Shown: piece by piece, positions 1 through 64,000 of the stretch
How the letters are laid out: each line of letters begins with the position of its first letter
How positions within the stretch are numbered: position 1 is the stretch's first letter
Assembly: GCA_903873485.1 (NCBI GenBank)
Contig: CAIQOO010000101.1
Span: 1-64,000, forward strand
DNA from: an uncultured beta proteobacterium
Lineage (GTDB): Bacteria > Pseudomonadota > Gammaproteobacteria > Burkholderiales > Burkholderiaceae_C
Length of the DNA stretch: 64,000 bases
Reading direction: 5' to 3'
Notes under the pieces: model-generated
Seen by the model: the letters and a program-made list of their open reading frames with translations, nothing else
What the model was told of the DNA's origin: nothing
The model's database searches: none
Program-made: the position numbers and the translations under genes

Positions 1-299
1 CAAAAAGTCATCATTGTTAATTTATAAAATAATCATTAGTTTTCATATAACGATATGATGCCAAAGAACTAAATATTTAGGATGTATAACTTGATCAGTT
101 GAAGTATCTACATGTATCTATATCACGATAAGTCATCTATAAGCCATTGGTAATAATTTTATGCCGACATCTCCTCCGCAAATGGTTGATTTATAAATAG
201 AAGTAAAAACTGAATACGTTTTCAGACAGAGTGCGTCGTGTCGTTGAAACTGCTGTTTGCATAACCAAAGAATAGACCAAAAGCGATCATTTGAAGTTG

Positions 300-1532
300 T
301 CAATGCGCTACCGCAGTCGCGGCAGCCAGGGTGCGCAGCAATGCCAGGTTCACATCTTCCAGATCAAACCCGTGGCATTCACACAGGGCCTCGGTGGCGG
401 TGTTGCTGCCGGGGCACTCCAGCGCAGCCGCCATCGCCAGATAGGGCCAGTACGGCCCGTCATGGCTGAGCAGCGCGGTGTTGACGCGCTCCGACAATGG
501 CAAGCTGGCGAGGGCATCTGCCAGTGGCTCGCCCAGCAGCAGATCAATTTGCGACAGCAGGCCGCATAAATACAGCTCGCGCTTGAGCGCATCACCCTCA
601 CCGGCATCCAGCAATTCCGCCATCAAACGAGCGCGCAGCGTCATGCCATGGCGAATGGGCTGCAGGTTCAGGTCGCTGCCGCCGACATGCCGCATTTGCT
701 CTTGCAGCCAGCTCTTGACACGGCCCAGGCCCAGCACCATCAGCCCTGGGCGTAAGGCATCCACTTCGCGGCGCAGGCCGACTCCGGCCGAGTTGATAAA
801 ACGCAAAAACCGATAGGCCAGCAGGGCATCCTGGCCCATAAGCTGCTCGATTTGCTCCATCGCCGCGTCGGCATCAATGGCCCGGACAAGCTGCGTCATG
901 ACGGCATGGTCAGGCTGAATGCGGGTTTGACGGTAGCCATGCAGTACATCTTCCACCGGCCAGCCGAGCAGCGTCGCACCCTGCTGGTTCAGGCAGTGAT
1001 CGGCCAGCACCCGGCTTGCCACCGCCTGGTAGATTTGGCCGCGTTGCACCGGGCTGACTGAAACCGGCCCGGCATCATGGCCCCGGTTTTGACGCAAGGC
1101 GATGCGCAAGGCGGCCAGCGCGTCGTCGGTGCTCAGGGTCAGGATGCTTTGCGAAAAGCAGCCGGCATAAGCCGCCTTGCAGTGGCTGCCGGGTTCGCCC
1201 CGCCAGACCAGTGACAGGCCGCGTTGCTGAGCGCGCATCACGCGCTGGGCCATGCCATGCTCCTGCAACAGCGCATCCGTGACCTCGATGCGTGCCAGTT
1301 TGGCCGGGCTCAAATCGAGCAAGCCGGCCAGCAGACTGGCGGATGGCGTTGCCAGCAGCAGCGGCGCTGCCCGCAGCGGCCATATGTCGCCCAGGCTGGC
1401 CAACAGGTGACTGGCGTCAATGGCACTGCCCTGGTGTGGCGCCAGTTCAAGCCGCACACCGGCCACTTGGCGCTGCACGTTCCAGAGCAACTGGCAGCCC
1501 AGCGCGACATGGTGCAAAACGCCAGCAGTCAT
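300..1532 (-). CDS. HDOD domain protein, possibly with a degenerate EAL-like N-terminus
   Basis: 410 aa ORF; central region (MEQIEQLMGQDALLAYRFLRFINSAGVGLRREVDALRPGLMVLGLGRVKSWL) is typical of HDOD domains; directly follows flgL on the same strand. Confidence 0.8.
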   Translation of the reverse strand: MTAGVLHHVALGCQLLWNVQRQVAGVRLELAPHQGSAIDASHLLASLGDIWPLRAAPLLLATPSASLLAGLLDLSPAKLARIEVTDALLQEHGMAQRVMRAQQRGLSLVWRGEPGSHCKAAYAGCFSQSILTLSTDDALAALRIALRQNRGHDAGPVSVSPVQRGQIYQAVASRVLADHCLNQQGATLLGWPVEDVLHGYRQTRIQPDHAVMTQLVRAIDADAAMEQIEQLMGQDALLAYRFLRFINSAGVGLRREVDALRPGLMVLGLGRVKSWLQEQMRHVGGSDLNLQPIRHGMTLRARLMAELLDAGEGDALKRELYLCGLLSQIDLLLGEPLADALASLPLSERVNTALLSHDGPYWPYLAMAAALECPGSNTATEALCECHGFDLEDVNLALLRTLAAATAVAH

Positions 1533-1536
1533 GGCA

Positions 1537-2898
1537 TTAACTGATGAAGTTAAAGAGTGACAGCTTCTGGATTTGCGCGTAAGTCTGGAGCGCTGCCGAG
1601 TAGCCGGTTTGCTGATTCTGGAAGTCCGAGATGCCTTTCACCATGTCGAGGTCTTCGGCGCGGGAACGGTTGTCTTCCATTTGAATGCTGCGCTTTTCCT
1701 GGTTGCCCGAAATGCGGTCAGCGCGGTTGAGCAACTCGCCGGCCTGGCCGCGCACGTTGGAGACACGCTCCATGCCAATGTCGATGTTGTGCAGCGCCTG
1801 GCTAACGGCCTGGGTTGAGGCGTTGTTGTTGACGGCCACGCCAATATCGCGAATCGCATCGTCCATGACGCTGAAGATGCTCGGGCTGGAGTCGATGGTC
1901 ACTGTGTCCCCCAATTTGGGCGTGCCCGTGATCGTGAACGCTAGGCCGGGTATGCCGGTTTCTCCCGGTGTAATGAAGTTGGCTGCATCAGGTACCTTGA
2001 TGCTGGTACCGGTTGGGTAGCTGTTCGTTACAGGTGAGACGATCGCTGGCGTTGTGCCACCAGACACAGGTGGTGTTTCGGTGATGTTGTAAATGACGGT
2101 GGTCGTACCGGGCACGGTGGTGGTGTCCACAGAAGTAAATGCCAGAGTGTATTTGGGGTAAGGCACATTAGCGGGCGGAGCAACGGCTTGTGCTGCGGTG
2201 GCGATGGCTGAGACGATGGCACTGTCGGTGATCACCACGTTGTCAGTAATCAGGGTGCGGTCGGGGCTGATCAGGCCATCGACGGGGTTGGTGACTATGG
2301 CATTGAAAGTGCCGTCGCGGGCCGGCTGGTGCATGAATGCGCTGTCGCCGTCCAGGGTAAATGGAATGCTCACGGCGCTGGCGGCTGACTGGCCGGGCAG
2401 ACCATTAAATGTGTAGTCCGGTGCCGTTGCCTGCGGCCCGACAAAGGGGGTCAAGGCGCTGCCGAGCGCGTTGAACAGGGGTAGCCCGCTGGTATCTTTG
2501 GTGTTGGCCAAGGCAAAAACCTGGTCGCGCAGGCCCTGCATTTCGATGGCGATGGTGTGGCGCTCGGCACCGCTATGCACACCATTGCCAGCGCTGACCA
2601 CCAGTTCACGAAATCTGTGTAGGGCATCGGTGACGTCGCCTAGGGTGCTTTCTGCCTGGGTGATGGCGGTGCGCTGCGACTCCAGCGCACGCTGGTCGGT
2701 GGCAATCCGGCTGATGCGGGTCAAGGCCCGCTCGGCAATGGCGGCACTGGTGGGGTCGTCGCTGGCACGCACCACGCGCTTGCCAGAAGTCAGGTTTTCT
2801 TGCAGGCCAGACAGGGCCGCCTGCCGCGCGGTGACGGTGCGTATCGCGTTGTCGTAAGTGTTGGCAGAGCCGAGTCGTGCCGTGGAGAGTGTTGCCAT
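1537..2898 (-). CDS. flgL: flagellar hook-associated protein 3 FlgL
   Basis: flagellin-like N-terminus (LSGLQENLTSGKRVVRASDDPTSAAIAERAL) and C-terminus; follows flgK. Confidence 0.93.
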   Translation of the reverse strand: MATLSTARLGSANTYDNAIRTVTARQAALSGLQENLTSGKRVVRASDDPTSAAIAERALTRISRIATDQRALESQRTAITQAESTLGDVTDALHRFRELVVSAGNGVHSGAERHTIAIEMQGLRDQVFALANTKDTSGLPLFNALGSALTPFVGPQATAPDYTFNGLPGQSAASAVSIPFTLDGDSAFMHQPARDGTFNAIVTNPVDGLISPDRTLITDNVVITDSAIVSAIATAAQAVAPPANVPYPKYTLAFTSVDTTTVPGTTTVIYNITETPPVSGGTTPAIVSPVTNSYPTGTSIKVPDAANFITPGETGIPGLAFTITGTPKLGDTVTIDSSPSIFSVMDDAIRDIGVAVNNNASTQAVSQALHNIDIGMERVSNVRGQAGELLNRADRISGNQEKRSIQMEDNRSRAEDLDMVKGISDFQNQQTGYSAALQTYAQIQKLSLFNFIS

Positions 2899-2921
2899 GA
2901 TGAGGACTCCTGCGCTTGATG

Positions 2922-4994
2922 TTAGCGACTCATGGTTTGAATCAGGGTGTCAAAGATGCCCTGTGCAATCTGAATCATTTTGGCTGAAGCTTGATAGGCC
3001 TGCTGGAATTGCAGCAGTTTGGCGGCTTCTTCGTCCAGATTCACCCCCGAGATACCGGTTCGGTCTTTTTCCAGATTGGCTGCAATGGTGCCCGATACCT
3101 CGGCGGTGTAATTGGCGCTTTGGGTGCGGATGCCGATCTGCGAGATCAGGCTGGCATAACCATCGGTCAGCGCTGAGCCATCAAACATGGCGACATCGCG
3201 CAGGTTCATCATGGCACTGGCGTTGCCCGAGTTGAGCTTCAGGTTGATATTGTTGTTGTGCGGCAGGAGGGTGACTGGGTCAAGCGAGTTGTCCTTGATG
3301 CCAAATACCGTGAACGTGTCACCTGCTTTGGGTGCTCCTTGAAGCACCAGCGACCACTCAGTCAGGGGCGCAGTGGCCGGGATAGTGCCCTCAATGGCTT
3401 GTCCGGACGTGTAAACGAAGGCCGTGGTGTTGGGCGGGATTTCATCGCTGCGGGTAAAACTGTTGGCCCCGGTAAAGGTCAGCACGACCGGGGTGGCGGT
3501 GGTTTCAACCGTCGGCGGGTTGGTGCGGGCCTGCAAACTGGCAAGTTGCAGGCTACCGGTGTTGGTGGTGCCCATTTTTCCGGCCACCGGGCTGGCCACG
3601 GCCAGCGCCCGTGGGCTGGCAAACTCGGAACTGATGTTGCTGGCCGAGGTGCTAAAGGGTTTCAGCAAAAAGCGGTCACCAGCGACCACCAGCGTTAATG
3701 GAGCCGTGGAAAATTTCAAACCGTCAAACCCGGTTCCGGTATAAGGCCCGGCGACTGGATCGGTTGCGGTCTGAAATAAAAACGTGCCGGTGGCAGATGC
3801 ATAGGTGAACTGGATGGGTGTCTGATCAGAGCGTCGCGTGATGTTGCCGGCTGCGTTCGAGGTGAAATTGACTTCGTAGTCCGACGCTGCAAACTTTGTG
3901 ACATCGCTGATATCGGCAATCGACAGTGTCAGGTCGTAGTTGGTACTGTTTGCCGGAGTCGGTTTCAACACAGTCGCTGCACCAAATACATTCAAGACAC
4001 CGGTTGTCGTCGGCGTGAACAAATTTCCCCCCACATTGCCATCCAGATCCAGCCCCAGCTTGTGCTGCTCGTTCATGCTGGTGCTGACTGCCAGGGTGTA
4101 GCGCCCCAGCAGGTTGCGGGCTTCACCCATGTCTGCGTTCTGGAACCGCAGCATCCCCGGCACCTCACCACCGCCGAGGACGTTTTCATCCATCATCACG
4201 CTTTGCCCGCTGCGGGTCAGGGTCAACTTGGCCTTGAGGGGGTCACCAAAGTCGTCGCTGGTCAAACTGAGTTTGGCGACCGAGGTACCCAGCACCAGCG
4301 ATTGACTGCCACCGATGAAAATGCCCACCGTGCCATCGGTGGCCGGGATCGAGGTGGTCTGGATGTACTGGTTCAGCTCACGCACCATTTGATCGCGCTG
4401 GTCGAGCAAGTCGTTGGGCGGCTGCCCATTGCCCTGGACGCGTGCAATTTTGTCATTGACCAAGGCAATGCTGTCGGCCAGCGTGTTGATGGAATTGAAC
4501 TTGTTGTTGAGTTCCAGCGTCACGCCAGCCTGCAGATCATCGAGGCTGACAGAGGTGTTGCGAATGCGCAGGGCGGTTTCATTGACACGGGTCAAGGCCG
4601 CAGTGCGCGCCGTCATGTCGGTCGGTGCGCTTGCCACATCAGAAAACGAATTGAGCATGTCGCTCACTGCTGCACCGAGGCCGCTGGCACCGCCTTGAAA
4701 CAGGGTCTCAAGCTGCCTTAGCTTGTCAGCACGCGCTGTGTCGCCTGAACTGATGGCACCCGCCAGGGCGGACTGGCGGGTTAAAAATTCACTGTAAGTT
4801 CGCGCGATGGTGGCAACTTCGACCCCCTTGCCAATGTAGCCGGCACCGGTGAATTGTCCCGGCACGGTTTGCAATGCCACCGATTGGCGCGAATAGCCCG
4901 GCGTGTTGACGTTGGCAATGTTGTTGCCCGCCGTTTGCAGCGCCGTCTGATTGGCCATCAGTGCCCGGGCACCGACGTTGAGCAGACCGCTCAT
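2922..4994 (-). CDS. flgK: flagellar hook-associated protein FlgK
   Basis: N-term MSGLLNVGARALMANQTALQTAGNNIANVNTPGYSRQ; C-term GVNLDEEAAKLLQFQQAYQASAKMIQ. Confidence 0.97.
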   Translation of the reverse strand: MSGLLNVGARALMANQTALQTAGNNIANVNTPGYSRQSVALQTVPGQFTGAGYIGKGVEVATIARTYSEFLTRQSALAGAISSGDTARADKLRQLETLFQGGASGLGAAVSDMLNSFSDVASAPTDMTARTAALTRVNETALRIRNTSVSLDDLQAGVTLELNNKFNSINTLADSIALVNDKIARVQGNGQPPNDLLDQRDQMVRELNQYIQTTSIPATDGTVGIFIGGSQSLVLGTSVAKLSLTSDDFGDPLKAKLTLTRSGQSVMMDENVLGGGEVPGMLRFQNADMGEARNLLGRYTLAVSTSMNEQHKLGLDLDGNVGGNLFTPTTTGVLNVFGAATVLKPTPANSTNYDLTLSIADISDVTKFAASDYEVNFTSNAAGNITRRSDQTPIQFTYASATGTFLFQTATDPVAGPYTGTGFDGLKFSTAPLTLVVAGDRFLLKPFSTSASNISSEFASPRALAVASPVAGKMGTTNTGSLQLASLQARTNPPTVETTATPVVLTFTGANSFTRSDEIPPNTTAFVYTSGQAIEGTIPATAPLTEWSLVLQGAPKAGDTFTVFGIKDNSLDPVTLLPHNNNINLKLNSGNASAMMNLRDVAMFDGSALTDGYASLISQIGIRTQSANYTAEVSGTIAANLEKDRTGISGVNLDEEAAKLLQFQQAYQASAKMIQIAQGIFDTLIQTMSR

Positions 4995-5926
4995 GTGCGC
5001 TGGGCCAGCACCGTCGTCCGCTGCTGCAGACGCTGCGTGGTCTCAATGGCGCGACTCAGCTTGGCCGCATAGTTGGGGTCGGTGGCATAGCCGGCCTTTT
5101 GCAGACTGCTGGCAAAGGCCTGGGCCGAGCCGGTCTGCTCGCTGACTTTGGCGTAGCGCGGCGATTCGGTGATCAGCCGGGCGTAGTCGCGAAACGATTC
5201 GTCGTAAGAGTCGTAAGCGCGAAACTTGGCGACCTGCTTTTTCGCCACGCCGTTGACATATTCGGTGGTCGTGACCTCGGCCACCTTGCCGGTCCAACCG
5301 GCACCGGCCTTGATGCCAAACAGGTTGTACGACGGCTGACCCCCGGCCTTTTTGATTTCGAACTTACCCCAGCCGGTTTCATGTCCGGCTTGCCCGACCA
5401 TGAAACTGGCTGGAATGCCGGACTCTTTTTCGATGCGGGCAGCAGCTTCAGTGTGGCGCTCGACAAAACCGCTTTGGCTCAAGGTCGGTTTCGGCGCGTT
5501 GGTCGTACTGGCGGCGCTGTTGGCACTGTAGGCGGCCAGCGAAGCGGCTTTGCCCAGCGCGCTGATGGGCCGGGCTGGCTTGGGGCTGGTTGCCGCCGCA
5601 TCGGGCAGCGCAACACCCATTTGACGCGACAACTGGGCGGCAATCAAATCCGACAGGCCACCTGGCCGGCCCGACATCTGCACGGCAAATTGCTGGTCCA
5701 GCAGGTCGGCACCCAGATCGCCGCCGGGGCTGTCCAACATGCCAGACTTCATGGTGGCTTCGCGCATGCTCTTGATGAGTTCGCGCATGAACAGCGACTC
5801 AAACTGTTTGGCGGTTTCCCGGATCGCCGCTGGCGAATCCTGCCCGGCCTGCAGTTTCAATTTGCCCAGCGACCCGGCATCGGCCGCCAGCGCATTCGAC
5901 ACGCTGCTGGTTTGGCCGAGGCTCAT
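4991..5926 (-). CDS. flgJ: flagellar rod assembly protein / peptidoglycan hydrolase FlgJ
   Basis: rod-binding N-terminus (AKQFESLFMRELIKSMREATMKSGMLDSPGGDLGADLLDQQFAVQMS) plus glucosaminidase domain (GIPASFMVGQAGHETGWGK). Confidence 0.96.
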   Translation of the reverse strand: MSLGQTSSVSNALAADAGSLGKLKLQAGQDSPAAIRETAKQFESLFMRELIKSMREATMKSGMLDSPGGDLGADLLDQQFAVQMSGRPGGLSDLIAAQLSRQMGVALPDAAATSPKPARPISALGKAASLAAYSANSAASTTNAPKPTLSQSGFVERHTEAAARIEKESGIPASFMVGQAGHETGWGKFEIKKAGGQPSYNLFGIKAGAGWTGKVAEVTTTEYVNGVAKKQVAKFRAYDSYDESFRDYARLITESPRYAKVSEQTGSAQAFASSLQKAGYATDPNYAAKLSRAIETTQRLQQRTTVLAQRT

Positions 5927-7086
5927 CAGATCACCTCCAGCTCGGCATGGAGTGCGCCGGCTGCCTTGATCGCCTGCAAAATGGCCAGCAAGTCTTGCGG
6001 TGTGGCACCCAGCGAATTCAGGGCGCGCACCACATCGGCGAGCTGCGGCGCAGCGGGGAGTTGAATCAGCATGCCCGGCTCTTGCCGGATCTGGATGTCA
6101 GACTTTTCCGTGACGGTGGTTTGTCCGCCAGAGAGTGCATTGGGCTGGCTGACACTCGGCGTGGTGCTGATGCTGATCGACAAGTTGCCGTGCGCCACGG
6201 CACAGGCACCCAGCGTCACGGCCTGGTTCATTACGATCGAACCGGTGCGCGAATTGACCACCACCTTGGCCGAAGGCACGGATGACTCCAGCGGCAACTC
6301 TTCCAGTTCGGCCATAAAGGTCACCCTGGCATCTGGCTCGCCGGGGGCGTTGACCTTGATCGTGCGGCCATCAAGCGCTTGCGCCGAGCCGGCACCAAAT
6401 TTGGCATTGATGGCCTGCGCCACGCGCCGGGCGGTCTGAAAATCAGAGGCTTCCAGTCCGAGCGTGATGCTGGTGCCCTCCTGCAATGGCGTTGGAACGC
6501 TACGTTCTACCTGGGCGCCGCCGGGAATGCGCCCGGCGCTCAGGTGGTTGACCTGCACTTTGCTGCCACCGGCGGCGGCACCGGCACCGGCCACCACCAG
6601 ATTGCCCTGGGCAATGGCATAAATCTCGCCATCGGCACCTTTGAGCGGGGTTGCAATCAGCGTGCCGCCCTTGAGCGACTTCGAGTTGCCGACCGAAGAA
6701 ACATTCACGTCAATCGCCTGGCCAGGCCGGGCAAAGGCGGGCAAGCCGGCGGTGACCAGCACGGCAGCCACATTCTTGAGTTGCAGTTTGGAGACCGCAT
6801 CGACCGGCAGGGTGATGCCAAGCTGCTGCAAATAGTTCGTCATGCCCTGGGAGGTGTAAGGCATCTGGGTGGTTTGGTCACCGGTGCCGTCAAGCCCCAC
6901 CACCAGGCCAAAACCGGTCAACTGGTTGCTGCGCACGCCTTCAACGGCTGCCACCTCCTTGATGCGCACGGCCTGGGCCGGTGGCGGGAATGCCGCCCCC
7001 AGCAAGGCCAGCGCCAGCAGCAGCAATGAAAGACAGGCGTGAAGCCGGTGCTGGCTGGGCTTTGGTGTGTTGGTTGAATCGTGCAT
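5926..7086 (-). CDS. flgI: flagellar P-ring protein FlgI
   Basis: RIKEVAAVEGVRSNQLTGFGLVVGLDGTGDQT; signal peptide; FlgI family. Confidence 0.97.
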   Translation of the reverse strand: MHDSTNTPKPSQHRLHACLSLLLLALALLGAAFPPPAQAVRIKEVAAVEGVRSNQLTGFGLVVGLDGTGDQTTQMPYTSQGMTNYLQQLGITLPVDAVSKLQLKNVAAVLVTAGLPAFARPGQAIDVNVSSVGNSKSLKGGTLIATPLKGADGEIYAIAQGNLVVAGAGAAAGGSKVQVNHLSAGRIPGGAQVERSVPTPLQEGTSITLGLEASDFQTARRVAQAINAKFGAGSAQALDGRTIKVNAPGEPDARVTFMAELEELPLESSVPSAKVVVNSRTGSIVMNQAVTLGACAVAHGNLSISISTTPSVSQPNALSGGQTTVTEKSDIQIRQEPGMLIQLPAAPQLADVVRALNSLGATPQDLLAILQAIKAAGALHAELEVI

Positions 7087-7159
7087 TTGGTTTACCCCTC
7101 GGCACGATTCTGCGCAACTTGATCACGACAGAAAGAAAAATAAGCAGCAGAAAAGCCCG

Positions 7160-7528
7160 CTATCTGTCCGTGTTGCAATCTGCTCCAGCGATCGCCCCCA
7201 CCCGCGCCGAAACCTCGTCCATCAGCGCCTGTGGGCAGGCCTCTTTGAACCTGGCTTTGCGTTGCCGCCAATCAAGCGCTTTGAGCTGATGGCAATGGAC
7301 GGCACCTTGGGTCTCCAGCCCCAGCCCCATCAAGGTGACAACGGTGCCATAGGTCCGCGATGAGGCTGCGGCCCCCTGGGAAATCGGGCACACCATTGCC
7401 AGCCCTTGCGCATTGAACAGCTTGCTGCTGATGACCAGGCCAAAATGCGGCCCCTGCATCTCTCGCCCGGCCGCCGGGTCAAACTCCAGATGCACAATGT
7501 CGCCGCGTTGGGGCACATACGCCATCAC
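7160..7528 (-). CDS. MazF/PemK/ChpB-type endoribonuclease toxin
   Basis: 122 aa; VPQRGDIVHLEFDPAAGREMQGPHFGLVISSKLFNAQGLAMVCPISQG matches the MazF/PemK fold; 4-bp overlap with the upstream antitoxin ORF. Confidence 0.92.
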   Translation of the reverse strand: MMAYVPQRGDIVHLEFDPAAGREMQGPHFGLVISSKLFNAQGLAMVCPISQGAAASSRTYGTVVTLMGLGLETQGAVHCHQLKALDWRQRKARFKEACPQALMDEVSARVGAIAGADCNTDR

Positions 7529-7770
7529 CCGACCTCCAAGCCAACTGCCGGCATTTCTTCCCAGCCCTCAACCCGGGGCAGGCCATCCGGCATTTCCGCC
7601 ATCAGATCAGCTAATTTGTAACGTGGCTTGGACGGTGCTTGAACCGTCATTGTTTCGCCCGCAAGGTGTAGTTCAACCTGTGAACCATCGAACAAGCCGT
7701 TTTGATCAACAAAAGCCTTGGGAACGGTCATCACCAACGACCCCCCGGCTCGGCGCAGCGATTGCAGCAT
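7525..7770 (-). CDS. MazE/ChpS-type antitoxin (AbrB/SpoVT fold)
   Basis: 81 aa; MLQSLRRAGGSLVMTVPKAFVDQNGLFDGSQVELHLAGETMTV; overlaps the mazF-like ORF. Confidence 0.9.
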   Translation of the reverse strand: MLQSLRRAGGSLVMTVPKAFVDQNGLFDGSQVELHLAGETMTVQAPSKPRYKLADLMAEMPDGLPRVEGWEEMPAVGLEVG

Positions 7771-7893
7771 GGCAATACTCCTCTGGGCTAAAAAGTGCTA
7801 TTTTAGTAGGATAATTAACGAATGGGCGAGTGGCAATCCCTCATGGCCCAACCTGCGTCAACCAGGTTGTAAGGTGATTTCCAAGAATAAAAA

Positions 7894-8619
7894 TCAGAAC
7901 GGCAGAAAGCTGAAAAAGAACCGTGTTAACCAACCAACTGTCTGCGCTTCGGCCTGCGCTCCCCGGCCTTTGGACTCCATGCGGGCATTGGCCACCTGGG
8001 TTGAGTTGATCAAATTGCCCGGCTGGATCAGGCGCGGGTCAATCGTGCCCGAAAAGCGCATCACATCGACATTCTGATTCACGCCGATTTGCTTGTCGCC
8101 TGCCACCACCAGGTGGCCGTTGGGCAGCACCTCGACCACGGTGGCGGTGATGCTGCCGTAAAAGGTGTTGGCGCTCTCGGTTCCGCCCTTGCCGGAAAAG
8201 TCGCTTTCTGAGGATGTGCCGATACCGGCCTTCAGGTTCGCCAGATCCATCGGTGAAAGAAGCGGAAACGCGCTGATGCTGGCAGCGCCAGAACTGGTGC
8301 GGTTAGCCGTCGATTTGGACACCTGACTGGCGGTGACTTTTTCGACAATCTGAATGGTGACCATGTCACCGACCAGACGGGCACGGGTGTCTTCAAACGC
8401 CGGACGGTAAGAGGCTTTTTGAAACAGGCTGCCGGTGGCGGGTCCCTTGGCGGCGCGGGGTGGGGCCAGCGGTTCGGCCTGAGCCGGTTCCGGAAACTCC
8501 ACCGCCACGGTTTGCGGCAGCGACGAGCAGCCACTGCCAATTATGGATAAAAACACCGTCAAACCCAATAGGAACAAGCGCTGACAGCTATTTTTATTAT
8601 AGCTATTGAATGGCTTCAT
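7894..8619 (-). CDS. flgH: flagellar L-ring lipoprotein FlgH
   Basis: lipobox IGSGC; GTIDPRLIQPGNLINSTQVANARMESKGRG; FlgH family. Confidence 0.96.
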   Translation of the reverse strand: MKPFNSYNKNSCQRLFLLGLTVFLSIIGSGCSSLPQTVAVEFPEPAQAEPLAPPRAAKGPATGSLFQKASYRPAFEDTRARLVGDMVTIQIVEKVTASQVSKSTANRTSSGAASISAFPLLSPMDLANLKAGIGTSSESDFSGKGGTESANTFYGSITATVVEVLPNGHLVVAGDKQIGVNQNVDVMRFSGTIDPRLIQPGNLINSTQVANARMESKGRGAQAEAQTVGWLTRFFFSFLPF

Positions 8620-8649
8620 GAGACACCTTAAAAGTTAACGTAAAACACC

Positions 8650-8720
8650 ACCGTTCGTGGTGAGCTTGTCGAACCACAGCCTTGATAGAAAAGCCCTTCG
8701 ACAAGCTCAGGGCGAACGGT
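8650..8720. repeat. REP-like doublet (inverted pair of short palindromes) between flgH and flgG
   Basis: accgttcgtggtgagcttgtcgaacca ... cccttcgacaagctcagggcgaacggt; arms are inverted copies; each arm also carries its own small stem (TGGT/ACCA and CCCT/AGGG). Confidence 0.85.
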
Positions 8721-8754
8721 TTCATTATTCGGGGTGGTCGGCAGACCATGCAAG

Positions 8755-9537
8755 TTAGAGCTGAGCGAGCTTTTGCAGCATCTGATCGGAGGTCTGCACC
8801 GCTTTGGAATTCATTTCGTAGGCCCGCTGGGTCTGGATCATGGTGACCAGTTCCTGCACCACGTTGACGTTGGAAGTCTCGACAAACCCCTGCATCAGTG
8901 CGCCCATGCCGTCGGCACCTGGCGTACCGGCGGTGGGCTGGCCAGAGGCGGCGCTTTCGGCGTACAGGTTTTGCCCCAGCGGCGTCAGCCCCGCCGGGTT
9001 GATAAAGCGCGCCAGTGCAATGGTGCCAATGCCCTGCGGTGCCGTTTGTCCGGGAATGGTGGCGCTCACCGTGCCATCACCGGCAATGGTGACGGCGGTG
9101 GCGTTGGCCGGCACCGTCACGCCATTGGCAATCGGCAGTCCGGTGGCGGTGACCAGCGCACCCGCCGAGTTGATCTGGAACGAGCCATCGCGGGTGTAGC
9201 TGGTGGTGCCATCGGGCATGGTGACCTGAAAAAAACCGTCTCCCTGAACAGCGACATCAAGCTTGTTGCTGGTCTGCTGCAGGTTGCCTTGCGCAAACGA
9301 GCGGCTGGTGGCCACGGTACGCACGCCCAGTCCCACTTGCAGACCGGTCGGCAGGGTCGATTGCTCGGTGCTGTTGGCACCGACCTGGCGCAGGTTTTGG
9401 TACATCAAGTCTTCAAACACGGCGGTGGCGCGCTTGAAGCCGTTGGTTGACACATTGGCCAAATTGTTGGAGATCACGTCCAACTGCATTTGCTGGGCTT
9501 CCATGCCGGTTTTGGAGATCCACAGAGAGTTGATCAT
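8755..9537 (-). CDS. flgG: flagellar distal rod protein FlgG
   Basis: [36 protein letters not shown]. Confidence 0.97.
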
Positions 9538-9558
9538 GGTGCTTGTCCTGTTAAAAAA

Positions 9559-10299
9559 TCAGCCTTGCATGCTGAGTAACTGTGCGGCGGCGCGGTCATC
9601 CGCTTCGGCGGTGGTCATCAGTCTGGTTTGCGACTCAAACTGGCGTGCCGCCTGGATCATGCCAACCATGGTTTCAATCGCGTTGACATTGGAGCCTTCG
9701 ATGGTGCCGAGTTGCAGTCTGGCTGTGTTGTCATTGGGCATCGGGTCGCCCGAGGTGGGGCGAAACAGGCCATCGTCGCCACGCTTGAGCGGGTCGTCGC
9801 CGGTCGGGGTGGCCACCTTGAGCCGACCGATGCCGGCCGAAGGCTGATTTCCGACCTTGGCGGTCAGGGTGCCGTCGAGGCCGATAGTGATTTCAGCACC
9901 GGCGGGCACGCTGATCGGCGAGCCACCATCGCTGAGCACGGTCAGCCCGGTGTTGGTTTTCAGGGTGCCGTCGGGTGCCACTTCAAACGAGCCGTTGCGG
10001 GTGTAAGCCTCGGTGCCGTCAAGCCCCTGCACGCCAAACCAGGCGTTACCGGTGGTCATGGCATCCATGGCGCGACCGGTACGGTGCGGTGTGCCGGGAA
10101 TGTCCAGAAAGCCCGGTGTCGCTTCGAGTGCCATGACCCGGGTGGTAGCACCATCGCCGCGCACCGGCACCGCACGGTAAGTTGACAACTCGGCGCGAAA
10201 GCCATTGGTCGAGACATTGGCCAGGTTGTTGGACAGCACCGCCTGCCGATGCGCTGCCGCATTGGCCCCGGTCATGGCGGTGTAAATCAGATGATCCAT
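9559..10299 (-). CDS. flgF: flagellar proximal rod protein FlgF
   Basis: [38 protein letters not shown]. Confidence 0.96.
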   Translation of the reverse strand: MDHLIYTAMTGANAAAHRQAVLSNNLANVSTNGFRAELSTYRAVPVRGDGATTRVMALEATPGFLDIPGTPHRTGRAMDAMTTGNAWFGVQGLDGTEAYTRNGSFEVAPDGTLKTNTGLTVLSDGGSPISVPAGAEITIGLDGTLTAKVGNQPSAGIGRLKVATPTGDDPLKRGDDGLFRPTSGDPMPNDNTARLQLGTIEGSNVNAIETMVGMIQAARQFESQTRLMTTAEADDRAAAQLLSMQG

Positions 10300-10326
10300 G
10301 CTGGCTCCTGGTCAAAACCCAGTTAA

Positions 10327-11670
10327 TTACTTCAGATTGACCAGCGTGGACATGATCTGGTCTTGCGTCTTGATGGTCTGTGCATTGGCCTGATAGGCAC
10401 GCTGCGCCGTCATCATGTTGACCAGTTCGACCGTCAAATCAACATTGGAGTCTTCCAGGGCACCAGAGCGCAGCGCACCGAATTTGCCGACGCTGGGGGA
10501 ACCTTGCAGTGGCAAGCCTGATGCGAAGGATTCCGCCCAAGAGTTGCCGCCCAGCGGTGTCAGGCCCTGCACATTGCGGAAGTCAGCCAGCGCAACCTGG
10601 CCCGCTGCTTGCGTTTGTCCGTTGGAGTAACGCGCCGCCACCACACCGTCTTCGCCAATGTTTACCCCGATCAATTCACCTGATGTGTAGCCGTCCTGGG
10701 TCAGGTCAGCCACCGCAAAGTTGGTGCCGTACTGGGTGATGGCCGTTGTATCGGTACCTATGGTGCCGCCGAGGTCAATCGTGATGGCTTGATCAATAAA
10801 ACCGTCGGTGGGGGCGGCACCCACCGGATATTCGTTTGGGTTCAATGAGGTCACTGATGCTGCCGGCAGAGTGAAGGCAAAGTTGGGCGGCGGTACGCCA
10901 ACGTTGGCAGGGCCCGTAATTTTGCCGGTTGCATCAAAGGTAATCTGAAACAGACCAGTCGGTGACGGGAATGCTACGGTGTCAAGACTGGTGAAGACAT
11001 TCCAGGTGTTTGGAGCCACATCTTTTTCAAAGTAAAGAGTGATTGGCGAAGCCAGCCCCTGTGCATCGTAAACATTCACAGAGGTGCCGTAGGTTGAGCG
11101 CGGCGTAGGCAGAATAGCCGCAACTGCGGGGGGGCCAACTACTGCTGGAACGCCTACTGCAGGTGTCGCCCTGGCATCAAGGTTCATGCGAAGTCTGATG
11201 TTATCGGTTTGCTTGGCCCCAATCGGCGCAGCGGTCGGCAGTTGCAGTTTTGTCAGGGTGGCGCTGGTAGGTACCCCCGCCACATCAGTCGGGTAGCCCA
11301 TCAGATTGGCCCCGTTATTGGTTTTGATGTAGCCCTCCTTGTCCAGCTTGAAGGAGCCATCGCGTGTATAGGCTGAGGTGCCATCAGACTGTGTGAGCCG
11401 GAAAAAACCGCCCCCATTGATCGCCACATCCAGACTGTTGCCGGTCGTGGAAATGCTGCCCTGGGTGAACTGTTGTGCCACGGAGGCGACCTCAACGCCG
11501 ATGCCAACATTGCTCGAACCACCATAACCCAGCGCCGACGAATACATGGCTGAAAACTCGGCGCGCGAAGATTTCATGCCGGTGGTGTTGGCATTGGCAA
11601 TGTTGTGGCCAATCACATCCAGGCTGCGGCTGGAGGCACCGAGTCCCGAGAGGCCGGTTTGGAATGACAT
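10327..11670 (-). CDS. flgE: flagellar hook protein FlgE
   Basis: MSFQTGLSGLGASSRSLDVIGHNIANANTTGMKSSRAEF; C-term SNVDLTVELVNMMTAQRAYQANAQTIKTQDQIM. Confidence 0.97.
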   Translation of the reverse strand: MSFQTGLSGLGASSRSLDVIGHNIANANTTGMKSSRAEFSAMYSSALGYGGSSNVGIGVEVASVAQQFTQGSISTTGNSLDVAINGGGFFRLTQSDGTSAYTRDGSFKLDKEGYIKTNNGANLMGYPTDVAGVPTSATLTKLQLPTAAPIGAKQTDNIRLRMNLDARATPAVGVPAVVGPPAVAAILPTPRSTYGTSVNVYDAQGLASPITLYFEKDVAPNTWNVFTSLDTVAFPSPTGLFQITFDATGKITGPANVGVPPPNFAFTLPAASVTSLNPNEYPVGAAPTDGFIDQAITIDLGGTIGTDTTAITQYGTNFAVADLTQDGYTSGELIGVNIGEDGVVAARYSNGQTQAAGQVALADFRNVQGLTPLGGNSWAESFASGLPLQGSPSVGKFGALRSGALEDSNVDLTVELVNMMTAQRAYQANAQTIKTQDQIMSTLVNLK

Positions 11671-11707
11671 GATTGATTTCCTTTGGGTTGGTTATTGGTG
11701 GTGTGCG

Positions 11708-12370
11708 TTAAAGAATGGCCTTGATGCTGCTGTAGCTGGCAGCACCCCTGCCCTGCAGTTGTACCGTCATGGCCCCGTTTTCGAGACCTACCGACACCAC
11801 CTTGTCTTGTGCCAGGGTGGTGGCTTCAATCGCCTTGCCGCCGGTCGTTGCAGTCACCCTAAAGCTCGGGCTGCCGGTGCCGTGGTAGGCCGAGGCATCC
11901 CAGTTGAAGTAGTTGCGGCCAGCATCGAGCGCGCCAGCATCAATGGTGTCGATCACCTGCCCGCCGGGCGACAAGATTTCAACTTTCACACTTTCGGCCC
12001 GGCCCGCCAGGTCAATCGCACCGACGGCGGTGCCATCGATCGGGGTCAAGGTGTTGCCCTCAACCAGCACGTCGTGGCCGACCATGTTGCTGCCTTGCAG
12101 CATCTGCAGGGTATTGAACTGCTCGGCCATGCTTTTCAGGGTGGTATTGACCTGCTCGATGCCGGTGACGGTGCTCATTTGCGCCATCTGGCTGGTCATC
12201 TGGGCGTTGTCCATCGGGTTCATCGGATCCTGGTTGTTCAGTTGTGCCACCAGCAGCTTCAAAAACCGGTCCTGCATCGCATCGACACCGGTGGTCTTGG
12301 TGCTGGTGCTGTTGTTGGCGGCAAGTGCTGCGTTACTTGAAACAACGGGGGCGGAAGTGGCGGTAAGCAT
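11708..12370 (-). CDS. flgD: flagellar hook capping protein FlgD
   Basis: DRFLKLLVAQLNNQDPMNPMDNAQMTSQMAQMSTVTGIEQVN. Confidence 0.97.
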   Translation of the reverse strand: MLTATSAPVVSSNAALAANNSTSTKTTGVDAMQDRFLKLLVAQLNNQDPMNPMDNAQMTSQMAQMSTVTGIEQVNTTLKSMAEQFNTLQMLQGSNMVGHDVLVEGNTLTPIDGTAVGAIDLAGRAESVKVEILSPGGQVIDTIDAGALDAGRNYFNWDASAYHGTGSPSFRVTATTGGKAIEATTLAQDKVVSVGLENGAMTVQLQGRGAASYSSIKAIL

Positions 12371-12400
12371 GGCGAGAATCCTGGTTGGGCTGATCTGGTT

Positions 12401-12805
12401 TTATTGACCCATTTGCAGCGTTTTAAGCAGCAGGGTTTTGGCGGTGTTCATGACTTCAACATTGTTCTGGTACGAACGCGAGGCCGAAATCATGTTGACC
12501 ATTTCTTCCACCGGATTGACGTTGGAAAAATTGACGTACCCCTCGGCATCTGCCGATGGATGGTTGGGGTTGTGCACCCGCTTGAACGGCTGGTTGCTTT
12601 CCTGAATCGAACTGACCCTGACACCGGATGCGGCAGCCGACCCCATGGGTGCAGTCTGAAACACCACCTGGCGGCTCTTGTAACCCTGGCCATCCGGCCC
12701 GGCCACCGCATCGACGTTCGCCAGATTGCTGGCCACCACATTAAGCCGCTGCGACTGCGCGCTGATGGCACTGCCCGAGACACTGAAGATTGAAAACATC
12801 GACAT
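12401..12805 (-). CDS. flgC: flagellar rod protein FlgC
   Basis: SGSAISAQSQRLNVVASNLANVDAV; FlgC family. Confidence 0.97.
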   Translation of the reverse strand: MSMFSIFSVSGSAISAQSQRLNVVASNLANVDAVAGPDGQGYKSRQVVFQTAPMGSAAASGVRVSSIQESNQPFKRVHNPNHPSADAEGYVNFSNVNPVEEMVNMISASRSYQNNVEVMNTAKTLLLKTLQMGQ

Positions 12806-12832
12806 AACAATTCTCCGGACGGTGATCGGCGC

Positions 12833-13276
12833 TTATTGACCCTGAATGGCGCTCAGCAGCGTCTTCGACTGGCCGTTGATAAAGCGCAGGGTGGCCTCAT
12901 AGTGCACCGAGTTATCGACAAAGCTGGCCCGTTCACGGTCGAGGTCCACGCTGTTGGCATCGGCGCTGGGCTGGGTTTGCAGGGTGTAGGCGAGATCGGA
13001 GCTTGCCGTGAACTGGCTGTTTTCCAGACCCGACAGTGCGATGTGTCTGGGGTGTGTGGTGACATGGGCATCGTTCAGGGTTGGCCGGGGCGCGGCGCTG
13101 GCAAGTTCGCTGCTGCCGGTCTGCTGGCTGAGCGACTCCTTGAAGTTGATGTCGCGGCCAACAAAGCCGGGGGTGTCGGCATTCGCAATATTGCTGGCAA
13201 TGATGCGTTGGCGTTCGGCCCGCAGCACCAGAGCTTTGGAATGAAAATCCAGCCCGCTGGTTATATTGGCAAACAT
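12833..13276 (-). CDS. flgB: flagellar rod protein FlgB
   Basis: start trimmed to MFANITSGLDFHSKALVLRAERQRIIASNIANADTPGFVGRDINF. Confidence 0.95.
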   Translation of the reverse strand: MFANITSGLDFHSKALVLRAERQRIIASNIANADTPGFVGRDINFKESLSQQTGSSELASAAPRPTLNDAHVTTHPRHIALSGLENSQFTASSDLAYTLQTQPSADANSVDLDRERASFVDNSVHYEATLRFINGQSKTLLSAIQGQ

Positions 13277-13459
13277 GAAACACCTCGACTTTGATGAACC
13301 TGCGTCGCGCCAGAATGCGCCCGCAGAACTTGCTGAAGATTGATTATGAAAAGCCGCCACGGTTTCTAAACTGCAAAGAGAGGGGGAATTGCCGGTTACT
13401 TGCCGATTTTCAGAACGTGTGGTTTGTCTATAGTCGCAGGTGCTACCCAAGGAATTGCC

Positions 13460-14200
13460 ATGTTTGCCCACCCTGCCCTATTAATTCGATACCTCGCGAC
13501 GATCGCTATGTGCGTTGTCAGCTTGGGCTGGTCGGGTGTCGGGGCGCAAACGCAGCCGGCGCTGGCAGATGCGTCGGCGCTTTATGACAATGCCCAGCGT
13601 TGGCTCGACCAGGCGCTGGCCGACAGCGCGGGCAAGCTGCCATTGCGCATGGAAGTCACGGTCGGCGAACTGGACCACCGCCTCAAGCTGGCGCCTTGCC
13701 TGCAGGTTGATCCCTATATTCCTTCTGGCACCCAGTTGTGGGGCAAAACCCGACTGGGGCTGCGCTGTACCCAAGGTGCATCCCGCTGGAATGTGTTTCT
13801 GCCGATTACGGTCAAGGCTTTTGGGCCGGCCTGGGTCATCAAGGGGCAGGTGCCACAGGGCCGCGCGTTGACCGCCGCCGATGCGATGCCGATGGAGGTG
13901 GACTGGGCCGAGTTCAGCAGTTCGATCGTGGCCAACGAGGCAGACTGGATCGGTCAGACCGCGACCCGTATGTTGTCAACCGGGCAGGCCTTGCGCAGCG
14001 ACATGCTGAAAGCGGCGCAGGTGTTTCAGGCCGGTGCGCAGGTGCGGGTGCTGGCGCGCGGCACCGGGTTTGAGGTGGCCACCAGCGGACAAGCCGTATC
14101 GGGCGGTGTTGTGGGGCAAAGCGCCCGGGTTCGCATGGACAACGGCCGGGTGATGATCGGCCTGGTGGTGGACAGCCACACCGTGAGGCTGGATTTATGA
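13460..14200 (+). CDS. flgA: flagellar P-ring assembly chaperone FlgA
   Basis: SAF-type C-terminus (GQALRSDMLKAAQVFQAGAQVRVLARGTGFEVATSGQAV); divergent from flgB; start trimmed to MFAHPAL. Confidence 0.92.
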   Translation: MFAHPALLIRYLATIAMCVVSLGWSGVGAQTQPALADASALYDNAQRWLDQALADSAGKLPLRMEVTVGELDHRLKLAPCLQVDPYIPSGTQLWGKTRLGLRCTQGASRWNVFLPITVKAFGPAWVIKGQVPQGRALTAADAMPMEVDWAEFSSSIVANEADWIGQTATRMLSTGQALRSDMLKAAQVFQAGAQVRVLARGTGFEVATSGQAVSGGVVGQSARVRMDNGRVMIGLVVDSHTVRLDL

Positions 14201-14227
14201 AACTTGGGAGCGGTTTGAAATCAGGGG

Positions 14228-14254
14228 TAAAGTTTGGCCGGCTTTTGCCGAAAG
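14228..14254 (+). promoter_or_regulatory. putative sigma-28 (FliA) promoter upstream of flgM
   Basis: TAAAGTTT-N11-GCCGAAAG, close to the enterobacterial consensus TAAAGTTT-N11-GCCGATAA, 43 bp upstream of the flgM start. Confidence 0.8.
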
Positions 14255-14296
14255 TGAACTTACGAGGCTACATCCGCAGTAGTTTTGGAGAACACC

Positions 14297-14623
14297 ATGA
14301 AAATCAGCCAAACACCCGACAACCCGGTTGCCATCAGCAACAACGCCGCATCTTTAGCCGCAAAAAACGGTTCGGCGGCCAGCACGATTGCCCGAACCAG
14401 TGCAGTCAAGAGCACGCCATCCGCTGGCGTGGCAGTCACGGTTTCCAATGCGACACGTTCCCTCAAGGCAGACGGTACGGGGGCACCGCCGGATATCGAC
14501 ATGGCCAAGGTCAGCGCCATGCGATCAGCCATTGCGAATGGAAGCTACAAGGTCAACCCGGAAGCCATCGCCGACAAAATGCTCTCCAACGCCGGGGAAA
14601 TGCTACAGCGCAGCCGTGTCTAA
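14297..14623 (+). CDS. flgM: anti-sigma-28 factor FlgM
   Basis: MKISQTPDN...; DIDMAKVSAMRSAIANGSYKVNPEAIADKMLSNAGEML. Confidence 0.93.
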   Translation: MKISQTPDNPVAISNNAASLAAKNGSAASTIARTSAVKSTPSAGVAVTVSNATRSLKADGTGAPPDIDMAKVSAMRSAIANGSYKVNPEAIADKMLSNAGEMLQRSRV

Positions 14624-14666
14624 ACGCTGACGGGGCGGCTTTTCCTCTGCCTAACGAGGAAAAGTC

Positions 14667-15059
14667 ATGAGCCCCAACGTAAAGACCCTGATTGACCAAA
14701 TCGACTCCCAGCTTGCACAGTTTTCCGAGGCTTTGCTAAATTCTCGCCCCGACGCCCTGATGGCCACTTCGGCAGCGCTGAGAGCAACTTTGGTTGATTT
14801 TTCCCGGCAGCCCAGGCAAGTCGTGGCGGAATACCGGTGTGACCCGGTTTTGCGCGCACGCATCCACAAAATTGCCGCTGTGCTGGCTTCGCGGCGTGAA
14901 AACCTGGCTCGGCAATCGGTCATCGTGGAGCGATCTTTGGCGGCGCTGATGCCTGCCGCAAAAGCACAAACTTACGCACCACCGTCAGGCGGTTATTCAC
15001 GCCAGCCCTATGGCAGTGCGGGCATTCGAAGCGGCGAGTTCCAGGCTACCTCGGCTTAA
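14667..15059 (+). CDS. flgN: flagellar export chaperone FlgN family
   Basis: small helical protein directly after flgM; syntenic position flgA-flgM-flgN. Confidence 0.75.
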   Translation: MSPNVKTLIDQIDSQLAQFSEALLNSRPDALMATSAALRATLVDFSRQPRQVVAEYRCDPVLRARIHKIAAVLASRRENLARQSVIVERSLAALMPAAKAQTYAPPSGGYSRQPYGSAGIRSGEFQATSA

Positions 15060-15195
15060 AAAACCGGTTTTCCCGACTGCTCGGGCAGTCAACAATCAGT
15101 TATAAGTGCTCGTGGCCGACAGCCAACTCGCGCTATCATCCGTGCACCACAATGCCGCCATCCGTGCGGCCCAACCATGAAAGATCCACAGCCCC

Positions 15196-15816
15196 ATGCG
15201 AGCATTAGTTGAAACTGCCAATCAGATCGCGCAAGAGATTGAGCGCACCCGCCAGCATCTGACCAATTTGGAACAGGCGCTTGAGGGTCTCAAGCCCTTG
15301 ATCACGATTGATGAAATGACATCGACGTTGCCTTACAGCACCATGTCCCAGCCGGAATCGGTCGAAGACCTGTCGATCGTGAACGCCAATGTACCGACCA
15401 GGAAAAAGGCCAAGCCAAAGCCCAAACCGACCGAGAAGGTCAAGAAGGTCAAGAAGGTCAAACCGGCGCCGGCAGTCATCGACATCGAGGTGGCGGCAAC
15501 AGTCAAGTTGCCGGCAACTGGTGCTGAGGTTTGGCTCAAGTGCATCGGTCGAAAGAAGCTCAGCCTGGGTCAAATAGTCGATACGGCACTCAAGCAGCTT
15601 GAACTGGACGATTCGGCCCGGGGCATCATCACCAATCGTGTCACTGCCTGGGCCAATGCGGCCGTCAAAAAAGGCGTGCTGATTCCGGCGGGAACGCGAG
15701 ACGGATACAAGTTATTCCAGCGGGCATCTGCCAAAGATGAAAAGGCCGTGGTCAGCAGCGGGGCTGTTGATGCCGCCCAAGGGGCCGAATTCGCCGAAGG
15801 GCAAGAGACAACGTAA
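15196..15816 (+). CDS. hypothetical protein with Lys-rich linker (KKAKPKPKPTEKVKKVKKVK) and possible C-terminal winged-helix-like region
   Basis: 206 aa ORF; coiled-coil-like N-terminus; no confident family. Confidence 0.6.
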   Translation: MRALVETANQIAQEIERTRQHLTNLEQALEGLKPLITIDEMTSTLPYSTMSQPESVEDLSIVNANVPTRKKAKPKPKPTEKVKKVKKVKPAPAVIDIEVAATVKLPATGAEVWLKCIGRKKLSLGQIVDTALKQLELDDSARGIITNRVTAWANAAVKKGVLIPAGTRDGYKLFQRASAKDEKAVVSSGAVDAAQGAEFAEGQETT

Positions 15817-15851
15817 CGACACTTGTTTTTTTGGCAGCGCCCGGTGGCGCA

Positions 15852-16130
15852 TCAGTTTTTGCGGCTTGACCGGAGGTACTCCTGAATGACCTCCGACACC
15901 TTTTCCAGCTTTTGCATCGCCTCTGGAACAAACTTTGTTATCGGATGCGCCATCTTGTATTTTTGAAGGAACTCTTCAGTTGACTCCCGCTGCTCTGCCG
16001 GCAGCCTGGTATCAAGCTCCTTCTTCGTGCTGTAGGCGTGTTGCTGGCGCAGTTCAGCCGCAAGCTCGCGGACATGGGCGGCAAGTATCAGGTCTTCGGT
16101 TGTCATGGACACTCCTGGTGGCGGGTACAA
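15852..16130 (-). CDS. hypothetical protein
   Basis: 92 aa ORF or shorter from an internal Met (MTTEDLILAAHVRELAAEL...). Confidence 0.5.
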   Translation of the reverse strand: MYPPPGVSMTTEDLILAAHVRELAAELRQQHAYSTKKELDTRLPAEQRESTEEFLQKYKMAHPITKFVPEAMQKLEKVSEVIQEYLRSSRKN

Positions 16131-16287
16131 AGGGAATCGGTTTGAAGATTATTTTGCGCGTCTTTGGCATGAAATGCCAGATATACATGAACTCGACTCA
16201 GTCCATGAGGACGTTTTATCCTTCGCTGCTGCCCCATTCATCATCCATGCCGGCAGGTGGCCTGGTGCCTTGCCAAGGTGGTAGGTC

Positions 16288-16755
16288 ATGATGGCATTGT
16301 TGCAGCGTGTCGGCTGTGCCCACGTCGAAATTGCCGGTCAAACCGTGGGCCAAATCGGGCCGGGTTTGCTGGTGCTGCTGTGCGCTGAACGCGGCGACAC
16401 GCCGCAGCAGAGCGACAAACTGCTGGCAAAAATTCTCAAGCTGCGCATTTTCAGTGATGCCCAAGGCAAGATGAACCTGAGTGTGCAGAACCTCGACGGC
16501 CAGGGCATGGTCGGAGGCCTGCTAGTGGTCAGCCAGTTTACGCTGGCCGCCGACACCGCTGGCGGCAACCGGCCCGGGTTTTCCGCAGCGGCCTTGCCAG
16601 AGGACGGTCGCCGGCTGTACCAGCACTTTGTCGCGCAGGCCAGACTGGCCCATCCGCTGGTGCAGACGGGCGAGTTTGGCGCCGACATGCAGGTGCATCT
16701 GGTCAATGACGGCCCGGTCACGATCCCGCTGCGCATCGCCCCCGGACCACGATAA
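16288..16755 (+). CDS. dtd: D-aminoacyl-tRNA deacylase
   Basis: [12 protein letters not shown]..., [42 protein letters not shown]. Confidence 0.96.
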
Positions 16756-16764
16756 TCATGTGCC

Positions 16765-17919
16765 ATGTCGCTGGTTTTTGAACGTCCCTCTTTATGGCAT
16801 CGCCTGTCGCCCTGGTTTACCGGTTTTGACGGTCCGCTGGCGTTTGTGATTTTCTTGCTGGCGTGTGCCGGTTTGATGGTCATGTACTCCTCGGGTTACG
16901 ACCACGGCAGCCGATTTGAAGACCATGGCCGCAATATGCTGATTGCCGGTTTCATCTTGTTCGTGGTGGCGCAAATTCCACCGCAACGGCTGATGGCGCT
17001 GGCGGTGCCGCTGTATGTGGTGGGGGTCACGCTGCTGATTGCGGTGGCGGTATTTGGCGTGACAAAAAAAGGGGCGCGGCGCTGGCTCAACGTCGGTGTC
17101 GTCATTCAGCCCAGTGAAATCCTGAAAATTGCCATGCCGCTGATGCTGGCCTGGTGGTTTCAAAAGCGCGAGGGGCAGCTCAGAGCACTGGATTTTTTGG
17201 TGGCTGGCGTGTTGCTGATGTTGCCGATCGGGCTGATCATGAAACAGCCGGATCTGGGTACCGCTTTGCTGGTGCTGGCGGCTGGCCTGTCGGTGATGTT
17301 TTTTGCCGGGTTGAGCTGGAAGCTGGTGGCACCACCCCTGCTGCTGGGCCTGGTCGGCATGACTCTGTTGGTGGTGTTTGAACCCGAGCTGTGTGCCGAT
17401 GGGGTGAGTTGGCCGCTGCTGCGCGACTACCAGCAGCAACGCATCTGCACTTTGCTGGACCCGACCCGTGACCCGCTGGGCAAGGGATTTCACATCATTC
17501 AGGGCATGATCGCCATTGGCTCGGGCGGATTTTGGGGCAAAGGTTTCATGCAGGGCACGCAAACACACCTGGAATTTATCCCCGAGCGCACCACTGACTT
17601 TATTTTTGCCGCGTTTTCAGAAGAGTTCGGCCTGTTTGGCAACCTGCTGCTGATTGTTGCGTTTATCTTTCTGGTGCTGCGTGCGCTGGCCATTGCGCTG
17701 GAGGCTCCGACGGTATTTTCGCGTCTGCTGGCGGCTGCCGTGGGCATGATTTTCTTTTGTTATGCCTTCGTCAACATGGGCATGGTCAGCGGCATTTTGC
17801 CGGTGGTCGGCGTGCCCTTGCCGTTTATCAGCTACGGCGGCACCGCCATGGTCACGCTGGGCCTGAGTCTGGGCATTTTGATGTCGATTGCCAAGTCCAA
17901 ACGGCTGGTGCAATCCTGA
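16765..17919 (+). CDS. rodA: rod shape-determining protein RodA (SEDS family)
   Basis: multi-TM SEDS protein; GKGFMQGTQTHLEFIPERTTDFIFAAFSEEFGLFG; GVPLPFISYGGTAM. Confidence 0.96.
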   Translation: MSLVFERPSLWHRLSPWFTGFDGPLAFVIFLLACAGLMVMYSSGYDHGSRFEDHGRNMLIAGFILFVVAQIPPQRLMALAVPLYVVGVTLLIAVAVFGVTKKGARRWLNVGVVIQPSEILKIAMPLMLAWWFQKREGQLRALDFLVAGVLLMLPIGLIMKQPDLGTALLVLAAGLSVMFFAGLSWKLVAPPLLLGLVGMTLLVVFEPELCADGVSWPLLRDYQQQRICTLLDPTRDPLGKGFHIIQGMIAIGSGGFWGKGFMQGTQTHLEFIPERTTDFIFAAFSEEFGLFGNLLLIVAFIFLVLRALAIALEAPTVFSRLLAAAVGMIFFCYAFVNMGMVSGILPVVGVPLPFISYGGTAMVTLGLSLGILMSIAKSKRLVQS

Positions 17920-17920
17920 G

Positions 17921-18075
17921 ACCTTGTGGGACAGACCAATCTACACGAGCGAAGCGGTGAGATTGCTCTGTCCCCAACAAATCGTCGGATGTTGGCTGTC
18001 CACCTTGTGGGACAGACCAATCTACACGAGCCCAAGCAAGTGAGATTGCTCTGTCCCCAACAAATTGTCGGATGT
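17921..18075. repeat. two tandem copies of a ~70 bp palindromic element between rodA and tldD
   Basis: copies at ~17922-17991 and ~18003-18074; each folds as GGGACAGAcCAATCT...AGATTGcTCTGTCCC (15 bp stem, one mismatch); loops differ (gagcgaagcg vs gagcccaagcaa). Confidence 0.9.
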
Positions 18076-18092
18076 CTCCTAGAATCGGATGC

Positions 18093-19553
18093 ATGATTTC
18101 ACGCGAACCCACGATTGAACGTTTGGCGATTGCCAAGTCCTTGTTGCTCACCCCTTTTGGTCTCGATGAATCTCACCTGGCGCGTGCGCTCGCCGAGATC
18201 AAGACCCGCAAGGTAGATGAAGCCGATCTGTATTTTCAGTACACCCGCAGCGAGGGCTGGAGTCTGGAAGAAGGGATTGTCAAAACCGGTTCTTTTTCGA
18301 TTGACCAGGGTGTCGGTGTGCGCGCCGTCAGCGGCGAGAAAACGGCGTTTGCCTATTCAGACGATATTTCCGAGGTCTCGTTGCTCGATGCCGCCCGCAC
18401 TGTACGATCAATTTCGGCTGTAGCCCAGACTGGACGTGCGCGAGTAGCTACAATAAAAATAGCATCATCACGCTCCCTGTACAACGGTCTGGACCCGATT
18501 GCCAGCCTCGACAGCAGCGCCAAGGTCGGTTTGCTGGAGAAAGTCGAGAAGCTGGCGCGGGCCAAAGACCCGCGGGTAGCGCAAGTCATGGCCGGTCTGG
18601 CGGCCGAATACGATGTGGTGCTGGTGGCGCGTGCCGATGGCACGCTGGCCGCCGATGTGCGCCCTATGGTGCGCCTGAGCGTGACGGTGATCGCCGAGCA
18701 AAAGGGCCGCCGTGAAGTCGGCTCAGCCGGCGGTGGCGGTCGTTTTGGTTTTGCCTACTTTGACGATGCGCTGATTGGCCAGTATGTTGATGAGGCAGTC
18801 AGCGCCGCCCTGACCAATTTGCAGGCGCGGCCCGCGCCGGCCGGTGAAATGACGGTGGTGCTGGGGCCGGGCTGGCCCGGCATCTTGCTGCATGAAGCCA
18901 TTGGCCACGGGCTGGAGGGCGACTTCAACCGCAAGGGTTCGAGCGCTTTCAGTGGCCGCATCGGCCAGCGGGTGGCGGCCAAGGGGGTGACGGTGCTTGA
19001 TGACGGCACGATTGCCGACCGGCGTGGTTCGCTCAATGTCGATGACGAGGGCAATGCCAGCGGTCGCAACGTGTTGATTGAAGACGGCATCCTCAAGGGT
19101 TACATCCAGGATGCCATGAACGCCCGCCTGATGGGTGTTGCGCCTACCGGCAATGGCCGGCGCGAGAGCTATGCCCATGTGCCGATTCCGCGCATGACCA
19201 ACACCTACATGCTCGGTGGCGACAAAACCTCCGAGGAAATTGTCGCCAGCATCAAGCGCGGCCTGTACGCCACCAACTTCGGCGGTGGTCAGGTCGATAT
19301 CACCTCGGGCAAGTTTGTCTTCTCGGCCAGCCTGGCCTACTGGGTGGAAAACGGCAAAATTTTGTACCCGGTCAAAGGCGCCACGCTGGTCGGCAGCGGG
19401 CCTGAATGCCTGAAGCGCGTCAGCATGATTGGCAACGACATGAAGCTCGACAGCGGTGTCGGCACCTGCGGCAAGGAAGGCCAGAGTGTGCCGGTGGGGG
19501 TGGGCCAGCCAACCCTGCGACTCGATGGCCTGACGGTCGGCGGAACCGCCTAG
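18093..19553 (+). CDS. tldD: metalloprotease TldD
   Basis: RADGTLAADVRPMVRLSVTVIAEQKGRREVGSAGGGGRFGF; LLHEAIGHGLEGDFNRKGSSAFSG. Confidence 0.97.
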   Translation: MISREPTIERLAIAKSLLLTPFGLDESHLARALAEIKTRKVDEADLYFQYTRSEGWSLEEGIVKTGSFSIDQGVGVRAVSGEKTAFAYSDDISEVSLLDAARTVRSISAVAQTGRARVATIKIASSRSLYNGLDPIASLDSSAKVGLLEKVEKLARAKDPRVAQVMAGLAAEYDVVLVARADGTLAADVRPMVRLSVTVIAEQKGRREVGSAGGGGRFGFAYFDDALIGQYVDEAVSAALTNLQARPAPAGEMTVVLGPGWPGILLHEAIGHGLEGDFNRKGSSAFSGRIGQRVAAKGVTVLDDGTIADRRGSLNVDDEGNASGRNVLIEDGILKGYIQDAMNARLMGVAPTGNGRRESYAHVPIPRMTNTYMLGGDKTSEEIVASIKRGLYATNFGGGQVDITSGKFVFSASLAYWVENGKILYPVKGATLVGSGPECLKRVSMIGNDMKLDSGVGTCGKEGQSVPVGVGQPTLRLDGLTVGGTA

Positions 19554-19610
19554 CAGTCGCCGCTGGCTGCGTAAGCTGGCCGTGAAACGCCTGTGCTACA
19601 TTCCCAGCCG

Positions 19611-19679
19611 ATGAATTCGGTCACTTTTTTCTTTGGCTACTTTTGGTTCTCAGGCGCCTGCGGCGGTAGAGAGTTTTGA
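19611..19679 (+). promoter_or_regulatory. putative leader peptide ORF of a transcription attenuator (MNSVTFFFGYFWFSGACGGREF)
   Basis: 22-codon ORF with 6 Phe, 1 Tyr and 1 Trp, followed by a terminator and then DAHP synthase; no clear Shine-Dalgarno. Confidence 0.6.
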
Positions 19680-19710
19680 ACGTACCCAGATAAAACGTCC
19701 TGATTCCTCA

Positions 19711-19740
19711 AAAACCGCCGGCATCCCCGGCGGTTTTTTT
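19711..19740 (+). terminator. intrinsic terminator / attenuator upstream of DAHP synthase
   Basis: aaaaCCGCCGGcatcCCCGGCGGttttttt. Confidence 0.85.
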
Positions 19741-19778
19741 ATGTGTTTTTGATGCCCACCTGTTAAGGAAAAATTGCC

Positions 19779-20921
19779 ATGAATGCCAAAGCTGTCGTAG
19801 TGACCGCCCATGAAGCCTGGACCAGCTCTTTGAATGCCAACGCCACCGACCGCACCGGCGAGACCGACAACGAACGTATCAAGGACATCACCGTGTTACC
19901 CCCACCCGAGCATTTGATCCGGTTTTTCCCGATTCATGGCACGCCGGTCGAAAAGATGATCAGCGCCACCCGGCGCAACATCCATGCCATCATGACGGCC
20001 AAGGATGACCGCCTGCTGGTGATCATCGGTCCCTGTTCGATTCATGACCCGGCAGCGGCCATGGACTACGCCCGCAGGCTCTTGGCCGAGCGCGAAAAAT
20101 ATGCCGATTCGCTGGAGATCGTCATGCGCGTCTATTTTGAGAAACCGCGCACCACGGTGGGCTGGAAAGGGCTGATCAACGACCCCTACCTCGACGAGAG
20201 TTTCCGCATTGACGAGGGCCTGCGCATGGCACGCCAGTTGCTGATCGAGATCAACCGGCTTGGCCTGCCCGCCGGCAGCGAGTTTCTGGACGTGATTTCG
20301 CCGCAATACCTGGGCGACCTGATTTCCTGGGGGGCAATTGGCGCACGCACCACCGAAAGCCAGGTGCACCGGGAACTGGCCTCAGGGCTGTCGGCGCCGA
20401 TTGGCTTCAAGAACGGCACCGACGGCAACATCAAAATTGCCACCGATGCAATCCAGGCAGCGGCTGGTGGCCACCACTTTTTGTCGGTGCACAAAAATGG
20501 CCAAGTGGCGATTGTGCAGACCAAGGGCAACAAGGACTGCCACCTGATCTTGCGCGGCGGCAAAGTGCCCAACTATGACGCAGCCAGCGTTGCCGCCGCC
20601 TGTGCCGAGCTGGCCAAGTCGAAACTTCAGTCCACCCTGATGGTCGATTGCAGCCACGCCAACAGCAGCAAGCAGCATGAAAAGCAACTGGATGTGGCGC
20701 GCAACATTGCGGCCCAAATATCCGGAGGCTCCAGACAGGTGTTTGGCGTGATGGTCGAAAGTCATTTGAATCCCGGCGCACAAAAGTTCACGCCCGGCAA
20801 GGACAAGACCGACCGGCTGACCTATGGCCAAAGCATCACCGATGCCTGTCTGGGTTGGGAGCAGTCGCTGCAGGCACTGGAGGTGTTGTCGCAAGCGGTG
20901 CTGACGCGCCGGGCCGGATAA
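19779..20921 (+). CDS. aroG: class I 3-deoxy-7-phosphoheptulonate (DAHP) synthase
   Basis: LLVIIGPCSIHDPAAAMDYARRL; GNKDCHLILRGGKVPNYD; DCSHANSSKQHEKQ; isozyme type (aroF/G/H) not resolved. Confidence 0.95.
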   Translation: MNAKAVVVTAHEAWTSSLNANATDRTGETDNERIKDITVLPPPEHLIRFFPIHGTPVEKMISATRRNIHAIMTAKDDRLLVIIGPCSIHDPAAAMDYARRLLAEREKYADSLEIVMRVYFEKPRTTVGWKGLINDPYLDESFRIDEGLRMARQLLIEINRLGLPAGSEFLDVISPQYLGDLISWGAIGARTTESQVHRELASGLSAPIGFKNGTDGNIKIATDAIQAAAGGHHFLSVHKNGQVAIVQTKGNKDCHLILRGGKVPNYDAASVAAACAELAKSKLQSTLMVDCSHANSSKQHEKQLDVARNIAAQISGGSRQVFGVMVESHLNPGAQKFTPGKDKTDRLTYGQSITDACLGWEQSLQALEVLSQAVLTRRAG

Positions 20922-20980
20922 AGTTGGAACTCGCCGCAGCGCATTCGGGGCATCCCGGAACTATCCAGAAATTTATAACA

Positions 20981-21033
20981 AATTGGCCTCTAACCCTTTC
21001 TGGTATTGCGCTAACAGCTATTTATTTTGTAGT
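20981..21033. repeat. copy of interspersed ~50 bp repeat family
   Basis: ttggcctctaaccctttctggtattgcgctaacagctatttattttgtagt; similar to the copy at 22661-22710. Confidence 0.75.
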
Positions 21034-21053
21034 AATTTTGAGTAATCAACCCG

Positions 21054-21629
21054 ATGTCTGACCCTGTCCTGAACGCCGCCACACCCAGCCAGAGCAAGCT
21101 GGAACTGCTGCGCCTGCATTTTCCGCAAGCTGTCGAGACTGATGCTGATGGCCGCATCCGCATCAACGCCGCTGCCCTGCAAATGGCAATTGACCCCGGC
21201 AACCTGGCGGGCATTCATGTGAAAGAAGACGGCTACGAGCTGCGCTGTGTCGGCAAGCGCGAGGCTTACCACAGCGCCTTTGTGCCAGTGCAAAAAATCT
21301 TGACCCCGCTGCCTGCCGAGAGCAAACACTGGGACAGCACCGGCAACCTGCTGCTGTCCGAAGGCCTGCCACTCACCACCGTGCTGCACCCCGTCAAAGA
21401 CCAGCGCCTCTACCTTGCCGCCGACGTGCTGCTGATCGTGCAAGCCGTGCCGCTGGACGAACTGATCGACACCCTGCACACCCTGCACACCCTGCAAGCT
21501 GCTGGTACACCGGAGCTGCACCTCACCGTTTATGCACCGTGGATTGCCAACAACAACTTCATGCTCGGCATCAAAACCGTGGCCGAGTCGCTGGGCTATT
21601 CGCCTGACAAGCTGCGGCTGCGCGGCTAA
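21054..21629 (+). CDS. hypothetical protein; N-terminal half resembles the N-terminus of type III-like site-specific DNA methyltransferases (Mod)
   Basis: SQSKLELLRLHFPQAVETDADGRIRIN...NLLLSEGLPLTTVL; lacks methyltransferase catalytic motifs; likely truncated remnant. Confidence 0.4.
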   Translation: MSDPVLNAATPSQSKLELLRLHFPQAVETDADGRIRINAAALQMAIDPGNLAGIHVKEDGYELRCVGKREAYHSAFVPVQKILTPLPAESKHWDSTGNLLLSEGLPLTTVLHPVKDQRLYLAADVLLIVQAVPLDELIDTLHTLHTLQAAGTPELHLTVYAPWIANNNFMLGIKTVAESLGYSPDKLRLRG

Positions 21630-21657
21630 GGCACAACGACTTGAAAGGGACGAAACC

Positions 21658-22622
21658 ATGAACGCTGACCTGCTCAATCGGATTCGACTCGGCGAAGACT
21701 CTTACCTCGAACTCAAGCAACTGATCTGGCGTGGCGTGGGAAAAATCAACGAACCCCACCCCGACGCTATTGGCACCGTGTCGGTCACGCCCGGCGCACG
21801 ATGAGCACCGACTATCTGGCGCGGCTTTTTCAGCAGCGCAGCCAGGCCCGACTGATCCGGTTTGAAGAGCAGCCGGTGACCCAGGCCCCTGATTTCAAGA
21901 GCCTGCCATGGCGCATGCTCAAATCGTTCCTGCACGACGACCAGGGCGATGAAGCCACCCAGTTCAAACGCCTGCACTTGCTCACCGAGGTCGATGACCG
22001 ACCGGTTTTGACGGTCGCCGGAGTGTTGCTCTGCACAGAAAACCCGTCCGAATGGATTCGTGGTGCCAGCATTTTGGCGGTGGCCTACCGTGGCCTGCGC
22101 AATGACCCGGCAGACCAGCTCGATGCCAAGGAATTCAATGGCCCGATCACCGACCAAATCTGGGATGCTTTTGGTTTTGTCATGCGCCACATGCTGGTGC
22201 CTGCGACAAAAAACCTGGGGCGTATCGACTACCCGCAATACAGCCGCCGCGCCGTGTTTGAAGCCATCGTCAATGCTGTGGCGCACCGCGATTATTCGAT
22301 CCATGGCGCACGCATCCGCTTGTTCATGTTTGCCGACCGGCTGAAGCTGTGCGTGCCGGGGGCGCTGGCCAATTCGATGTCGATTGACACCATGACCCAG
22401 ATGTCGCTGCCACGCAATGACGTGCTGTGCAGCTTGCTGTCGCGCCTGCCGATGAAAGAATTCGACCTGGACCGCCAGTATGTGATGGACCGGCGCGGGG
22501 CCAGTGTTGAGGTCATTTTGAGCGAGAGCGAAAAACTCTCTGGCCGGGTGCCCGTCTATCGACTGATTGCCGACTTGGAGCTGCAACTGACGATTTACGC
22601 CGCCCCTTCGCCCCACGACTGA
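21658..22622 (+). pseudogene. disrupted AlbA_2/RecG-like ATP-binding transcriptional regulator-type gene
   Basis: N-terminal LGEDSYLELKQLIWRGVGKINEPHPDA is in one frame (21658-21804); the continuation YWHRVGHARRTMSTDYLARLFQQRSQARLIRFEEQPV... is in a second frame; most of the AlbA_2 core is missing. Confidence 0.65.
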
Positions 22623-22660
22623 TTCACCCCATGAAAGAATGTGCCAGTTTACAAGCTTTT

Positions 22661-22710
22661 TTGGCCTCCAGCCCTTATGCCGCAAGCGCAAAAAGCTATT
22701 TATTTGATAG
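22661..22710. repeat. copy of interspersed ~50 bp repeat family, overlapping the 3' end of mpl
   Basis: ttggcctccagcccttatgccgcaagcgcaaaaagctatttatttgatag. Confidence 0.75.
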
Positions 22711-24096
22711 TGACTCGAGCAGCTTGGCGTGGACTCCGCCAAAGCCGCCATTGCTCATGCAGACGATATGGTCACCGGCCTGGGCCACCAGGCAGACCTG
22801 CTTGACCAGCGTGTCGATGCTGTCAGCCACCCGCACCTTGCTGCCCATTGGGGCGAGTGCGTCGGCGGCATCCCAGCCCAGGCCAGCGCTGTGGCAAAAG
22901 GCCAGGTCGGCTGAGACCAGGCTCCAGGGCAGCAGCGCCTTCATGCTGCCGAGTTTCATGGTGTTGGAGCGCGGCTCGAACACCGCCAGAATGCGCTCGC
23001 CGGGCTGCAGGGTGGCGCGCAGGCCGTCGAGCGTGGTGCGAATGGCCGTGGGGTGGTGGGCAAAGTCGTCATAGACCGTGATCTGGCCGGTGCCGGTAGT
23101 GATGCTGCCGCGCAGTTCCATGCGTCGCTTGACGTTCTCGAAACTGCCCAGCGCCTTTGCAGCCACAGCAGGCGATACGCCGACATGCTCGGCGGCGGCA
23201 ATGGCTGCCAGCGCGTTGAGCTGGTTGTGCGTACCGGTCAAGGACCAGGTGACGTGGCCAGCCAGCCGGCCTTGTTGCAGCACATCAAAGTCATGGGCCG
23301 GGCCGGCGGCAGTGAAATCACTGACCGCCGCGCCAAAACTGCGCACCTCGCTCCAGCAGCCCAGATGCAGCACCCGCGCCAGGCTTTCTTCGAGTCCGTT
23401 GACCACGATCCGCCCGCTGCCATGGACGCCGCTGCCGGGAACCGTGCGCACCAGGTGGTGAAACTGGCGCTCGATGGCCGCCAGGTCGTCAAAAATGTCG
23501 GCATGGTCGAATTCGAGGTTGTTCAGCACGGCAGTGCGGGGCCGGTAATGGACAAACTTGCTGCGCTTGTCAAAAAATGCCGTGTCGTACTCGTCGGCCT
23601 CAATGACAAAGGTTTTTTGCGCGCCCAGCCGGGCCGACACGCCAAAGTTCAGCGGCACGCCGCCGACCAGAAAGCCGGGCTGCAACCCGGCGCATTCCAG
23701 AATCCAGCTTGTCATGGCGGTGGTGGTGGTTTTGCCATGGGTGCCGGCAATGGCGATCACATGGCGGCCCTGCAAAATGTGTTCAGACAGCCACTGCGGC
23801 CCGCTGGTGTAAGGCAGTCCGGCATCCAAAATGGCTTCCATCAGCGGGAATTTCGGACTGCCATCGGCCAACTGGGCGCGGCTAACCACGTTGCCAACGA
23901 CAAACATGTCGGGCTGGAGTGCCCGTTGATCGGCAGCAAAACCTTCGATCAGGTCAATGCCCAGGGCGCGAAGCTGGTCGCTCATGGGCGGATAGACGCC
24001 CGCGTCGCAGCCGGTGACCTGGTGACCGGCCTCGCGTGCCAACGCTGCCAGACCGCCCATAAAGGTGCCGCAAATGCCAAGAATGTGTAAGTGCAT
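22696..24096 (-). CDS. mpl: UDP-N-acetylmuramate:L-alanyl-gamma-D-glutamyl-meso-diaminopimelate ligase
   Basis: MHLHILGICGTFMGGLAALAREAGHQVTGCDAGVYPPMSDQL; GTHGKTTTTAM. Confidence 0.97.
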   Translation of the reverse strand: MHLHILGICGTFMGGLAALAREAGHQVTGCDAGVYPPMSDQLRALGIDLIEGFAADQRALQPDMFVVGNVVSRAQLADGSPKFPLMEAILDAGLPYTSGPQWLSEHILQGRHVIAIAGTHGKTTTTAMTSWILECAGLQPGFLVGGVPLNFGVSARLGAQKTFVIEADEYDTAFFDKRSKFVHYRPRTAVLNNLEFDHADIFDDLAAIERQFHHLVRTVPGSGVHGSGRIVVNGLEESLARVLHLGCWSEVRSFGAAVSDFTAAGPAHDFDVLQQGRLAGHVTWSLTGTHNQLNALAAIAAAEHVGVSPAVAAKALGSFENVKRRMELRGSITTGTGQITVYDDFAHHPTAIRTTLDGLRATLQPGERILAVFEPRSNTMKLGSMKALLPWSLVSADLAFCHSAGLGWDAADALAPMGSKVRVADSIDTLVKQVCLVAQAGDHIVCMSNGGFGGVHAKLLESLSNK

Positions 24097-24185
24097 GGCT
24101 GGATTTTAGGGTGGCTGCCGATTTCCACTGGTGCATGCCCGCAAGTCAGACCAAGCCGGCAAAATGCGGGCAAAATCGCCAGATC

Positions 24186-24779
24186 ATGTTTGAGATCAAA
24201 TCTGAAATTGCGGCGCTTGCAGCCCGCCTGGTGGTGCAAGAGGGGCTGGAGTACGGCCCGGCCAAGCGGCGTGCGGCCAGGGCGCTCGGCGCACATAACC
24301 GCAAGCCCTTGCCTGGCAATGACGAACTTGAGGACGCAGTGTGGGACTACATTGCGATTTTTTGTGCAGAATCCCAGCCGGTCGATCTGCTGGCACTGCG
24401 CCAGTTGGCGCTGGTCTGGATGGAGCGACTGGCTGTTTTTCGGCCCTATTTAAGTGGTGCCGTCTGGCATGGAACGGCTACCCGCCTGTCGGATATTTAC
24501 CTGCAATTGTTTTGTGATGATTGCAAGTCTGCCGAACTGGCACTGATCGACAAGCGCGTCAACTACCTGGCGCGCAGTGTCACGGGGCTTCATGGCGAGA
24601 CCGTGGAAACCTTGAGCATTCATGCGTTTTGTCCGGATTTGCAAGAAGAAATTGGGGTGCATTTGATGATTTATGACCTTGACGATGTGCGTGGCGCGCT
24701 AAAGCCAGACTCGCGCGGTCGCCCGCCGCGCGGTGACGCCCAGGCCTTGCGCCGTTTGTTGGCGGCGGTGCTGTCTTGA
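24186..24779 (+). CDS. conserved hypothetical protein
   Basis: MFEIKSEIAALAARLVVQEGLEYGPAKRRAARALG...; 198 aa, conserved-looking, divergent from mpl. Confidence 0.75.
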   Translation: MFEIKSEIAALAARLVVQEGLEYGPAKRRAARALGAHNRKPLPGNDELEDAVWDYIAIFCAESQPVDLLALRQLALVWMERLAVFRPYLSGAVWHGTATRLSDIYLQLFCDDCKSAELALIDKRVNYLARSVTGLHGETVETLSIHAFCPDLQEEIGVHLMIYDLDDVRGALKPDSRGRPPRGDAQALRRLLAAVLS

Positions 24780-25327
24780 GTGCCCGGCAGGCGGGTAGGT
24801 CGCGCCGGGGCTGGCTGGCGCTAGCCGGCGGCGTTGCACTGGCAGCGGTAGGCGCGGGTCTGGCCTGGCGCAAATCAAGTCAACAATCAAGAGAACTTTC
24901 CGCAGTGGAAGCCGCACTGTGGCGGCAGACTTTTAGCCAAGTCGATGGACAGATTCTGAACATGGCCGGGTTCATGGGTCGCCCGCTGGTGCTGAACTTC
25001 TGGGCCACCTGGTGTCCGCCTTGTGTCGAAGAACTACCTTTGTTGAACGCTTTTTTTCTGAAGAACAGAGCCAAAGATTGGCAAGTTCTGGGTTTGGCGG
25101 TCGATCAGGCCATGCCGGTGAAGCGTTTTCTGGAGCGTTCGCCACTGTCTTTTCCGGTGGCTCTGGCTGGTTTTCCGGGGGTTGAATTGAGCCGGTCACT
25201 TGGCAATTTGACCGGGGCGCTGCCGTTCAGCGTGGTGCTTGGTGCCGGTGGCGCTGTGCAGCACCGTAAAATGGGCAAGGTCACCCCTGCCGATCTGGAT
25301 GCCTGGATCGGTCTGCGGGGTTCATGA
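24776..25327 (+). CDS. TlpA-family thioredoxin-like protein
   Basis: GRPLVLNFWATWCPPCVEELPLLNAFF (WCPPC redox motif) with N-terminal membrane anchor. Confidence 0.92.
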   Translation: MSARQAGRSRRGWLALAGGVALAAVGAGLAWRKSSQQSRELSAVEAALWRQTFSQVDGQILNMAGFMGRPLVLNFWATWCPPCVEELPLLNAFFLKNRAKDWQVLGLAVDQAMPVKRFLERSPLSFPVALAGFPGVELSRSLGNLTGALPFSVVLGAGGAVQHRKMGKVTPADLDAWIGLRGS

Positions 25328-25449
25328 CGGCGTTTGTGTTGCGCCAAAAAAATACATTTCTGGCTTTTATTTTTCGCGTTTTCTATATCACTTTACCAAC
25401 ACGCAAGCCCAAGCTGGCTTGACTTCCCCCTTTGTTCGCTGGAGACCAC

Positions 25450-25902
25450 ATGGACCTTAGAAAACTCAAAACCCTGATTGACCTGGTGTCAGAGTCGAAT
25501 GTCTCGGAGCTTGAAATTACCGAAGCCGAGGGCAAGGTGCGCATTGTCAAGGGCAGTGGCATGATGGCTCCACAATATGTGCAGACCCATGTTCCTGTGC
25601 AGACCATGCCGGCAGCCATGGCACCGCTTGCCAGCGAGCTTGCGGCACCAGCCGTGGTGGCTGAAACCGGCCACATCACCAAGTCGCCCATGGTGGGCAC
25701 GTTTTACCGGTCAGCGTCCCCGGATGCCAAGGCTTTTGTGGAACTGGGTGATGCTGTCAAGGAGGGCGACACCATTTGCATCATTGAGGCGATGAAAATC
25801 CTCAATGAGATTGAGGCTGACAAAACCGGCACCATCAAACGCATCCTGGCCGAAAACGGCCAGGCGGTGGAATACGGCCAGCCCCTGTTCATCATTGAAT
25901 GA
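25450..25902 (+). CDS. accB: acetyl-CoA carboxylase biotin carboxyl carrier protein
   Basis: biotinylation motif [15 protein letters not shown]. Confidence 0.97.
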
Positions 25903-25917
25903 TGTCAGGCATTACCC

Positions 25918-27267
25918 ATGTTTAAAAAAATCCTGGTGGCCAACCGTGGCGAGATCGCCTTGCGGATTCAGCGGGCCTGCCGTGAACTCGGCATCAAGGC
26001 GGTGATGGTCTATTCAGAAGCTGATCGCGAGGCCAAGTACATCAAGCTGGCCGATGAGGCGGTTTGCATTGGCCCGGCGGCATCAAGCCTGAGCTATCTG
26101 AATATGCCCGCCATTATTTCGGCTGCTGAAGTCACCGATGCCGAGGCGATTCACCCAGGCTATGGTTTTTTGAGCGAAAACGCCGATTTTGCCGAGCGGG
26201 TGGAACGCAGTGGTTTTCAGTTTATTGGCCCGACACCTGAGTCGATACGCCTGATGGGTGACAAGGTGTCGGCCAAACAGGCGATGATCAAAGCCGGGGT
26301 GCCTTGTGTGCCAGGCTCTGAGGGTGAGTTGCCCGACGACCCGGTGCAGATCAAGCGCCTTGCCAAGAGCATTGGGTATCCGGTGATCATCAAGGCGACC
26401 GGCGGCGGCGGCGGGCGTGGCATGCGGGTGGTGCATACCGAGGCGGCGCTGATCAACGCCGTGACCATGACCAAGAATGAAGCCTCAATCGCCTTTGGCA
26501 ACCCGGCGGTCTATCTGGAGAAGTTTCTGCAAAATCCGCGCCACATCGAAATCCAGATTCTGGCCGACAAGTACAAGAATGCCGTTTATTTGGGTGAGCG
26601 TGACTGCTCGATGCAGCGGCGGCACCAGAAAATCATTGAGGAAGCGCCAGCACCGGGCATTCTCCGCAAGATCATTGAACGGGTGGGTGACCGTTGTGTT
26701 GCGGCCTGCAAAAAAATTGGTTACCGGGGTGCCGGCACCTTTGAGTTTTTGTTTGAAGACGGCGAGTTTTACTTTATCGAGATGAATACTCGGGTTCAGG
26801 TGGAGCATCCGGTCACTGAAATGACCACCGGCATTGACATTGTCAAAACCCAGATCATGGTGGCAGCCGGCGAGCGCTTGCCGTTCACCCAGCGGCAAAT
26901 CCAGATTCGCGGCCATGCCATTGAATGCCGCCTGAATGCCGAAGATTCGTACAAATTCATCCCGTCAGCCGGGCGCATCACCATGTGGCACCCGCCGGGC
27001 GGTCCCGGGGTGCGGGTGGACTCCCATGCCTATACCAATTATTATGTGCCGCCCAACTATGACTCGATGATTGGCAAGATCATTGTGCATGGAGATACCC
27101 GGGAGCAGGCGCTGGCGCGCATGCGCACGGCGCTTGGCGAGACGGTGGTGGAAGGCATCAATACCAATATTGCCTTGCATCGGGACCTGATGATCGATGC
27201 CAAATTCATGTCCGGGGGCACCAACATTCATTACCTGGAAGGCTGGCTGGCCGACCGCGCCCGCTAA
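25918..27267 (+). CDS. accC: acetyl-CoA carboxylase biotin carboxylase subunit
   Basis: [42 protein letters not shown]. Confidence 0.98.
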
Positions 27268-27280
27268 AGCCGGTTTCACC

Positions 27281-28174
27281 ATGTTTGAACTGCGCCTGAT
27301 GTGCCCGGAACACCGGGTTGAGCCGGTGAGCGATGCACTCGACGCGCTCGATGCCCTGAGTGTCAGTGTCGAGGATGCCGATGCGCAAACCGATGCCGAG
27401 CAAGCCTTGTTTGGCGAGCCGGGCATGCCGGCACCCAAAGAAGGCTGGCAGCGATCCAGGGTGCTGGCGTTGTTTGCCGGGCGTGAGGCGGCCCAAACCG
27501 CTCTGCAACTGTTGCAGTTGCAAGATTTTTTTGTCGGTTGCGAAGTTTTAGGCATCCATGATGTACCCGAGCAGGATTGGGTTCGGCTGACGCAGTCGCA
27601 GTTTGCGCCAGTCGATATCACGCCAGATTTCTGGATTGTGCCGACCTGGCACGAACCACCCGGGCAAGCGCGGGTGGTGATTCGTCTTGACCCCGGCCTC
27701 GCCTTTGGCACCGGTACTCACCCAACCACCCGCATGTGCCTGCGCTGGATCGCCCGGCAGGGCAGCCTGGCGGGCACTGGCATGGGGCGGGTGCTCGATT
27801 ACGGTTGTGGTTCGGGTATTTTGGCGATTGCCGCGGCGAAATTTGGCGCGACAGTCGTTGAGGCGGTTGACATCGACGCGTCGGCCATCACCTCGGCGGT
27901 GTTGAATGCCCAAGCCAATCAGGTGGTGCTGCAGGTCGGCTTGCCTGATGTTGCCAGCGGTGTTTACCAGGTGGTGCTGGCCAATATTCTGGCAAGTCCC
28001 CTGAAAGTGCTGGCACCGTTGCTTTGGTCCCATGTGGCACCTGATGGTTTCTTGGTGTTGGCAGGCATTTTGGAGCGTCAAGCGGACGAACTCAAGACCG
28101 CTTATGCGCCGCACTGTCGCTTGAATGTGTCTGACAGTGAAGACGGATGGATCTTGATGACCGCCCAGCGCTGA
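27281..28174 (+). CDS. prmA: ribosomal protein L11 methyltransferase
   Basis: LDPGLAFGTGTHPTTRMCLRWI; VLDYGCGSGILAIAAAKFGA. Confidence 0.96.
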   Translation: MFELRLMCPEHRVEPVSDALDALDALSVSVEDADAQTDAEQALFGEPGMPAPKEGWQRSRVLALFAGREAAQTALQLLQLQDFFVGCEVLGIHDVPEQDWVRLTQSQFAPVDITPDFWIVPTWHEPPGQARVVIRLDPGLAFGTGTHPTTRMCLRWIARQGSLAGTGMGRVLDYGCGSGILAIAAAKFGATVVEAVDIDASAITSAVLNAQANQVVLQVGLPDVASGVYQVVLANILASPLKVLAPLLWSHVAPDGFLVLAGILERQADELKTAYAPHCRLNVSDSEDGWILMTAQR

Positions 28175-28211
28175 CGGTAATCACCTTGCCGGTCGCCAAC
28201 ACGCAAATCCC

Positions 28212-29261
28212 ATGAGCCTTTTGACACGCTGTCCGGCCTGCGAAACGCTGTACAAGCTGGTGCCGGATCAGTTGCGGATTTCGCAGGGCTGGGTCAAATG
28301 TGGTCAGTGTGGCGAAATATTTGATGCATCACGGCATCTGATCCAGATGGCCCTGGCATCCGAGATGGTGCCGCCTGAACCGGTGCCCGCCGAGACGATC
28401 CCAACCCACGATCCTGCGCCTGCCGCAGACAATTCCGCGACGCATCAGCCTGCCGAACCTGAAAACACGCTGCAAAGCAGGCTTGCAGTAATGCCTGCAA
28501 CAGAAACAGTCAAGGCAGAAGAGCCAGAACCAGCAGTCCAGGTCGCGACTGGCCTTGATCAGTTTCCGCTGCCACAGTCCAATCCCGACGAGTTGCCCAT
28601 CTGTAGTGATGATGCTCCTGAAGCATCGGCCTTGATTGATCTGGCCGTCGAAAGCCGACCGCAGGAAGAGACGTCTGATCCGGTTGATTCATCCATCGCT
28701 GCCCCCATCAGTCCTGACGGACTCGCGTCAAAGGACCAGACCGTGACTTTCCTGGGTGGAGCGGATGAGCCATCGGTGTGGCGTACCCGGGTTGGTCGGC
28801 TGGCTTTGTCGCTGGTGGCAGTTTTATTGCTTGCTGCCTTGTTGGCTCAATGGCTTTACTGGGATCGTGACCGCCTGGCAGCAGCAAATCCGCAATGGAC
28901 GCCACTGTTGCAGCAGTTCTGCCAGCCCTTCAATTGCACGGTGCGTGCCTTGCAACGCATTGATGCGATTGCCATCGATGCTGCGGCCTTCAACAAATTG
29001 GGGCCAGACAACTACCGTTTGAGTTTTACCATCAAGAATCTGTCGGGTATGGTGCTCGCCATGCCAAGCGTGGAATTGACGCTGACCAATACGCAAGATC
29101 AGGTCATTGTTCGGCGCGTGTTTTCGCGGCAAGATTTGTCCATCACTTCGGATGACTTGCCGACCGGGCTGGAAGTGCCAGTTGCAGTGACAGTGCGTGT
29201 CAGCCCAGACGAGGCGATGCCACACATCGTGGGTTACCGATTGCTGGCTTTTTACCCTTGA
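28212..29261 (+). CDS. zinc-ribbon (MJ0042) / DUF3426 domain membrane protein
   Basis: TRCPACETLYKLVPDQLRISQGWVKCGQCGEIFDA plus TM segment and C-terminal domain. Confidence 0.88.
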   Translation: MSLLTRCPACETLYKLVPDQLRISQGWVKCGQCGEIFDASRHLIQMALASEMVPPEPVPAETIPTHDPAPAADNSATHQPAEPENTLQSRLAVMPATETVKAEEPEPAVQVATGLDQFPLPQSNPDELPICSDDAPEASALIDLAVESRPQEETSDPVDSSIAAPISPDGLASKDQTVTFLGGADEPSVWRTRVGRLALSLVAVLLLAALLAQWLYWDRDRLAAANPQWTPLLQQFCQPFNCTVRALQRIDAIAIDAAAFNKLGPDNYRLSFTIKNLSGMVLAMPSVELTLTNTQDQVIVRRVFSRQDLSITSDDLPTGLEVPVAVTVRVSPDEAMPHIVGYRLLAFYP

Positions 29262-29262
29262 C

Positions 29263-29300
29263 AAAAAAAGCCCAGTGCACACGGCAGTGGGCTTGCCGGG
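29263..29300 (-). terminator. intrinsic terminator for the minus-strand histone-like gene
   Basis: plus strand aaaaaaagcccagtgcacacggcagtgggctt: 10 bp stem with one mismatch, T-tract on the minus strand. Confidence 0.75.
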
Positions 29301-29318
29301 AGGTTTGGTGCGCAAGGC

Positions 29319-29636
29319 TTAAGGTTTTGTGCCCGTAGGAAAAGGCCATGCTGTTCCAGGGCTGAGTCTGGTTTGCGCCGCAGGTGCCACCTTGTCGGCC
29401 ACAGCCACAGTGGCCTTCTTTGCGACTGATTTTGTGGTGGTCGTTTTTTTTCCGGGTGCAGGCTTTTTTGCCACCGCAGGTGTGTCAGCAGCCGGTTGGG
29501 TTGCCGCCTTTTTGGCTGGTGCCGCCTTCTTCGGTGCTACGGCTTTTTCGACGGATGCGGCAGCTTTTTCGGGAGGTGCCGATTTCTTGGTTGCCGGGGT
29601 ACTGGTTACGGGAGCCGTTTTTTTTTCAGTTGCCAT
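29319..29636 (-). CDS. histone H1-like Ala/Lys/Pro-rich nucleoid protein
   Basis: MATEKKTAPVTSTPATKKSAPPEKAAASVEKAVAPKKAAPAKKAATQ... Confidence 0.8.
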   Translation of the reverse strand: MATEKKTAPVTSTPATKKSAPPEKAAASVEKAVAPKKAAPAKKAATQPAADTPAVAKKPAPGKKTTTTKSVAKKATVAVADKVAPAAQTRLSPGTAWPFPTGTKP

Positions 29637-29863
29637 TCAATTCTCCTTGATCAATTTCAAAAAGCACTTCACGCGAATGAAGGTGCATGAAGCGATTCAT
29701 GGTGTTGGGTTTTTTGCTCCCAGCAGCATGAACTTGGGTGCACAAGCGGGTGCCTGCGCCATTTTCGGCTGACCGCTTGTGAAATTGCTTGTGTCATGGT
29801 TGCGTATTATCGCCACCCGAATGCGCCAGCGGCACTGGTGTTGTGTATCCACATCGCATCAGG

Positions 29864-30499
29864 TCAAGTTTGCCTCACGGGGAAATATCCAGGCTCAAGC
29901 CCCAGTTTGTTTTGCAGTCGCAGCCAGTCAAAACCAGGTCCCGGATCAAGTTTTCGACCTGGCGCGATATGTTCATGACCTGCGATATGCGTAATCGGAA
30001 AGCGTTGCATGATGGCCGTGCACAGGCTGGCAAGGCTGGTGTATTGGGCATCTTCAAACACATCGCCTTCGAGTCCTTCAAGTTCAATGCCAATGCTGTC
30101 GTCGTTGCAGTTGCTGCGCCCCCGGTAGCTCGATACACCGGCATGCCAGGCGCGGTCATCGCAACTGACAAACTGCCAAAGCTCGCCGCTGCGGCGAATG
30201 TAAAAATGCGACGAGACGGTGATGCCTTCAATGCGCTGAAAATAGGGATGTGCCCGCCAGTCAAGCAAGTTGACAAAGAGCTGCTGCACCTGCGGGCCAC
30301 CATACTGACCTGGCGGCAGGCTGATCGAGTGCAGCACGATCAGGTCAATATCGGTTGACGCCGGACGCTTGCCAAAGTTGGGCGAACGCAGTTGATTGGC
30401 CAGCAGATACCAACCGTCGAGCCACAACCCTGCACCGGCCAAATGCTTAATCGGTGTCGTCGGATTCATCGCCAGTTTCACCAGTCTGAGGTGATTCAA
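29864..30499 (-). CDS. ampD: 1,6-anhydro-N-acetylmuramyl-L-alanine amidase AmpD
   Basis: IDLIVLHSISLPPGQYGG; SSHFYIRRSGELWQFVSCDDRAWHAGVSSYRGRSNCNDDSIGIELEG. Confidence 0.94.
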   Translation of the reverse strand: MNHLRLVKLAMNPTTPIKHLAGAGLWLDGWYLLANQLRSPNFGKRPASTDIDLIVLHSISLPPGQYGGPQVQQLFVNLLDWRAHPYFQRIEGITVSSHFYIRRSGELWQFVSCDDRAWHAGVSSYRGRSNCNDDSIGIELEGLEGDVFEDAQYTSLASLCTAIMQRFPITHIAGHEHIAPGRKLDPGPGFDWLRLQNKLGLEPGYFPVRQT

Positions 30500-31919
30500 T
30501 CTGCAAGCGTGTAATGCGGTAGCGCATTTGTCGCAAGCTCAAACCCAATTTTGCGGCGGCTGCGGTGCGGTTGAAACCGGTCTCCTTCAGCGTTTGCTGC
30601 AGAATCTCGCGCTCCAGTTTGTCAAGATGACTTTGCAGGTCGGCGGGAATTTCTATCGCAGGTACTTTGGGTTCAGTGGCGGCAGTGCCGGCCAGTTTGC
30701 TTGCTGCAACCGGCAGCAGTTGCAGCGTTGAATCAAGTTGCAGGTTTTGCCCATCTCCCAAGGCGACAGCCCGGTACAGCAGGTTTTCGAGTTCACGCAC
30801 ATTGCCAGGCATCGACAGGCGAGAGAGTTCTTCGAGAACGCCGGCGGGCAACACCGGTGTCGGGATGGCGGACTCCTCCGCGATGCGGGCCAGCAACACG
30901 GCGCACAGCTCGGGCAAATCTTCGGTACGTTCCCGCAACGGCGCGATCACCATGTCAATGACGTTGAGGCGATAAAACAGGTCTTGCCGGAAGTGCCCCT
31001 CCTGCACCTCCTGCGCCAGGTTTTTGTGGGTGGCGCTGACAATCCGCACATCGACCGGCTCTTCCTGGGTCGATCCGAGTGGTCGAATGCGCCGCTCCTG
31101 AATCGCCCGCAATAACTTCGATTGCATGGCCAGCGGCAAGTCACCGATTTCATCCAGAAACAGGGTGCCACCGCGGGCCGCCTGAAAAAAGCCTTCACGG
31201 TCCTGCTGGGCACCGGTATAGGCCCCTTTTTTCACCCCGAAAAATTCTGCTTCCAGCAGGTTTTCCGGGATCGCGCTGCAGTTCACGGCAACCCATGGGC
31301 CTTTGACACGATGGCTATTGGCATGGATCGCATAGGCCACCAGTTCCTTGCCCGTGCCCGACTCGCCGGTCACCATCACCGGGGCCATGCTGGTAGCGAC
31401 TTTGAGAATACGCTCCTTGACCTGGCTCATGCAAAGCGACTTGCCGACCAGTCTGCTTAAGGCTCTTTGCCCCAGGGCACCTGAAGCGGCCAGTGGCACC
31501 TCTTTGGCCTGGGCAACTGATTCGGCCCCGGCTGTGCCGGGGCCAATTCGCACGGCTGCCGCCACCACACTGCGAAACTGCTTTAGGTCAACCGGTTTGG
31601 TCAGGTAGTCAAAAGCCCCGGCTTTCAGCGCTTCTACCGCATTCTGGGTTGAACCGTAAGCGGTGATGACAACGCATCGCTCTTCCCGATGTTTGGCCTT
31701 CAGGTCGGTGATGAGGGACATGCCCAAGCCATCGGGCAAGCGCATGTCGGTGATCATCACATCAAAATGATGTTCGGCCAACAGGGTTTGGGCTTGCAGC
31801 AAGTTCTCGGCAGTGTCGATTCGATAACCTTCACGCAGCAGCGTCAGCTCGTAGAGCGCGCGCAAATCCGGTTCATCATCAACCACCAGAATGCGGGCAG
31901 GGCTGTTTGAGGTGTGCAT
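30447..31919 (-). CDS. pilR: sigma-54-dependent response regulator PilR-like
   Basis: start trimmed to MHTSNSPARILVVDDEPDLRALYE; GESGTGKELVAYAIH; C-terminal Fis-type HTH. Confidence 0.92.
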   Translation of the reverse strand: MHTSNSPARILVVDDEPDLRALYELTLLREGYRIDTAENLLQAQTLLAEHHFDVMITDMRLPDGLGMSLITDLKAKHREERCVVITAYGSTQNAVEALKAGAFDYLTKPVDLKQFRSVVAAAVRIGPGTAGAESVAQAKEVPLAASGALGQRALSRLVGKSLCMSQVKERILKVATSMAPVMVTGESGTGKELVAYAIHANSHRVKGPWVAVNCSAIPENLLEAEFFGVKKGAYTGAQQDREGFFQAARGGTLFLDEIGDLPLAMQSKLLRAIQERRIRPLGSTQEEPVDVRIVSATHKNLAQEVQEGHFRQDLFYRLNVIDMVIAPLRERTEDLPELCAVLLARIAEESAIPTPVLPAGVLEELSRLSMPGNVRELENLLYRAVALGDGQNLQLDSTLQLLPVAASKLAGTAATEPKVPAIEIPADLQSHLDKLEREILQQTLKETGFNRTAAAAKLGLSLRQMRYRITRLQIESPQTGETGDESDDTD

Positions 31920-31923
31920 GGTG

Positions 31924-33654
31924 TCAGGCGGGCTCCTTGCCGGGCTGAATCGCAAATGGGACAGACTTGAAAACAACGCTGAACTCGTTGCCAAAACGGT
32001 TTTCCCCCTGCACCGACCGAGTGCGGCGGCCATAGCTGATGGTGGCTCCATTGCTGGCACAAAGTTCACGGCAAATATACAGTCCAAGGCCGCTGGATCG
32101 GCTCTCCGACGAAAAAAACGGTTCAAACAGGTGTTGTTCGACCGCAGGCTCCAGCGGCGCACCATCACTCCAGACAAACAGGCTGGCCTGGGATGGCGGT
32201 TTGGTCGCTGGTTCAATATTGGCGCTGATCTGCATGCAGCCGGCTTGGCCACTGGCGTAGCGCCGGGCATTGTCAAGCAGGTTGATCAAAATGCGCCGCA
32301 GATGTTCAGGATCAAAAATGACCGTGGCAGTGCCCGGCGGCAAGTTCATCAGCAGTTCGGCGCTGACCTTGTTCTGAATGCTCCAGTCACGACAGATTCG
32401 CCGAACCGTTGCGGTCAAATCCAGACTGGACTGCGCCTGCGTGTTGTCAAGTGTCGGTGCGTGGGTCAGATGCAGTACATCGCAGACAATTTTTTCAAGT
32501 CGAAGGGCGTTTTGTTGCACCATGGTGGCGAGCCGAAGCTGCACTGGATCAGTCAAGTCCTCGGCCAGCAGCGCGTTGGCCTGCATGATGGCTGCCAGCG
32601 GGTTGCGAATCTCGTGCGCTACAGCGGCAGACATTCGTCCCATGCCGGCCAGCTTCTCGGCGCGTATGCGTGCCTGAATCTCGCGCTGATCTTGCATGAA
32701 GACAACACACAACACCTGTGCGTCATGGTTCAGCGGGGCGGTGAGTTGCGTGCGGACCCAAAGGCTGCGCTGAACTGCTCCCGCATGCTCAATGGCAATG
32801 TCTGATTGCTGTGCCAGTCGGCTGGAAAAACTGGCGGCCACCACATCGCGCAGCGCTTGCCAACCGGGGCGCGCATTCAAATTCAGTTCCATCTCCGGAG
32901 CTTGTCTGAGCAGGCCCAGCACCTGCCGCGCAGCGGGGTTGGCTGAACGCAACTGACCGCGTTCATCGACTACCAGAATGGCATCGGTCAGGGACTTGAT
33001 GACCAGTTCATTGACCTGACGCTGCACGGTCGCAGCCAGTTGACTGTGTTGCGCCCGCAATTCAACACTGGCCAAGCGCATGGCCAACTGGCTGGCGACG
33101 AATGAAATGGCGAAGCACGCAGCACCGGTCAGGGCTGCCTGTAAAAAATGGGTGCTCGCATCGCCCGGTGTCTGAAACGACAACCAGGCAGCATATGCAA
33201 ACAACAAGAGGGTTACGCCAGCCGCTGCCCCAGTGGCCAGAAGCATTGAGCCAAGTATGCTGGCCATCAAGACCGGCAGGGCAAAAAGCGGCGTGTAATT
33301 GATGCCGCTGTTCTGAAAAATCTGCAACGCCGCAAACGTGACCACATCAACACCGACTGTTCGCATCCATTGGCCATCAAAGCGTTCATCGAGTTGCTGG
33401 GGTTGTGCAGTCAAACGCACGATCAGTGCCGCGATCAGATAGGCGACGCAGATCAGCAAGGGCGTACTGCGCTGGACTGATGAGAGCAGGAAAATACCCG
33501 ATTGAAGCAAGACAAAAACGATGCCCAGAGTGACGCGTGCCGTCATGAAACCGAGCCACAAGCGCTCGAACTCATGTGGTGCGGTGTTTGGGGTCAAACC
33601 AGTCATCATTACTGCCGGGCTGTGCCAGAATGAATTTTCTGGCGCTTGACGCAT
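31924..33654 (-). CDS. pilS: two-component sensor histidine kinase PilS-like
   Basis: N-terminal TMs, PAS-like region, AAVAHEIRNPLAAIMQANALL H-box; adjacent to pilR. Confidence 0.9.
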   Translation of the reverse strand: MRQAPENSFWHSPAVMMTGLTPNTAPHEFERLWLGFMTARVTLGIVFVLLQSGIFLLSSVQRSTPLLICVAYLIAALIVRLTAQPQQLDERFDGQWMRTVGVDVVTFAALQIFQNSGINYTPLFALPVLMASILGSMLLATGAAAGVTLLLFAYAAWLSFQTPGDASTHFLQAALTGAACFAISFVASQLAMRLASVELRAQHSQLAATVQRQVNELVIKSLTDAILVVDERGQLRSANPAARQVLGLLRQAPEMELNLNARPGWQALRDVVAASFSSRLAQQSDIAIEHAGAVQRSLWVRTQLTAPLNHDAQVLCVVFMQDQREIQARIRAEKLAGMGRMSAAVAHEIRNPLAAIMQANALLAEDLTDPVQLRLATMVQQNALRLEKIVCDVLHLTHAPTLDNTQAQSSLDLTATVRRICRDWSIQNKVSAELLMNLPPGTATVIFDPEHLRRILINLLDNARRYASGQAGCMQISANIEPATKPPSQASLFVWSDGAPLEPAVEQHLFEPFFSSESRSSGLGLYICRELCASNGATISYGRRTRSVQGENRFGNEFSVVFKSVPFAIQPGKEPA

Positions 33655-33879
33655 TCAAGATTCCGATTGTTGCAGATGATCCACACTGCAATATGCCCCT
33701 TGTTTTCCGATCACGATCTCGTCGCCCGGAATATGCATGCCACAACGGCTGCAACTCACCATGTCAAGTGGCTTGCGGGGCTCGGGTTTTGCAGGTGGTG
33801 ACTTGTCGGCGGCACCCTGGCGGCTGCGCCATAACCAAACGCCGGCAATCAGAACCAGCAACAGTAGCAATGGTCTCAT
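33655..33879 (-). CDS. PP0621-like small membrane protein with Cys pair
   Basis: MRPLLLLLVLIAGVWLWRSRQ...MVSCSRCGMHIPGDEIVIGKQGAYCSVDH. Confidence 0.8.
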   Translation of the reverse strand: MRPLLLLLVLIAGVWLWRSRQGAADKSPPAKPEPRKPLDMVSCSRCGMHIPGDEIVIGKQGAYCSVDHLQQSES

Positions 33880-34685
33880 AGGCTGCGCCCCAGAATGACT
33901 TCCAGCACAAAACGCGAGCCCACATAAGCCAGCAGCAGCAACCCGGAGCCGGCATACAAGACCCGGGTGGCGCGCCGCCCGCGCCAGCCAAACCGGGCAC
34001 GCCCGACCAACAAAACGGCAAACGTCAGCCAGGAGAGAACTGAAAACGATGTCTTGTGATCCCATTTGATCGCGTGGGTATTGCCGTACAAATGCGTGCC
34101 AAAGAAAAAACCAGCCAGCAAGGTGGCGGACAACAACACAAACCCCACAGCCACAAAGCGAAAAGTCAAACGCTCCATGGTCAGCAAAGGCAAGCCGACA
34201 TGACTGTCAGCGGCAACTCTGATGCGCGCCTCAGCCCGGTTCAGCAGCCAGGCATGAACCACCGCCACGGCAAACAAGCCATAAGATGCAATGCCCAGCG
34301 CCCAGTGCAGTGGCAACCAGCCCGATGCTGCCGCGTTGAGGAGGCTACCCGGGAACAACAGTGCCAGCAGCACGGCAGCGCCACCCACTCCGGCCAGCAG
34401 CCAGTGTGTCTTGAGTTGCGGATACACATAGCTCTCAATGGCATACACCAGCCCAACCAGCCAGGCGGTGACGGACAGGGCCGGGGCAAATCCAAACCGG
34501 GGCTGGCTGCCCCACAGTCCGATAAGCACCAGCATCCCGTGCAAAGACCAGGCCAGCCAGACAATGCTGCGGGCCAGTGTTTGGCTTGACCGCGCTGCGC
34601 TGGCGGCACAAGCGGCATAAGCCGCAGCAGTTCCCAGGGTGAGCGTCAGCATCAAAGGAGAGGCACTGGCTAAAATCATGCACAC
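33876..34685 (-). CDS. cytochrome c assembly / CcsA-like (YpjD) inner membrane protein
   Basis: 8-TM profile; LHWALGIASYGLFAVAVVHAWLLN; GNTHAIKWDHKTSFSVLSWLTF; divergent from ffh as ypjD is in E. coli. Confidence 0.88.
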   Translation of the reverse strand: MCMILASASPLMLTLTLGTAAAYAACAASAARSSQTLARSIVWLAWSLHGMLVLIGLWGSQPRFGFAPALSVTAWLVGLVYAIESYVYPQLKTHWLLAGVGGAAVLLALLFPGSLLNAAASGWLPLHWALGIASYGLFAVAVVHAWLLNRAEARIRVAADSHVGLPLLTMERLTFRFVAVGFVLLSATLLAGFFFGTHLYGNTHAIKWDHKTSFSVLSWLTFAVLLVGRARFGWRGRRATRVLYAGSGLLLLAYVGSRFVLEVILGRSL

Positions 34686-34758
34686 AGTTTAGCGTTTTGT
34701 ACTTTGCCATTGTTTCGTGGCATCAACCCAGGCTCCGCTTGCCGGATCATTCTCTTAT

Positions 34759-36123
34759 ATGGCTTCCGTCCTTACCGACAAACTTACCCGCCTCGTTAAA
34801 GAAATTCGGGGCCAGGCCCGCATCACCGAAACCAATGTCGCTGACATGCTGCGCGAGGTGCGCATGGCGCTGCTTGAAGCCGACGTGGCACTGCCGGTGG
34901 TGCGCGATTTTATTGCCCGGGTCAAGGAAAAGGCACTGGGGCAAGATGTCATGGGCTCGCTCAGCCCAGGACAGGCACTGGTCTCCATCGTCAGCAAGGA
35001 ACTGGCTGCCACCATGGGGGAAGGTGTGGCCGACATCAATCTGGCGGCCCAGCCTCCGGCTGTCATCCTGATGGCGGGTTTGCAGGGTGCCGGCAAAACC
35101 ACCACCACCGGCAAACTGGCCAAGCACCTGATCGAGAAACGCAACAAAAAGGTGCTGACGGTGTCAGGCGATGTCTATCGACCGGCCGCCATCGAGCAGT
35201 TGAAAACCGTCACCGCGCAGGCCGGTGCCCAGTGGTTTGCCAGCACGCCGGATCAAAAACCAGTCGATATTGCGCTGGCCGCGCTGGACTACGCCCGCAA
35301 ACATTACTTTGATGTGTTGCTGGTCGATACGGCCGGTCGGCTGGCCATTGATGCCGCTCTGATGCAGGAGATTCGTGAATTACACGCGGCCATTCATCCG
35401 GTGGAAACCCTGTTTGTGGTAGATGCGATGCAGGGCCAGGATGCCGTGAACACCGCCAGGGCGTTCACGGAGGCATTGCCCCTGACGGGCATCATCTTGA
35501 CCAAGCTTGACGGTGATTCGCGTGGTGGCGCTGCATTGTCGGTGCGTCAAGTGACCGGTGCCCCCATCAAATTTGCCGGTACCAGCGAAAAGCTCGATGG
35601 TCTGGAGGTGTTTGATGCCGAACGTCACGCCGGGCGAGTGCTCGGCATGGGTGACATTGTTGCGCTGGTCGAACAGGTGACCGCCGGGGTCGATATGGCA
35701 ACGGCGCAAAAACTCGCCGCCAAATTCAAAAGCGGCGCCAGTTTTGATTTGAATGATTTTCTGGGCCAGATCCAGCAGATGAAGCAAATGGGCGGATTGA
35801 GCAGCCTGATGGACAAGTTACCCGCCGCCATGGCAGCTAAAGCGGGTCAGGTCGATATGGGACAGGTTGAAAAGGACATCAAGCGCAAGGAAGGCATCAT
35901 CCACAGTATGACCCCGCAAGAGCGCAGCAAACCCGAGCTGATCAAGGCCACCCGCAAACGCCGCATTGCCACCGGCGCCGGCGTGCAAGTGCAGGAAGTC
36001 AACCGCATGCTCAAAGAATTCGAGCAAATGCAAGACATGATGAAAAAAATGAAAGACGGCGGCATGATGAAGATGATGAAACGCCTCGGCGGCATGAAAG
36101 GCATGCCGAAAATGCCTTTCTGA
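34759..36123 (+). CDS. ffh: signal recognition particle protein Ffh
   Basis: GLQGAGKTTTTGKLAKHL; DTAGRLAIDAALMQEI; Met-rich C-terminus. Confidence 0.98.
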   Translation: MASVLTDKLTRLVKEIRGQARITETNVADMLREVRMALLEADVALPVVRDFIARVKEKALGQDVMGSLSPGQALVSIVSKELAATMGEGVADINLAAQPPAVILMAGLQGAGKTTTTGKLAKHLIEKRNKKVLTVSGDVYRPAAIEQLKTVTAQAGAQWFASTPDQKPVDIALAALDYARKHYFDVLLVDTAGRLAIDAALMQEIRELHAAIHPVETLFVVDAMQGQDAVNTARAFTEALPLTGIILTKLDGDSRGGAALSVRQVTGAPIKFAGTSEKLDGLEVFDAERHAGRVLGMGDIVALVEQVTAGVDMATAQKLAAKFKSGASFDLNDFLGQIQQMKQMGGLSSLMDKLPAAMAAKAGQVDMGQVEKDIKRKEGIIHSMTPQERSKPELIKATRKRRIATGAGVQVQEVNRMLKEFEQMQDMMKKMKDGGMMKMMKRLGGMKGMPKMPF

Positions 36124-36183
36124 GAAATGACAAGAACTTTCTCGTCAAACCCAAACAGCAAAATTCCTTCGCAACGAATGCGC

Positions 36184-36936
36184 TCAAAACAGATCGATCG
36201 AACCGCCTGAAGTCAATTGTGCCAAAGACAGCGCATTGCCTTTTCGCTCTTCAATAACCAGATTCTCCGGATGCGCATGGGCCAAGCGCTTGACAAGTGC
36301 CTTGCCGGAAGATGGAAAAAAACAGACTTTTCTCGGATGAATGTCAAGGACGTCCTGCGACACAACCGGGATTCGCTCGGTCAACAAATAATCAAGGACA
36401 AATTTCGTATTTCTTTCGCCAACATTCATTGTGGTAAACCCGGCCATCACCTGAGCGCCACCAAAAACCTTGGCCTGCATCGATTCTCTGCGAGCACCCA
36501 GCTTCAACAACTGGTTTATCAAAAGTTCCATTGCATAGGATCCATAGCGACCACAGCCGTCCTGGCCGTCGCCTTCAGGCAACATGAAATGGTTCATGCC
36601 GCCAGCCCGTGCTCTGGAGTCCCAAATGCAAGCAGAGATGCATGAGCCCAGGACTGTCATGATCATCATGTCGTCCATCGAGACAAAATACTCGCCTGGG
36701 AGCACTTTCACCGCATCGTACTGAAATTGGGAATCACGATAGAAAAAACATGCTTCACCCGGGCTGCGGGGCAAGGCTTTGACTCGATCAAATCGTGAAC
36801 CGCCAGCCATTTCTTGTTTCGCCAAAACCGGCTGATCAAACCGCCGCATTGAAGCTGCATGGTCACAGGATGAGGGTAAATTCATGACCAAACCACGAGC
36901 AGGGCAGCCCAGTAGCCCAAGCTCGACCCAAGGCAA
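36184..36936 (-). CDS. cheD: chemoreceptor glutamine deamidase CheD
   Basis: LGSCISACIWDSRARAGGMNHFMLPEGDG; GGAQVMAGFTTMNVGERN. Confidence 0.94.
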   Translation of the reverse strand: MPWVELGLLGCPARGLVMNLPSSCDHAASMRRFDQPVLAKQEMAGGSRFDRVKALPRSPGEACFFYRDSQFQYDAVKVLPGEYFVSMDDMMIMTVLGSCISACIWDSRARAGGMNHFMLPEGDGQDGCGRYGSYAMELLINQLLKLGARRESMQAKVFGGAQVMAGFTTMNVGERNTKFVLDYLLTERIPVVSQDVLDIHPRKVCFFPSSGKALVKRLAHAHPENLVIEERKGNALSLAQLTSGGSIDLF

Positions 36937-36945
36937 AGGCAGGAC

Positions 36946-37809
36946 TTAACGTCGTTCATAAACCGTCTTGCCTTTCAAAATAAATAAATCGCATGAATCA
37001 CTAAAATTTTCGGCATGCCCCACAAACAACAAACCTCCTGGGGTCATGACATGGTAAATTCGTTCAAGAACCTTCCGCTGAGTTTCTCGATCAAAATAAA
37101 TCATGACATTTCGACAAAAAACAATATCAAACGTATCCCTGAAAGGCCAATCACCACGAACCAGGTTAATCACCATGAATTCACACAAGGCTTTGAATTC
37201 AGGTTTGACTCTCGCCATTCCCCGATTATTCCCTTTGCCTCGCAGAAAAAAAATTCGCAACTGCTCGCCTGTCAAGTTTTGCAAATCATCAACGCGATAG
37301 ACTCCTCGCGATGCAGCATCCAGAACCTTCGAATCGATATCGCTTGATATTAATTTAAAACCAGAATGCGTTCCGAGCGCATCTACCGCCGTCATCAGAA
37401 TCGAATAAGGCTCTTCTCCGGTAGATGCAGCGCTGCACCAGACACGGCATGGTTTGCTTTTTTGTCTGGAAATAAAATAATCATTCAATATCTTGAAATG
37501 ATGTTGTTCACGAAAAAAAGATGTAAGATTTGTCGTTAATGCATTAATAAACTCTTGCCATTCCGCTCCACCATCCAAATCAAGCCAGTTTAAATATTCT
37601 TTAAAACTTTTATACCCTGTTTCTCTCAAGCGCCGTGACAAACGGCTGTAAACCATGGCATGTTTGCCATCATTCAAACTTATCCCGGCATGCTGGTAAA
37701 TCAGTTTCTTAACCTTAAAAAAATCTTCATCTGTCCAGATAAACTCTCTTCCCTGCATATCCTTTAAACCAGAATCATTGCTTGACCGATCTGACAGAAA
37801 ATTTGGCAT
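36946..37809 (-). CDS. cheR: chemotaxis methyltransferase CheR
   Basis: VWCSAASTGEEPYSILMTAVDALG; FDIVFCRNVMIYFDRETQRKVLERIYHVMTPGGLLFVGHAENF. Confidence 0.97.
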   Translation of the reverse strand: MPNFLSDRSSNDSGLKDMQGREFIWTDEDFFKVKKLIYQHAGISLNDGKHAMVYSRLSRRLRETGYKSFKEYLNWLDLDGGAEWQEFINALTTNLTSFFREQHHFKILNDYFISRQKSKPCRVWCSAASTGEEPYSILMTAVDALGTHSGFKLISSDIDSKVLDAASRGVYRVDDLQNLTGEQLRIFFLRGKGNNRGMARVKPEFKALCEFMVINLVRGDWPFRDTFDIVFCRNVMIYFDRETQRKVLERIYHVMTPGGLLFVGHAENFSDSCDLFILKGKTVYERR

Positions 37810-37829
37810 GAATCATCAAATCAGGACGT

Positions 37830-38309
37830 TTAGCAGGGTTCTGTAACCAACCCCATATCGGCACCCGACATCAGTTTTTCAATATCCAGCAGAATCAGCA
37901 TCCGATCACCCAGCGATCCCAGGCCCAAAACAGAGTCGGCATCAATCACACTTTCAATATCAGGCGCAGCCCGCAAGTTCTCAGGTGCCAGGCCCATCAC
38001 ATCACTGACCGAATCAACCACAATACCAACGATGCGCTGCCGAAGATTAAGAATAATTACGACGGTAAATGAATCATAAAGCGCATTGGCACAATTGAAT
38101 TTCAAACGCATATCGACAATCGGTACAATTGTGCCACGCAAGTTAACCACACCCTTGATAAAAGAAGGTGCATTGGCAATACGTGTCGGAGGTTCATAGC
38201 CTCGAATTTCTTGCACTTTAAGAATATCAATGCCATACTCCTCCCGATCAAGTCGAAAGGTCAAATATTCGCGGGCCGCATTGCTTGACAGATCGCTTAT
38301 TTTTTCCAT
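37830..38309 (-). CDS. cheW: chemotaxis coupling protein CheW
   Basis: EYLTFRLDREEYGIDILKVQEIRGYEPPTRIANAPSFIKGVVNLRGTIVPIVDMR. Confidence 0.97.
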   Translation of the reverse strand: MEKISDLSSNAAREYLTFRLDREEYGIDILKVQEIRGYEPPTRIANAPSFIKGVVNLRGTIVPIVDMRLKFNCANALYDSFTVVIILNLRQRIVGIVVDSVSDVMGLAPENLRAAPDIESVIDADSVLGLGSLGDRMLILLDIEKLMSGADMGLVTEPC

Positions 38310-38347
38310 GATACTTACCTTTTCTTTATTCTGGGGTGTCAACCAAA

Positions 38348-40564
38348 TCAATGACGCGAACGGCGAACCAGAGCCCCAGTGTCCAGAATCAGCGCCACCT
38401 TGCCATCCCCCAGAATAGTGGCACCAGATACATTGGGAACTTTTCGGTAATTTGATTCAAGATTTTTGACAACCACCTGTTGCTGGCCCAAAAGTTCGTC
38501 CACCAACAATACTACCCGGCTACCTTCTGCCTCAATCACCACCATAATGTCGCTGGTTTTTTCGGCATCGTACCTTGGAACCTGAAAAACTTTTTCCAGT
38601 TCGATCACCGGCATATATTCATCGCGCACTTTCACCAATTGTGCACCCTGCCCGACAGTACTGACTGCGTCAGATTTCACCTGAAACGACTCGACTACAG
38701 ACGACAACGGCAATATATATACTTCATTGCCAACACCGACCGACATTCCGTCCATGATCGCAAGTGTCAATGGCAGACGGACCGACACTTTCATGCCGTA
38801 CCCCTCAGATGAATCAATCTCGACGGTACCATTCAAAGACGTTATGTTGCGCTTGACAACATCCATCCCAACCCCGCGTCCCGACACATCAGTCACAACC
38901 TCGGCGGTTGAAAAACCTGGCGCAAATATTAGTTGCCAAACCTCGGAATCCGTCATTTGATCAGACACATCAAGGCCACGCTCACGGGCTTTGGCCAATA
39001 TTCTTTCTCGGGACATGCCTCGACCATCATCACGCACTTCGATCACGATTGAGCCACCCTGATGCGCTGCGGACAGCGTGATCGTTCCGGTTTCGGACTT
39101 TCCTGCCCGTACCCGGTCAGCGGGCATTTCAATCCCGTGATCGCAACTGTTACGCACCAAATGCGTCAAAGGATCGGTAATTTTCTCAACCAATCCTTTG
39201 TCTAGCTCGGTGGCCTCCCCTTGTGTCAAAAAATCCACCTTTTTACCGAGTTTCCCGGCAAGATCCCGCAACATTCTCGGAAATCGGCTGAATACGATGG
39301 ACATCGGTATCATGCGAATCGACATCACCGACTCTTGCAAATCTCTGGTATTCCTGTCCAAATCAGTCAAGCCGGTCAGCAACTGTTGATATACCGCCGG
39401 ATCAAGAGCACGGCTATTTTGAGCCAGCATGGCTTGCGTAATCACCAATTCCCCCACCAGATTGATCAATTGATCCACTTTGCTGATGGCAACGCGTATC
39501 GTCGCCGCTTCAGGTTGGGAATTCGCCGCAGTTGCCGACTTTGTATTGTTTCTGGCAGATTTGACGACTGCATCGTCACCGATTGCAGCAGTTGATGGAA
39601 GAAGCGCCGCAGCATGCGCTTCTGGTGCGCCAGGTGCCCCATCAAAAAAGCCAAAACTGGCGGACGTTTGTTGTGCTGGCAGAGAAGTTTCTTTGTTGTT
39701 TTCGGCAGCATTCACTGCCGCCAGACTTTGATTTGCAGTGGACCTGCCACTGCTGGCCTCTGTCAATTTCGGCGTGCTTGAAAAGTCTTTGATGACGACC
39801 TGCTCGCGTGCTACATGAAATGCAAACAAATCCAGCAAATCATCATTTGACGAAGTGGTTTCTACCTGAAAAACGCGCGACTTGGGGTCAGCGCTGGTCA
39901 GCGCCCGGATTACCCCCAAACCTGCAATATCCCGAAAAAGCTCCTCAATCGCATCCGCTTGCTCGGGATTGTCAAGGTTGCTGATAATCACCTGAAGGTT
40001 GCGCTGATCGTTTGGAACGGCCTCTTGCCGACGAACTTCCGGCACAACGATTTGCTGAACTTCAACCGGCTTTGGCTGCTGCCTGGCTTCAACCGGCTCT
40101 GCCTTCAAACGCGCGGGAGCCGCCGCCTGAGGGACCAAACCACCTGAAACCAGTGCCCTGATTCTCCTGACAAGCTCTCCTGTCGGAGTCGCAACGCCTT
40201 CATCGCCGGATTGATGCCGCGCCAGCAAACTGCGCGATGCATCGGCAGACTCCAGCAATACATCGACCATCGCGGAGGTTGGTTGCAGTTCATGCCGACG
40301 CAGGCGATCCAGCAGCGACTCCATCTGGTGTGTCAACTCGGCCACGTCAGAGAAGCCGAATGTAGCGGCCCCACCTTTGACCGAATGTGCACAACGGAAA
40401 ACACCATTCAACTCCTCATCGTCTGCGGTTTCCAGATTCAAATTGAGCAGCATTTGCTCCATCAAATCAAGGTTTTCGCCTGCTTCCTCAAAAAAAATCT
40501 GATAAAACTGGCTCAGATCAAAGTCCGCGCCTGAACCGCCAGTTTCATGATGCACTTCAGCCAT
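38348..40564 (-). CDS. cheA: chemotaxis histidine kinase CheA
   Basis: HPt domain (CAHSVKGGAATFGF), dimerisation/ATPase (DPLTHLVRNSCDHGIE), CheW-like C-terminus. Confidence 0.97.
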   Translation of the reverse strand: MAEVHHETGGSGADFDLSQFYQIFFEEAGENLDLMEQMLLNLNLETADDEELNGVFRCAHSVKGGAATFGFSDVAELTHQMESLLDRLRRHELQPTSAMVDVLLESADASRSLLARHQSGDEGVATPTGELVRRIRALVSGGLVPQAAAPARLKAEPVEARQQPKPVEVQQIVVPEVRRQEAVPNDQRNLQVIISNLDNPEQADAIEELFRDIAGLGVIRALTSADPKSRVFQVETTSSNDDLLDLFAFHVAREQVVIKDFSSTPKLTEASSGRSTANQSLAAVNAAENNKETSLPAQQTSASFGFFDGAPGAPEAHAAALLPSTAAIGDDAVVKSARNNTKSATAANSQPEAATIRVAISKVDQLINLVGELVITQAMLAQNSRALDPAVYQQLLTGLTDLDRNTRDLQESVMSIRMIPMSIVFSRFPRMLRDLAGKLGKKVDFLTQGEATELDKGLVEKITDPLTHLVRNSCDHGIEMPADRVRAGKSETGTITLSAAHQGGSIVIEVRDDGRGMSRERILAKARERGLDVSDQMTDSEVWQLIFAPGFSTAEVVTDVSGRGVGMDVVKRNITSLNGTVEIDSSEGYGMKVSVRLPLTLAIMDGMSVGVGNEVYILPLSSVVESFQVKSDAVSTVGQGAQLVKVRDEYMPVIELEKVFQVPRYDAEKTSDIMVVIEAEGSRVVLLVDELLGQQQVVVKNLESNYRKVPNVSGATILGDGKVALILDTGALVRRSRH

Positions 40565-40612
40565 GAAATTCTCCTGAATTGAATTCTTGTGGTTTTCGCA
40601 AAAAAACGCTCG

Positions 40613-40975
40613 TTACTTGATCACCTTTTTGATGACCTCCAGCAATCGCGCCGGGTCAAAGGGCTTTACCAGCCAGCCCGTCGCACCTGCAGCACGACCA
40701 GCCTGCTTCATCAGGTCACTCGACTCGGTTGTCAGCATCAAAATCGGTATCGTCTTGAACTCCGGACTTTCGCGCAATTTCCGGGTCAGACCCAGTCCAT
40801 CAAGTCGCGGCATATTTTGATCGGTCAAAACAAGATCAAAGCTTTGTTCCTGTGCCTTTTCAATCGCATCGATACCATCAATTGCTTCAACCACCTGATA
40901 GCCTGCCCCCACCAGCGTAAATGACACCATCTTGCGCATGGATGGCGAATCATCGACAGTAAGAATGACAGGCAT
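40613..40975 (-). CDS. cheY: chemotaxis response regulator CheY
   Basis: single REC domain MPVILTVDDSPSMRKMVSFTL; LVLTDQNMPRLDGL. Confidence 0.96.
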   Translation of the reverse strand: MPVILTVDDSPSMRKMVSFTLVGAGYQVVEAIDGIDAIEKAQEQSFDLVLTDQNMPRLDGLGLTRKLRESPEFKTIPILMLTTESSDLMKQAGRAAGATGWLVKPFDPARLLEVIKKVIK

Positions 40976-41012
40976 GAATAACTCCGACTATTTCAACCAA
41001 AAACCATGACAA

Positions 41013-41459
41013 TTAAAAAAGCTCTATTGAACCGGCTTGCATTTCATCTTGGGTGACAGGATTTGGACGGTCCGGAACCTCTTCAACAAATGGCACCGCC
41101 TCACCGTCCTCCGGCCCCATGGCATCTGCCGCCAGCCGATACGCGCACCCCTGCAGCACCCGGGATGTATGCACAATCAGTTGTGAAGCCATGTCCTGGA
41201 ATTGCAACTCGGTCACTGCAGAATGCAGCGCAACCCGCACCTGGCGCAATTCGTCCAGATCAGACAGCGCCGGTGAAGCCAGGTTTTCACTCGCCGCAGT
41301 GAATCGCTGCATTAAATTTTCCATGGTATGCGCCAGCAAACGATCCAATCGATTCAAATCATGCACAACCACCAGCAACGAGTCCTGCACTTCTGCAACC
41401 AACATGACCGGCAACTTGACGGTCGGCGTTGAAAATAGTGGCTCGATAGGCATGCGCAT
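41013..41459 (-). CDS. CheZ-like chemotaxis protein (putative CheY phosphatase)
   Basis: VTELQFQDMASQLIVHTSRVL resembles the CheZ catalytic QDxxxQ helix; immediately upstream of cheY on the same strand; start uncertain. Confidence 0.55.
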   Translation of the reverse strand: MRMPIEPLFSTPTVKLPVMLVAEVQDSLLVVVHDLNRLDRLLAHTMENLMQRFTAASENLASPALSDLDELRQVRVALHSAVTELQFQDMASQLIVHTSRVLQGCAYRLAADAMGPEDGEAVPFVEEVPDRPNPVTQDEMQAGSIELF

Positions 41460-41526
41460 CCAACTCTCTGCTAAGTACACCGCAAGGCAAACCATTCCGG
41501 TTCGATGAACGATCATAGCGCCAATC

Positions 41527-42660
41527 ATGACAAACCAAGACCAAACACCCTCTCCTTTGTGCATTTTGCATCTGGAAGACTCCGAACAAGACCATCTGCT
41601 CATCCAGCGCGAGTTGTCCAGATCGGGCGAGCCAGTGGAAGTCAAACGGGTTGAGACCCTGGACTGTTTTGCCAACGCACTGGCCCAGGCGCATTTCAAC
41701 CTGGTTCTGGCAGATTACCGGCTGGCAGGCTTTACCGCGCTGGATGCCTGGCAACTGATGCAGGAAAGAAAAATCCAGCTCCCATTTATCCTGCTGTCTG
41801 GGGCGATTGGAGAAACTGCAGCGGTTCAAGCCATCAAGGCCGGAATCAGCGATTATTTGCCCAAATCCGACTTGGGCAAACTCCGGCACGTGATACAGCG
41901 TGCCATTGAAATACACAAAATCCTGCGTGCCAAGGAACGAGCCGATTTCGAGCTGGTTCAATCGGAAAAAAGACTGGCCAGTTTTGCGCAGCACCTGCAA
42001 GCCACCATTGAGCAAGAACGTGCCTCGATAGCCCGGGAGATTCATGATGATATTGGCGGCTCCCTGGCGGCCATCCGTTTTGACCTCTCCTGGATTGAAC
42101 GTCATACCGCCGATCAGGCAACCCTGTCGCACATCGCGGCCGCCACTGAAATGCTTGCGCACGCGGTTGAAGCCAGCCAGCGCATCATGATGAATTTGCG
42201 CCCTGCCATTCTGGACCAGGGGCTGGTCGCGGCAATTTACTGGCTGGCGGGCGACTTCATCAAACGAACCAGGATTGAAACCATCATCCGCGCTCCTGAG
42301 CAAATTGGAAACCTGCCAAAGCCGGTTCAATTGGTGGCGTACCGAACAGCACAGGAGGCATTGACCAACATCGCAAAACACGCCCAATGCACATTGGTCA
42401 AGATTGATCTTTCCGGTGATGAAGATGTTCTGACCATGGAGATATCAGACAATGGCTTGGGAGCCAGCAATTTTGATTTATCCAAACCCCAGAGTTTTGG
42501 CATTCGTGGCTTGAAGGAGCGTGCCAAAACCGTCGGCGGCTGGATCGATGTCAGTTCCCGTACCGGTGCCGGCATGGCGATCACCCTGTCTGTTCCCTTG
42601 ACAGACGCAGAAAAAATACAACAGGAGCAACAGCGACATGATCCGAGTAATTTTGTGTGA
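41527..42660 (+). CDS. hybrid REC + HisKA_3-type sensor histidine kinase
   Basis: N-terminal REC (ILHLEDSEQDHLLIQREL...NLVLADYRLAGF), IAREIHDDIGGSLAAIRFDLSW, ATPase (ISDNGLGASNF...GIRGLKERAKTVGG). Confidence 0.92.
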   Translation: MTNQDQTPSPLCILHLEDSEQDHLLIQRELSRSGEPVEVKRVETLDCFANALAQAHFNLVLADYRLAGFTALDAWQLMQERKIQLPFILLSGAIGETAAVQAIKAGISDYLPKSDLGKLRHVIQRAIEIHKILRAKERADFELVQSEKRLASFAQHLQATIEQERASIAREIHDDIGGSLAAIRFDLSWIERHTADQATLSHIAAATEMLAHAVEASQRIMMNLRPAILDQGLVAAIYWLAGDFIKRTRIETIIRAPEQIGNLPKPVQLVAYRTAQEALTNIAKHAQCTLVKIDLSGDEDVLTMEISDNGLGASNFDLSKPQSFGIRGLKERAKTVGGWIDVSSRTGAGMAITLSVPLTDAEKIQQEQQRHDPSNFV

Positions 42661-43267
42661 TGACCATGCCATGATCAGACGTGGCATCCGGGACACCTTG
42701 GCAGAGGCGGTTGACATTCAGGTGACCGGCGAAGCAGGCAGCTACGCGGAGGTGCGCGAGGCCTTTCGGCTCCATCCCTGCGATGTGCTCCTGCTCGATA
42801 TCAATCTTCCTGGACGTGGCGGGCTTGAGGTTTTGGCCAGTCTGCGCGAGGCCGACTCGCCGATTAAAGTCCTGATGGTGTCGATGTACCCCGAAGATCA
42901 ATACGCCATACGCTGCCTGAAGGCCGGCGCGCAGGGCTACCTGAACAAAGCCGGTGACCCGGCAGATTTGATCACCGCTGTTCGCACCGTCGCCCAAGGC
43001 AAAAAATTCATCTCCCCGGCAGTGGCTCAAATGCTGGTCGAGAACCTCAACACGCCCGAGAACACCAGCTTGCACGCCAGCCTATCCGAGCGCGAACTGC
43101 AAACATTGCTGAAAATTGCCTCTGGCAAGCGGCTCTCGGACATCGCGCAGGAGTTGATGCTTAGCCCAAAAACGGTCAGCGTGTACCGCTCCCGCGTATT
43201 GGAAAAGCTCAAACTGGCCAACAACTCAGAGTTGACCGTCTATGCCATCCGCAACGGATTGGTCTGA
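42638..43267 (+). CDS. NarL/LuxR-family response regulator
   Basis: MIRVILCDDHAMIRRGIRDTL; LSERELQTLLKIASGKRLSDIAQELMLSPKTVSVYRSRVLEKL. Confidence 0.95.
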   Translation: MIRVILCDDHAMIRRGIRDTLAEAVDIQVTGEAGSYAEVREAFRLHPCDVLLLDINLPGRGGLEVLASLREADSPIKVLMVSMYPEDQYAIRCLKAGAQGYLNKAGDPADLITAVRTVAQGKKFISPAVAQMLVENLNTPENTSLHASLSERELQTLLKIASGKRLSDIAQELMLSPKTVSVYRSRVLEKLKLANNSELTVYAIRNGLV

Positions 43268-43330
43268 GGCCAGACCCCAATCGGGCTGGCATCCCTGGGC
43301 GAATCAGGAAGTCTCAAGGTATCGCCTGCT

Positions 43331-44098
43331 TCAGATGGCGGCAAAAATGTCAATTGCGCGCGTCATCAAAGCCAAAAAAGGCTGATCCAGCATCGGCAGT
43401 GTGGTCGCCATGCCCACCAGGCCCACCGTCAGGGTGATCGGAAATCCGATGGCGTAAATGTTCATCTGGGGAGCCACGCGCGAAACAATGCCCAAGGCCA
43501 GATTGGCAAACATCAGCATGCCAACCATCGGCAGCGCCATCCAGAGTCCGCTGGCAAATAGATCTGCCCCCAGATTGAGGACTTTCATTTGTTTCACCGC
43601 CGTCAGGAAGTTCTGGTCAACCGGGAACGATTTGAAACTGTTGATGACGGTCATCAGCACCAGGAAATGGCCGTTCATGACGATGAACATGAAAATGGCC
43701 ATTTGCCCAAAAAACCGCGCGACCGCACTGGACTGGGTATTAAAAGAAGGGTCGAAGAATGAGGCAAAACTCAAACCCATCTGAAACCCGACCACTTCGC
43801 CGGCCAATTCCACCGCCGCAAAAACCAGCCGAATGGCAAAACCGATGGCCAGCCCAACACCCACTTGCTGCATCACCGCGCCGATGGCGCCCGGGCTGGT
43901 CATGCTGATGACCGGCTGCTGTCCCAAAGCCGGCTGCGCTGCCAGCGCGATGAAAAAGGCCAGCGCGATGCGCGCACGAACCGGAAAAGCCTTTGACGAA
44001 AAAACCGGTGCCGAGGTAAACACCGCAAGCGTTCGCAAAAATGGCCAGATCACCGGCGACAGCCAGGCCATCAAATCGACTTCAGACAGGGTGATCAC
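43331..44098 (-). CDS. fliR: flagellar export protein FliR
   Basis: MGLSFASFFDPSFNTQSSAVARFFGQMAIFMF; follows fliQ. Confidence 0.95.
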   Translation of the reverse strand: MITLSEVDLMAWLSPVIWPFLRTLAVFTSAPVFSSKAFPVRARIALAFFIALAAQPALGQQPVISMTSPGAIGAVMQQVGVGLAIGFAIRLVFAAVELAGEVVGFQMGLSFASFFDPSFNTQSSAVARFFGQMAIFMFIVMNGHFLVLMTVINSFKSFPVDQNFLTAVKQMKVLNLGADLFASGLWMALPMVGMLMFANLALGIVSRVAPQMNIYAIGFPITLTVGLVGMATTLPMLDQPFLALMTRAIDIFAAI

Positions 44099-44119
44099 AA
44101 CATTGTCCGGCTTGCCGAT

Positions 44120-44389
44120 TTACATCACCGCTGCCGGTATCGCCTCGATGGTGCGCCGGATGTATTCCACCAGCATATTCAGCATCCACGGCCCAGCCAG
44201 CGCAAACACTGCCATGGCAGCGATGAGCTTGGGAACGAAAGCCAGCGTTGCCTCGTTGATTTGCGTCACCGCCTGAAACAGGCTGACGATCAGGCCGACC
44301 ACCAGCACGATGCCCAGCACCGGTGCCGACACCATCAGCATCATCCACAGAGCCTCTTGCCCCATCGCCAAAACCAGTTGCGCATTCAT
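44120..44389 (-). CDS. fliQ: flagellar export protein FliQ
   Basis: 89 aa; PVLGIVLVVGLIVSLFQAVTQINEATLAFVPKL. Confidence 0.97.
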   Translation of the reverse strand: MNAQLVLAMGQEALWMMLMVSAPVLGIVLVVGLIVSLFQAVTQINEATLAFVPKLIAAMAVFALAGPWMLNMLVEYIRRTIEAIPAAVM

Positions 44390-44402
44390 GTTTGCAGCTT
44401 GA

Positions 44403-45176
44403 TCAAGTTACAAAGCTGGCAGCCAGCGAGCCGATCAACAGGTTCCAGCCATCGGCGAGTACAAAAATCATCAGCTTGAACGGCAACGCCACCAGCACCG
44501 GCGACAGCATCATCATGCCCAGCGACATCAGTACGCTGGCGACCACAATGTCAATCACCAAAAATGGAATAAAGATCATGAAGCCGATTTGAAAAGCTGA
44601 TTTCAGCTCACTGATCACAAAGGCTGGCACCAGCACGCGAATTGGCGCGGTGCCGGCATCGGTTGCCGGATCAAGTTTGGCCAGCTTGACAAACAAGGCC
44701 AGATCCGACTGGCGGGTCTGTTTGCTCATGAAGGCGCGCATTGGCGCTTCTGCCTTGACCAGCGCCTGCTCAAAAGGCAGGGCATTGGTGCTGTAGGGCA
44801 AATAAGCATCGCTATAAACCTTGTCCAGTGTTGGTCCCATCACAAACACTGTCAGAAACAGCGACAAGCCGACCACCACCTGGTTCGGCGGGGCCGATTG
44901 CGTGCCGATCGCCTGGCGCAGCAAGGACAGCACAATCACGATGCGGGTAAAGCCGGTCATCATCAGCAGCACTGCCGGCAAAAATGACAGTGCGGTAAAA
45001 AACAGCAGGGTCTGTATCGGCACCGAAAAACTCACACTTGAAGGCCCGCTACCCATTAACAGCGGCAGTTGTGCGCTGGTTTGCGCCATGGCCGCCCAAG
45101 ACAGAGCCAGCAGCAGGCCAGCCAGTGCCAGCTTGGCGGTGAATGCTGCGATGCCTGTCGGCATGGCCCGTTTCAT
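44403..45176 (-). CDS. fliP: flagellar export protein FliP
   Basis: TGFTRIVIVLSLLRQAIGTQSAPPNQVVVGLSLFLTVFVMGP. Confidence 0.97.
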   Translation of the reverse strand: MKRAMPTGIAAFTAKLALAGLLLALSWAAMAQTSAQLPLLMGSGPSSVSFSVPIQTLLFFTALSFLPAVLLMMTGFTRIVIVLSLLRQAIGTQSAPPNQVVVGLSLFLTVFVMGPTLDKVYSDAYLPYSTNALPFEQALVKAEAPMRAFMSKQTRQSDLALFVKLAKLDPATDAGTAPIRVLVPAFVISELKSAFQIGFMIFIPFLVIDIVVASVLMSLGMMMLSPVLVALPFKLMIFVLADGWNLLIGSLAASFVT

Positions 45177-45523
45177 GGCCGATAGCCTTGCGTCACAACA
45201 GCAGGCGATTGATTTTCGGCATGCACGGGTATCCTGAAGTCGTCAGCAGCGCCGGATACGTTTGGCGGCAGCGTCAGGCTGTGCAGGCAATTGATGGTCT
45301 GTGCCGTGACGCCCAGCGTCAGCCAGACCCGCGCATTCTCTGGCCCGACTTCAACCGTCACCACCCGCTGATGCGGCCCAACAGCCACAGCAGAGACAAT
45401 CCGCGTGGCAGCCGGAGTGCCGGCAAAACCCGTACCCATGCGGCGTTGCAGCCATTTCAGCCCCAGGGGAATCATGGCCAGCACCAGCACCACCAAAAAA
45501 ACCGGCACCCAGGCAGAAGACAT
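45173..45523 (-). CDS. fliO: flagellar export protein FliO
   Basis: N-terminal TM, RIVSAVAVGPHQRVVTVEVG; between fliN and fliP. Confidence 0.88.
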   Translation of the reverse strand: MSSAWVPVFLVVLVLAMIPLGLKWLQRRMGTGFAGTPAATRIVSAVAVGPHQRVVTVEVGPENARVWLTLGVTAQTINCLHSLTLPPNVSGAADDFRIPVHAENQSPAVVTQGYRP

Positions 45524-45530
45524 GGCGCAA

Positions 45531-45965
45531 TCACCCCTTGCTGACGCGGCGCAATCGCTCGGACGGGGTCACCACATCGGTCAAGCGGATGCCAAACTTA
45601 TCATTGACCACCACCACCTCGCCTTGCGCGATCAGATAGCCGTTAACCAGCACATCCATCGGCTCGCCTGCCAGGGCATCGAGTTCAACCACCGAACCCT
45701 GGCCAAGTTGCAAAATATGCTTGATGGGCACTTTGGTGCGCCCCAGCTCGACCGACAGCAACACCGGAATGTCCAGCACACGATTGATGTCATTGATCTG
45801 CGCGTCATTGCCGCCCATGCCGGATGAGTATCCGCGCTGCGAATCGCCCGTCAAAACCCCGCCGGGTTCAGGGGCGCTGGGAGTTTCGGCACTTTTTTGC
45901 TCCAGCAAGGCCTCAGCCCAGTCTGCCAGGCCATCGTCTTCCGGTGCTTGTTCATCAATTGCCAT
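45531..45965 (-). CDS. fliN: flagellar motor switch protein FliN
   Basis: DIPVLLSVELGRTKVPIKHILQLGQGSVVELDALAGEPMDVLVNGYLIAQGEVVVVNDKFGIRLTD. Confidence 0.97.
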   Translation of the reverse strand: MAIDEQAPEDDGLADWAEALLEQKSAETPSAPEPGGVLTGDSQRGYSSGMGGNDAQINDINRVLDIPVLLSVELGRTKVPIKHILQLGQGSVVELDALAGEPMDVLVNGYLIAQGEVVVVNDKFGIRLTDVVTPSERLRRVSKG

Positions 45966-46959
45966 GTCGTTCACCTTTCCAGTTGAGGTCATTGTTCCTC
46001 AGGCAGCGCTCGATCTTGAGCGCATACTTGGCGTTGTGGGTGCCGTATTGGCACTCAAAAATAGGCACGCCATCGACCGTGGCCTGCACCCGGGGCTGAC
46101 GATCCAGTTCGATGAAGTCGCCTGGTTTCATGGCCAGCAGTTGTTCTATGGTTGCATCGGCATGGGCCAGTTCGGCCACCAGCACCACCTGTGCTGCCTG
46201 AATTTCCTGTGTCAGCACATTCACCCAGCGCCGATCAACCTCGATCGAATCCCCCTGGGTGGAGGAATACAACACATCCCGAATCGGCTCCAGCGTGGCA
46301 TAAGGAAAGCAAAAGTGAATCGCACCGGTGATCTCGCCGATTTCGAGCTGAAACGAAGTCGATACCACGATCTCGCTCGGCGTGGCGATATTGGCAAACT
46401 GCGGCTGCATCTCGGAGCGCTGGTAATCGAGTTCCAGCGGATAAATACCAACCCAGGCTTTCTTGTACTCGTCGGTGATCACGTCAACCAGCCGGTTGAT
46501 GACGCGCTGTTCGGTGGCTGAAAAATCCCGTCCCTCGATGCGGGTCTGGAATTTTCCGATGCCGCCATACAAAGATTCGATCACGCCAAAAACCAGCGCC
46601 GGCTCACACACAATCATGCCACTGCCGCGCAGCGGCCGAATCGCCACGATATTGAAGTTGGTCGGCACCGCCAGTTCGCGCAAAAAAGCGCTGTAGCGCT
46701 GTACCGTGACCGGTCCGACCGAAATTTCCGGGCTTCTGCGGATGAAGTTGAACAGGCCGACCCGCAAATTGCGGGCAAAACGCTCGTTGACGATTTCCAT
46801 CGTGGGCATGCGCCCGCGAACAATCCGCTCCTGACTTGAAATGTTGTAGAGACGGACTTCACCACTCTCGACCACCTCTTCAGCGAGCTTCTGGCTTTCC
46901 CCTGTGACCCCTTCGAGCAGGGCATCGACCTCTTCTTGGGATAAAAACGATTCACTCAT
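45955..46959 (-). CDS. fliM: flagellar motor switch protein FliM
   Basis: MSESFLSQEEVDALLEGVTGE; RIVRGRMPTMEIVNERFARNLR. Confidence 0.97.
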   Translation of the reverse strand: MSESFLSQEEVDALLEGVTGESQKLAEEVVESGEVRLYNISSQERIVRGRMPTMEIVNERFARNLRVGLFNFIRRSPEISVGPVTVQRYSAFLRELAVPTNFNIVAIRPLRGSGMIVCEPALVFGVIESLYGGIGKFQTRIEGRDFSATEQRVINRLVDVITDEYKKAWVGIYPLELDYQRSEMQPQFANIATPSEIVVSTSFQLEIGEITGAIHFCFPYATLEPIRDVLYSSTQGDSIEVDRRWVNVLTQEIQAAQVVLVAELAHADATIEQLLAMKPGDFIELDRQPRVQATVDGVPIFECQYGTHNAKYALKIERCLRNNDLNWKGERHGN

Positions 46960-46977
46960 GGCAGGCCCAGCGCCAAC

Positions 46978-47565
46978 TCATTGAACAATCAGGCTCGAAA
47001 ACAAGACATCAACCACCGGGTATTGCACGGTGACTTTCTTTTTTGGCTTTTTCTTCGGCGCAGCGGTTTCGTCCTCCGGTGCCGGATCACCGCCAAACGG
47101 CACCGATGCCTCGCGCAAAATGTCTTCGATCAGCTTATGCTTGCCTTCAGGCGACAACAGGTTTTCGGAAGTGCGTTGCGACAGCAGCATCAGCACACCG
47201 CTTCTGATGGTCGGCATGAAAGCCTTGACAGAATCAGCCGCCTTGGCATCACGAACTTCCAGCGTGATGCCCACCTGCGCCACCCGTTCACCACCCGGGT
47301 CGGCCAGATTGACCACCATGTTATCCATCGGCAAATAAACCGGGGGGGTCTTGGCTCCGCCATGATCAGGAGCCGCATGGGCAGCGGCAGCCGGCTCGCC
47401 GCCTTCTTCTTCGGCCGCAGCGGCTGCGGCACGCTGCTTGCTGATAAAGAGAAATGCCCCGCCGCCCAACACCAGCAGCAGCACGACAGCCACGATGATG
47501 ATCAGCATCTTTTTGCTCTTGGCAGGTGCCTGGGCTGTTTCGGCCGCTGCGGGTTTGGTAGCCAC
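46978..47565 (-). CDS. fliL: flagellar basal body-associated protein FliL
   Basis: single TM plus FliL domain; precedes fliM. Confidence 0.94.
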   Translation of the reverse strand: MATKPAAAETAQAPAKSKKMLIIIVAVVLLLVLGGGAFLFISKQRAAAAAAEEEGGEPAAAAHAAPDHGGAKTPPVYLPMDNMVVNLADPGGERVAQVGITLEVRDAKAADSVKAFMPTIRSGVLMLLSQRTSENLLSPEGKHKLIEDILREASVPFGGDPAPEDETAAPKKKPKKKVTVQYPVVDVLFSSLIVQ

Positions 47566-47675
47566 TGTTTGTCCTTTGGTATCTTGGTTAGCGTAGATTA
47601 TTGAGCATGCCTGCAGGTCCGACGGGTCGATCTGCTGTCCAAAAGCATGGCAACTGCGCTGCTTGCGAGTCTAAA

Positions 47676-49496
47676 TCAGACAAACAGGTCCAGCGTGTGT
47701 CCAACTGAAGGATTCAGGCTGCGGCTTGCCAAAGGCGCCGCCGACTGGTCTGACGCCGTCATTGTCGGTTTTGCCGATTGTCGGGGCTGTTGGGCATCGG
47801 CGGCGGCATCCCTGCTGCCAGAAGCCCCAACCGAAACACCGCTGAGCTGCAAACCCTCGCCTGAAAGCAGGTCTCTGAGTTGCGCGGTGGCCGCCTCAAG
47901 CACCCATCGCACATCAGCCTGGTTGGTGCGGAAGTCAATTTGCGCCTGATCACCGGTGAGTGAAATGCTCACTTCAACCGGCTCGCTGCCAAAACCTTCG
48001 AGCGTGAGCTTAGCGCTCTGCACGCCGTGCGTCGCCCAGTAACTGACGGTTTCGGCTACTGCCGTATCGGGCACGGTGGCGGCTGCGGCCTCAATCTCAT
48101 AAGGCGCGTCGGCGCGTGCGTTGACTGCGGAGGCCGACCCAAACCAGCCCTCGGCCCCCGCCGCGCCCGGCCGGGCCAATGGTTTCGCCCCAAAACGATT
48201 CTGGGTTGGCACTAGGGCATCTCCTGCTCCGCTGGCAAGCATGGCGTTGCCAAGGTCTGATGTTGCCGCCAAATCGAGCGTGGCCGAATGCGACTTGGCG
48301 TCCCGCAACTCAGACAACATGGTCGTCAAGGACGGCGACTGTTGCCAGCCCTTATGCACTGGTGGCCCATCGGGCAAGGTTTGCATAAGCTGCCCGGCAG
48401 CCGGTTGATCGCGGCTTGCAGGCTCGCTTCCCGCCACCTCAGACCGTGTTGCAACCTGCGCCAAGTCTGCGCCTGTCACACCCGCCAAACCTGCGGGTGC
48501 TGGCTTGTTGCCCTGAAAAGCGCCTTTTCCATCGAGCGTCAAGCCACTGACAGCCGGTGATGCAAGCGTTTTGCCGATATCTGGATTTGCAACAAAATTA
48601 ATAGCTGGAAGCGCTGATGCAGCAAGGGCTTGAGCCACTTTTTGATTCAAGACCGGAGCCGCACCCAATGGCGCTGACTTGAGGGTTTGTCCGTTCGGGC
48701 TGAGCTTGGCCTGTCCTGAGCTTGCCGCAGGATAGATGCCTTCATTGCCCTTCGACAAGCTCAGGGTGAACGGGAAATTTTGGAAGGTTTTTTCGCCCAG
48801 GTCAGTGCCATCGGGATCAGCACCCAAACTTGTCGGGATGACCTTGCCGCCTGGCGACGCAGACTGTTGGCCGGTCATCGCACTGCCGATACTGATCGGC
48901 GTGGCGGTCATCGCGCTGCCGATACTGATCGGCGTGGCGGTCATCGCGCTGCCGATATCGACCAGTGCGGCGGTTTTGCCGAGGTTTGGATTTGCCACCA
49001 AATTTATAGCTGGAAGCGCAGATGCAGCAAGGGTTGGAGCCATTTTTTGATGCAAAACCGGCTGACCGACCCAGGTCGGCACGCCGACGTTTGCCGATTG
49101 TGTTGCGCCGGTCAAACCGGTCATCAAGGCACGGGTGTCGGTCGGTGTGACAGTCTTGCCGGCATCTTGACTTGCAACCAAACTCATAGCTGTCAGCGCA
49201 TACCCAGCAAGGGCTGGAGGCATATTTTGCTCTAAAACAGAAGCCGTCGCGGCAGCCCCGCCCGGCCCCGGCAGTACTGGCTGCCCTGGCTGCGCCAGCA
49301 GCGCGGCTTCACCCGCCACCGTCAGACTGTCTGCCTGGGCGACTGGTTCCGCCAGCAAATCCATCAGCATGGAAAACCCCGATGCCACACCACCGCCAGC
49401 CGAATCGGCCTTGCCTGCCTTGTTGCCGCCTCGGTGATTGGCACCCGCCACCGACCGGTGGCTTTGCACTGCGCTGCTTGATTCGATGCTCATCAA
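47676..49496 (-). CDS. fliK: flagellar hook-length control protein FliK (repeat-rich central region)
   Basis: C-terminal Flg_hook-like VSYWATHGVQSAKLTLEGFGSEPVEVSISLTGDQAQIDFRTNQADVRWVLEAATAQLRDLL; position between fliJ and fliL. Confidence 0.9.
   Translation of the reverse strand: MMSIESSSAVQSHRSVAGANHRGGNKAGKADSAGGGVASGFSMLMDLLAEPVAQADSLTVAGEAALLAQPGQPVLPGPGGAAATASVLEQNMPPALAGYALTAMSLVASQDAGKTVTPTDTRALMTGLTGATQSANVGVPTWVGQPVLHQKMAPTLAASALPAINLVANPNLGKTAALVDIGSAMTATPISIGSAMTATPISIGSAMTGQQSASPGGKVIPTSLGADPDGTDLGEKTFQNFPFTLSLSKGNEGIYPAASSGQAKLSPNGQTLKSAPLGAAPVLNQKVAQALAASALPAINFVANPDIGKTLASPAVSGLTLDGKGAFQGNKPAPAGLAGVTGADLAQVATRSEVAGSEPASRDQPAAGQLMQTLPDGPPVHKGWQQSPSLTTMLSELRDAKSHSATLDLAATSDLGNAMLASGAGDALVPTQNRFGAKPLARPGAAGAEGWFGSASAVNARADAPYEIEAAAATVPDTAVAETVSYWATHGVQSAKLTLEGFGSEPVEVSISLTGDQAQIDFRTNQADVRWVLEAATAQLRDLLSGEGLQLSGVSVGASGSRDAAADAQQPRQSAKPTMTASDQSAAPLASRSLNPSVGHTLDLFV
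48593..48650. repeat. ~50 bp repeat-family copy inside fliK
   Basis: acaaaattaatagctggaagcgctgatgcagcaagggcttgagccactttttgat. Confidence 0.75.
48691..48773. repeat. REP-like composite element inside fliK coding sequence
   Basis: ccgttcgggctgagcttggcctgtcctgagcttgccgcagga...cccttcgacaagctcagggtgaacgg; same core as 8650-8720. Confidence 0.85.
48874..48972. repeat. three tandem 33 bp units inside fliK
   Basis: gtcatcgc(a/g)ctgccgatactgatcggcgtggcg x2 plus a third diverged unit; encodes (IGSAMTATPIS)n. Confidence 0.9.
49000..49060. repeat. ~50 bp repeat-family copy inside fliK
   Basis: aaatttatagctggaagcgcagatgcagcaagggttggagccattttttgatgc. Confidence 0.75.
49180..49240. repeat. ~50 bp repeat-family copy inside fliK (diverged)
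   Basis: aaactcatagctgtcagcgcatacccagcaagggctggaggcatattttgctc. Confidence 0.7.
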
Positions 49497-49954
49497 TCAT
49501 TCTCCACTTGTAACCGCAATTGACGTTGGGTCTGCTGGGAGGCAAACTCATCCATCTCCTTTTGATCCCGGCGCTGCAGCACTTTGGCCTGGGTCGCCTG
49601 GCGCTGGCTCAGCACCAGTTTCAGGCTGGCCAGGCGCAGATCGGCTTGCACCTGGTGCTGCCGGGCATCTTCCACCCGGCGGGCAGCACTGGCCAATGCC
49701 CCATCCTGCAAGGCAATCGCCTGGTTCAAGCGGCCCATAAACTGGTATTGGTGGTGCAACAACTCGGTGTTGGTGCTGCGCTGGGCAGCTTGCACCCAGC
49801 GCTGATCGGTTTCTTGCGCATATTGCTGCAGTTGCTTCATCTGATCCTGTGCAAACACCTGTGCCCGCAGCATCGCCTGCGATTGCGCCACGGCCTGGTC
49901 ACGCTTGACCGTGGCCAGTTCGATCGCCAGCATCAAAGTTCTGAAAGCGGCCAT
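49493..49954 (-). CDS. fliJ: flagellar FliJ protein
   Basis: coiled-coil 153 aa protein between fliI and fliK. Confidence 0.88.
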   Translation of the reverse strand: MAAFRTLMLAIELATVKRDQAVAQSQAMLRAQVFAQDQMKQLQQYAQETDQRWVQAAQRSTNTELLHHQYQFMGRLNQAIALQDGALASAARRVEDARQHQVQADLRLASLKLVLSQRQATQAKVLQRRDQKEMDEFASQQTQRQLRLQVEND

Positions 49955-49973
49955 GGGTTTGCCTTGTCGTCAA

Positions 49974-51410
49974 TCAACGCCCGGATCTGGGCACCACCAG
50001 CGCGGCGCGCATGTCGCGCACGCTGGCTTCCATGCGGGCCGCTTCAAACATGTCTTGCTGCAAAAACTTCACCATTGGCTCGTGCAGGTTGATGGCTTCG
50101 TCCAGATTCCGGTCAGAGCCGCCCACATAAGCGCCAATTTGAATCAGGTCATGGCCCTTTTCATAGCGCGAATAAACTGCCTTGAAGTTTCTGGCCAGCT
50201 CAAAATGCTCGCGCGAGACCACGCTGTGCATCACCCGCGAGGCCGACTGCTCGATGTCGATGGCCGGAAAGTGGCCGGCCTCGGCCAGTGTCCGCGACAG
50301 CACAAAGTGGCCATCGAGAATCGCCCGGGCCGCATCGGCGATCGGATCTTGCTGGTCATCGCCTTCGGACAGCACGGTGTAAAACGCCGTGATCGACCCG
50401 ACCCCGTTGAGGCCATTGCCGCTGCGCTCGACCAATTGCGGCAATTTGGCAAAACAGGACGGCGGGTAACCCTTGGTGGCCGGCGGCTCACCAATCGCCA
50501 GCGCGATCTCGCGCTGCGCCATGGCGTAGCGGGTCAGCGAATCCATCAGCAGCAGCACATGTTTGCCCTTGTCCCGAAAGCTCTCGGCTACCGCCGTGGC
50601 GTAAGCCGCCCCCTGCATGCGCAGCAGCGGCGGCGCATCGGCCGGGGCTGCCACCACCACCGAGCGGGCACGCCCGTCTTTGCCCAAAATATCTTCGATA
50701 AATTCTTTCACCTCGCGGCCGCGTTCGCCAATCAGGCCCACCACAATCACATCGGCTACGGTGTAGCGGGCCATCATGCCGAGCAACACACTTTTGCCCA
50801 CGCCCGAACCGGCAAACAAGCCAATGCGCTGGCCGCGCCCGACCGTCAGCAGCGCATTGATGGCGCGAATGCCGGTATCGAGCGGCTCGCGCACCGGTGC
50901 CCGGTCCATCGCGTTGATTGGCTTGCGGTCCAGCGGCACCGACGACACATTCAAAATCGGCCCCTGGTAATCCATCGGTGCGCCATGCGCATCGACCACC
51001 CGGCCCAGCAGACCATCGCCCAATGGCAAGCGCAGTGCGCCCTGCGCCATGCTGCGATCAGCCTGGCGGCGATCACCCAGCCGCGGCACCACCACATAGG
51101 CCGGCGCCACTTCCACGCTGGCGCCACTGGAGAGTCCATGCACGTCGCCGGCCGGCATCAAAAAAGCCCGGTCATTGGAAAAACCCACCACTTCAGCCAG
51201 CACCGGTGGCTGCGACTTCATCGTCACCAGGCATTGCGAGCCGACCGGCACGCGCAGGCCCACCGCCTCCAGCACCAGGCCGGTCAATCGGGTCAGGGTG
51301 CCACGCACTTCCAGCGTGCTGCAGTTTTGCACCCGGCGCTGCGCATCCGCCAAAAATGCCTGCCACTTGGGGGCCAGTTCAGCCGTGCTCATCGGGCACC
51401 TCCCAGGCAC
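49974..51410 (-). CDS. fliI: flagellum-specific ATPase FliI
   Basis: [22 protein letters not shown]1-type ATPase family. Confidence 0.98.
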
Positions 51411-52074
51411 TGTTCAGGCCCAGACTCGCCACCGCATGTTGCCAGCGCCGGGCGATGCCGGCATCCACCACCATGCCGGCCGATGCCACCACACAGCCGC
51501 CCCGCTGCACAGCCGGGTCAGCGCGCAAGTTCAGGGCAATGTCGGCAAAGTCATGCTGAATCTGTTCTCCCAGAGCGGCCAGATCGGCCGGATTGAGCTT
51601 GACTAGGGCGGTTTTGCAATCGGCACCGAGCAGGCCCAGCGCTTCATGCAAAACCGGCAACACGGCCTGCCGGTTGACCGACAGTTCCTGGCACAGCACC
51701 TGGCGCGCCAATTCACAGGCCAGCGCCAGCACATCCTGCGCCATGGCCTGCTCAGCCTGCTCAAGTTGTTGCTGCGCAGAGGCAAACAGCGCCGCCAGCC
51801 GGTCACCAGCTTCCTTGGCCTGCGTCTTCAAGAAATCCTGCATCTGGACATTGAGCGCCGCCTGCGCCTGCAGCCGCCCCTGTGCCAGACCTGCGGTAAA
51901 ACCGGCCTGGTAGCTTTGCTGCAGCGCCGATTCGGTTTGCGCCGCATCGGCTTGGGCGGCACGTGCCTTGACTTGTGCTGCCAGCAATTGCGCGGCGGTG
52001 TCAATCGCGCCAAAACGCCATTGCTCGACCTCCTCGATCTCTTCACCCGGAATAAAGCGTGCGTAGTTACGCAT
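51379..52074 (-). CDS. fliH: flagellar assembly protein FliH
   Basis: Gln/Ala-rich coiled coil, position between fliG and fli[20 protein letters not shown]. Confidence 0.9.
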
Positions 52075-52076
52075 GG

Positions 52077-53078
52077 CTAGACCATCGCATCATCAGCACC
52101 ACCGCCACCAATCACGATGGTGCCCTCGTCGGCCAGCCGTCGCACCGTTTTGAGAATCTCTTTTTGCTGCGCCTCTACCTCCGACAGGCGCATCGGCCCG
52201 CGCGACTCCAGGTCTTCGCGCAGCGACTCGGCAGCGCGGGTTGACATATTGGACAAAAATTTCTCCTTAAGTTCGGGCTGTGCGCCCTTCAATGCCACGA
52301 TCAGTACATCGGACGACACTTCCTTGAGCACCGACTGGATTGACTTGTCGTCGAGCTTGATCACATCGTCAAAGACAAACATCTTGTCCATGATTTTCTG
52401 CGCCAGATCGGGGTCGTGGTTGCGGATCGACTCGATCACCGTGCCCTCGATCGCGGTGCCCATCAGATTGATCATTTCAGCCGCCGTCTTGATGCCGCCA
52501 AGCGACGACTTACGCATTTTGTCACCACCGGCGAGCACCTTGAACAATACCTCGTTGAGGTCTTTCAGGGCCGAGGGCTGAATACCTTCCATGGTCGCTA
52601 CCCGCAGCATCACCTCGTTGCGCTGGCGTTCATTGAAAAACTTCAGGATGTCGGCCGCCTGGTCAAAGTCCAGATGCACCAAAATGGCCGCCACAATTTG
52701 CGGATGCTCGTTGCGCAGCAATTCGGCCACCGAGGATGGCTCCATCCATTTCAGGCTCTCGATGCCCGACACGTCGCCACCCTGCAAAATCCGGTCAATC
52801 AGCAAAGCCGCCTTGTCGTCGCCGAGCGCCCGTTTCAGCACCGAGCGCACATAATCGCCTGAATTCGACACCAGCAAGCTTTGCGCTGCGGCAATGCCGG
52901 TGAACTTGTCCACCACTTCGTTGACCCGTTCGCGGGTAATGGTCTTGATTTTGGCAATCGCCTCGCCGAGCTTTTGCACCTCTTTGGGCGACAGGTGCTT
53001 GAATACCTCGGAGGCCTCGGCCTCACCCAGAGACATCATCAAAATGGCAGCGTCTTCTAGTCCGTCAGCTTGCGGCAT
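52077..53078 (-). CDS. fliG: flagellar motor switch protein FliG
   Basis: EHPQIVAAILVHLDFDQAADILKFF; MFVFDDVIKLDDKSIQSVLKEV. Confidence 0.98.
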   Translation of the reverse strand: MPQADGLEDAAILMMSLGEAEASEVFKHLSPKEVQKLGEAIAKIKTITRERVNEVVDKFTGIAAAQSLLVSNSGDYVRSVLKRALGDDKAALLIDRILQGGDVSGIESLKWMEPSSVAELLRNEHPQIVAAILVHLDFDQAADILKFFNERQRNEVMLRVATMEGIQPSALKDLNEVLFKVLAGGDKMRKSSLGGIKTAAEMINLMGTAIEGTVIESIRNHDPDLAQKIMDKMFVFDDVIKLDDKSIQSVLKEVSSDVLIVALKGAQPELKEKFLSNMSTRAAESLREDLESRGPMRLSEVEAQQKEILKTVRRLADEGTIVIGGGGADDAMV

Positions 53079-53125
53079 GATTGAATTTCCGGTTCACGGC
53101 CTGCTCAAACATCGGTGCCACCGCG

Positions 53126-54817
53126 TCATGCGGGGGCCTCACCGTTGATCCAGGTTTTGACGATGTTAGCAACTGCTGCCGGATTGTCACGGGTTAATTT
53201 GCGGGCTTCTTCCAGTGCCACATCGCCCGGGCTCATTTCTATCGACTGGTTTCCAGCCGAACCCGGCCCGGTCAACAGCGGCCGATCAGGTTCATCAGAC
53301 TCCAGCGCATCAAGGGTGCCAGCGGGCGTTTCATCCGGCACCAGCACGGGCTGCGCCATGACTTTCAAGGCCGGGCGCACCGCTCCGAGCAGCACCAGTG
53401 CACCAAACAGCAAGGTACCCAGCGGCCAGGCAAAGCTGCGCGCCAGGTCCAGCACTTCGGGCTGCTGCCACAGCGGCACCGCCACGGTGGCCTGCTTGTC
53501 AACGGTAAAGGGTGCCGTGACCACATTCACCGAGTCCCCCCGGTCTTTGCTAAAGCCAATGGTTTCACGCACCAGCGCGGTCATCTTTTCCAACTGCGCA
53601 TCACTCATCGCCGCAGTGGTGGTCTTGCCCTTGGCATCGGTGGTGGTTTGGTGGTTGAAGACCACCGCCGCGCTGATGCGTTTGATCATGCCGGTGCTCC
53701 CGCGCACCACCCGCACGGTTTTGTCCACCTCGTAATTGATGATCGATTCACGCCGCCCGTTGCCGACACTTGACGAGGCGGCGCCAGCGGCGGCCAAGGC
53801 CTGCGCGGTGCCATTGACCAGCGCTGCCGTCGGCCCGGGCGGCTGGTTGGTGGTAGCACCTGGAACACCGGTGGGCAGGTTGCTGGTCGGCGTGCCGCTT
53901 TCGAGCAACTGCTGGCTGCGAATCGCCGTGGCATCCGGCGCCTGATTGGGCTTGAACAGTTCGGAGGTGGACTCGGTTTGCGAAAAATCGAGTTCGGCCG
54001 TCACCTGGGCGCGCACATTTTGCCGCCCCACCACCGGCTCCAGAATGTCCAGAATGCGGTTGCTGTAGAGTTGCTCAATTTGCTGAACATGCTGGAGCTG
54101 CTGGGCATCGCCGCCCATGCCGTTGTCGCCTTCCGGCGGTGTGGACAGCAATTTGCCCGAGTCGTCGAGCACACTGACCGACTTGGAGTCCATCTCTGGC
54201 ACGCTGGCCGACACCAGGTGAATGATGCCGGCAAGCTGGCTGCGATCCAGCGAGCGCCCGGCGTTCAGGCTCAGCAGCACCGAGGCAGAGGGTTTTTGCT
54301 GATCCCGAAAAAAACCATTCTGATTGGGCAAAGCCAGGTGGACGCGGGCGCTTTTCACCGATGACAACGCCTGAATCGAGCGGATCAGTTCGCCTTCGAG
54401 GCCGCGCTGAAAGGTCAGGCGCTCCTGAAACTGCGTCATGCCAAAACGGTTGGCGGTGTCCATCAGTTCAAAACCGGTGACCGTGCCTTTGGGCAAGCCT
54501 TGCGAGGCGAGCTTGAGCCGGGTGTCATAAACCATGTTGGCCGGCACCAAAATTGCGCCACCGCCGGCGGCATGCTGGTAAGGCACATTCATCTGCGTCA
54601 ACTGCGCCACGATGGCGCCGCCATCCTTGTCAGCCAGGTTGGCATACAGCACGCGCCATTCGGCTTGGCGGCCCATCATCAGACCGATGATGCCGATCGC
54701 CACAAACAGCACGATGCCAACACCCAGCCGGATGCGCTGTGCCCGGTCCAGATTGGCCAGGCGCTGGCCAATGGTCGGGTTAACGGGAATGGCGGTGATG
54801 GCAGTGGCGGCGGACAT
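53126..54817 (-). CDS. fliF: flagellar MS-ring protein FliF
   Basis: WRVLYANLADKDGGAIVAQLTQMNVPYQ; SSVKSARVHLALPNQNGF. Confidence 0.98.
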   Translation of the reverse strand: MSAATAITAIPVNPTIGQRLANLDRAQRIRLGVGIVLFVAIGIIGLMMGRQAEWRVLYANLADKDGGAIVAQLTQMNVPYQHAAGGGAILVPANMVYDTRLKLASQGLPKGTVTGFELMDTANRFGMTQFQERLTFQRGLEGELIRSIQALSSVKSARVHLALPNQNGFFRDQQKPSASVLLSLNAGRSLDRSQLAGIIHLVSASVPEMDSKSVSVLDDSGKLLSTPPEGDNGMGGDAQQLQHVQQIEQLYSNRILDILEPVVGRQNVRAQVTAELDFSQTESTSELFKPNQAPDATAIRSQQLLESGTPTSNLPTGVPGATTNQPPGPTAALVNGTAQALAAAGAASSSVGNGRRESIINYEVDKTVRVVRGSTGMIKRISAAVVFNHQTTTDAKGKTTTAAMSDAQLEKMTALVRETIGFSKDRGDSVNVVTAPFTVDKQATVAVPLWQQPEVLDLARSFAWPLGTLLFGALVLLGAVRPALKVMAQPVLVPDETPAGTLDALESDEPDRPLLTGPGSAGNQSIEMSPGDVALEEARKLTRDNPAAVANIVKTWINGEAPA

Positions 54818-54990
54818 GAGAATTTTTAAGGGAAAAAGTGCACAAGACAGTGTGCATGCCGATGATTATTTGGCCCTGATCTGAAAACATTAGCTTGAAA
54901 AGAGCGGCTTTTACCGGCTACTTCAAATTTATGTTGGGGCCGTGGCGTTGCTAGCATCCTTTTATCCCGCAATTTTGGGTGACCCACACC

Positions 54991-55308
54991 ATGAACCTCA
55001 GACTTAATCCCACCACGATGCCGGTTGCGGTTCGGCCCAACCTGGGTGCCGCTGCGTCCAAGGCAGCGACCGGCGGCATTGAGTCGGGCGGATTTTCGGG
55101 CGCCCTGAAAAGTGCCCTGTCTTCCGTCAGCGCAGCGCAAAACAATGCCGGCAAGCTGCAGCGCGAGGTGCAACTGGAAAACCCCAAAGTCAGCCTGGAA
55201 GAAACCATGGTGGCGATTCAAAAGGCACAAATCGGGTTTCAGGCGACATTGCATGTGCGAAACCGGATGGTTCAGGCTTACACTGACATCATGAATATGC
55301 AGGTGTGA
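54991..55308 (+). CDS. fliE: flagellar hook-basal body complex protein FliE
   Basis: NPKVSLEETMVAIQKAQIGFQATLHVRNRMVQAYTDIMNMQV; start trimmed to MNLRLNP. Confidence 0.96.
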   Translation: MNLRLNPTTMPVAVRPNLGAAASKAATGGIESGGFSGALKSALSSVSAAQNNAGKLQREVQLENPKVSLEETMVAIQKAQIGFQATLHVRNRMVQAYTDIMNMQV

Positions 55309-55342
55309 AGGCTGTGGTTGCCGGAGTTCTCCAAATATTTAA

Positions 55343-55390
55343 TCAAATCGGCTTTTAGCGCCCGTCCAGCTTGCCTAGTTTGCTATAAAC
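55343..55390. repeat. diverged copy of interspersed ~50 bp repeat family
   Basis: aaatcggcttttagcgcccgtccagcttgcctagtttgctataaa. Confidence 0.5.
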
Positions 55391-55548
55391 TTAATACTAT
55401 TTAATCTACTGAATGAAGTTTTGTGATGCACGTTGTTATCCTTACCGGAGTTGCCACAGGCTCTTGGCAGCCACCTTTTTTCTGTCATCATTACCAGCAT
55501 GGCGGCTTTAACGCCATGCGATTCAACGCAAATTAGAGGCAAGCCAGA

Positions 55549-58500
55549 ATGGCGATCACAGACACTCTGATCCAGGCTATTGAATGGCAAACCCAGGGCA
55601 ATCTTGATGCTGCCGTAGCGGCCTTCAACGAAGTGCTGGCACTTGATCCGAATAGCCCTCACGCACTCTATTCACTGGGCTTGATCGCAATGAACGCTGG
55701 CGAGTTGACCAACGCCTTGCAGTTGTGCGACCGTGGCATCAACGCTGCGCCAACATTTACCCAGCTTCATTACCTGCGTGCGGCCGTATTGCAGGCGATG
55801 GGGAACAAGGATGCCGCACTGGTCAGTTACGATGCCGCCTTGCAACTTGAGCCTGATCATGTCGAGGTGCTGCTTAACAGTGGTGCCATGCTGCGCACCA
55901 TGTTCAGGCACAAGGAAGCCCTGGAGCGGTTCAACAAAATCCTCACCGCCAATCCCAACCACGAGGCCGCTTTGGCCAATTGCGGCATCATGCTGACGGA
56001 GTTCAAGCAAAGTGAGCCAGCCATTGCCATGTTTGAGCGTCTGATCAAGATCAACCCGGATTTCGACTACGCCCAAGGCTTGCTGTTTTATGAGCGCTTG
56101 CATATCTGCGACTGGACTGACTTTGAGAAACACAGAACCCAGATTGTGGATGACGTGCGTGCAGGCAAACGCGCCTGCAAGTCGCTGGCTTTTATGTCGG
56201 CATCCGACAATGCCAGTGACCACCTGATAGCGGCAAAGACATTTGCCAGCGCGTACTGCCCCAAAAAAGCACAGTCTTTTTGGCAAGGTGAACGCTACCG
56301 TCATAAGAAAATTCGCCTGGCCTATGTCTCTCCCGATTTTCGTGAGCACCCGGTGGGCCACCTGATGGCAGGGGTTTTTGAACTGCACGACAAAACCCGC
56401 TTTGAAACCATCGCCATTTCGATTGGCATAGATGATGGCAGTCGCCTGCGTGCCCGCATGCTCAAAGCGTTTGATAAATTCATTGATGCCCGCGAGATGA
56501 CATCAGAGCAAATCGCACGGATGATGCGCGACATGGAAATTGACATTGCCGTGGACTTGGGTGGCTTTACCTCGGACACGCGCACCGACATTTTTGCCTA
56601 TCGTCCCGCCCCGGTGCAAGTTAATTACCTTGGCTACCCCGGCACGATGGGTACTGATTATTATGATTACATCTTGGCTGACCGGCATGTTATTCCACCC
56701 GAGCATCAGCATTTTTATACTGAAAAAGTGGCTTACTTGCCTGATACCTATTTGCCCACCGACAACAGCGTCAATATTTCAGAGCGAACTCCAACACGCG
56801 CCGAATGTGGACTGCCTGAAACTGGGTTTGTATTTTGTTCATTTAGCCTGGATTACAAAATATCGCCGCCGGTGTTCGATGTCTGGATGCGGTTGTTAGT
56901 ACAAGTGCCTGGCAGTGTATTGTGGCTCATGTCACGGGGCCAAACTCCCCAGAGAAACCTAAGAAGAGAAGCTGAAATAAGAGGGGTTGATCCTCTTCGA
57001 TTGGTGTTTGCAGGTCGTGTGCCGTTGGTTGAAGATCATCTGGCGAGATACCGGCAAGCAGATATCTTCTTGGATACCCATCCCTACAATGCACATTCTA
57101 CCGCAAGCGACGCGTTGATGGCGGGATTACCCGTGCTAACCTATATGGGAAGTAGCTTTCCATCGCGCGTGGCCGGGAGTTTACTACACTCCATTGGAAT
57201 CCCTGAGTTAATTACATACTCGTTGGCCGACTACGAGGCTTTTGCACTTAAATTGGCATTAGATAAAAATGTATTGAAATCAACAAAAGAAAGAATATTA
57301 ATCAACAGTTCAGTCAACCAGCTATTCAACACAAGACTTCATTATCAGAACCTTGAAAAAGTATATTTATCATTCCATCAGGAAAAGTTGCAAGCTGAAT
57401 CGATTTTTGGGGAATTTTCTCCCTTTAGGCAGACAAATGCGCCGGACATTCAAGAAGAAATTGCCGACTCAAGCGTCTGTGATCACTATAAGATAGTTAT
57501 AGACTGTGTCTTCTTTCAGAATTACCAGACAGGAATTGCAAGAGTTTGGAGGTCGCTACTAAAAGAGTGGTCTGACAATGATTTTTCGAAACATATAGTT
57601 ATTCTTAGTCGCGAAAATACAGCTCCTATATTTAATGGGTTTCGGTATATCAATGTTCCGTTGCACAATTATGATGATATGGAGTCTGACCGCATAATTA
57701 TCCAGCAGATATGCGATGCAGAACGTGCATCACTTTTCATCTCAACTTATTATTCTATGCCAGTTTCAACACCAAGTTTGATGATGGTACATGACATGAT
57801 TCCGGAGGTGCTAGGTTGGGACACGGCTAATACACCAATGTGGCATGAAAAGCATAGGGCTATTCTGAATGCGCATCGTTTCTTTGCAGTTTCCCAGAAT
57901 TCTGCAAATGATTTGCGACGCTTTTTCCCATCTATTGCGGCCGACCGCATAACCGTTACGCATAATGGTGTCGATCTTCACCGGTCTGGAAAACAAATCG
58001 TCAACCGTTTTTTAAAGGATATCGGCATTGATCGCCCGTATTTCCTTTTGGTTGGTGGACGCAGCAGTTACAAAAATGCGACTCTTTTCTTTTCTGCATT
58101 TGAACAATTCGGTGAACGTCGCAAGGATTTTTCAATTCTATGTACGGGGCCGCAAGAAGAACTTGAGGCAGAGTTCCGCTCGCGCGTAGGCGATGCAAAA
58201 GTTTACTTACTTAACCTTTCTGAGGATGACCTCCAGTCTGCTTACAGTGGTGCGATTGCTCTCATTTACCCTTCTCTTTACGAAGGATTTGGCATGCCAG
58301 TTATTGAAGCTATGGCCTGCCACTGTCCGGTCATCGCTTGTCCGAACAGTTCCATTCCCGAGATTGCCGGCGACGCTGCGATATTTGTTGGCGGACAGGA
58401 TGTGGCAGGGATGTTGGAGGCACTTCAACAGGTTCGGAAACCACAGGTTAGGAGGCATCTGACCAAGAAAGGTGCACTCCAAGCAAAGAGATTTTCATGG

Positions 58501-58956
58501 AAGAAAATGGCAAAAGATATTAGCACTGAAATTGGATCTGTGGTGCTCGCTTTGGCTCATACGACACCAACAGAAACACCATTGGTCCGGAATGCGCGAA
58601 ATAAAGTGGACGTGCAGGATATCAACTTTGCAGTTGAATTGTTGCAGTCCGGTAAGAGCATCCTAGCCAACGACGCGGCAATTAAGATTTTGGAAACTGA
58701 GCCAGAGAATGCTGTCGCCCTCCACATGTTGGGCTTACTGGCCTATCAAAAGGGCGACTTCAGCGAGGCAATTCGATTAATTGGTACTAGCCTGATGTTC
58801 TCAGATAGTGTGCCAGAAGCGTACATTAATCTTGGCTGCGCATATGCCTCTGTCGGGAATCACGAAGCTGCAATTGACAGTTTTTCCAGCGCTCTACGTC
58901 TGAGTCCTGAGCTTGAAATCGCTCGCCGCAACTTGGAAATTCTTCGAAGCACTTAG
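55549..58956 (+). CDS. giant fusion: TPR + O-GlcNAc transferase (SPINDLY/GT41-like) + GT4-type glycosyltransferase + C-terminal TPR
   Basis: TPR repeats ([31 protein letters not shown]), OGT C-domain ([55 protein letters not shown]), GT4 ([55 protein letters not shown]), terminal TPRs. Confidence 0.92.
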   Translation: [1135 protein letters not shown]

Positions 58957-58988
58957 GAAACTTACAGCAGGTTTTTTTTTGGACCCCT

Positions 58989-60020
58989 ATGAAAGTCGGA
59001 TTTTTCATCCCAAACATGATTCCTAGTCACAACGTGAGTTGTCTTATGCAAGGCTTTCATGCCTTGGGTTGGGATGTTTATACGAATGGCCATATACATA
59101 ATGGACTATATTCCAGGGGTATTTCTACGCCTTATGCCATTGCAAAATCAGGTTACTTGAATCTAGTGGGCAATAATGAACTATTGCATGATATTCTCGT
59201 AGTGGATGTTTCACATGGATATGGCGATAATCTCCAAACACTATCCAAAATTGCAGAATCTAGACCAGTAGTCGTTGTGAATATGGAAGATACAACCAAT
59301 TTTTGGGATGCACCTGAATGTTTCATTGCGTTTACGGCCCACTTCAATCGCCTTGCAACCCGAGAGGGACGAATATTTCCACTCGGTATTGGTCTTTCCG
59401 ACGACATCATTGAGTTGGCAAATGCTCAGTATCTTGGTAATAAGCGTAATGTTATTGTCAGAAATTTTAATGCAACGTTTTCTCAGTCTGTCCGAAATGC
59501 ACTTGATTTGGTGCTTGTGGAGGGGTTAGAGAAATATTTCGAGGTTGATCGGCGCAATAGTACCCCTGAACAATACCTTCAGCAACTCAGCTCAGTAAAT
59601 GCGGTTTGTGCCTATGGCGGCGAGTTTATTCCAGATTATTGGGGGTTCGAGTATCTTAGAGCAGAGTGGGAAAAACAAGGTCAGTTTACATACAAGTTTA
59701 AGTACATGGGGGCAACTCCGGTTGTACTACGCTGGGATAGCTGGCGCTATTTTGAGAGTGCTGTTATGGCGTGCGCGCCAATTCAACTCGATTTTGATAA
59801 GTATGGATTTGTCTTACCTGTTAATCCTGAACCCTGGGTGCACTACATTCCTGTTGATTTGAGTTATGCTAGTAACATTCCGCATGATCTTTCGGATAGG
59901 GTTAGCGATGATCCTGAATATCTTACAAAAATTGGCAGAAATGCAAGACAATGGGTACTAGAAAACTATTCTCCTTCCGCTCAAGCTAAATATGTACTAT
60001 CAGTTATTGACTCATTATGA
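58989..60020 (+). CDS. glycosyltransferase-like protein (CgeB-type C-terminus)
   Basis: YFESAVMACAPIQLDFDKYGFVLPVNPEPWVHYIPVDLS...IGRNARQWVLENYSPSAQAKYVL. Confidence 0.6.
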   Translation: MKVGFFIPNMIPSHNVSCLMQGFHALGWDVYTNGHIHNGLYSRGISTPYAIAKSGYLNLVGNNELLHDILVVDVSHGYGDNLQTLSKIAESRPVVVVNMEDTTNFWDAPECFIAFTAHFNRLATREGRIFPLGIGLSDDIIELANAQYLGNKRNVIVRNFNATFSQSVRNALDLVLVEGLEKYFEVDRRNSTPEQYLQQLSSVNAVCAYGGEFIPDYWGFEYLRAEWEKQGQFTYKFKYMGATPVVLRWDSWRYFESAVMACAPIQLDFDKYGFVLPVNPEPWVHYIPVDLSYASNIPHDLSDRVSDDPEYLTKIGRNARQWVLENYSPSAQAKYVLSVIDSL

Positions 60021-60218
60021 TTGGAACTTTGATGCAAGCATGCGCTCGCTCACTTAAACTAATTTAGAACAAGAAGTTTAATATTTCATTAAGCCGGTGA
60101 TAATAAGTTAGACACCTACTTCTGTTGCGTAGATGGCTGATTTGTAAGGAAACACAAACACCGGAAACGTATCTAACTTCTTGTTACCCGCTTACCTCAC
60201 ACCTTTATGGAGAATTTC

Positions 60219-61802
60219 ATGAATAATTTGGTACATTTATCGAGGTTGCAAAATCTATCCGGAAAGAGAGTAACTTTGGTCATTCCTCCATCGCCCTTCC
60301 TGTTGGACGAACGTGTTTTTGTCAGTCTAGGTGTACTACGGGTTGCAGCTTCCCTTGAAAGTTGCGGAGTACATGTAGGTGTGATCGATTTGTCTGGGGT
60401 AGGAAATTTTCTAGAAGTGCTACGGGCTCATCTCACCTCCAGTAACATTGAGTGGATTGGAATAACCTGTACAACGCCACAGCTTCCTTCAGCGGTAAAA
60501 CTGGCAGCGCTGATTCGGGAAATTGCGCCAGAGTTACGCGTAGTTTTAGGAGGGCCTCACGTGACACTCACCTATTCTGCACTAAAAGTTGAGAACAAAC
60601 TTGGCATTTCCGACGGACGTGGTGCGATAGCAGCAAGGGTTCTTGAATCCTACTTTGATGTCCTGGTATCGGGAGATGGCGAATTCGCGGTGTTCGAGTT
60701 GTTCAAGAAGACTTGTCCAAAAGTTGTGGATGGCGACGACAACAGGGGGCCGCTGTTCATGTCCAATGCTGAGTATGAAGCTTCACCAATGCCCGCGCGC
60801 CATTTGATTGATCTGAGCAGCTACCATTACGCAATAGAAGGTTTTCCAGCGACCAGTTTGATTGCGCAGTTGGGGTGTCCATTCCACTGTGGATTTTGCG
60901 GAGGGCGAAACTCCAAGAGTCTTCGTTTAATTCGGAATAGAAGCACAGTATCCATTGTTGATGAAGTTAGGCTATTGCATCTAACGTATGGTTACACTGG
61001 CTTTATGTTCTACGACGACGAACTTAACGTGAGCAAGTCCTTCGTGCAACTTCTCAATTCCCTAAGTGCCTTGCAGCACGAATTAGGCGTAGAGTTTCAG
61101 CTCCGAGGTTTCGTGAAGGCAGAGTTGTTTACTGACGAGCAAGCAGAGGCAATGGCCCGAGCAGGATTCCGATGGATATTATGTGGATTTGAGGGTGCCA
61201 ATCCACGAATTCTTGAGAATATCGATAAATTGGCCACTGTGGAGGATAACTCACGTGTCGTCGAACTTTCACATAAACATGGTCTGAAGGTAAAGGCACT
61301 GATGTCCGTTGGACATCCTGGCGAAAGCGAAAGGTCAATACTCGATATCAGAGATTGGTTAATAACCATGAAAGTTGAAGATTTTGACTGCACAGTCATC
61401 ACTACTTATCCAGGCACACCATATTACGACTTGGCGGTAAGAAATCCTGCTCAACCGGGTGTCTGGACCTATACACACAAGAGGACCGGTGACCGATTGC
61501 ACGCATACGAACTTGATTATACGGTTACTCCAGACTACTATAAAGGAGACCCCAACGGGGGTTATAAATCATATGTTTTTACTGATCATCTATCTGCAGG
61601 CAATATAGTTTCTTTGCGGGATGACGTTGAGCAGCAAGTCAGGAAGGCATTAAACATTCCTTTCAATCCTGGAAAAGCTGCGATTCGTTATGAACATTCG
61701 ATGGGGCAGGGGTTACCTGAGCATATCTATCGCGAAACTTCACTATTGCGGCATAGTGCCGGTGTTGCAGCTTCAAACGCTGCTCCTACAAAAGATGTGT
61801 GA
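60219..61802 (+). CDS. cobalamin-binding radical SAM protein
   Basis: N-terminal B12-binding-like region (IEWIGITCTTPQLPSAVKLAALIREIAPELRVVLGGPHVTL) and CxxxCxxC motif (LGCPFHCGFCGGRN). Confidence 0.92.
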   Translation: MNNLVHLSRLQNLSGKRVTLVIPPSPFLLDERVFVSLGVLRVAASLESCGVHVGVIDLSGVGNFLEVLRAHLTSSNIEWIGITCTTPQLPSAVKLAALIREIAPELRVVLGGPHVTLTYSALKVENKLGISDGRGAIAARVLESYFDVLVSGDGEFAVFELFKKTCPKVVDGDDNRGPLFMSNAEYEASPMPARHLIDLSSYHYAIEGFPATSLIAQLGCPFHCGFCGGRNSKSLRLIRNRSTVSIVDEVRLLHLTYGYTGFMFYDDELNVSKSFVQLLNSLSALQHELGVEFQLRGFVKAELFTDEQAEAMARAGFRWILCGFEGANPRILENIDKLATVEDNSRVVELSHKHGLKVKALMSVGHPGESERSILDIRDWLITMKVEDFDCTVITTYPGTPYYDLAVRNPAQPGVWTYTHKRTGDRLHAYELDYTVTPDYYKGDPNGGYKSYVFTDHLSAGNIVSLRDDVEQQVRKALNIPFNPGKAAIRYEHSMGQGLPEHIYRETSLLRHSAGVAASNAAPTKDV

Positions 61803-62914
61803 CTATGATTGACTTGAATAGCCAGAGCATTACCGCTCTTTTTAATCACATGTTCAATGAGGGTTTCGTAAACCGACTGGCTCACGATACGATTAGTTTT
61901 TTTCAAGACCCTGCTTTCTTCAGTCTTGCATTGGCAAAGCAGCGACGACTTAGAAAGTTGGCGTTGACTTTTTCTCGTCCGGGCAAGAGATGCGTTTTTG
62001 TTAGTCATACGCTTCGTAACTTAACGTTAGATACTGATTTGTATGATGTATGTTATTTACCAAAGGGTTATTTTAGCGATCTTACTGATCTGGATGTTAT
62101 GAAGCGCGCTGCATACATCGAGTGTGGCATCGTCATCATCAACAATAATGATTCTCATGAAAAAGGCAATGCCAATGGTTACGTTCAGGTTTTCAACCAG
62201 TCTCCCAATACACTGTTTGTAGTCTGGGACTTCGACAATCACCATTGGCTATCGTTGAGTCCAGCACTCGCTGCACATAGCGATGTTTATGTACCAGCTC
62301 ACATGGACAATCACTACCTGCTCTCCAAGTACAACAGTGCTGTCACCGATCCGGTAGCCGCCGGAGTCATTCAATGGACAAGTAGTTTTCTGGCCACCAA
62401 CGTGGGAGAGATACTTCACAGTACCAGGGTTTCGACATCATTGGGGATGCATATTCCTTATTCCGCATTTTCTTACCGAAGTCAGGTTATCGTTACATTA
62501 AGTCAAAAAATTCCGTCCATAGGATTTAGCTCACATGATTTCCACGAGCGAAGCGATCGCGATCGATTTCAGGAATGGCACGGATTTAAGTCCCATTGGA
62601 TTGTTCCAGTGTTAAATGATATACCAATTCGTATTTTTGATGCTCTCGTTACGGGTGGCATCCCAATCGTCCCCGAATCACTGCGTTTTATACATCCTAT
62701 CAGTGCGATACCGCGAGAACATATTATATTTTATGATGCCGATGATATTATGGATCCTGAACGTCTTATAATAATTGCAAATAAAATGTTTGACGTTGGT
62801 GGCCCAGGTAACATCGTTCAACGGCATCGGTTCGCACTGGATCACCATCACGGCGATCAAAGCTTTCGTAAAATAATGTCGTATGTTAACGAGAAAATAG
62901 AAAATATATGTTAA
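61799..62914 (+). CDS. uncharacterised glycosyltransferase-like protein
   Basis: 371 aa; C-terminal IRIFDALVTGGIPIVPESLRF resembles a glycosyltransferase acceptor/donor loop; overlaps upstream stop. Confidence 0.45.
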   Translation: MTMIDLNSQSITALFNHMFNEGFVNRLAHDTISFFQDPAFFSLALAKQRRLRKLALTFSRPGKRCVFVSHTLRNLTLDTDLYDVCYLPKGYFSDLTDLDVMKRAAYIECGIVIINNNDSHEKGNANGYVQVFNQSPNTLFVVWDFDNHHWLSLSPALAAHSDVYVPAHMDNHYLLSKYNSAVTDPVAAGVIQWTSSFLATNVGEILHSTRVSTSLGMHIPYSAFSYRSQVIVTLSQKIPSIGFSSHDFHERSDRDRFQEWHGFKSHWIVPVLNDIPIRIFDALVTGGIPIVPESLRFIHPISAIPREHIIFYDADDIMDPERLIIIANKMFDVGGPGNIVQRHRFALDHHHGDQSFRKIMSYVNEKIENIC

Positions 62915-63579
62915 ATCAAATCATTCCCCCAGAAATAAAAAACGACATGTTTTACTCAGCCTTGAAGATGATGGCCAGCAATCCTCATGTCAAGACAATC
63001 TTGGAAATCGGTTCTTCCAGTGGCCAAGGTAGCACTGAAGCGTTTGTCGAAGCAATTCGCGTGCGTCAAGACAAGCAGAGTGTTCGTCTATTTTGCATGG
63101 AAGTCAGCAAGGAGAGATTTGCAAATCTTGCCAAAGCATACGCCAACGATACTTTCGTCAAATGCTACAATATGTCTTCAGTGGCGTTGAACGAGTTTCC
63201 TCGGAGGGAAGAGGTGGTCAATTTCTATAACACCACACATACTATTTTAAATGCCTACCAACTCGATCAAATCCTCGGATGGTTGCAGGCGGATATTAAC
63301 TATGTCGTATCTTCTGGTCTACACTTTAATGGCATTCATCGAATAAAGCAAGAAAATCAAATCGACATATTCGATTTAGTGCTGATTGATGGCTCAGAAT
63401 TTACTGGAGAGCGTGAATACTACGCGGTAGCTGGCTCTCGCATAATCGCTTTGGATGACATCAATGCGCACAAGTGCTTTAATGTCTATCATATGTTAAA
63501 AAATCATGCTTCCTATCGGTTGGTAATTGAAAACTTTGAACTGCGACACGGCTTCGCAGTGTTCGAAAGACGGTTTTGA
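62908..63579 (+). CDS. SAM-dependent methyltransferase-like protein
   Basis: VKTILEIGSSSGQGSTEAFVEAI (motif I), FDLVLIDGSEFTGEREYYAVAGSRIIALDDINAHKCFNVY. Confidence 0.75.
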   Translation: MLNQIIPPEIKNDMFYSALKMMASNPHVKTILEIGSSSGQGSTEAFVEAIRVRQDKQSVRLFCMEVSKERFANLAKAYANDTFVKCYNMSSVALNEFPRREEVVNFYNTTHTILNAYQLDQILGWLQADINYVVSSGLHFNGIHRIKQENQIDIFDLVLIDGSEFTGEREYYAVAGSRIIALDDINAHKCFNVYHMLKNHASYRLVIENFELRHGFAVFERRF

Positions 63580-63635
63580 GTTTGAGCAAAAGAATGCACC
63601 AATGCAATGCAAGTCTATTCTAAAACGGAAGCAAC

Positions 63636-64000
63636 ATGAATCAGGTATTGGTAACAGGTGGAGCCGGATTTTTGGGTAGTCATCTCTGTGATAGACTGGT
63701 TAAAGCTGGTACCGATGTTATATGTTTAGATAATTTTTTTACTGGCTCCAAGTCAAACATTAGGCATTTGCTTTCAAATAACAACTTTGAATTAATTCGT
63801 CATGATGTGACAGTACCGATATATCTGGAAGTTGATAGGATATTTAATCTGGCATGCCCCGCTAGCCCTGTGCACTATCAGCACGACCCTGTTCAGACTA
63901 CCAAAACTAGTGTTCACGGTGCTATTAATATGTTGGGTTTGGCGAAACGTTTGAAGGCAAGAATACTACAAGCATCGACAAGCGAAGTGTACGGCGATCC
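63636..64000 (+). CDS. NAD-dependent UDP-glucuronate decarboxylase-like (UXS/SDR), truncated by window end
   Basis: own translation: [122 protein letters not shown]; not in the ORF track because it has no stop in the window. Confidence 0.92.

Follow-up and report, generated by a model that had tools for sequence, protein, structure and literature searches.

The DAHP synthase gene of an uncultured beta proteobacterium raises the question of how entry into the shikimate pathway is controlled in a genome with no matches to the TyrR and TrpR families (E. coli controls were detected), which among the proteobacteria surveyed are confined to the gammaproteobacteria (PMC5343134). In the window, by which is meant the whole 64,000-nucleotide stretch of DNA that was analyzed, the gene (19779..20921, + strand) is preceded by an AAGGA ribosome-binding site and encodes a class-I DAHP synthase of the aroF/G/H family (TIGR00034, E 1.7e-158), in agreement with its first-pass annotation as an aroG located downstream of a terminator; its nearest matches are AroG proteins of Polaromonas and others (~80% identity), by which the organism is placed in the Comamonadaceae or near them. 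A conserved-looking ORF of 191 aa with no NCBIfam or Pfam match lies downstream of aroG (21054-21629), and the upstream neighbor, tldD, ends 57 nt before the leader discussed here. The genome contains a second class-I DAHP synthase gene, which has no aromatic leader, and a covariance model search of the genome finds one full-length element only.

The first-pass annotation read the sequence ahead of aroG as a candidate attenuator responding to aromatic amino acids. That reading is supported by conserved aromatic leaders and paired segments upstream of DAHP synthase genes, and the element is very likely a ribosome-mediated transcription attenuator of the phe/trp type that controls the class-I DAHP synthase gene. 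Judged from its sequence, this gene is very probably switched on by shortage of Phe, perhaps also of Tyr.

Anatomy of the aroG leader

The leader peptide ORF (19611..19679, + strand; ATG at 19611, TGA at 19677-19679) has 22 codons and would encode MNSVTFFFGYFWFSGACGGREF, with 6 Phe, 1 Tyr and 1 Trp (8 aromatics in 22 codons), exactly to the base as first annotated. The putative sensor codons are TTT TTC TTT GGC TAC TTT TGG TTC (F-F-F-G-Y-F-W-F; 19626..19649, + strand). If 7.5% of residues are taken to be aromatic, a simple binomial calculation gives P ~8e-5 for at least 8 aromatics in 21 residues, but the decisive evidence that the leader is not a chance product is its conservation rather than this value.

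Between the leader ORF and the structural gene lies the strong intrinsic terminator reported earlier (19710..19740, + strand), composed of the 3:4 hairpin AAAAACCGCCGGcatccCCGGCGGTTTTT (19710-19738, 12 pairs, 7 of them G-C) and a T7 tract (19734-19740). Relatives carry compensatory changes in this hairpin: across 55 sequences, 93.3% of cells are paired, and one pair is GC in 37, AU in 16 and UA in 2. Region 3 (ACCGCCG, 19714..19720, + strand), in the 5' arm of the terminator, has two alternative partners, region 4 in the terminator and region 2 in an antiterminator. Region 2 (19661..19673, + strand) consists of the antiterminator strand CGGCGGT (19661-19667), an A, and the 1:2 strand GAGAG; the complementarity of CGGCGGT to ACCGCCG that had been pointed out is confirmed. 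The core of the mutually exclusive 2:3 antiterminator, GGCGG/CCGCC, is retained in 59 of 60 leaders and forms in simulated nascent RNA in the stalled state. Its flanking pair is CG, UA or AU depending on the group, and region 4 varies along with it; this 2:3 covariation is real but limited, being that of a single pair that is also part of 3:4, and it is inflated by relatedness. The strongest argument for selection at the RNA level is that GGCGG..GAGAG is kept as nucleotides while falling in three different frames of the leader (GGCGG start modulo 3, 79/44/6).

The classical pheA/trp-type layout attributed to this leader was correct for segments 2, 3 and 4, but region 1 and the 1:2 hairpin had been overlooked. 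Region 1 (TTCTC, 19647..19651, + strand), drawn from the last Phe codon and the Ser codon after it, can pair with the GAGAG at 19669-19673, and in a single-strand fold of the segment the hairpin continues with inner pairs between CGCC (19655-19658) and GGCG (19662-19665). This putative hairpin would complete the classical set of three. By inspection, its counterparts are ATCTC/GAGAG in Burkholderia and ATTCC/GGAGT in Oxalobacteraceae. Since the MAFFT alignment (A1) displaces the Burkholderia-type region 1 by one column, 1:2 was judged on anchored sequences and left uncounted on A1; against synonymous-codon shuffles, the native hairpin is no more than weakly better (mean z -0.57, median -0.8).

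The earlier suspicion of a leaderless message, prompted by the closeness of a -10-like motif to an ATG that has no clear Shine-Dalgarno sequence, gains support from the upstream region. The -10-like motif is present as described (TGCTACATT), but at 19594-19602, one base before the coordinates first given, and it belongs to an extended -10 element, TGTGCTACATT (19592..19602, + strand; -10 hexamer TACATT, 19597-19602), which ends 8 nt 5' of the leader ATG and predicts a transcription start at ~19609-19611, at the ATG itself. No sigma-70 promoter at the window leader passed a scan for two hexamers, so the case for a promoter rests on conservation. TGnTAnnnT ends 6-10 nt 5' of the ATG in 65 of 137 non-redundant leaders (6-8 nt in all but one), compared to a mean of 1.3 and a maximum of 6 in shuffled upstream sequence, and TGTGCTACATT is the consensus across 64 loci, a set in which no clear -35 element was found. 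A Shine-Dalgarno-like 4-mer is located upstream in just 8 of 137 homologous leaders. The predicted transcript accordingly begins at the ATG or no more than ~2 bases away from it, and with an extended -10 so close to the ATG and Shine-Dalgarno sequences so rare, translation of the leader peptide is probably leaderless. In Burkholderia-type leaders a TATAAA stands ~40 nt upstream, and a Shine-Dalgarno sequence is not evident.

Conservation and linkage to DAHP synthase genes

Of 80 DAHP synthase loci collected by AroG similarity, in ~63 a short aromatic-rich ORF precedes a CCGCC/GGCGG terminator. Searched at E up to 1e-5, a covariance model built on the leader (R1) matches 378 of 401 genomes in the family of the window (137 of 141 genera; 341 of 352 genomes of good quality), almost always in single copy, so that the element is present once per genome in ~94-97% of the family. 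In the wider order, 153 of 399 genomes have matches at E up to 0.01; all 83 of the strong matches examined sit directly upstream of DAHP synthase, compared to none of six weaker matches checked, and four matches outside the order likewise precede DAHP synthase. Conservation of the leader codons and the antiterminator in relatives had been set in advance as a test of the attenuator proposal, and both are conserved across the order and in a few families beyond. The leader was not found before the DAHP synthase genes of Polynucleobacter or before some Cupriavidus copies (L031, L033, L035, L036 and L039); another Cupriavidus locus (L081) does carry it.

The short ORF, in which codons for end products of the controlled pathway abound, is kept in ~130 homologs, and its Phe/Tyr/Trp run is preserved in frame, that is, as protein. 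The 129 distinct leader peptides average 4.6 Phe, 1.9 Tyr and 0.7 Trp per 24 residues. Comamonadaceae leaders typically read F[YF]F.YFWFS..GGRE, those of Burkholderia, Caballeronia and Paraburkholderia MSAKFYFYFFWHLRPLADREG, and Oxalobacteraceae leaders ..FFTGYFYFSNSNPKAVE. This composition suggests that the main signal sensed is likely to be Phe, with Tyr second.

Some leaders depart from these patterns. Two DAHP synthase leaders of one family (L171 and L172, family f44) have GGCGG/CCGCC hairpins and have lost most of the aromatic codons, and a third (L165) has an early stop following FFF; these are possibly decaying or re-purposed attenuators. Weak R1 matches (E >= 4e-5 among those fetched) were rejected as family members: they are unattached to DAHP synthase and mostly resemble unrelated terminators or other leaders. 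At two loci (L176, G117:C20; L179, G253:C1:1710110-1712758) there is a different aromatic-rich short ORF (MVTFSVVYNVYFYWYRSSGGAKGC and MITFSAVFNAYFYWYRSSRR.., respectively) with a downstream terminator, situated between an apparent ETF-ubiquinone oxidoreductase gene and a gene without a Pfam match (product MNEVSDA..); it is possibly another aromatic-sensing attenuator. One weak R1 match (L178, G308:C1:272902-275553) consists of a Leu-rich short ORF (MELFIAALLSLLLLSRLK..) and a terminator, and is probably a leucine-type leader.

Folding, proposed mechanism and alternatives

A stalled ribosome covers about 11 nt downstream of its A-site codon. The distance from the end of the last aromatic codon to GGCGG has a median of 11 nt; a ribosome stalled there would therefore cover region 1 and leave region 2 just free. 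Alternative folds, named at the outset as a check, were computed in a simulation of 130 leaders and do compete (2:3 versus 3:4) in a manner that depends on the state of the ribosome: when the ribosome is stalled at the last aromatic codon, 2:3 pairing in nascent RNA has a mean of 0.85, which falls to 0.51 if no ribosome is present and to 0 if one sits at the stop codon, and the corresponding values for the window leader are 1.00, 0.38 and 0, the value of 0 in the stop state being a consequence of the assumed ribosome footprint. In 18 of the 130 leaders the last aromatic codon is so near region 2 that a ribosome stalled on it would occlude that region, and an earlier codon would have to do the sensing. 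Where the stop codon comes late, the terminating ribosome may already have passed region 2 and left it exposed.

In the proposed mechanism, the transcript would begin at the leader ATG or beside it, and its leaderless 5' end would be where ribosomes load. A shortage of charged tRNA-Phe (possibly also of tRNA-Tyr or tRNA-Trp) would make the ribosome stall in FFFGYFWF, covering region 1 and leaving region 2 (GGCGG) free to pair with region 3, and RNA polymerase would read into aroG. When charged tRNA is ample, the ribosome would reach the stop codon and occlude region 2, or the 1:2 hairpin would re-form behind it; with region 2 unavailable, the 3:4 terminator would form and transcription would end ~130 nt after its start.

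Intergenic terminators are ordinary and the end of tldD (19553) is near, which would suit a hairpin that terminates the tldD transcript or is constitutive, with the aromatic ORF an accident of a T-rich promoter region. This explanation retains practically no probability, having already been refuted by conservation: peptide, GGCGG and terminator are conserved jointly in 94% of the sampled genomes of the family, the strong matches examined always precede DAHP synthase, and a conserved promoter element separates tldD from the leader. Direct sensing of an aromatic metabolite by the RNA, as a riboswitch or through a bound protein and with the ORF incidental, would account for a structured leader with alternative folds ahead of a biosynthetic gene; it is nevertheless extremely improbable, given that no Rfam family matches, that the hairpins are short and simple with no large conserved aptamer, and that in-frame conservation is mostly of Phe, Tyr and Trp codons.

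The strong in-frame conservation of the peptide motif inside each family would also suit nascent-peptide arrest of the TnaC kind, in which an F-Y-F-x-Y-F-W-F-S peptide would stall the ribosome on an aromatic ligand and not via uncharged tRNA. Between leaders, however, the aromatics differ widely in order, spacing and number (FFFFFY, YFYFYF, FFTGYFYF, AYWFW), a variability that fits a codon sensor instead of a fixed arrest motif, and such arrest is highly unlikely. It is unlikely that attenuation is real and responds mainly to Tyr, to Trp or to a general loss of translation: Tyr is found in 125 of the 129 leader peptides and Trp in 77, but Phe is the commonest and least dispensable residue (at least three in 127 of 129), and the AroR peptide of Corynebacterium glutamicum (Phe-Tyr-Phe), which controls the DAHP synthase gene aroF, answers Phe but not Tyr limitation, according to the account of Neshat et al. 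2014 given in PMC11802643. The preferred reading is a phe/trp-type attenuator that most likely senses Phe.

Precedents and significance

Attenuation of DAHP synthase genes, which the first-pass annotation contrasted with the control by TyrR/TrpR in E. coli, has precedents in C. glutamicum aroR-aroF and in the aroF motif of Acholeplasma. As in the former, in which control is by ribosome stalling according to the same account, an aromatic leader peptide precedes a DAHP synthase gene; unlike aroR, which belongs to another phylum and is compared here by its description, the present leaders have aromatic runs that are longer and often include Trp, and their GGCGG-GAGAG/CCGCC core is distinct. The Acholeplasma motif, uORFC-13-1, predicted upstream of aroF in 2021 from 24 representatives (PMC8632094), likewise has a predicted Phe-coding uORF and then a terminator upstream of DAHP synthase; unlike the present family, as far as its description allows comparison, it has a ribosome-binding site and is confined to Acholeplasma and environmental sequences (PMC8632094). 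The Phe-rich leaders of E. coli pheL-pheA and pheM-pheST (Rfam Phe_leader, RF01859) also form alternative 1:2, 2:3 and 3:4 hairpins like those predicted here, but the target gene here is that of DAHP synthase; up to E 1, RF01859 has no match in the window, and it scores 19 bits on a relative (L057) against a cut-off of 55, and 12 relatives scanned against Rfam gave no gathering-level match. A leaderless leader-peptide attenuator is known in Sinorhizobium meliloti trpL (rnTrpL/peTrpL), in which the RNA starts at the ATG (PMC7298713), as is predicted here. In contrast to the aroG leader, trpL senses Trp and controls trpE(G), and its attenuated RNA and peptide act in trans as well (PMC7298713).

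No description of a betaproteobacterial aroG attenuator was found among the open-access papers searched, and an earlier prediction of the Burkholderiales element in a subscription journal is possible. With these precedents in C. glutamicum, Acholeplasma and S. meliloti, the element is best regarded as a widespread new family with a mechanism of a kind already known. A stronger proposal, namely an undescribed and near-universal Burkholderiales family in which leaderless translation is integral to the sensor, the ~130-nt terminated RNA remains as leaderless mRNA or sRNA, and the RNA or its peptide has effects in trans like those reported for rnTrpL/peTrpL, is quite unlikely to hold in full.

The occurrence of such leaders in Corynebacterium, Acholeplasma and Burkholderiales, set side by side by description only, hints at more than one origin of leader-peptide control over DAHP synthase. 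As a phe/trp-type attenuator, the aroG leader would be a good system for the study of attenuation on leaderless mRNA, a natural target when aromatics are to be overproduced in Comamonadaceae or related bacteria, and a concrete and testable answer to the question of how entry into the shikimate pathway is controlled in these organisms.
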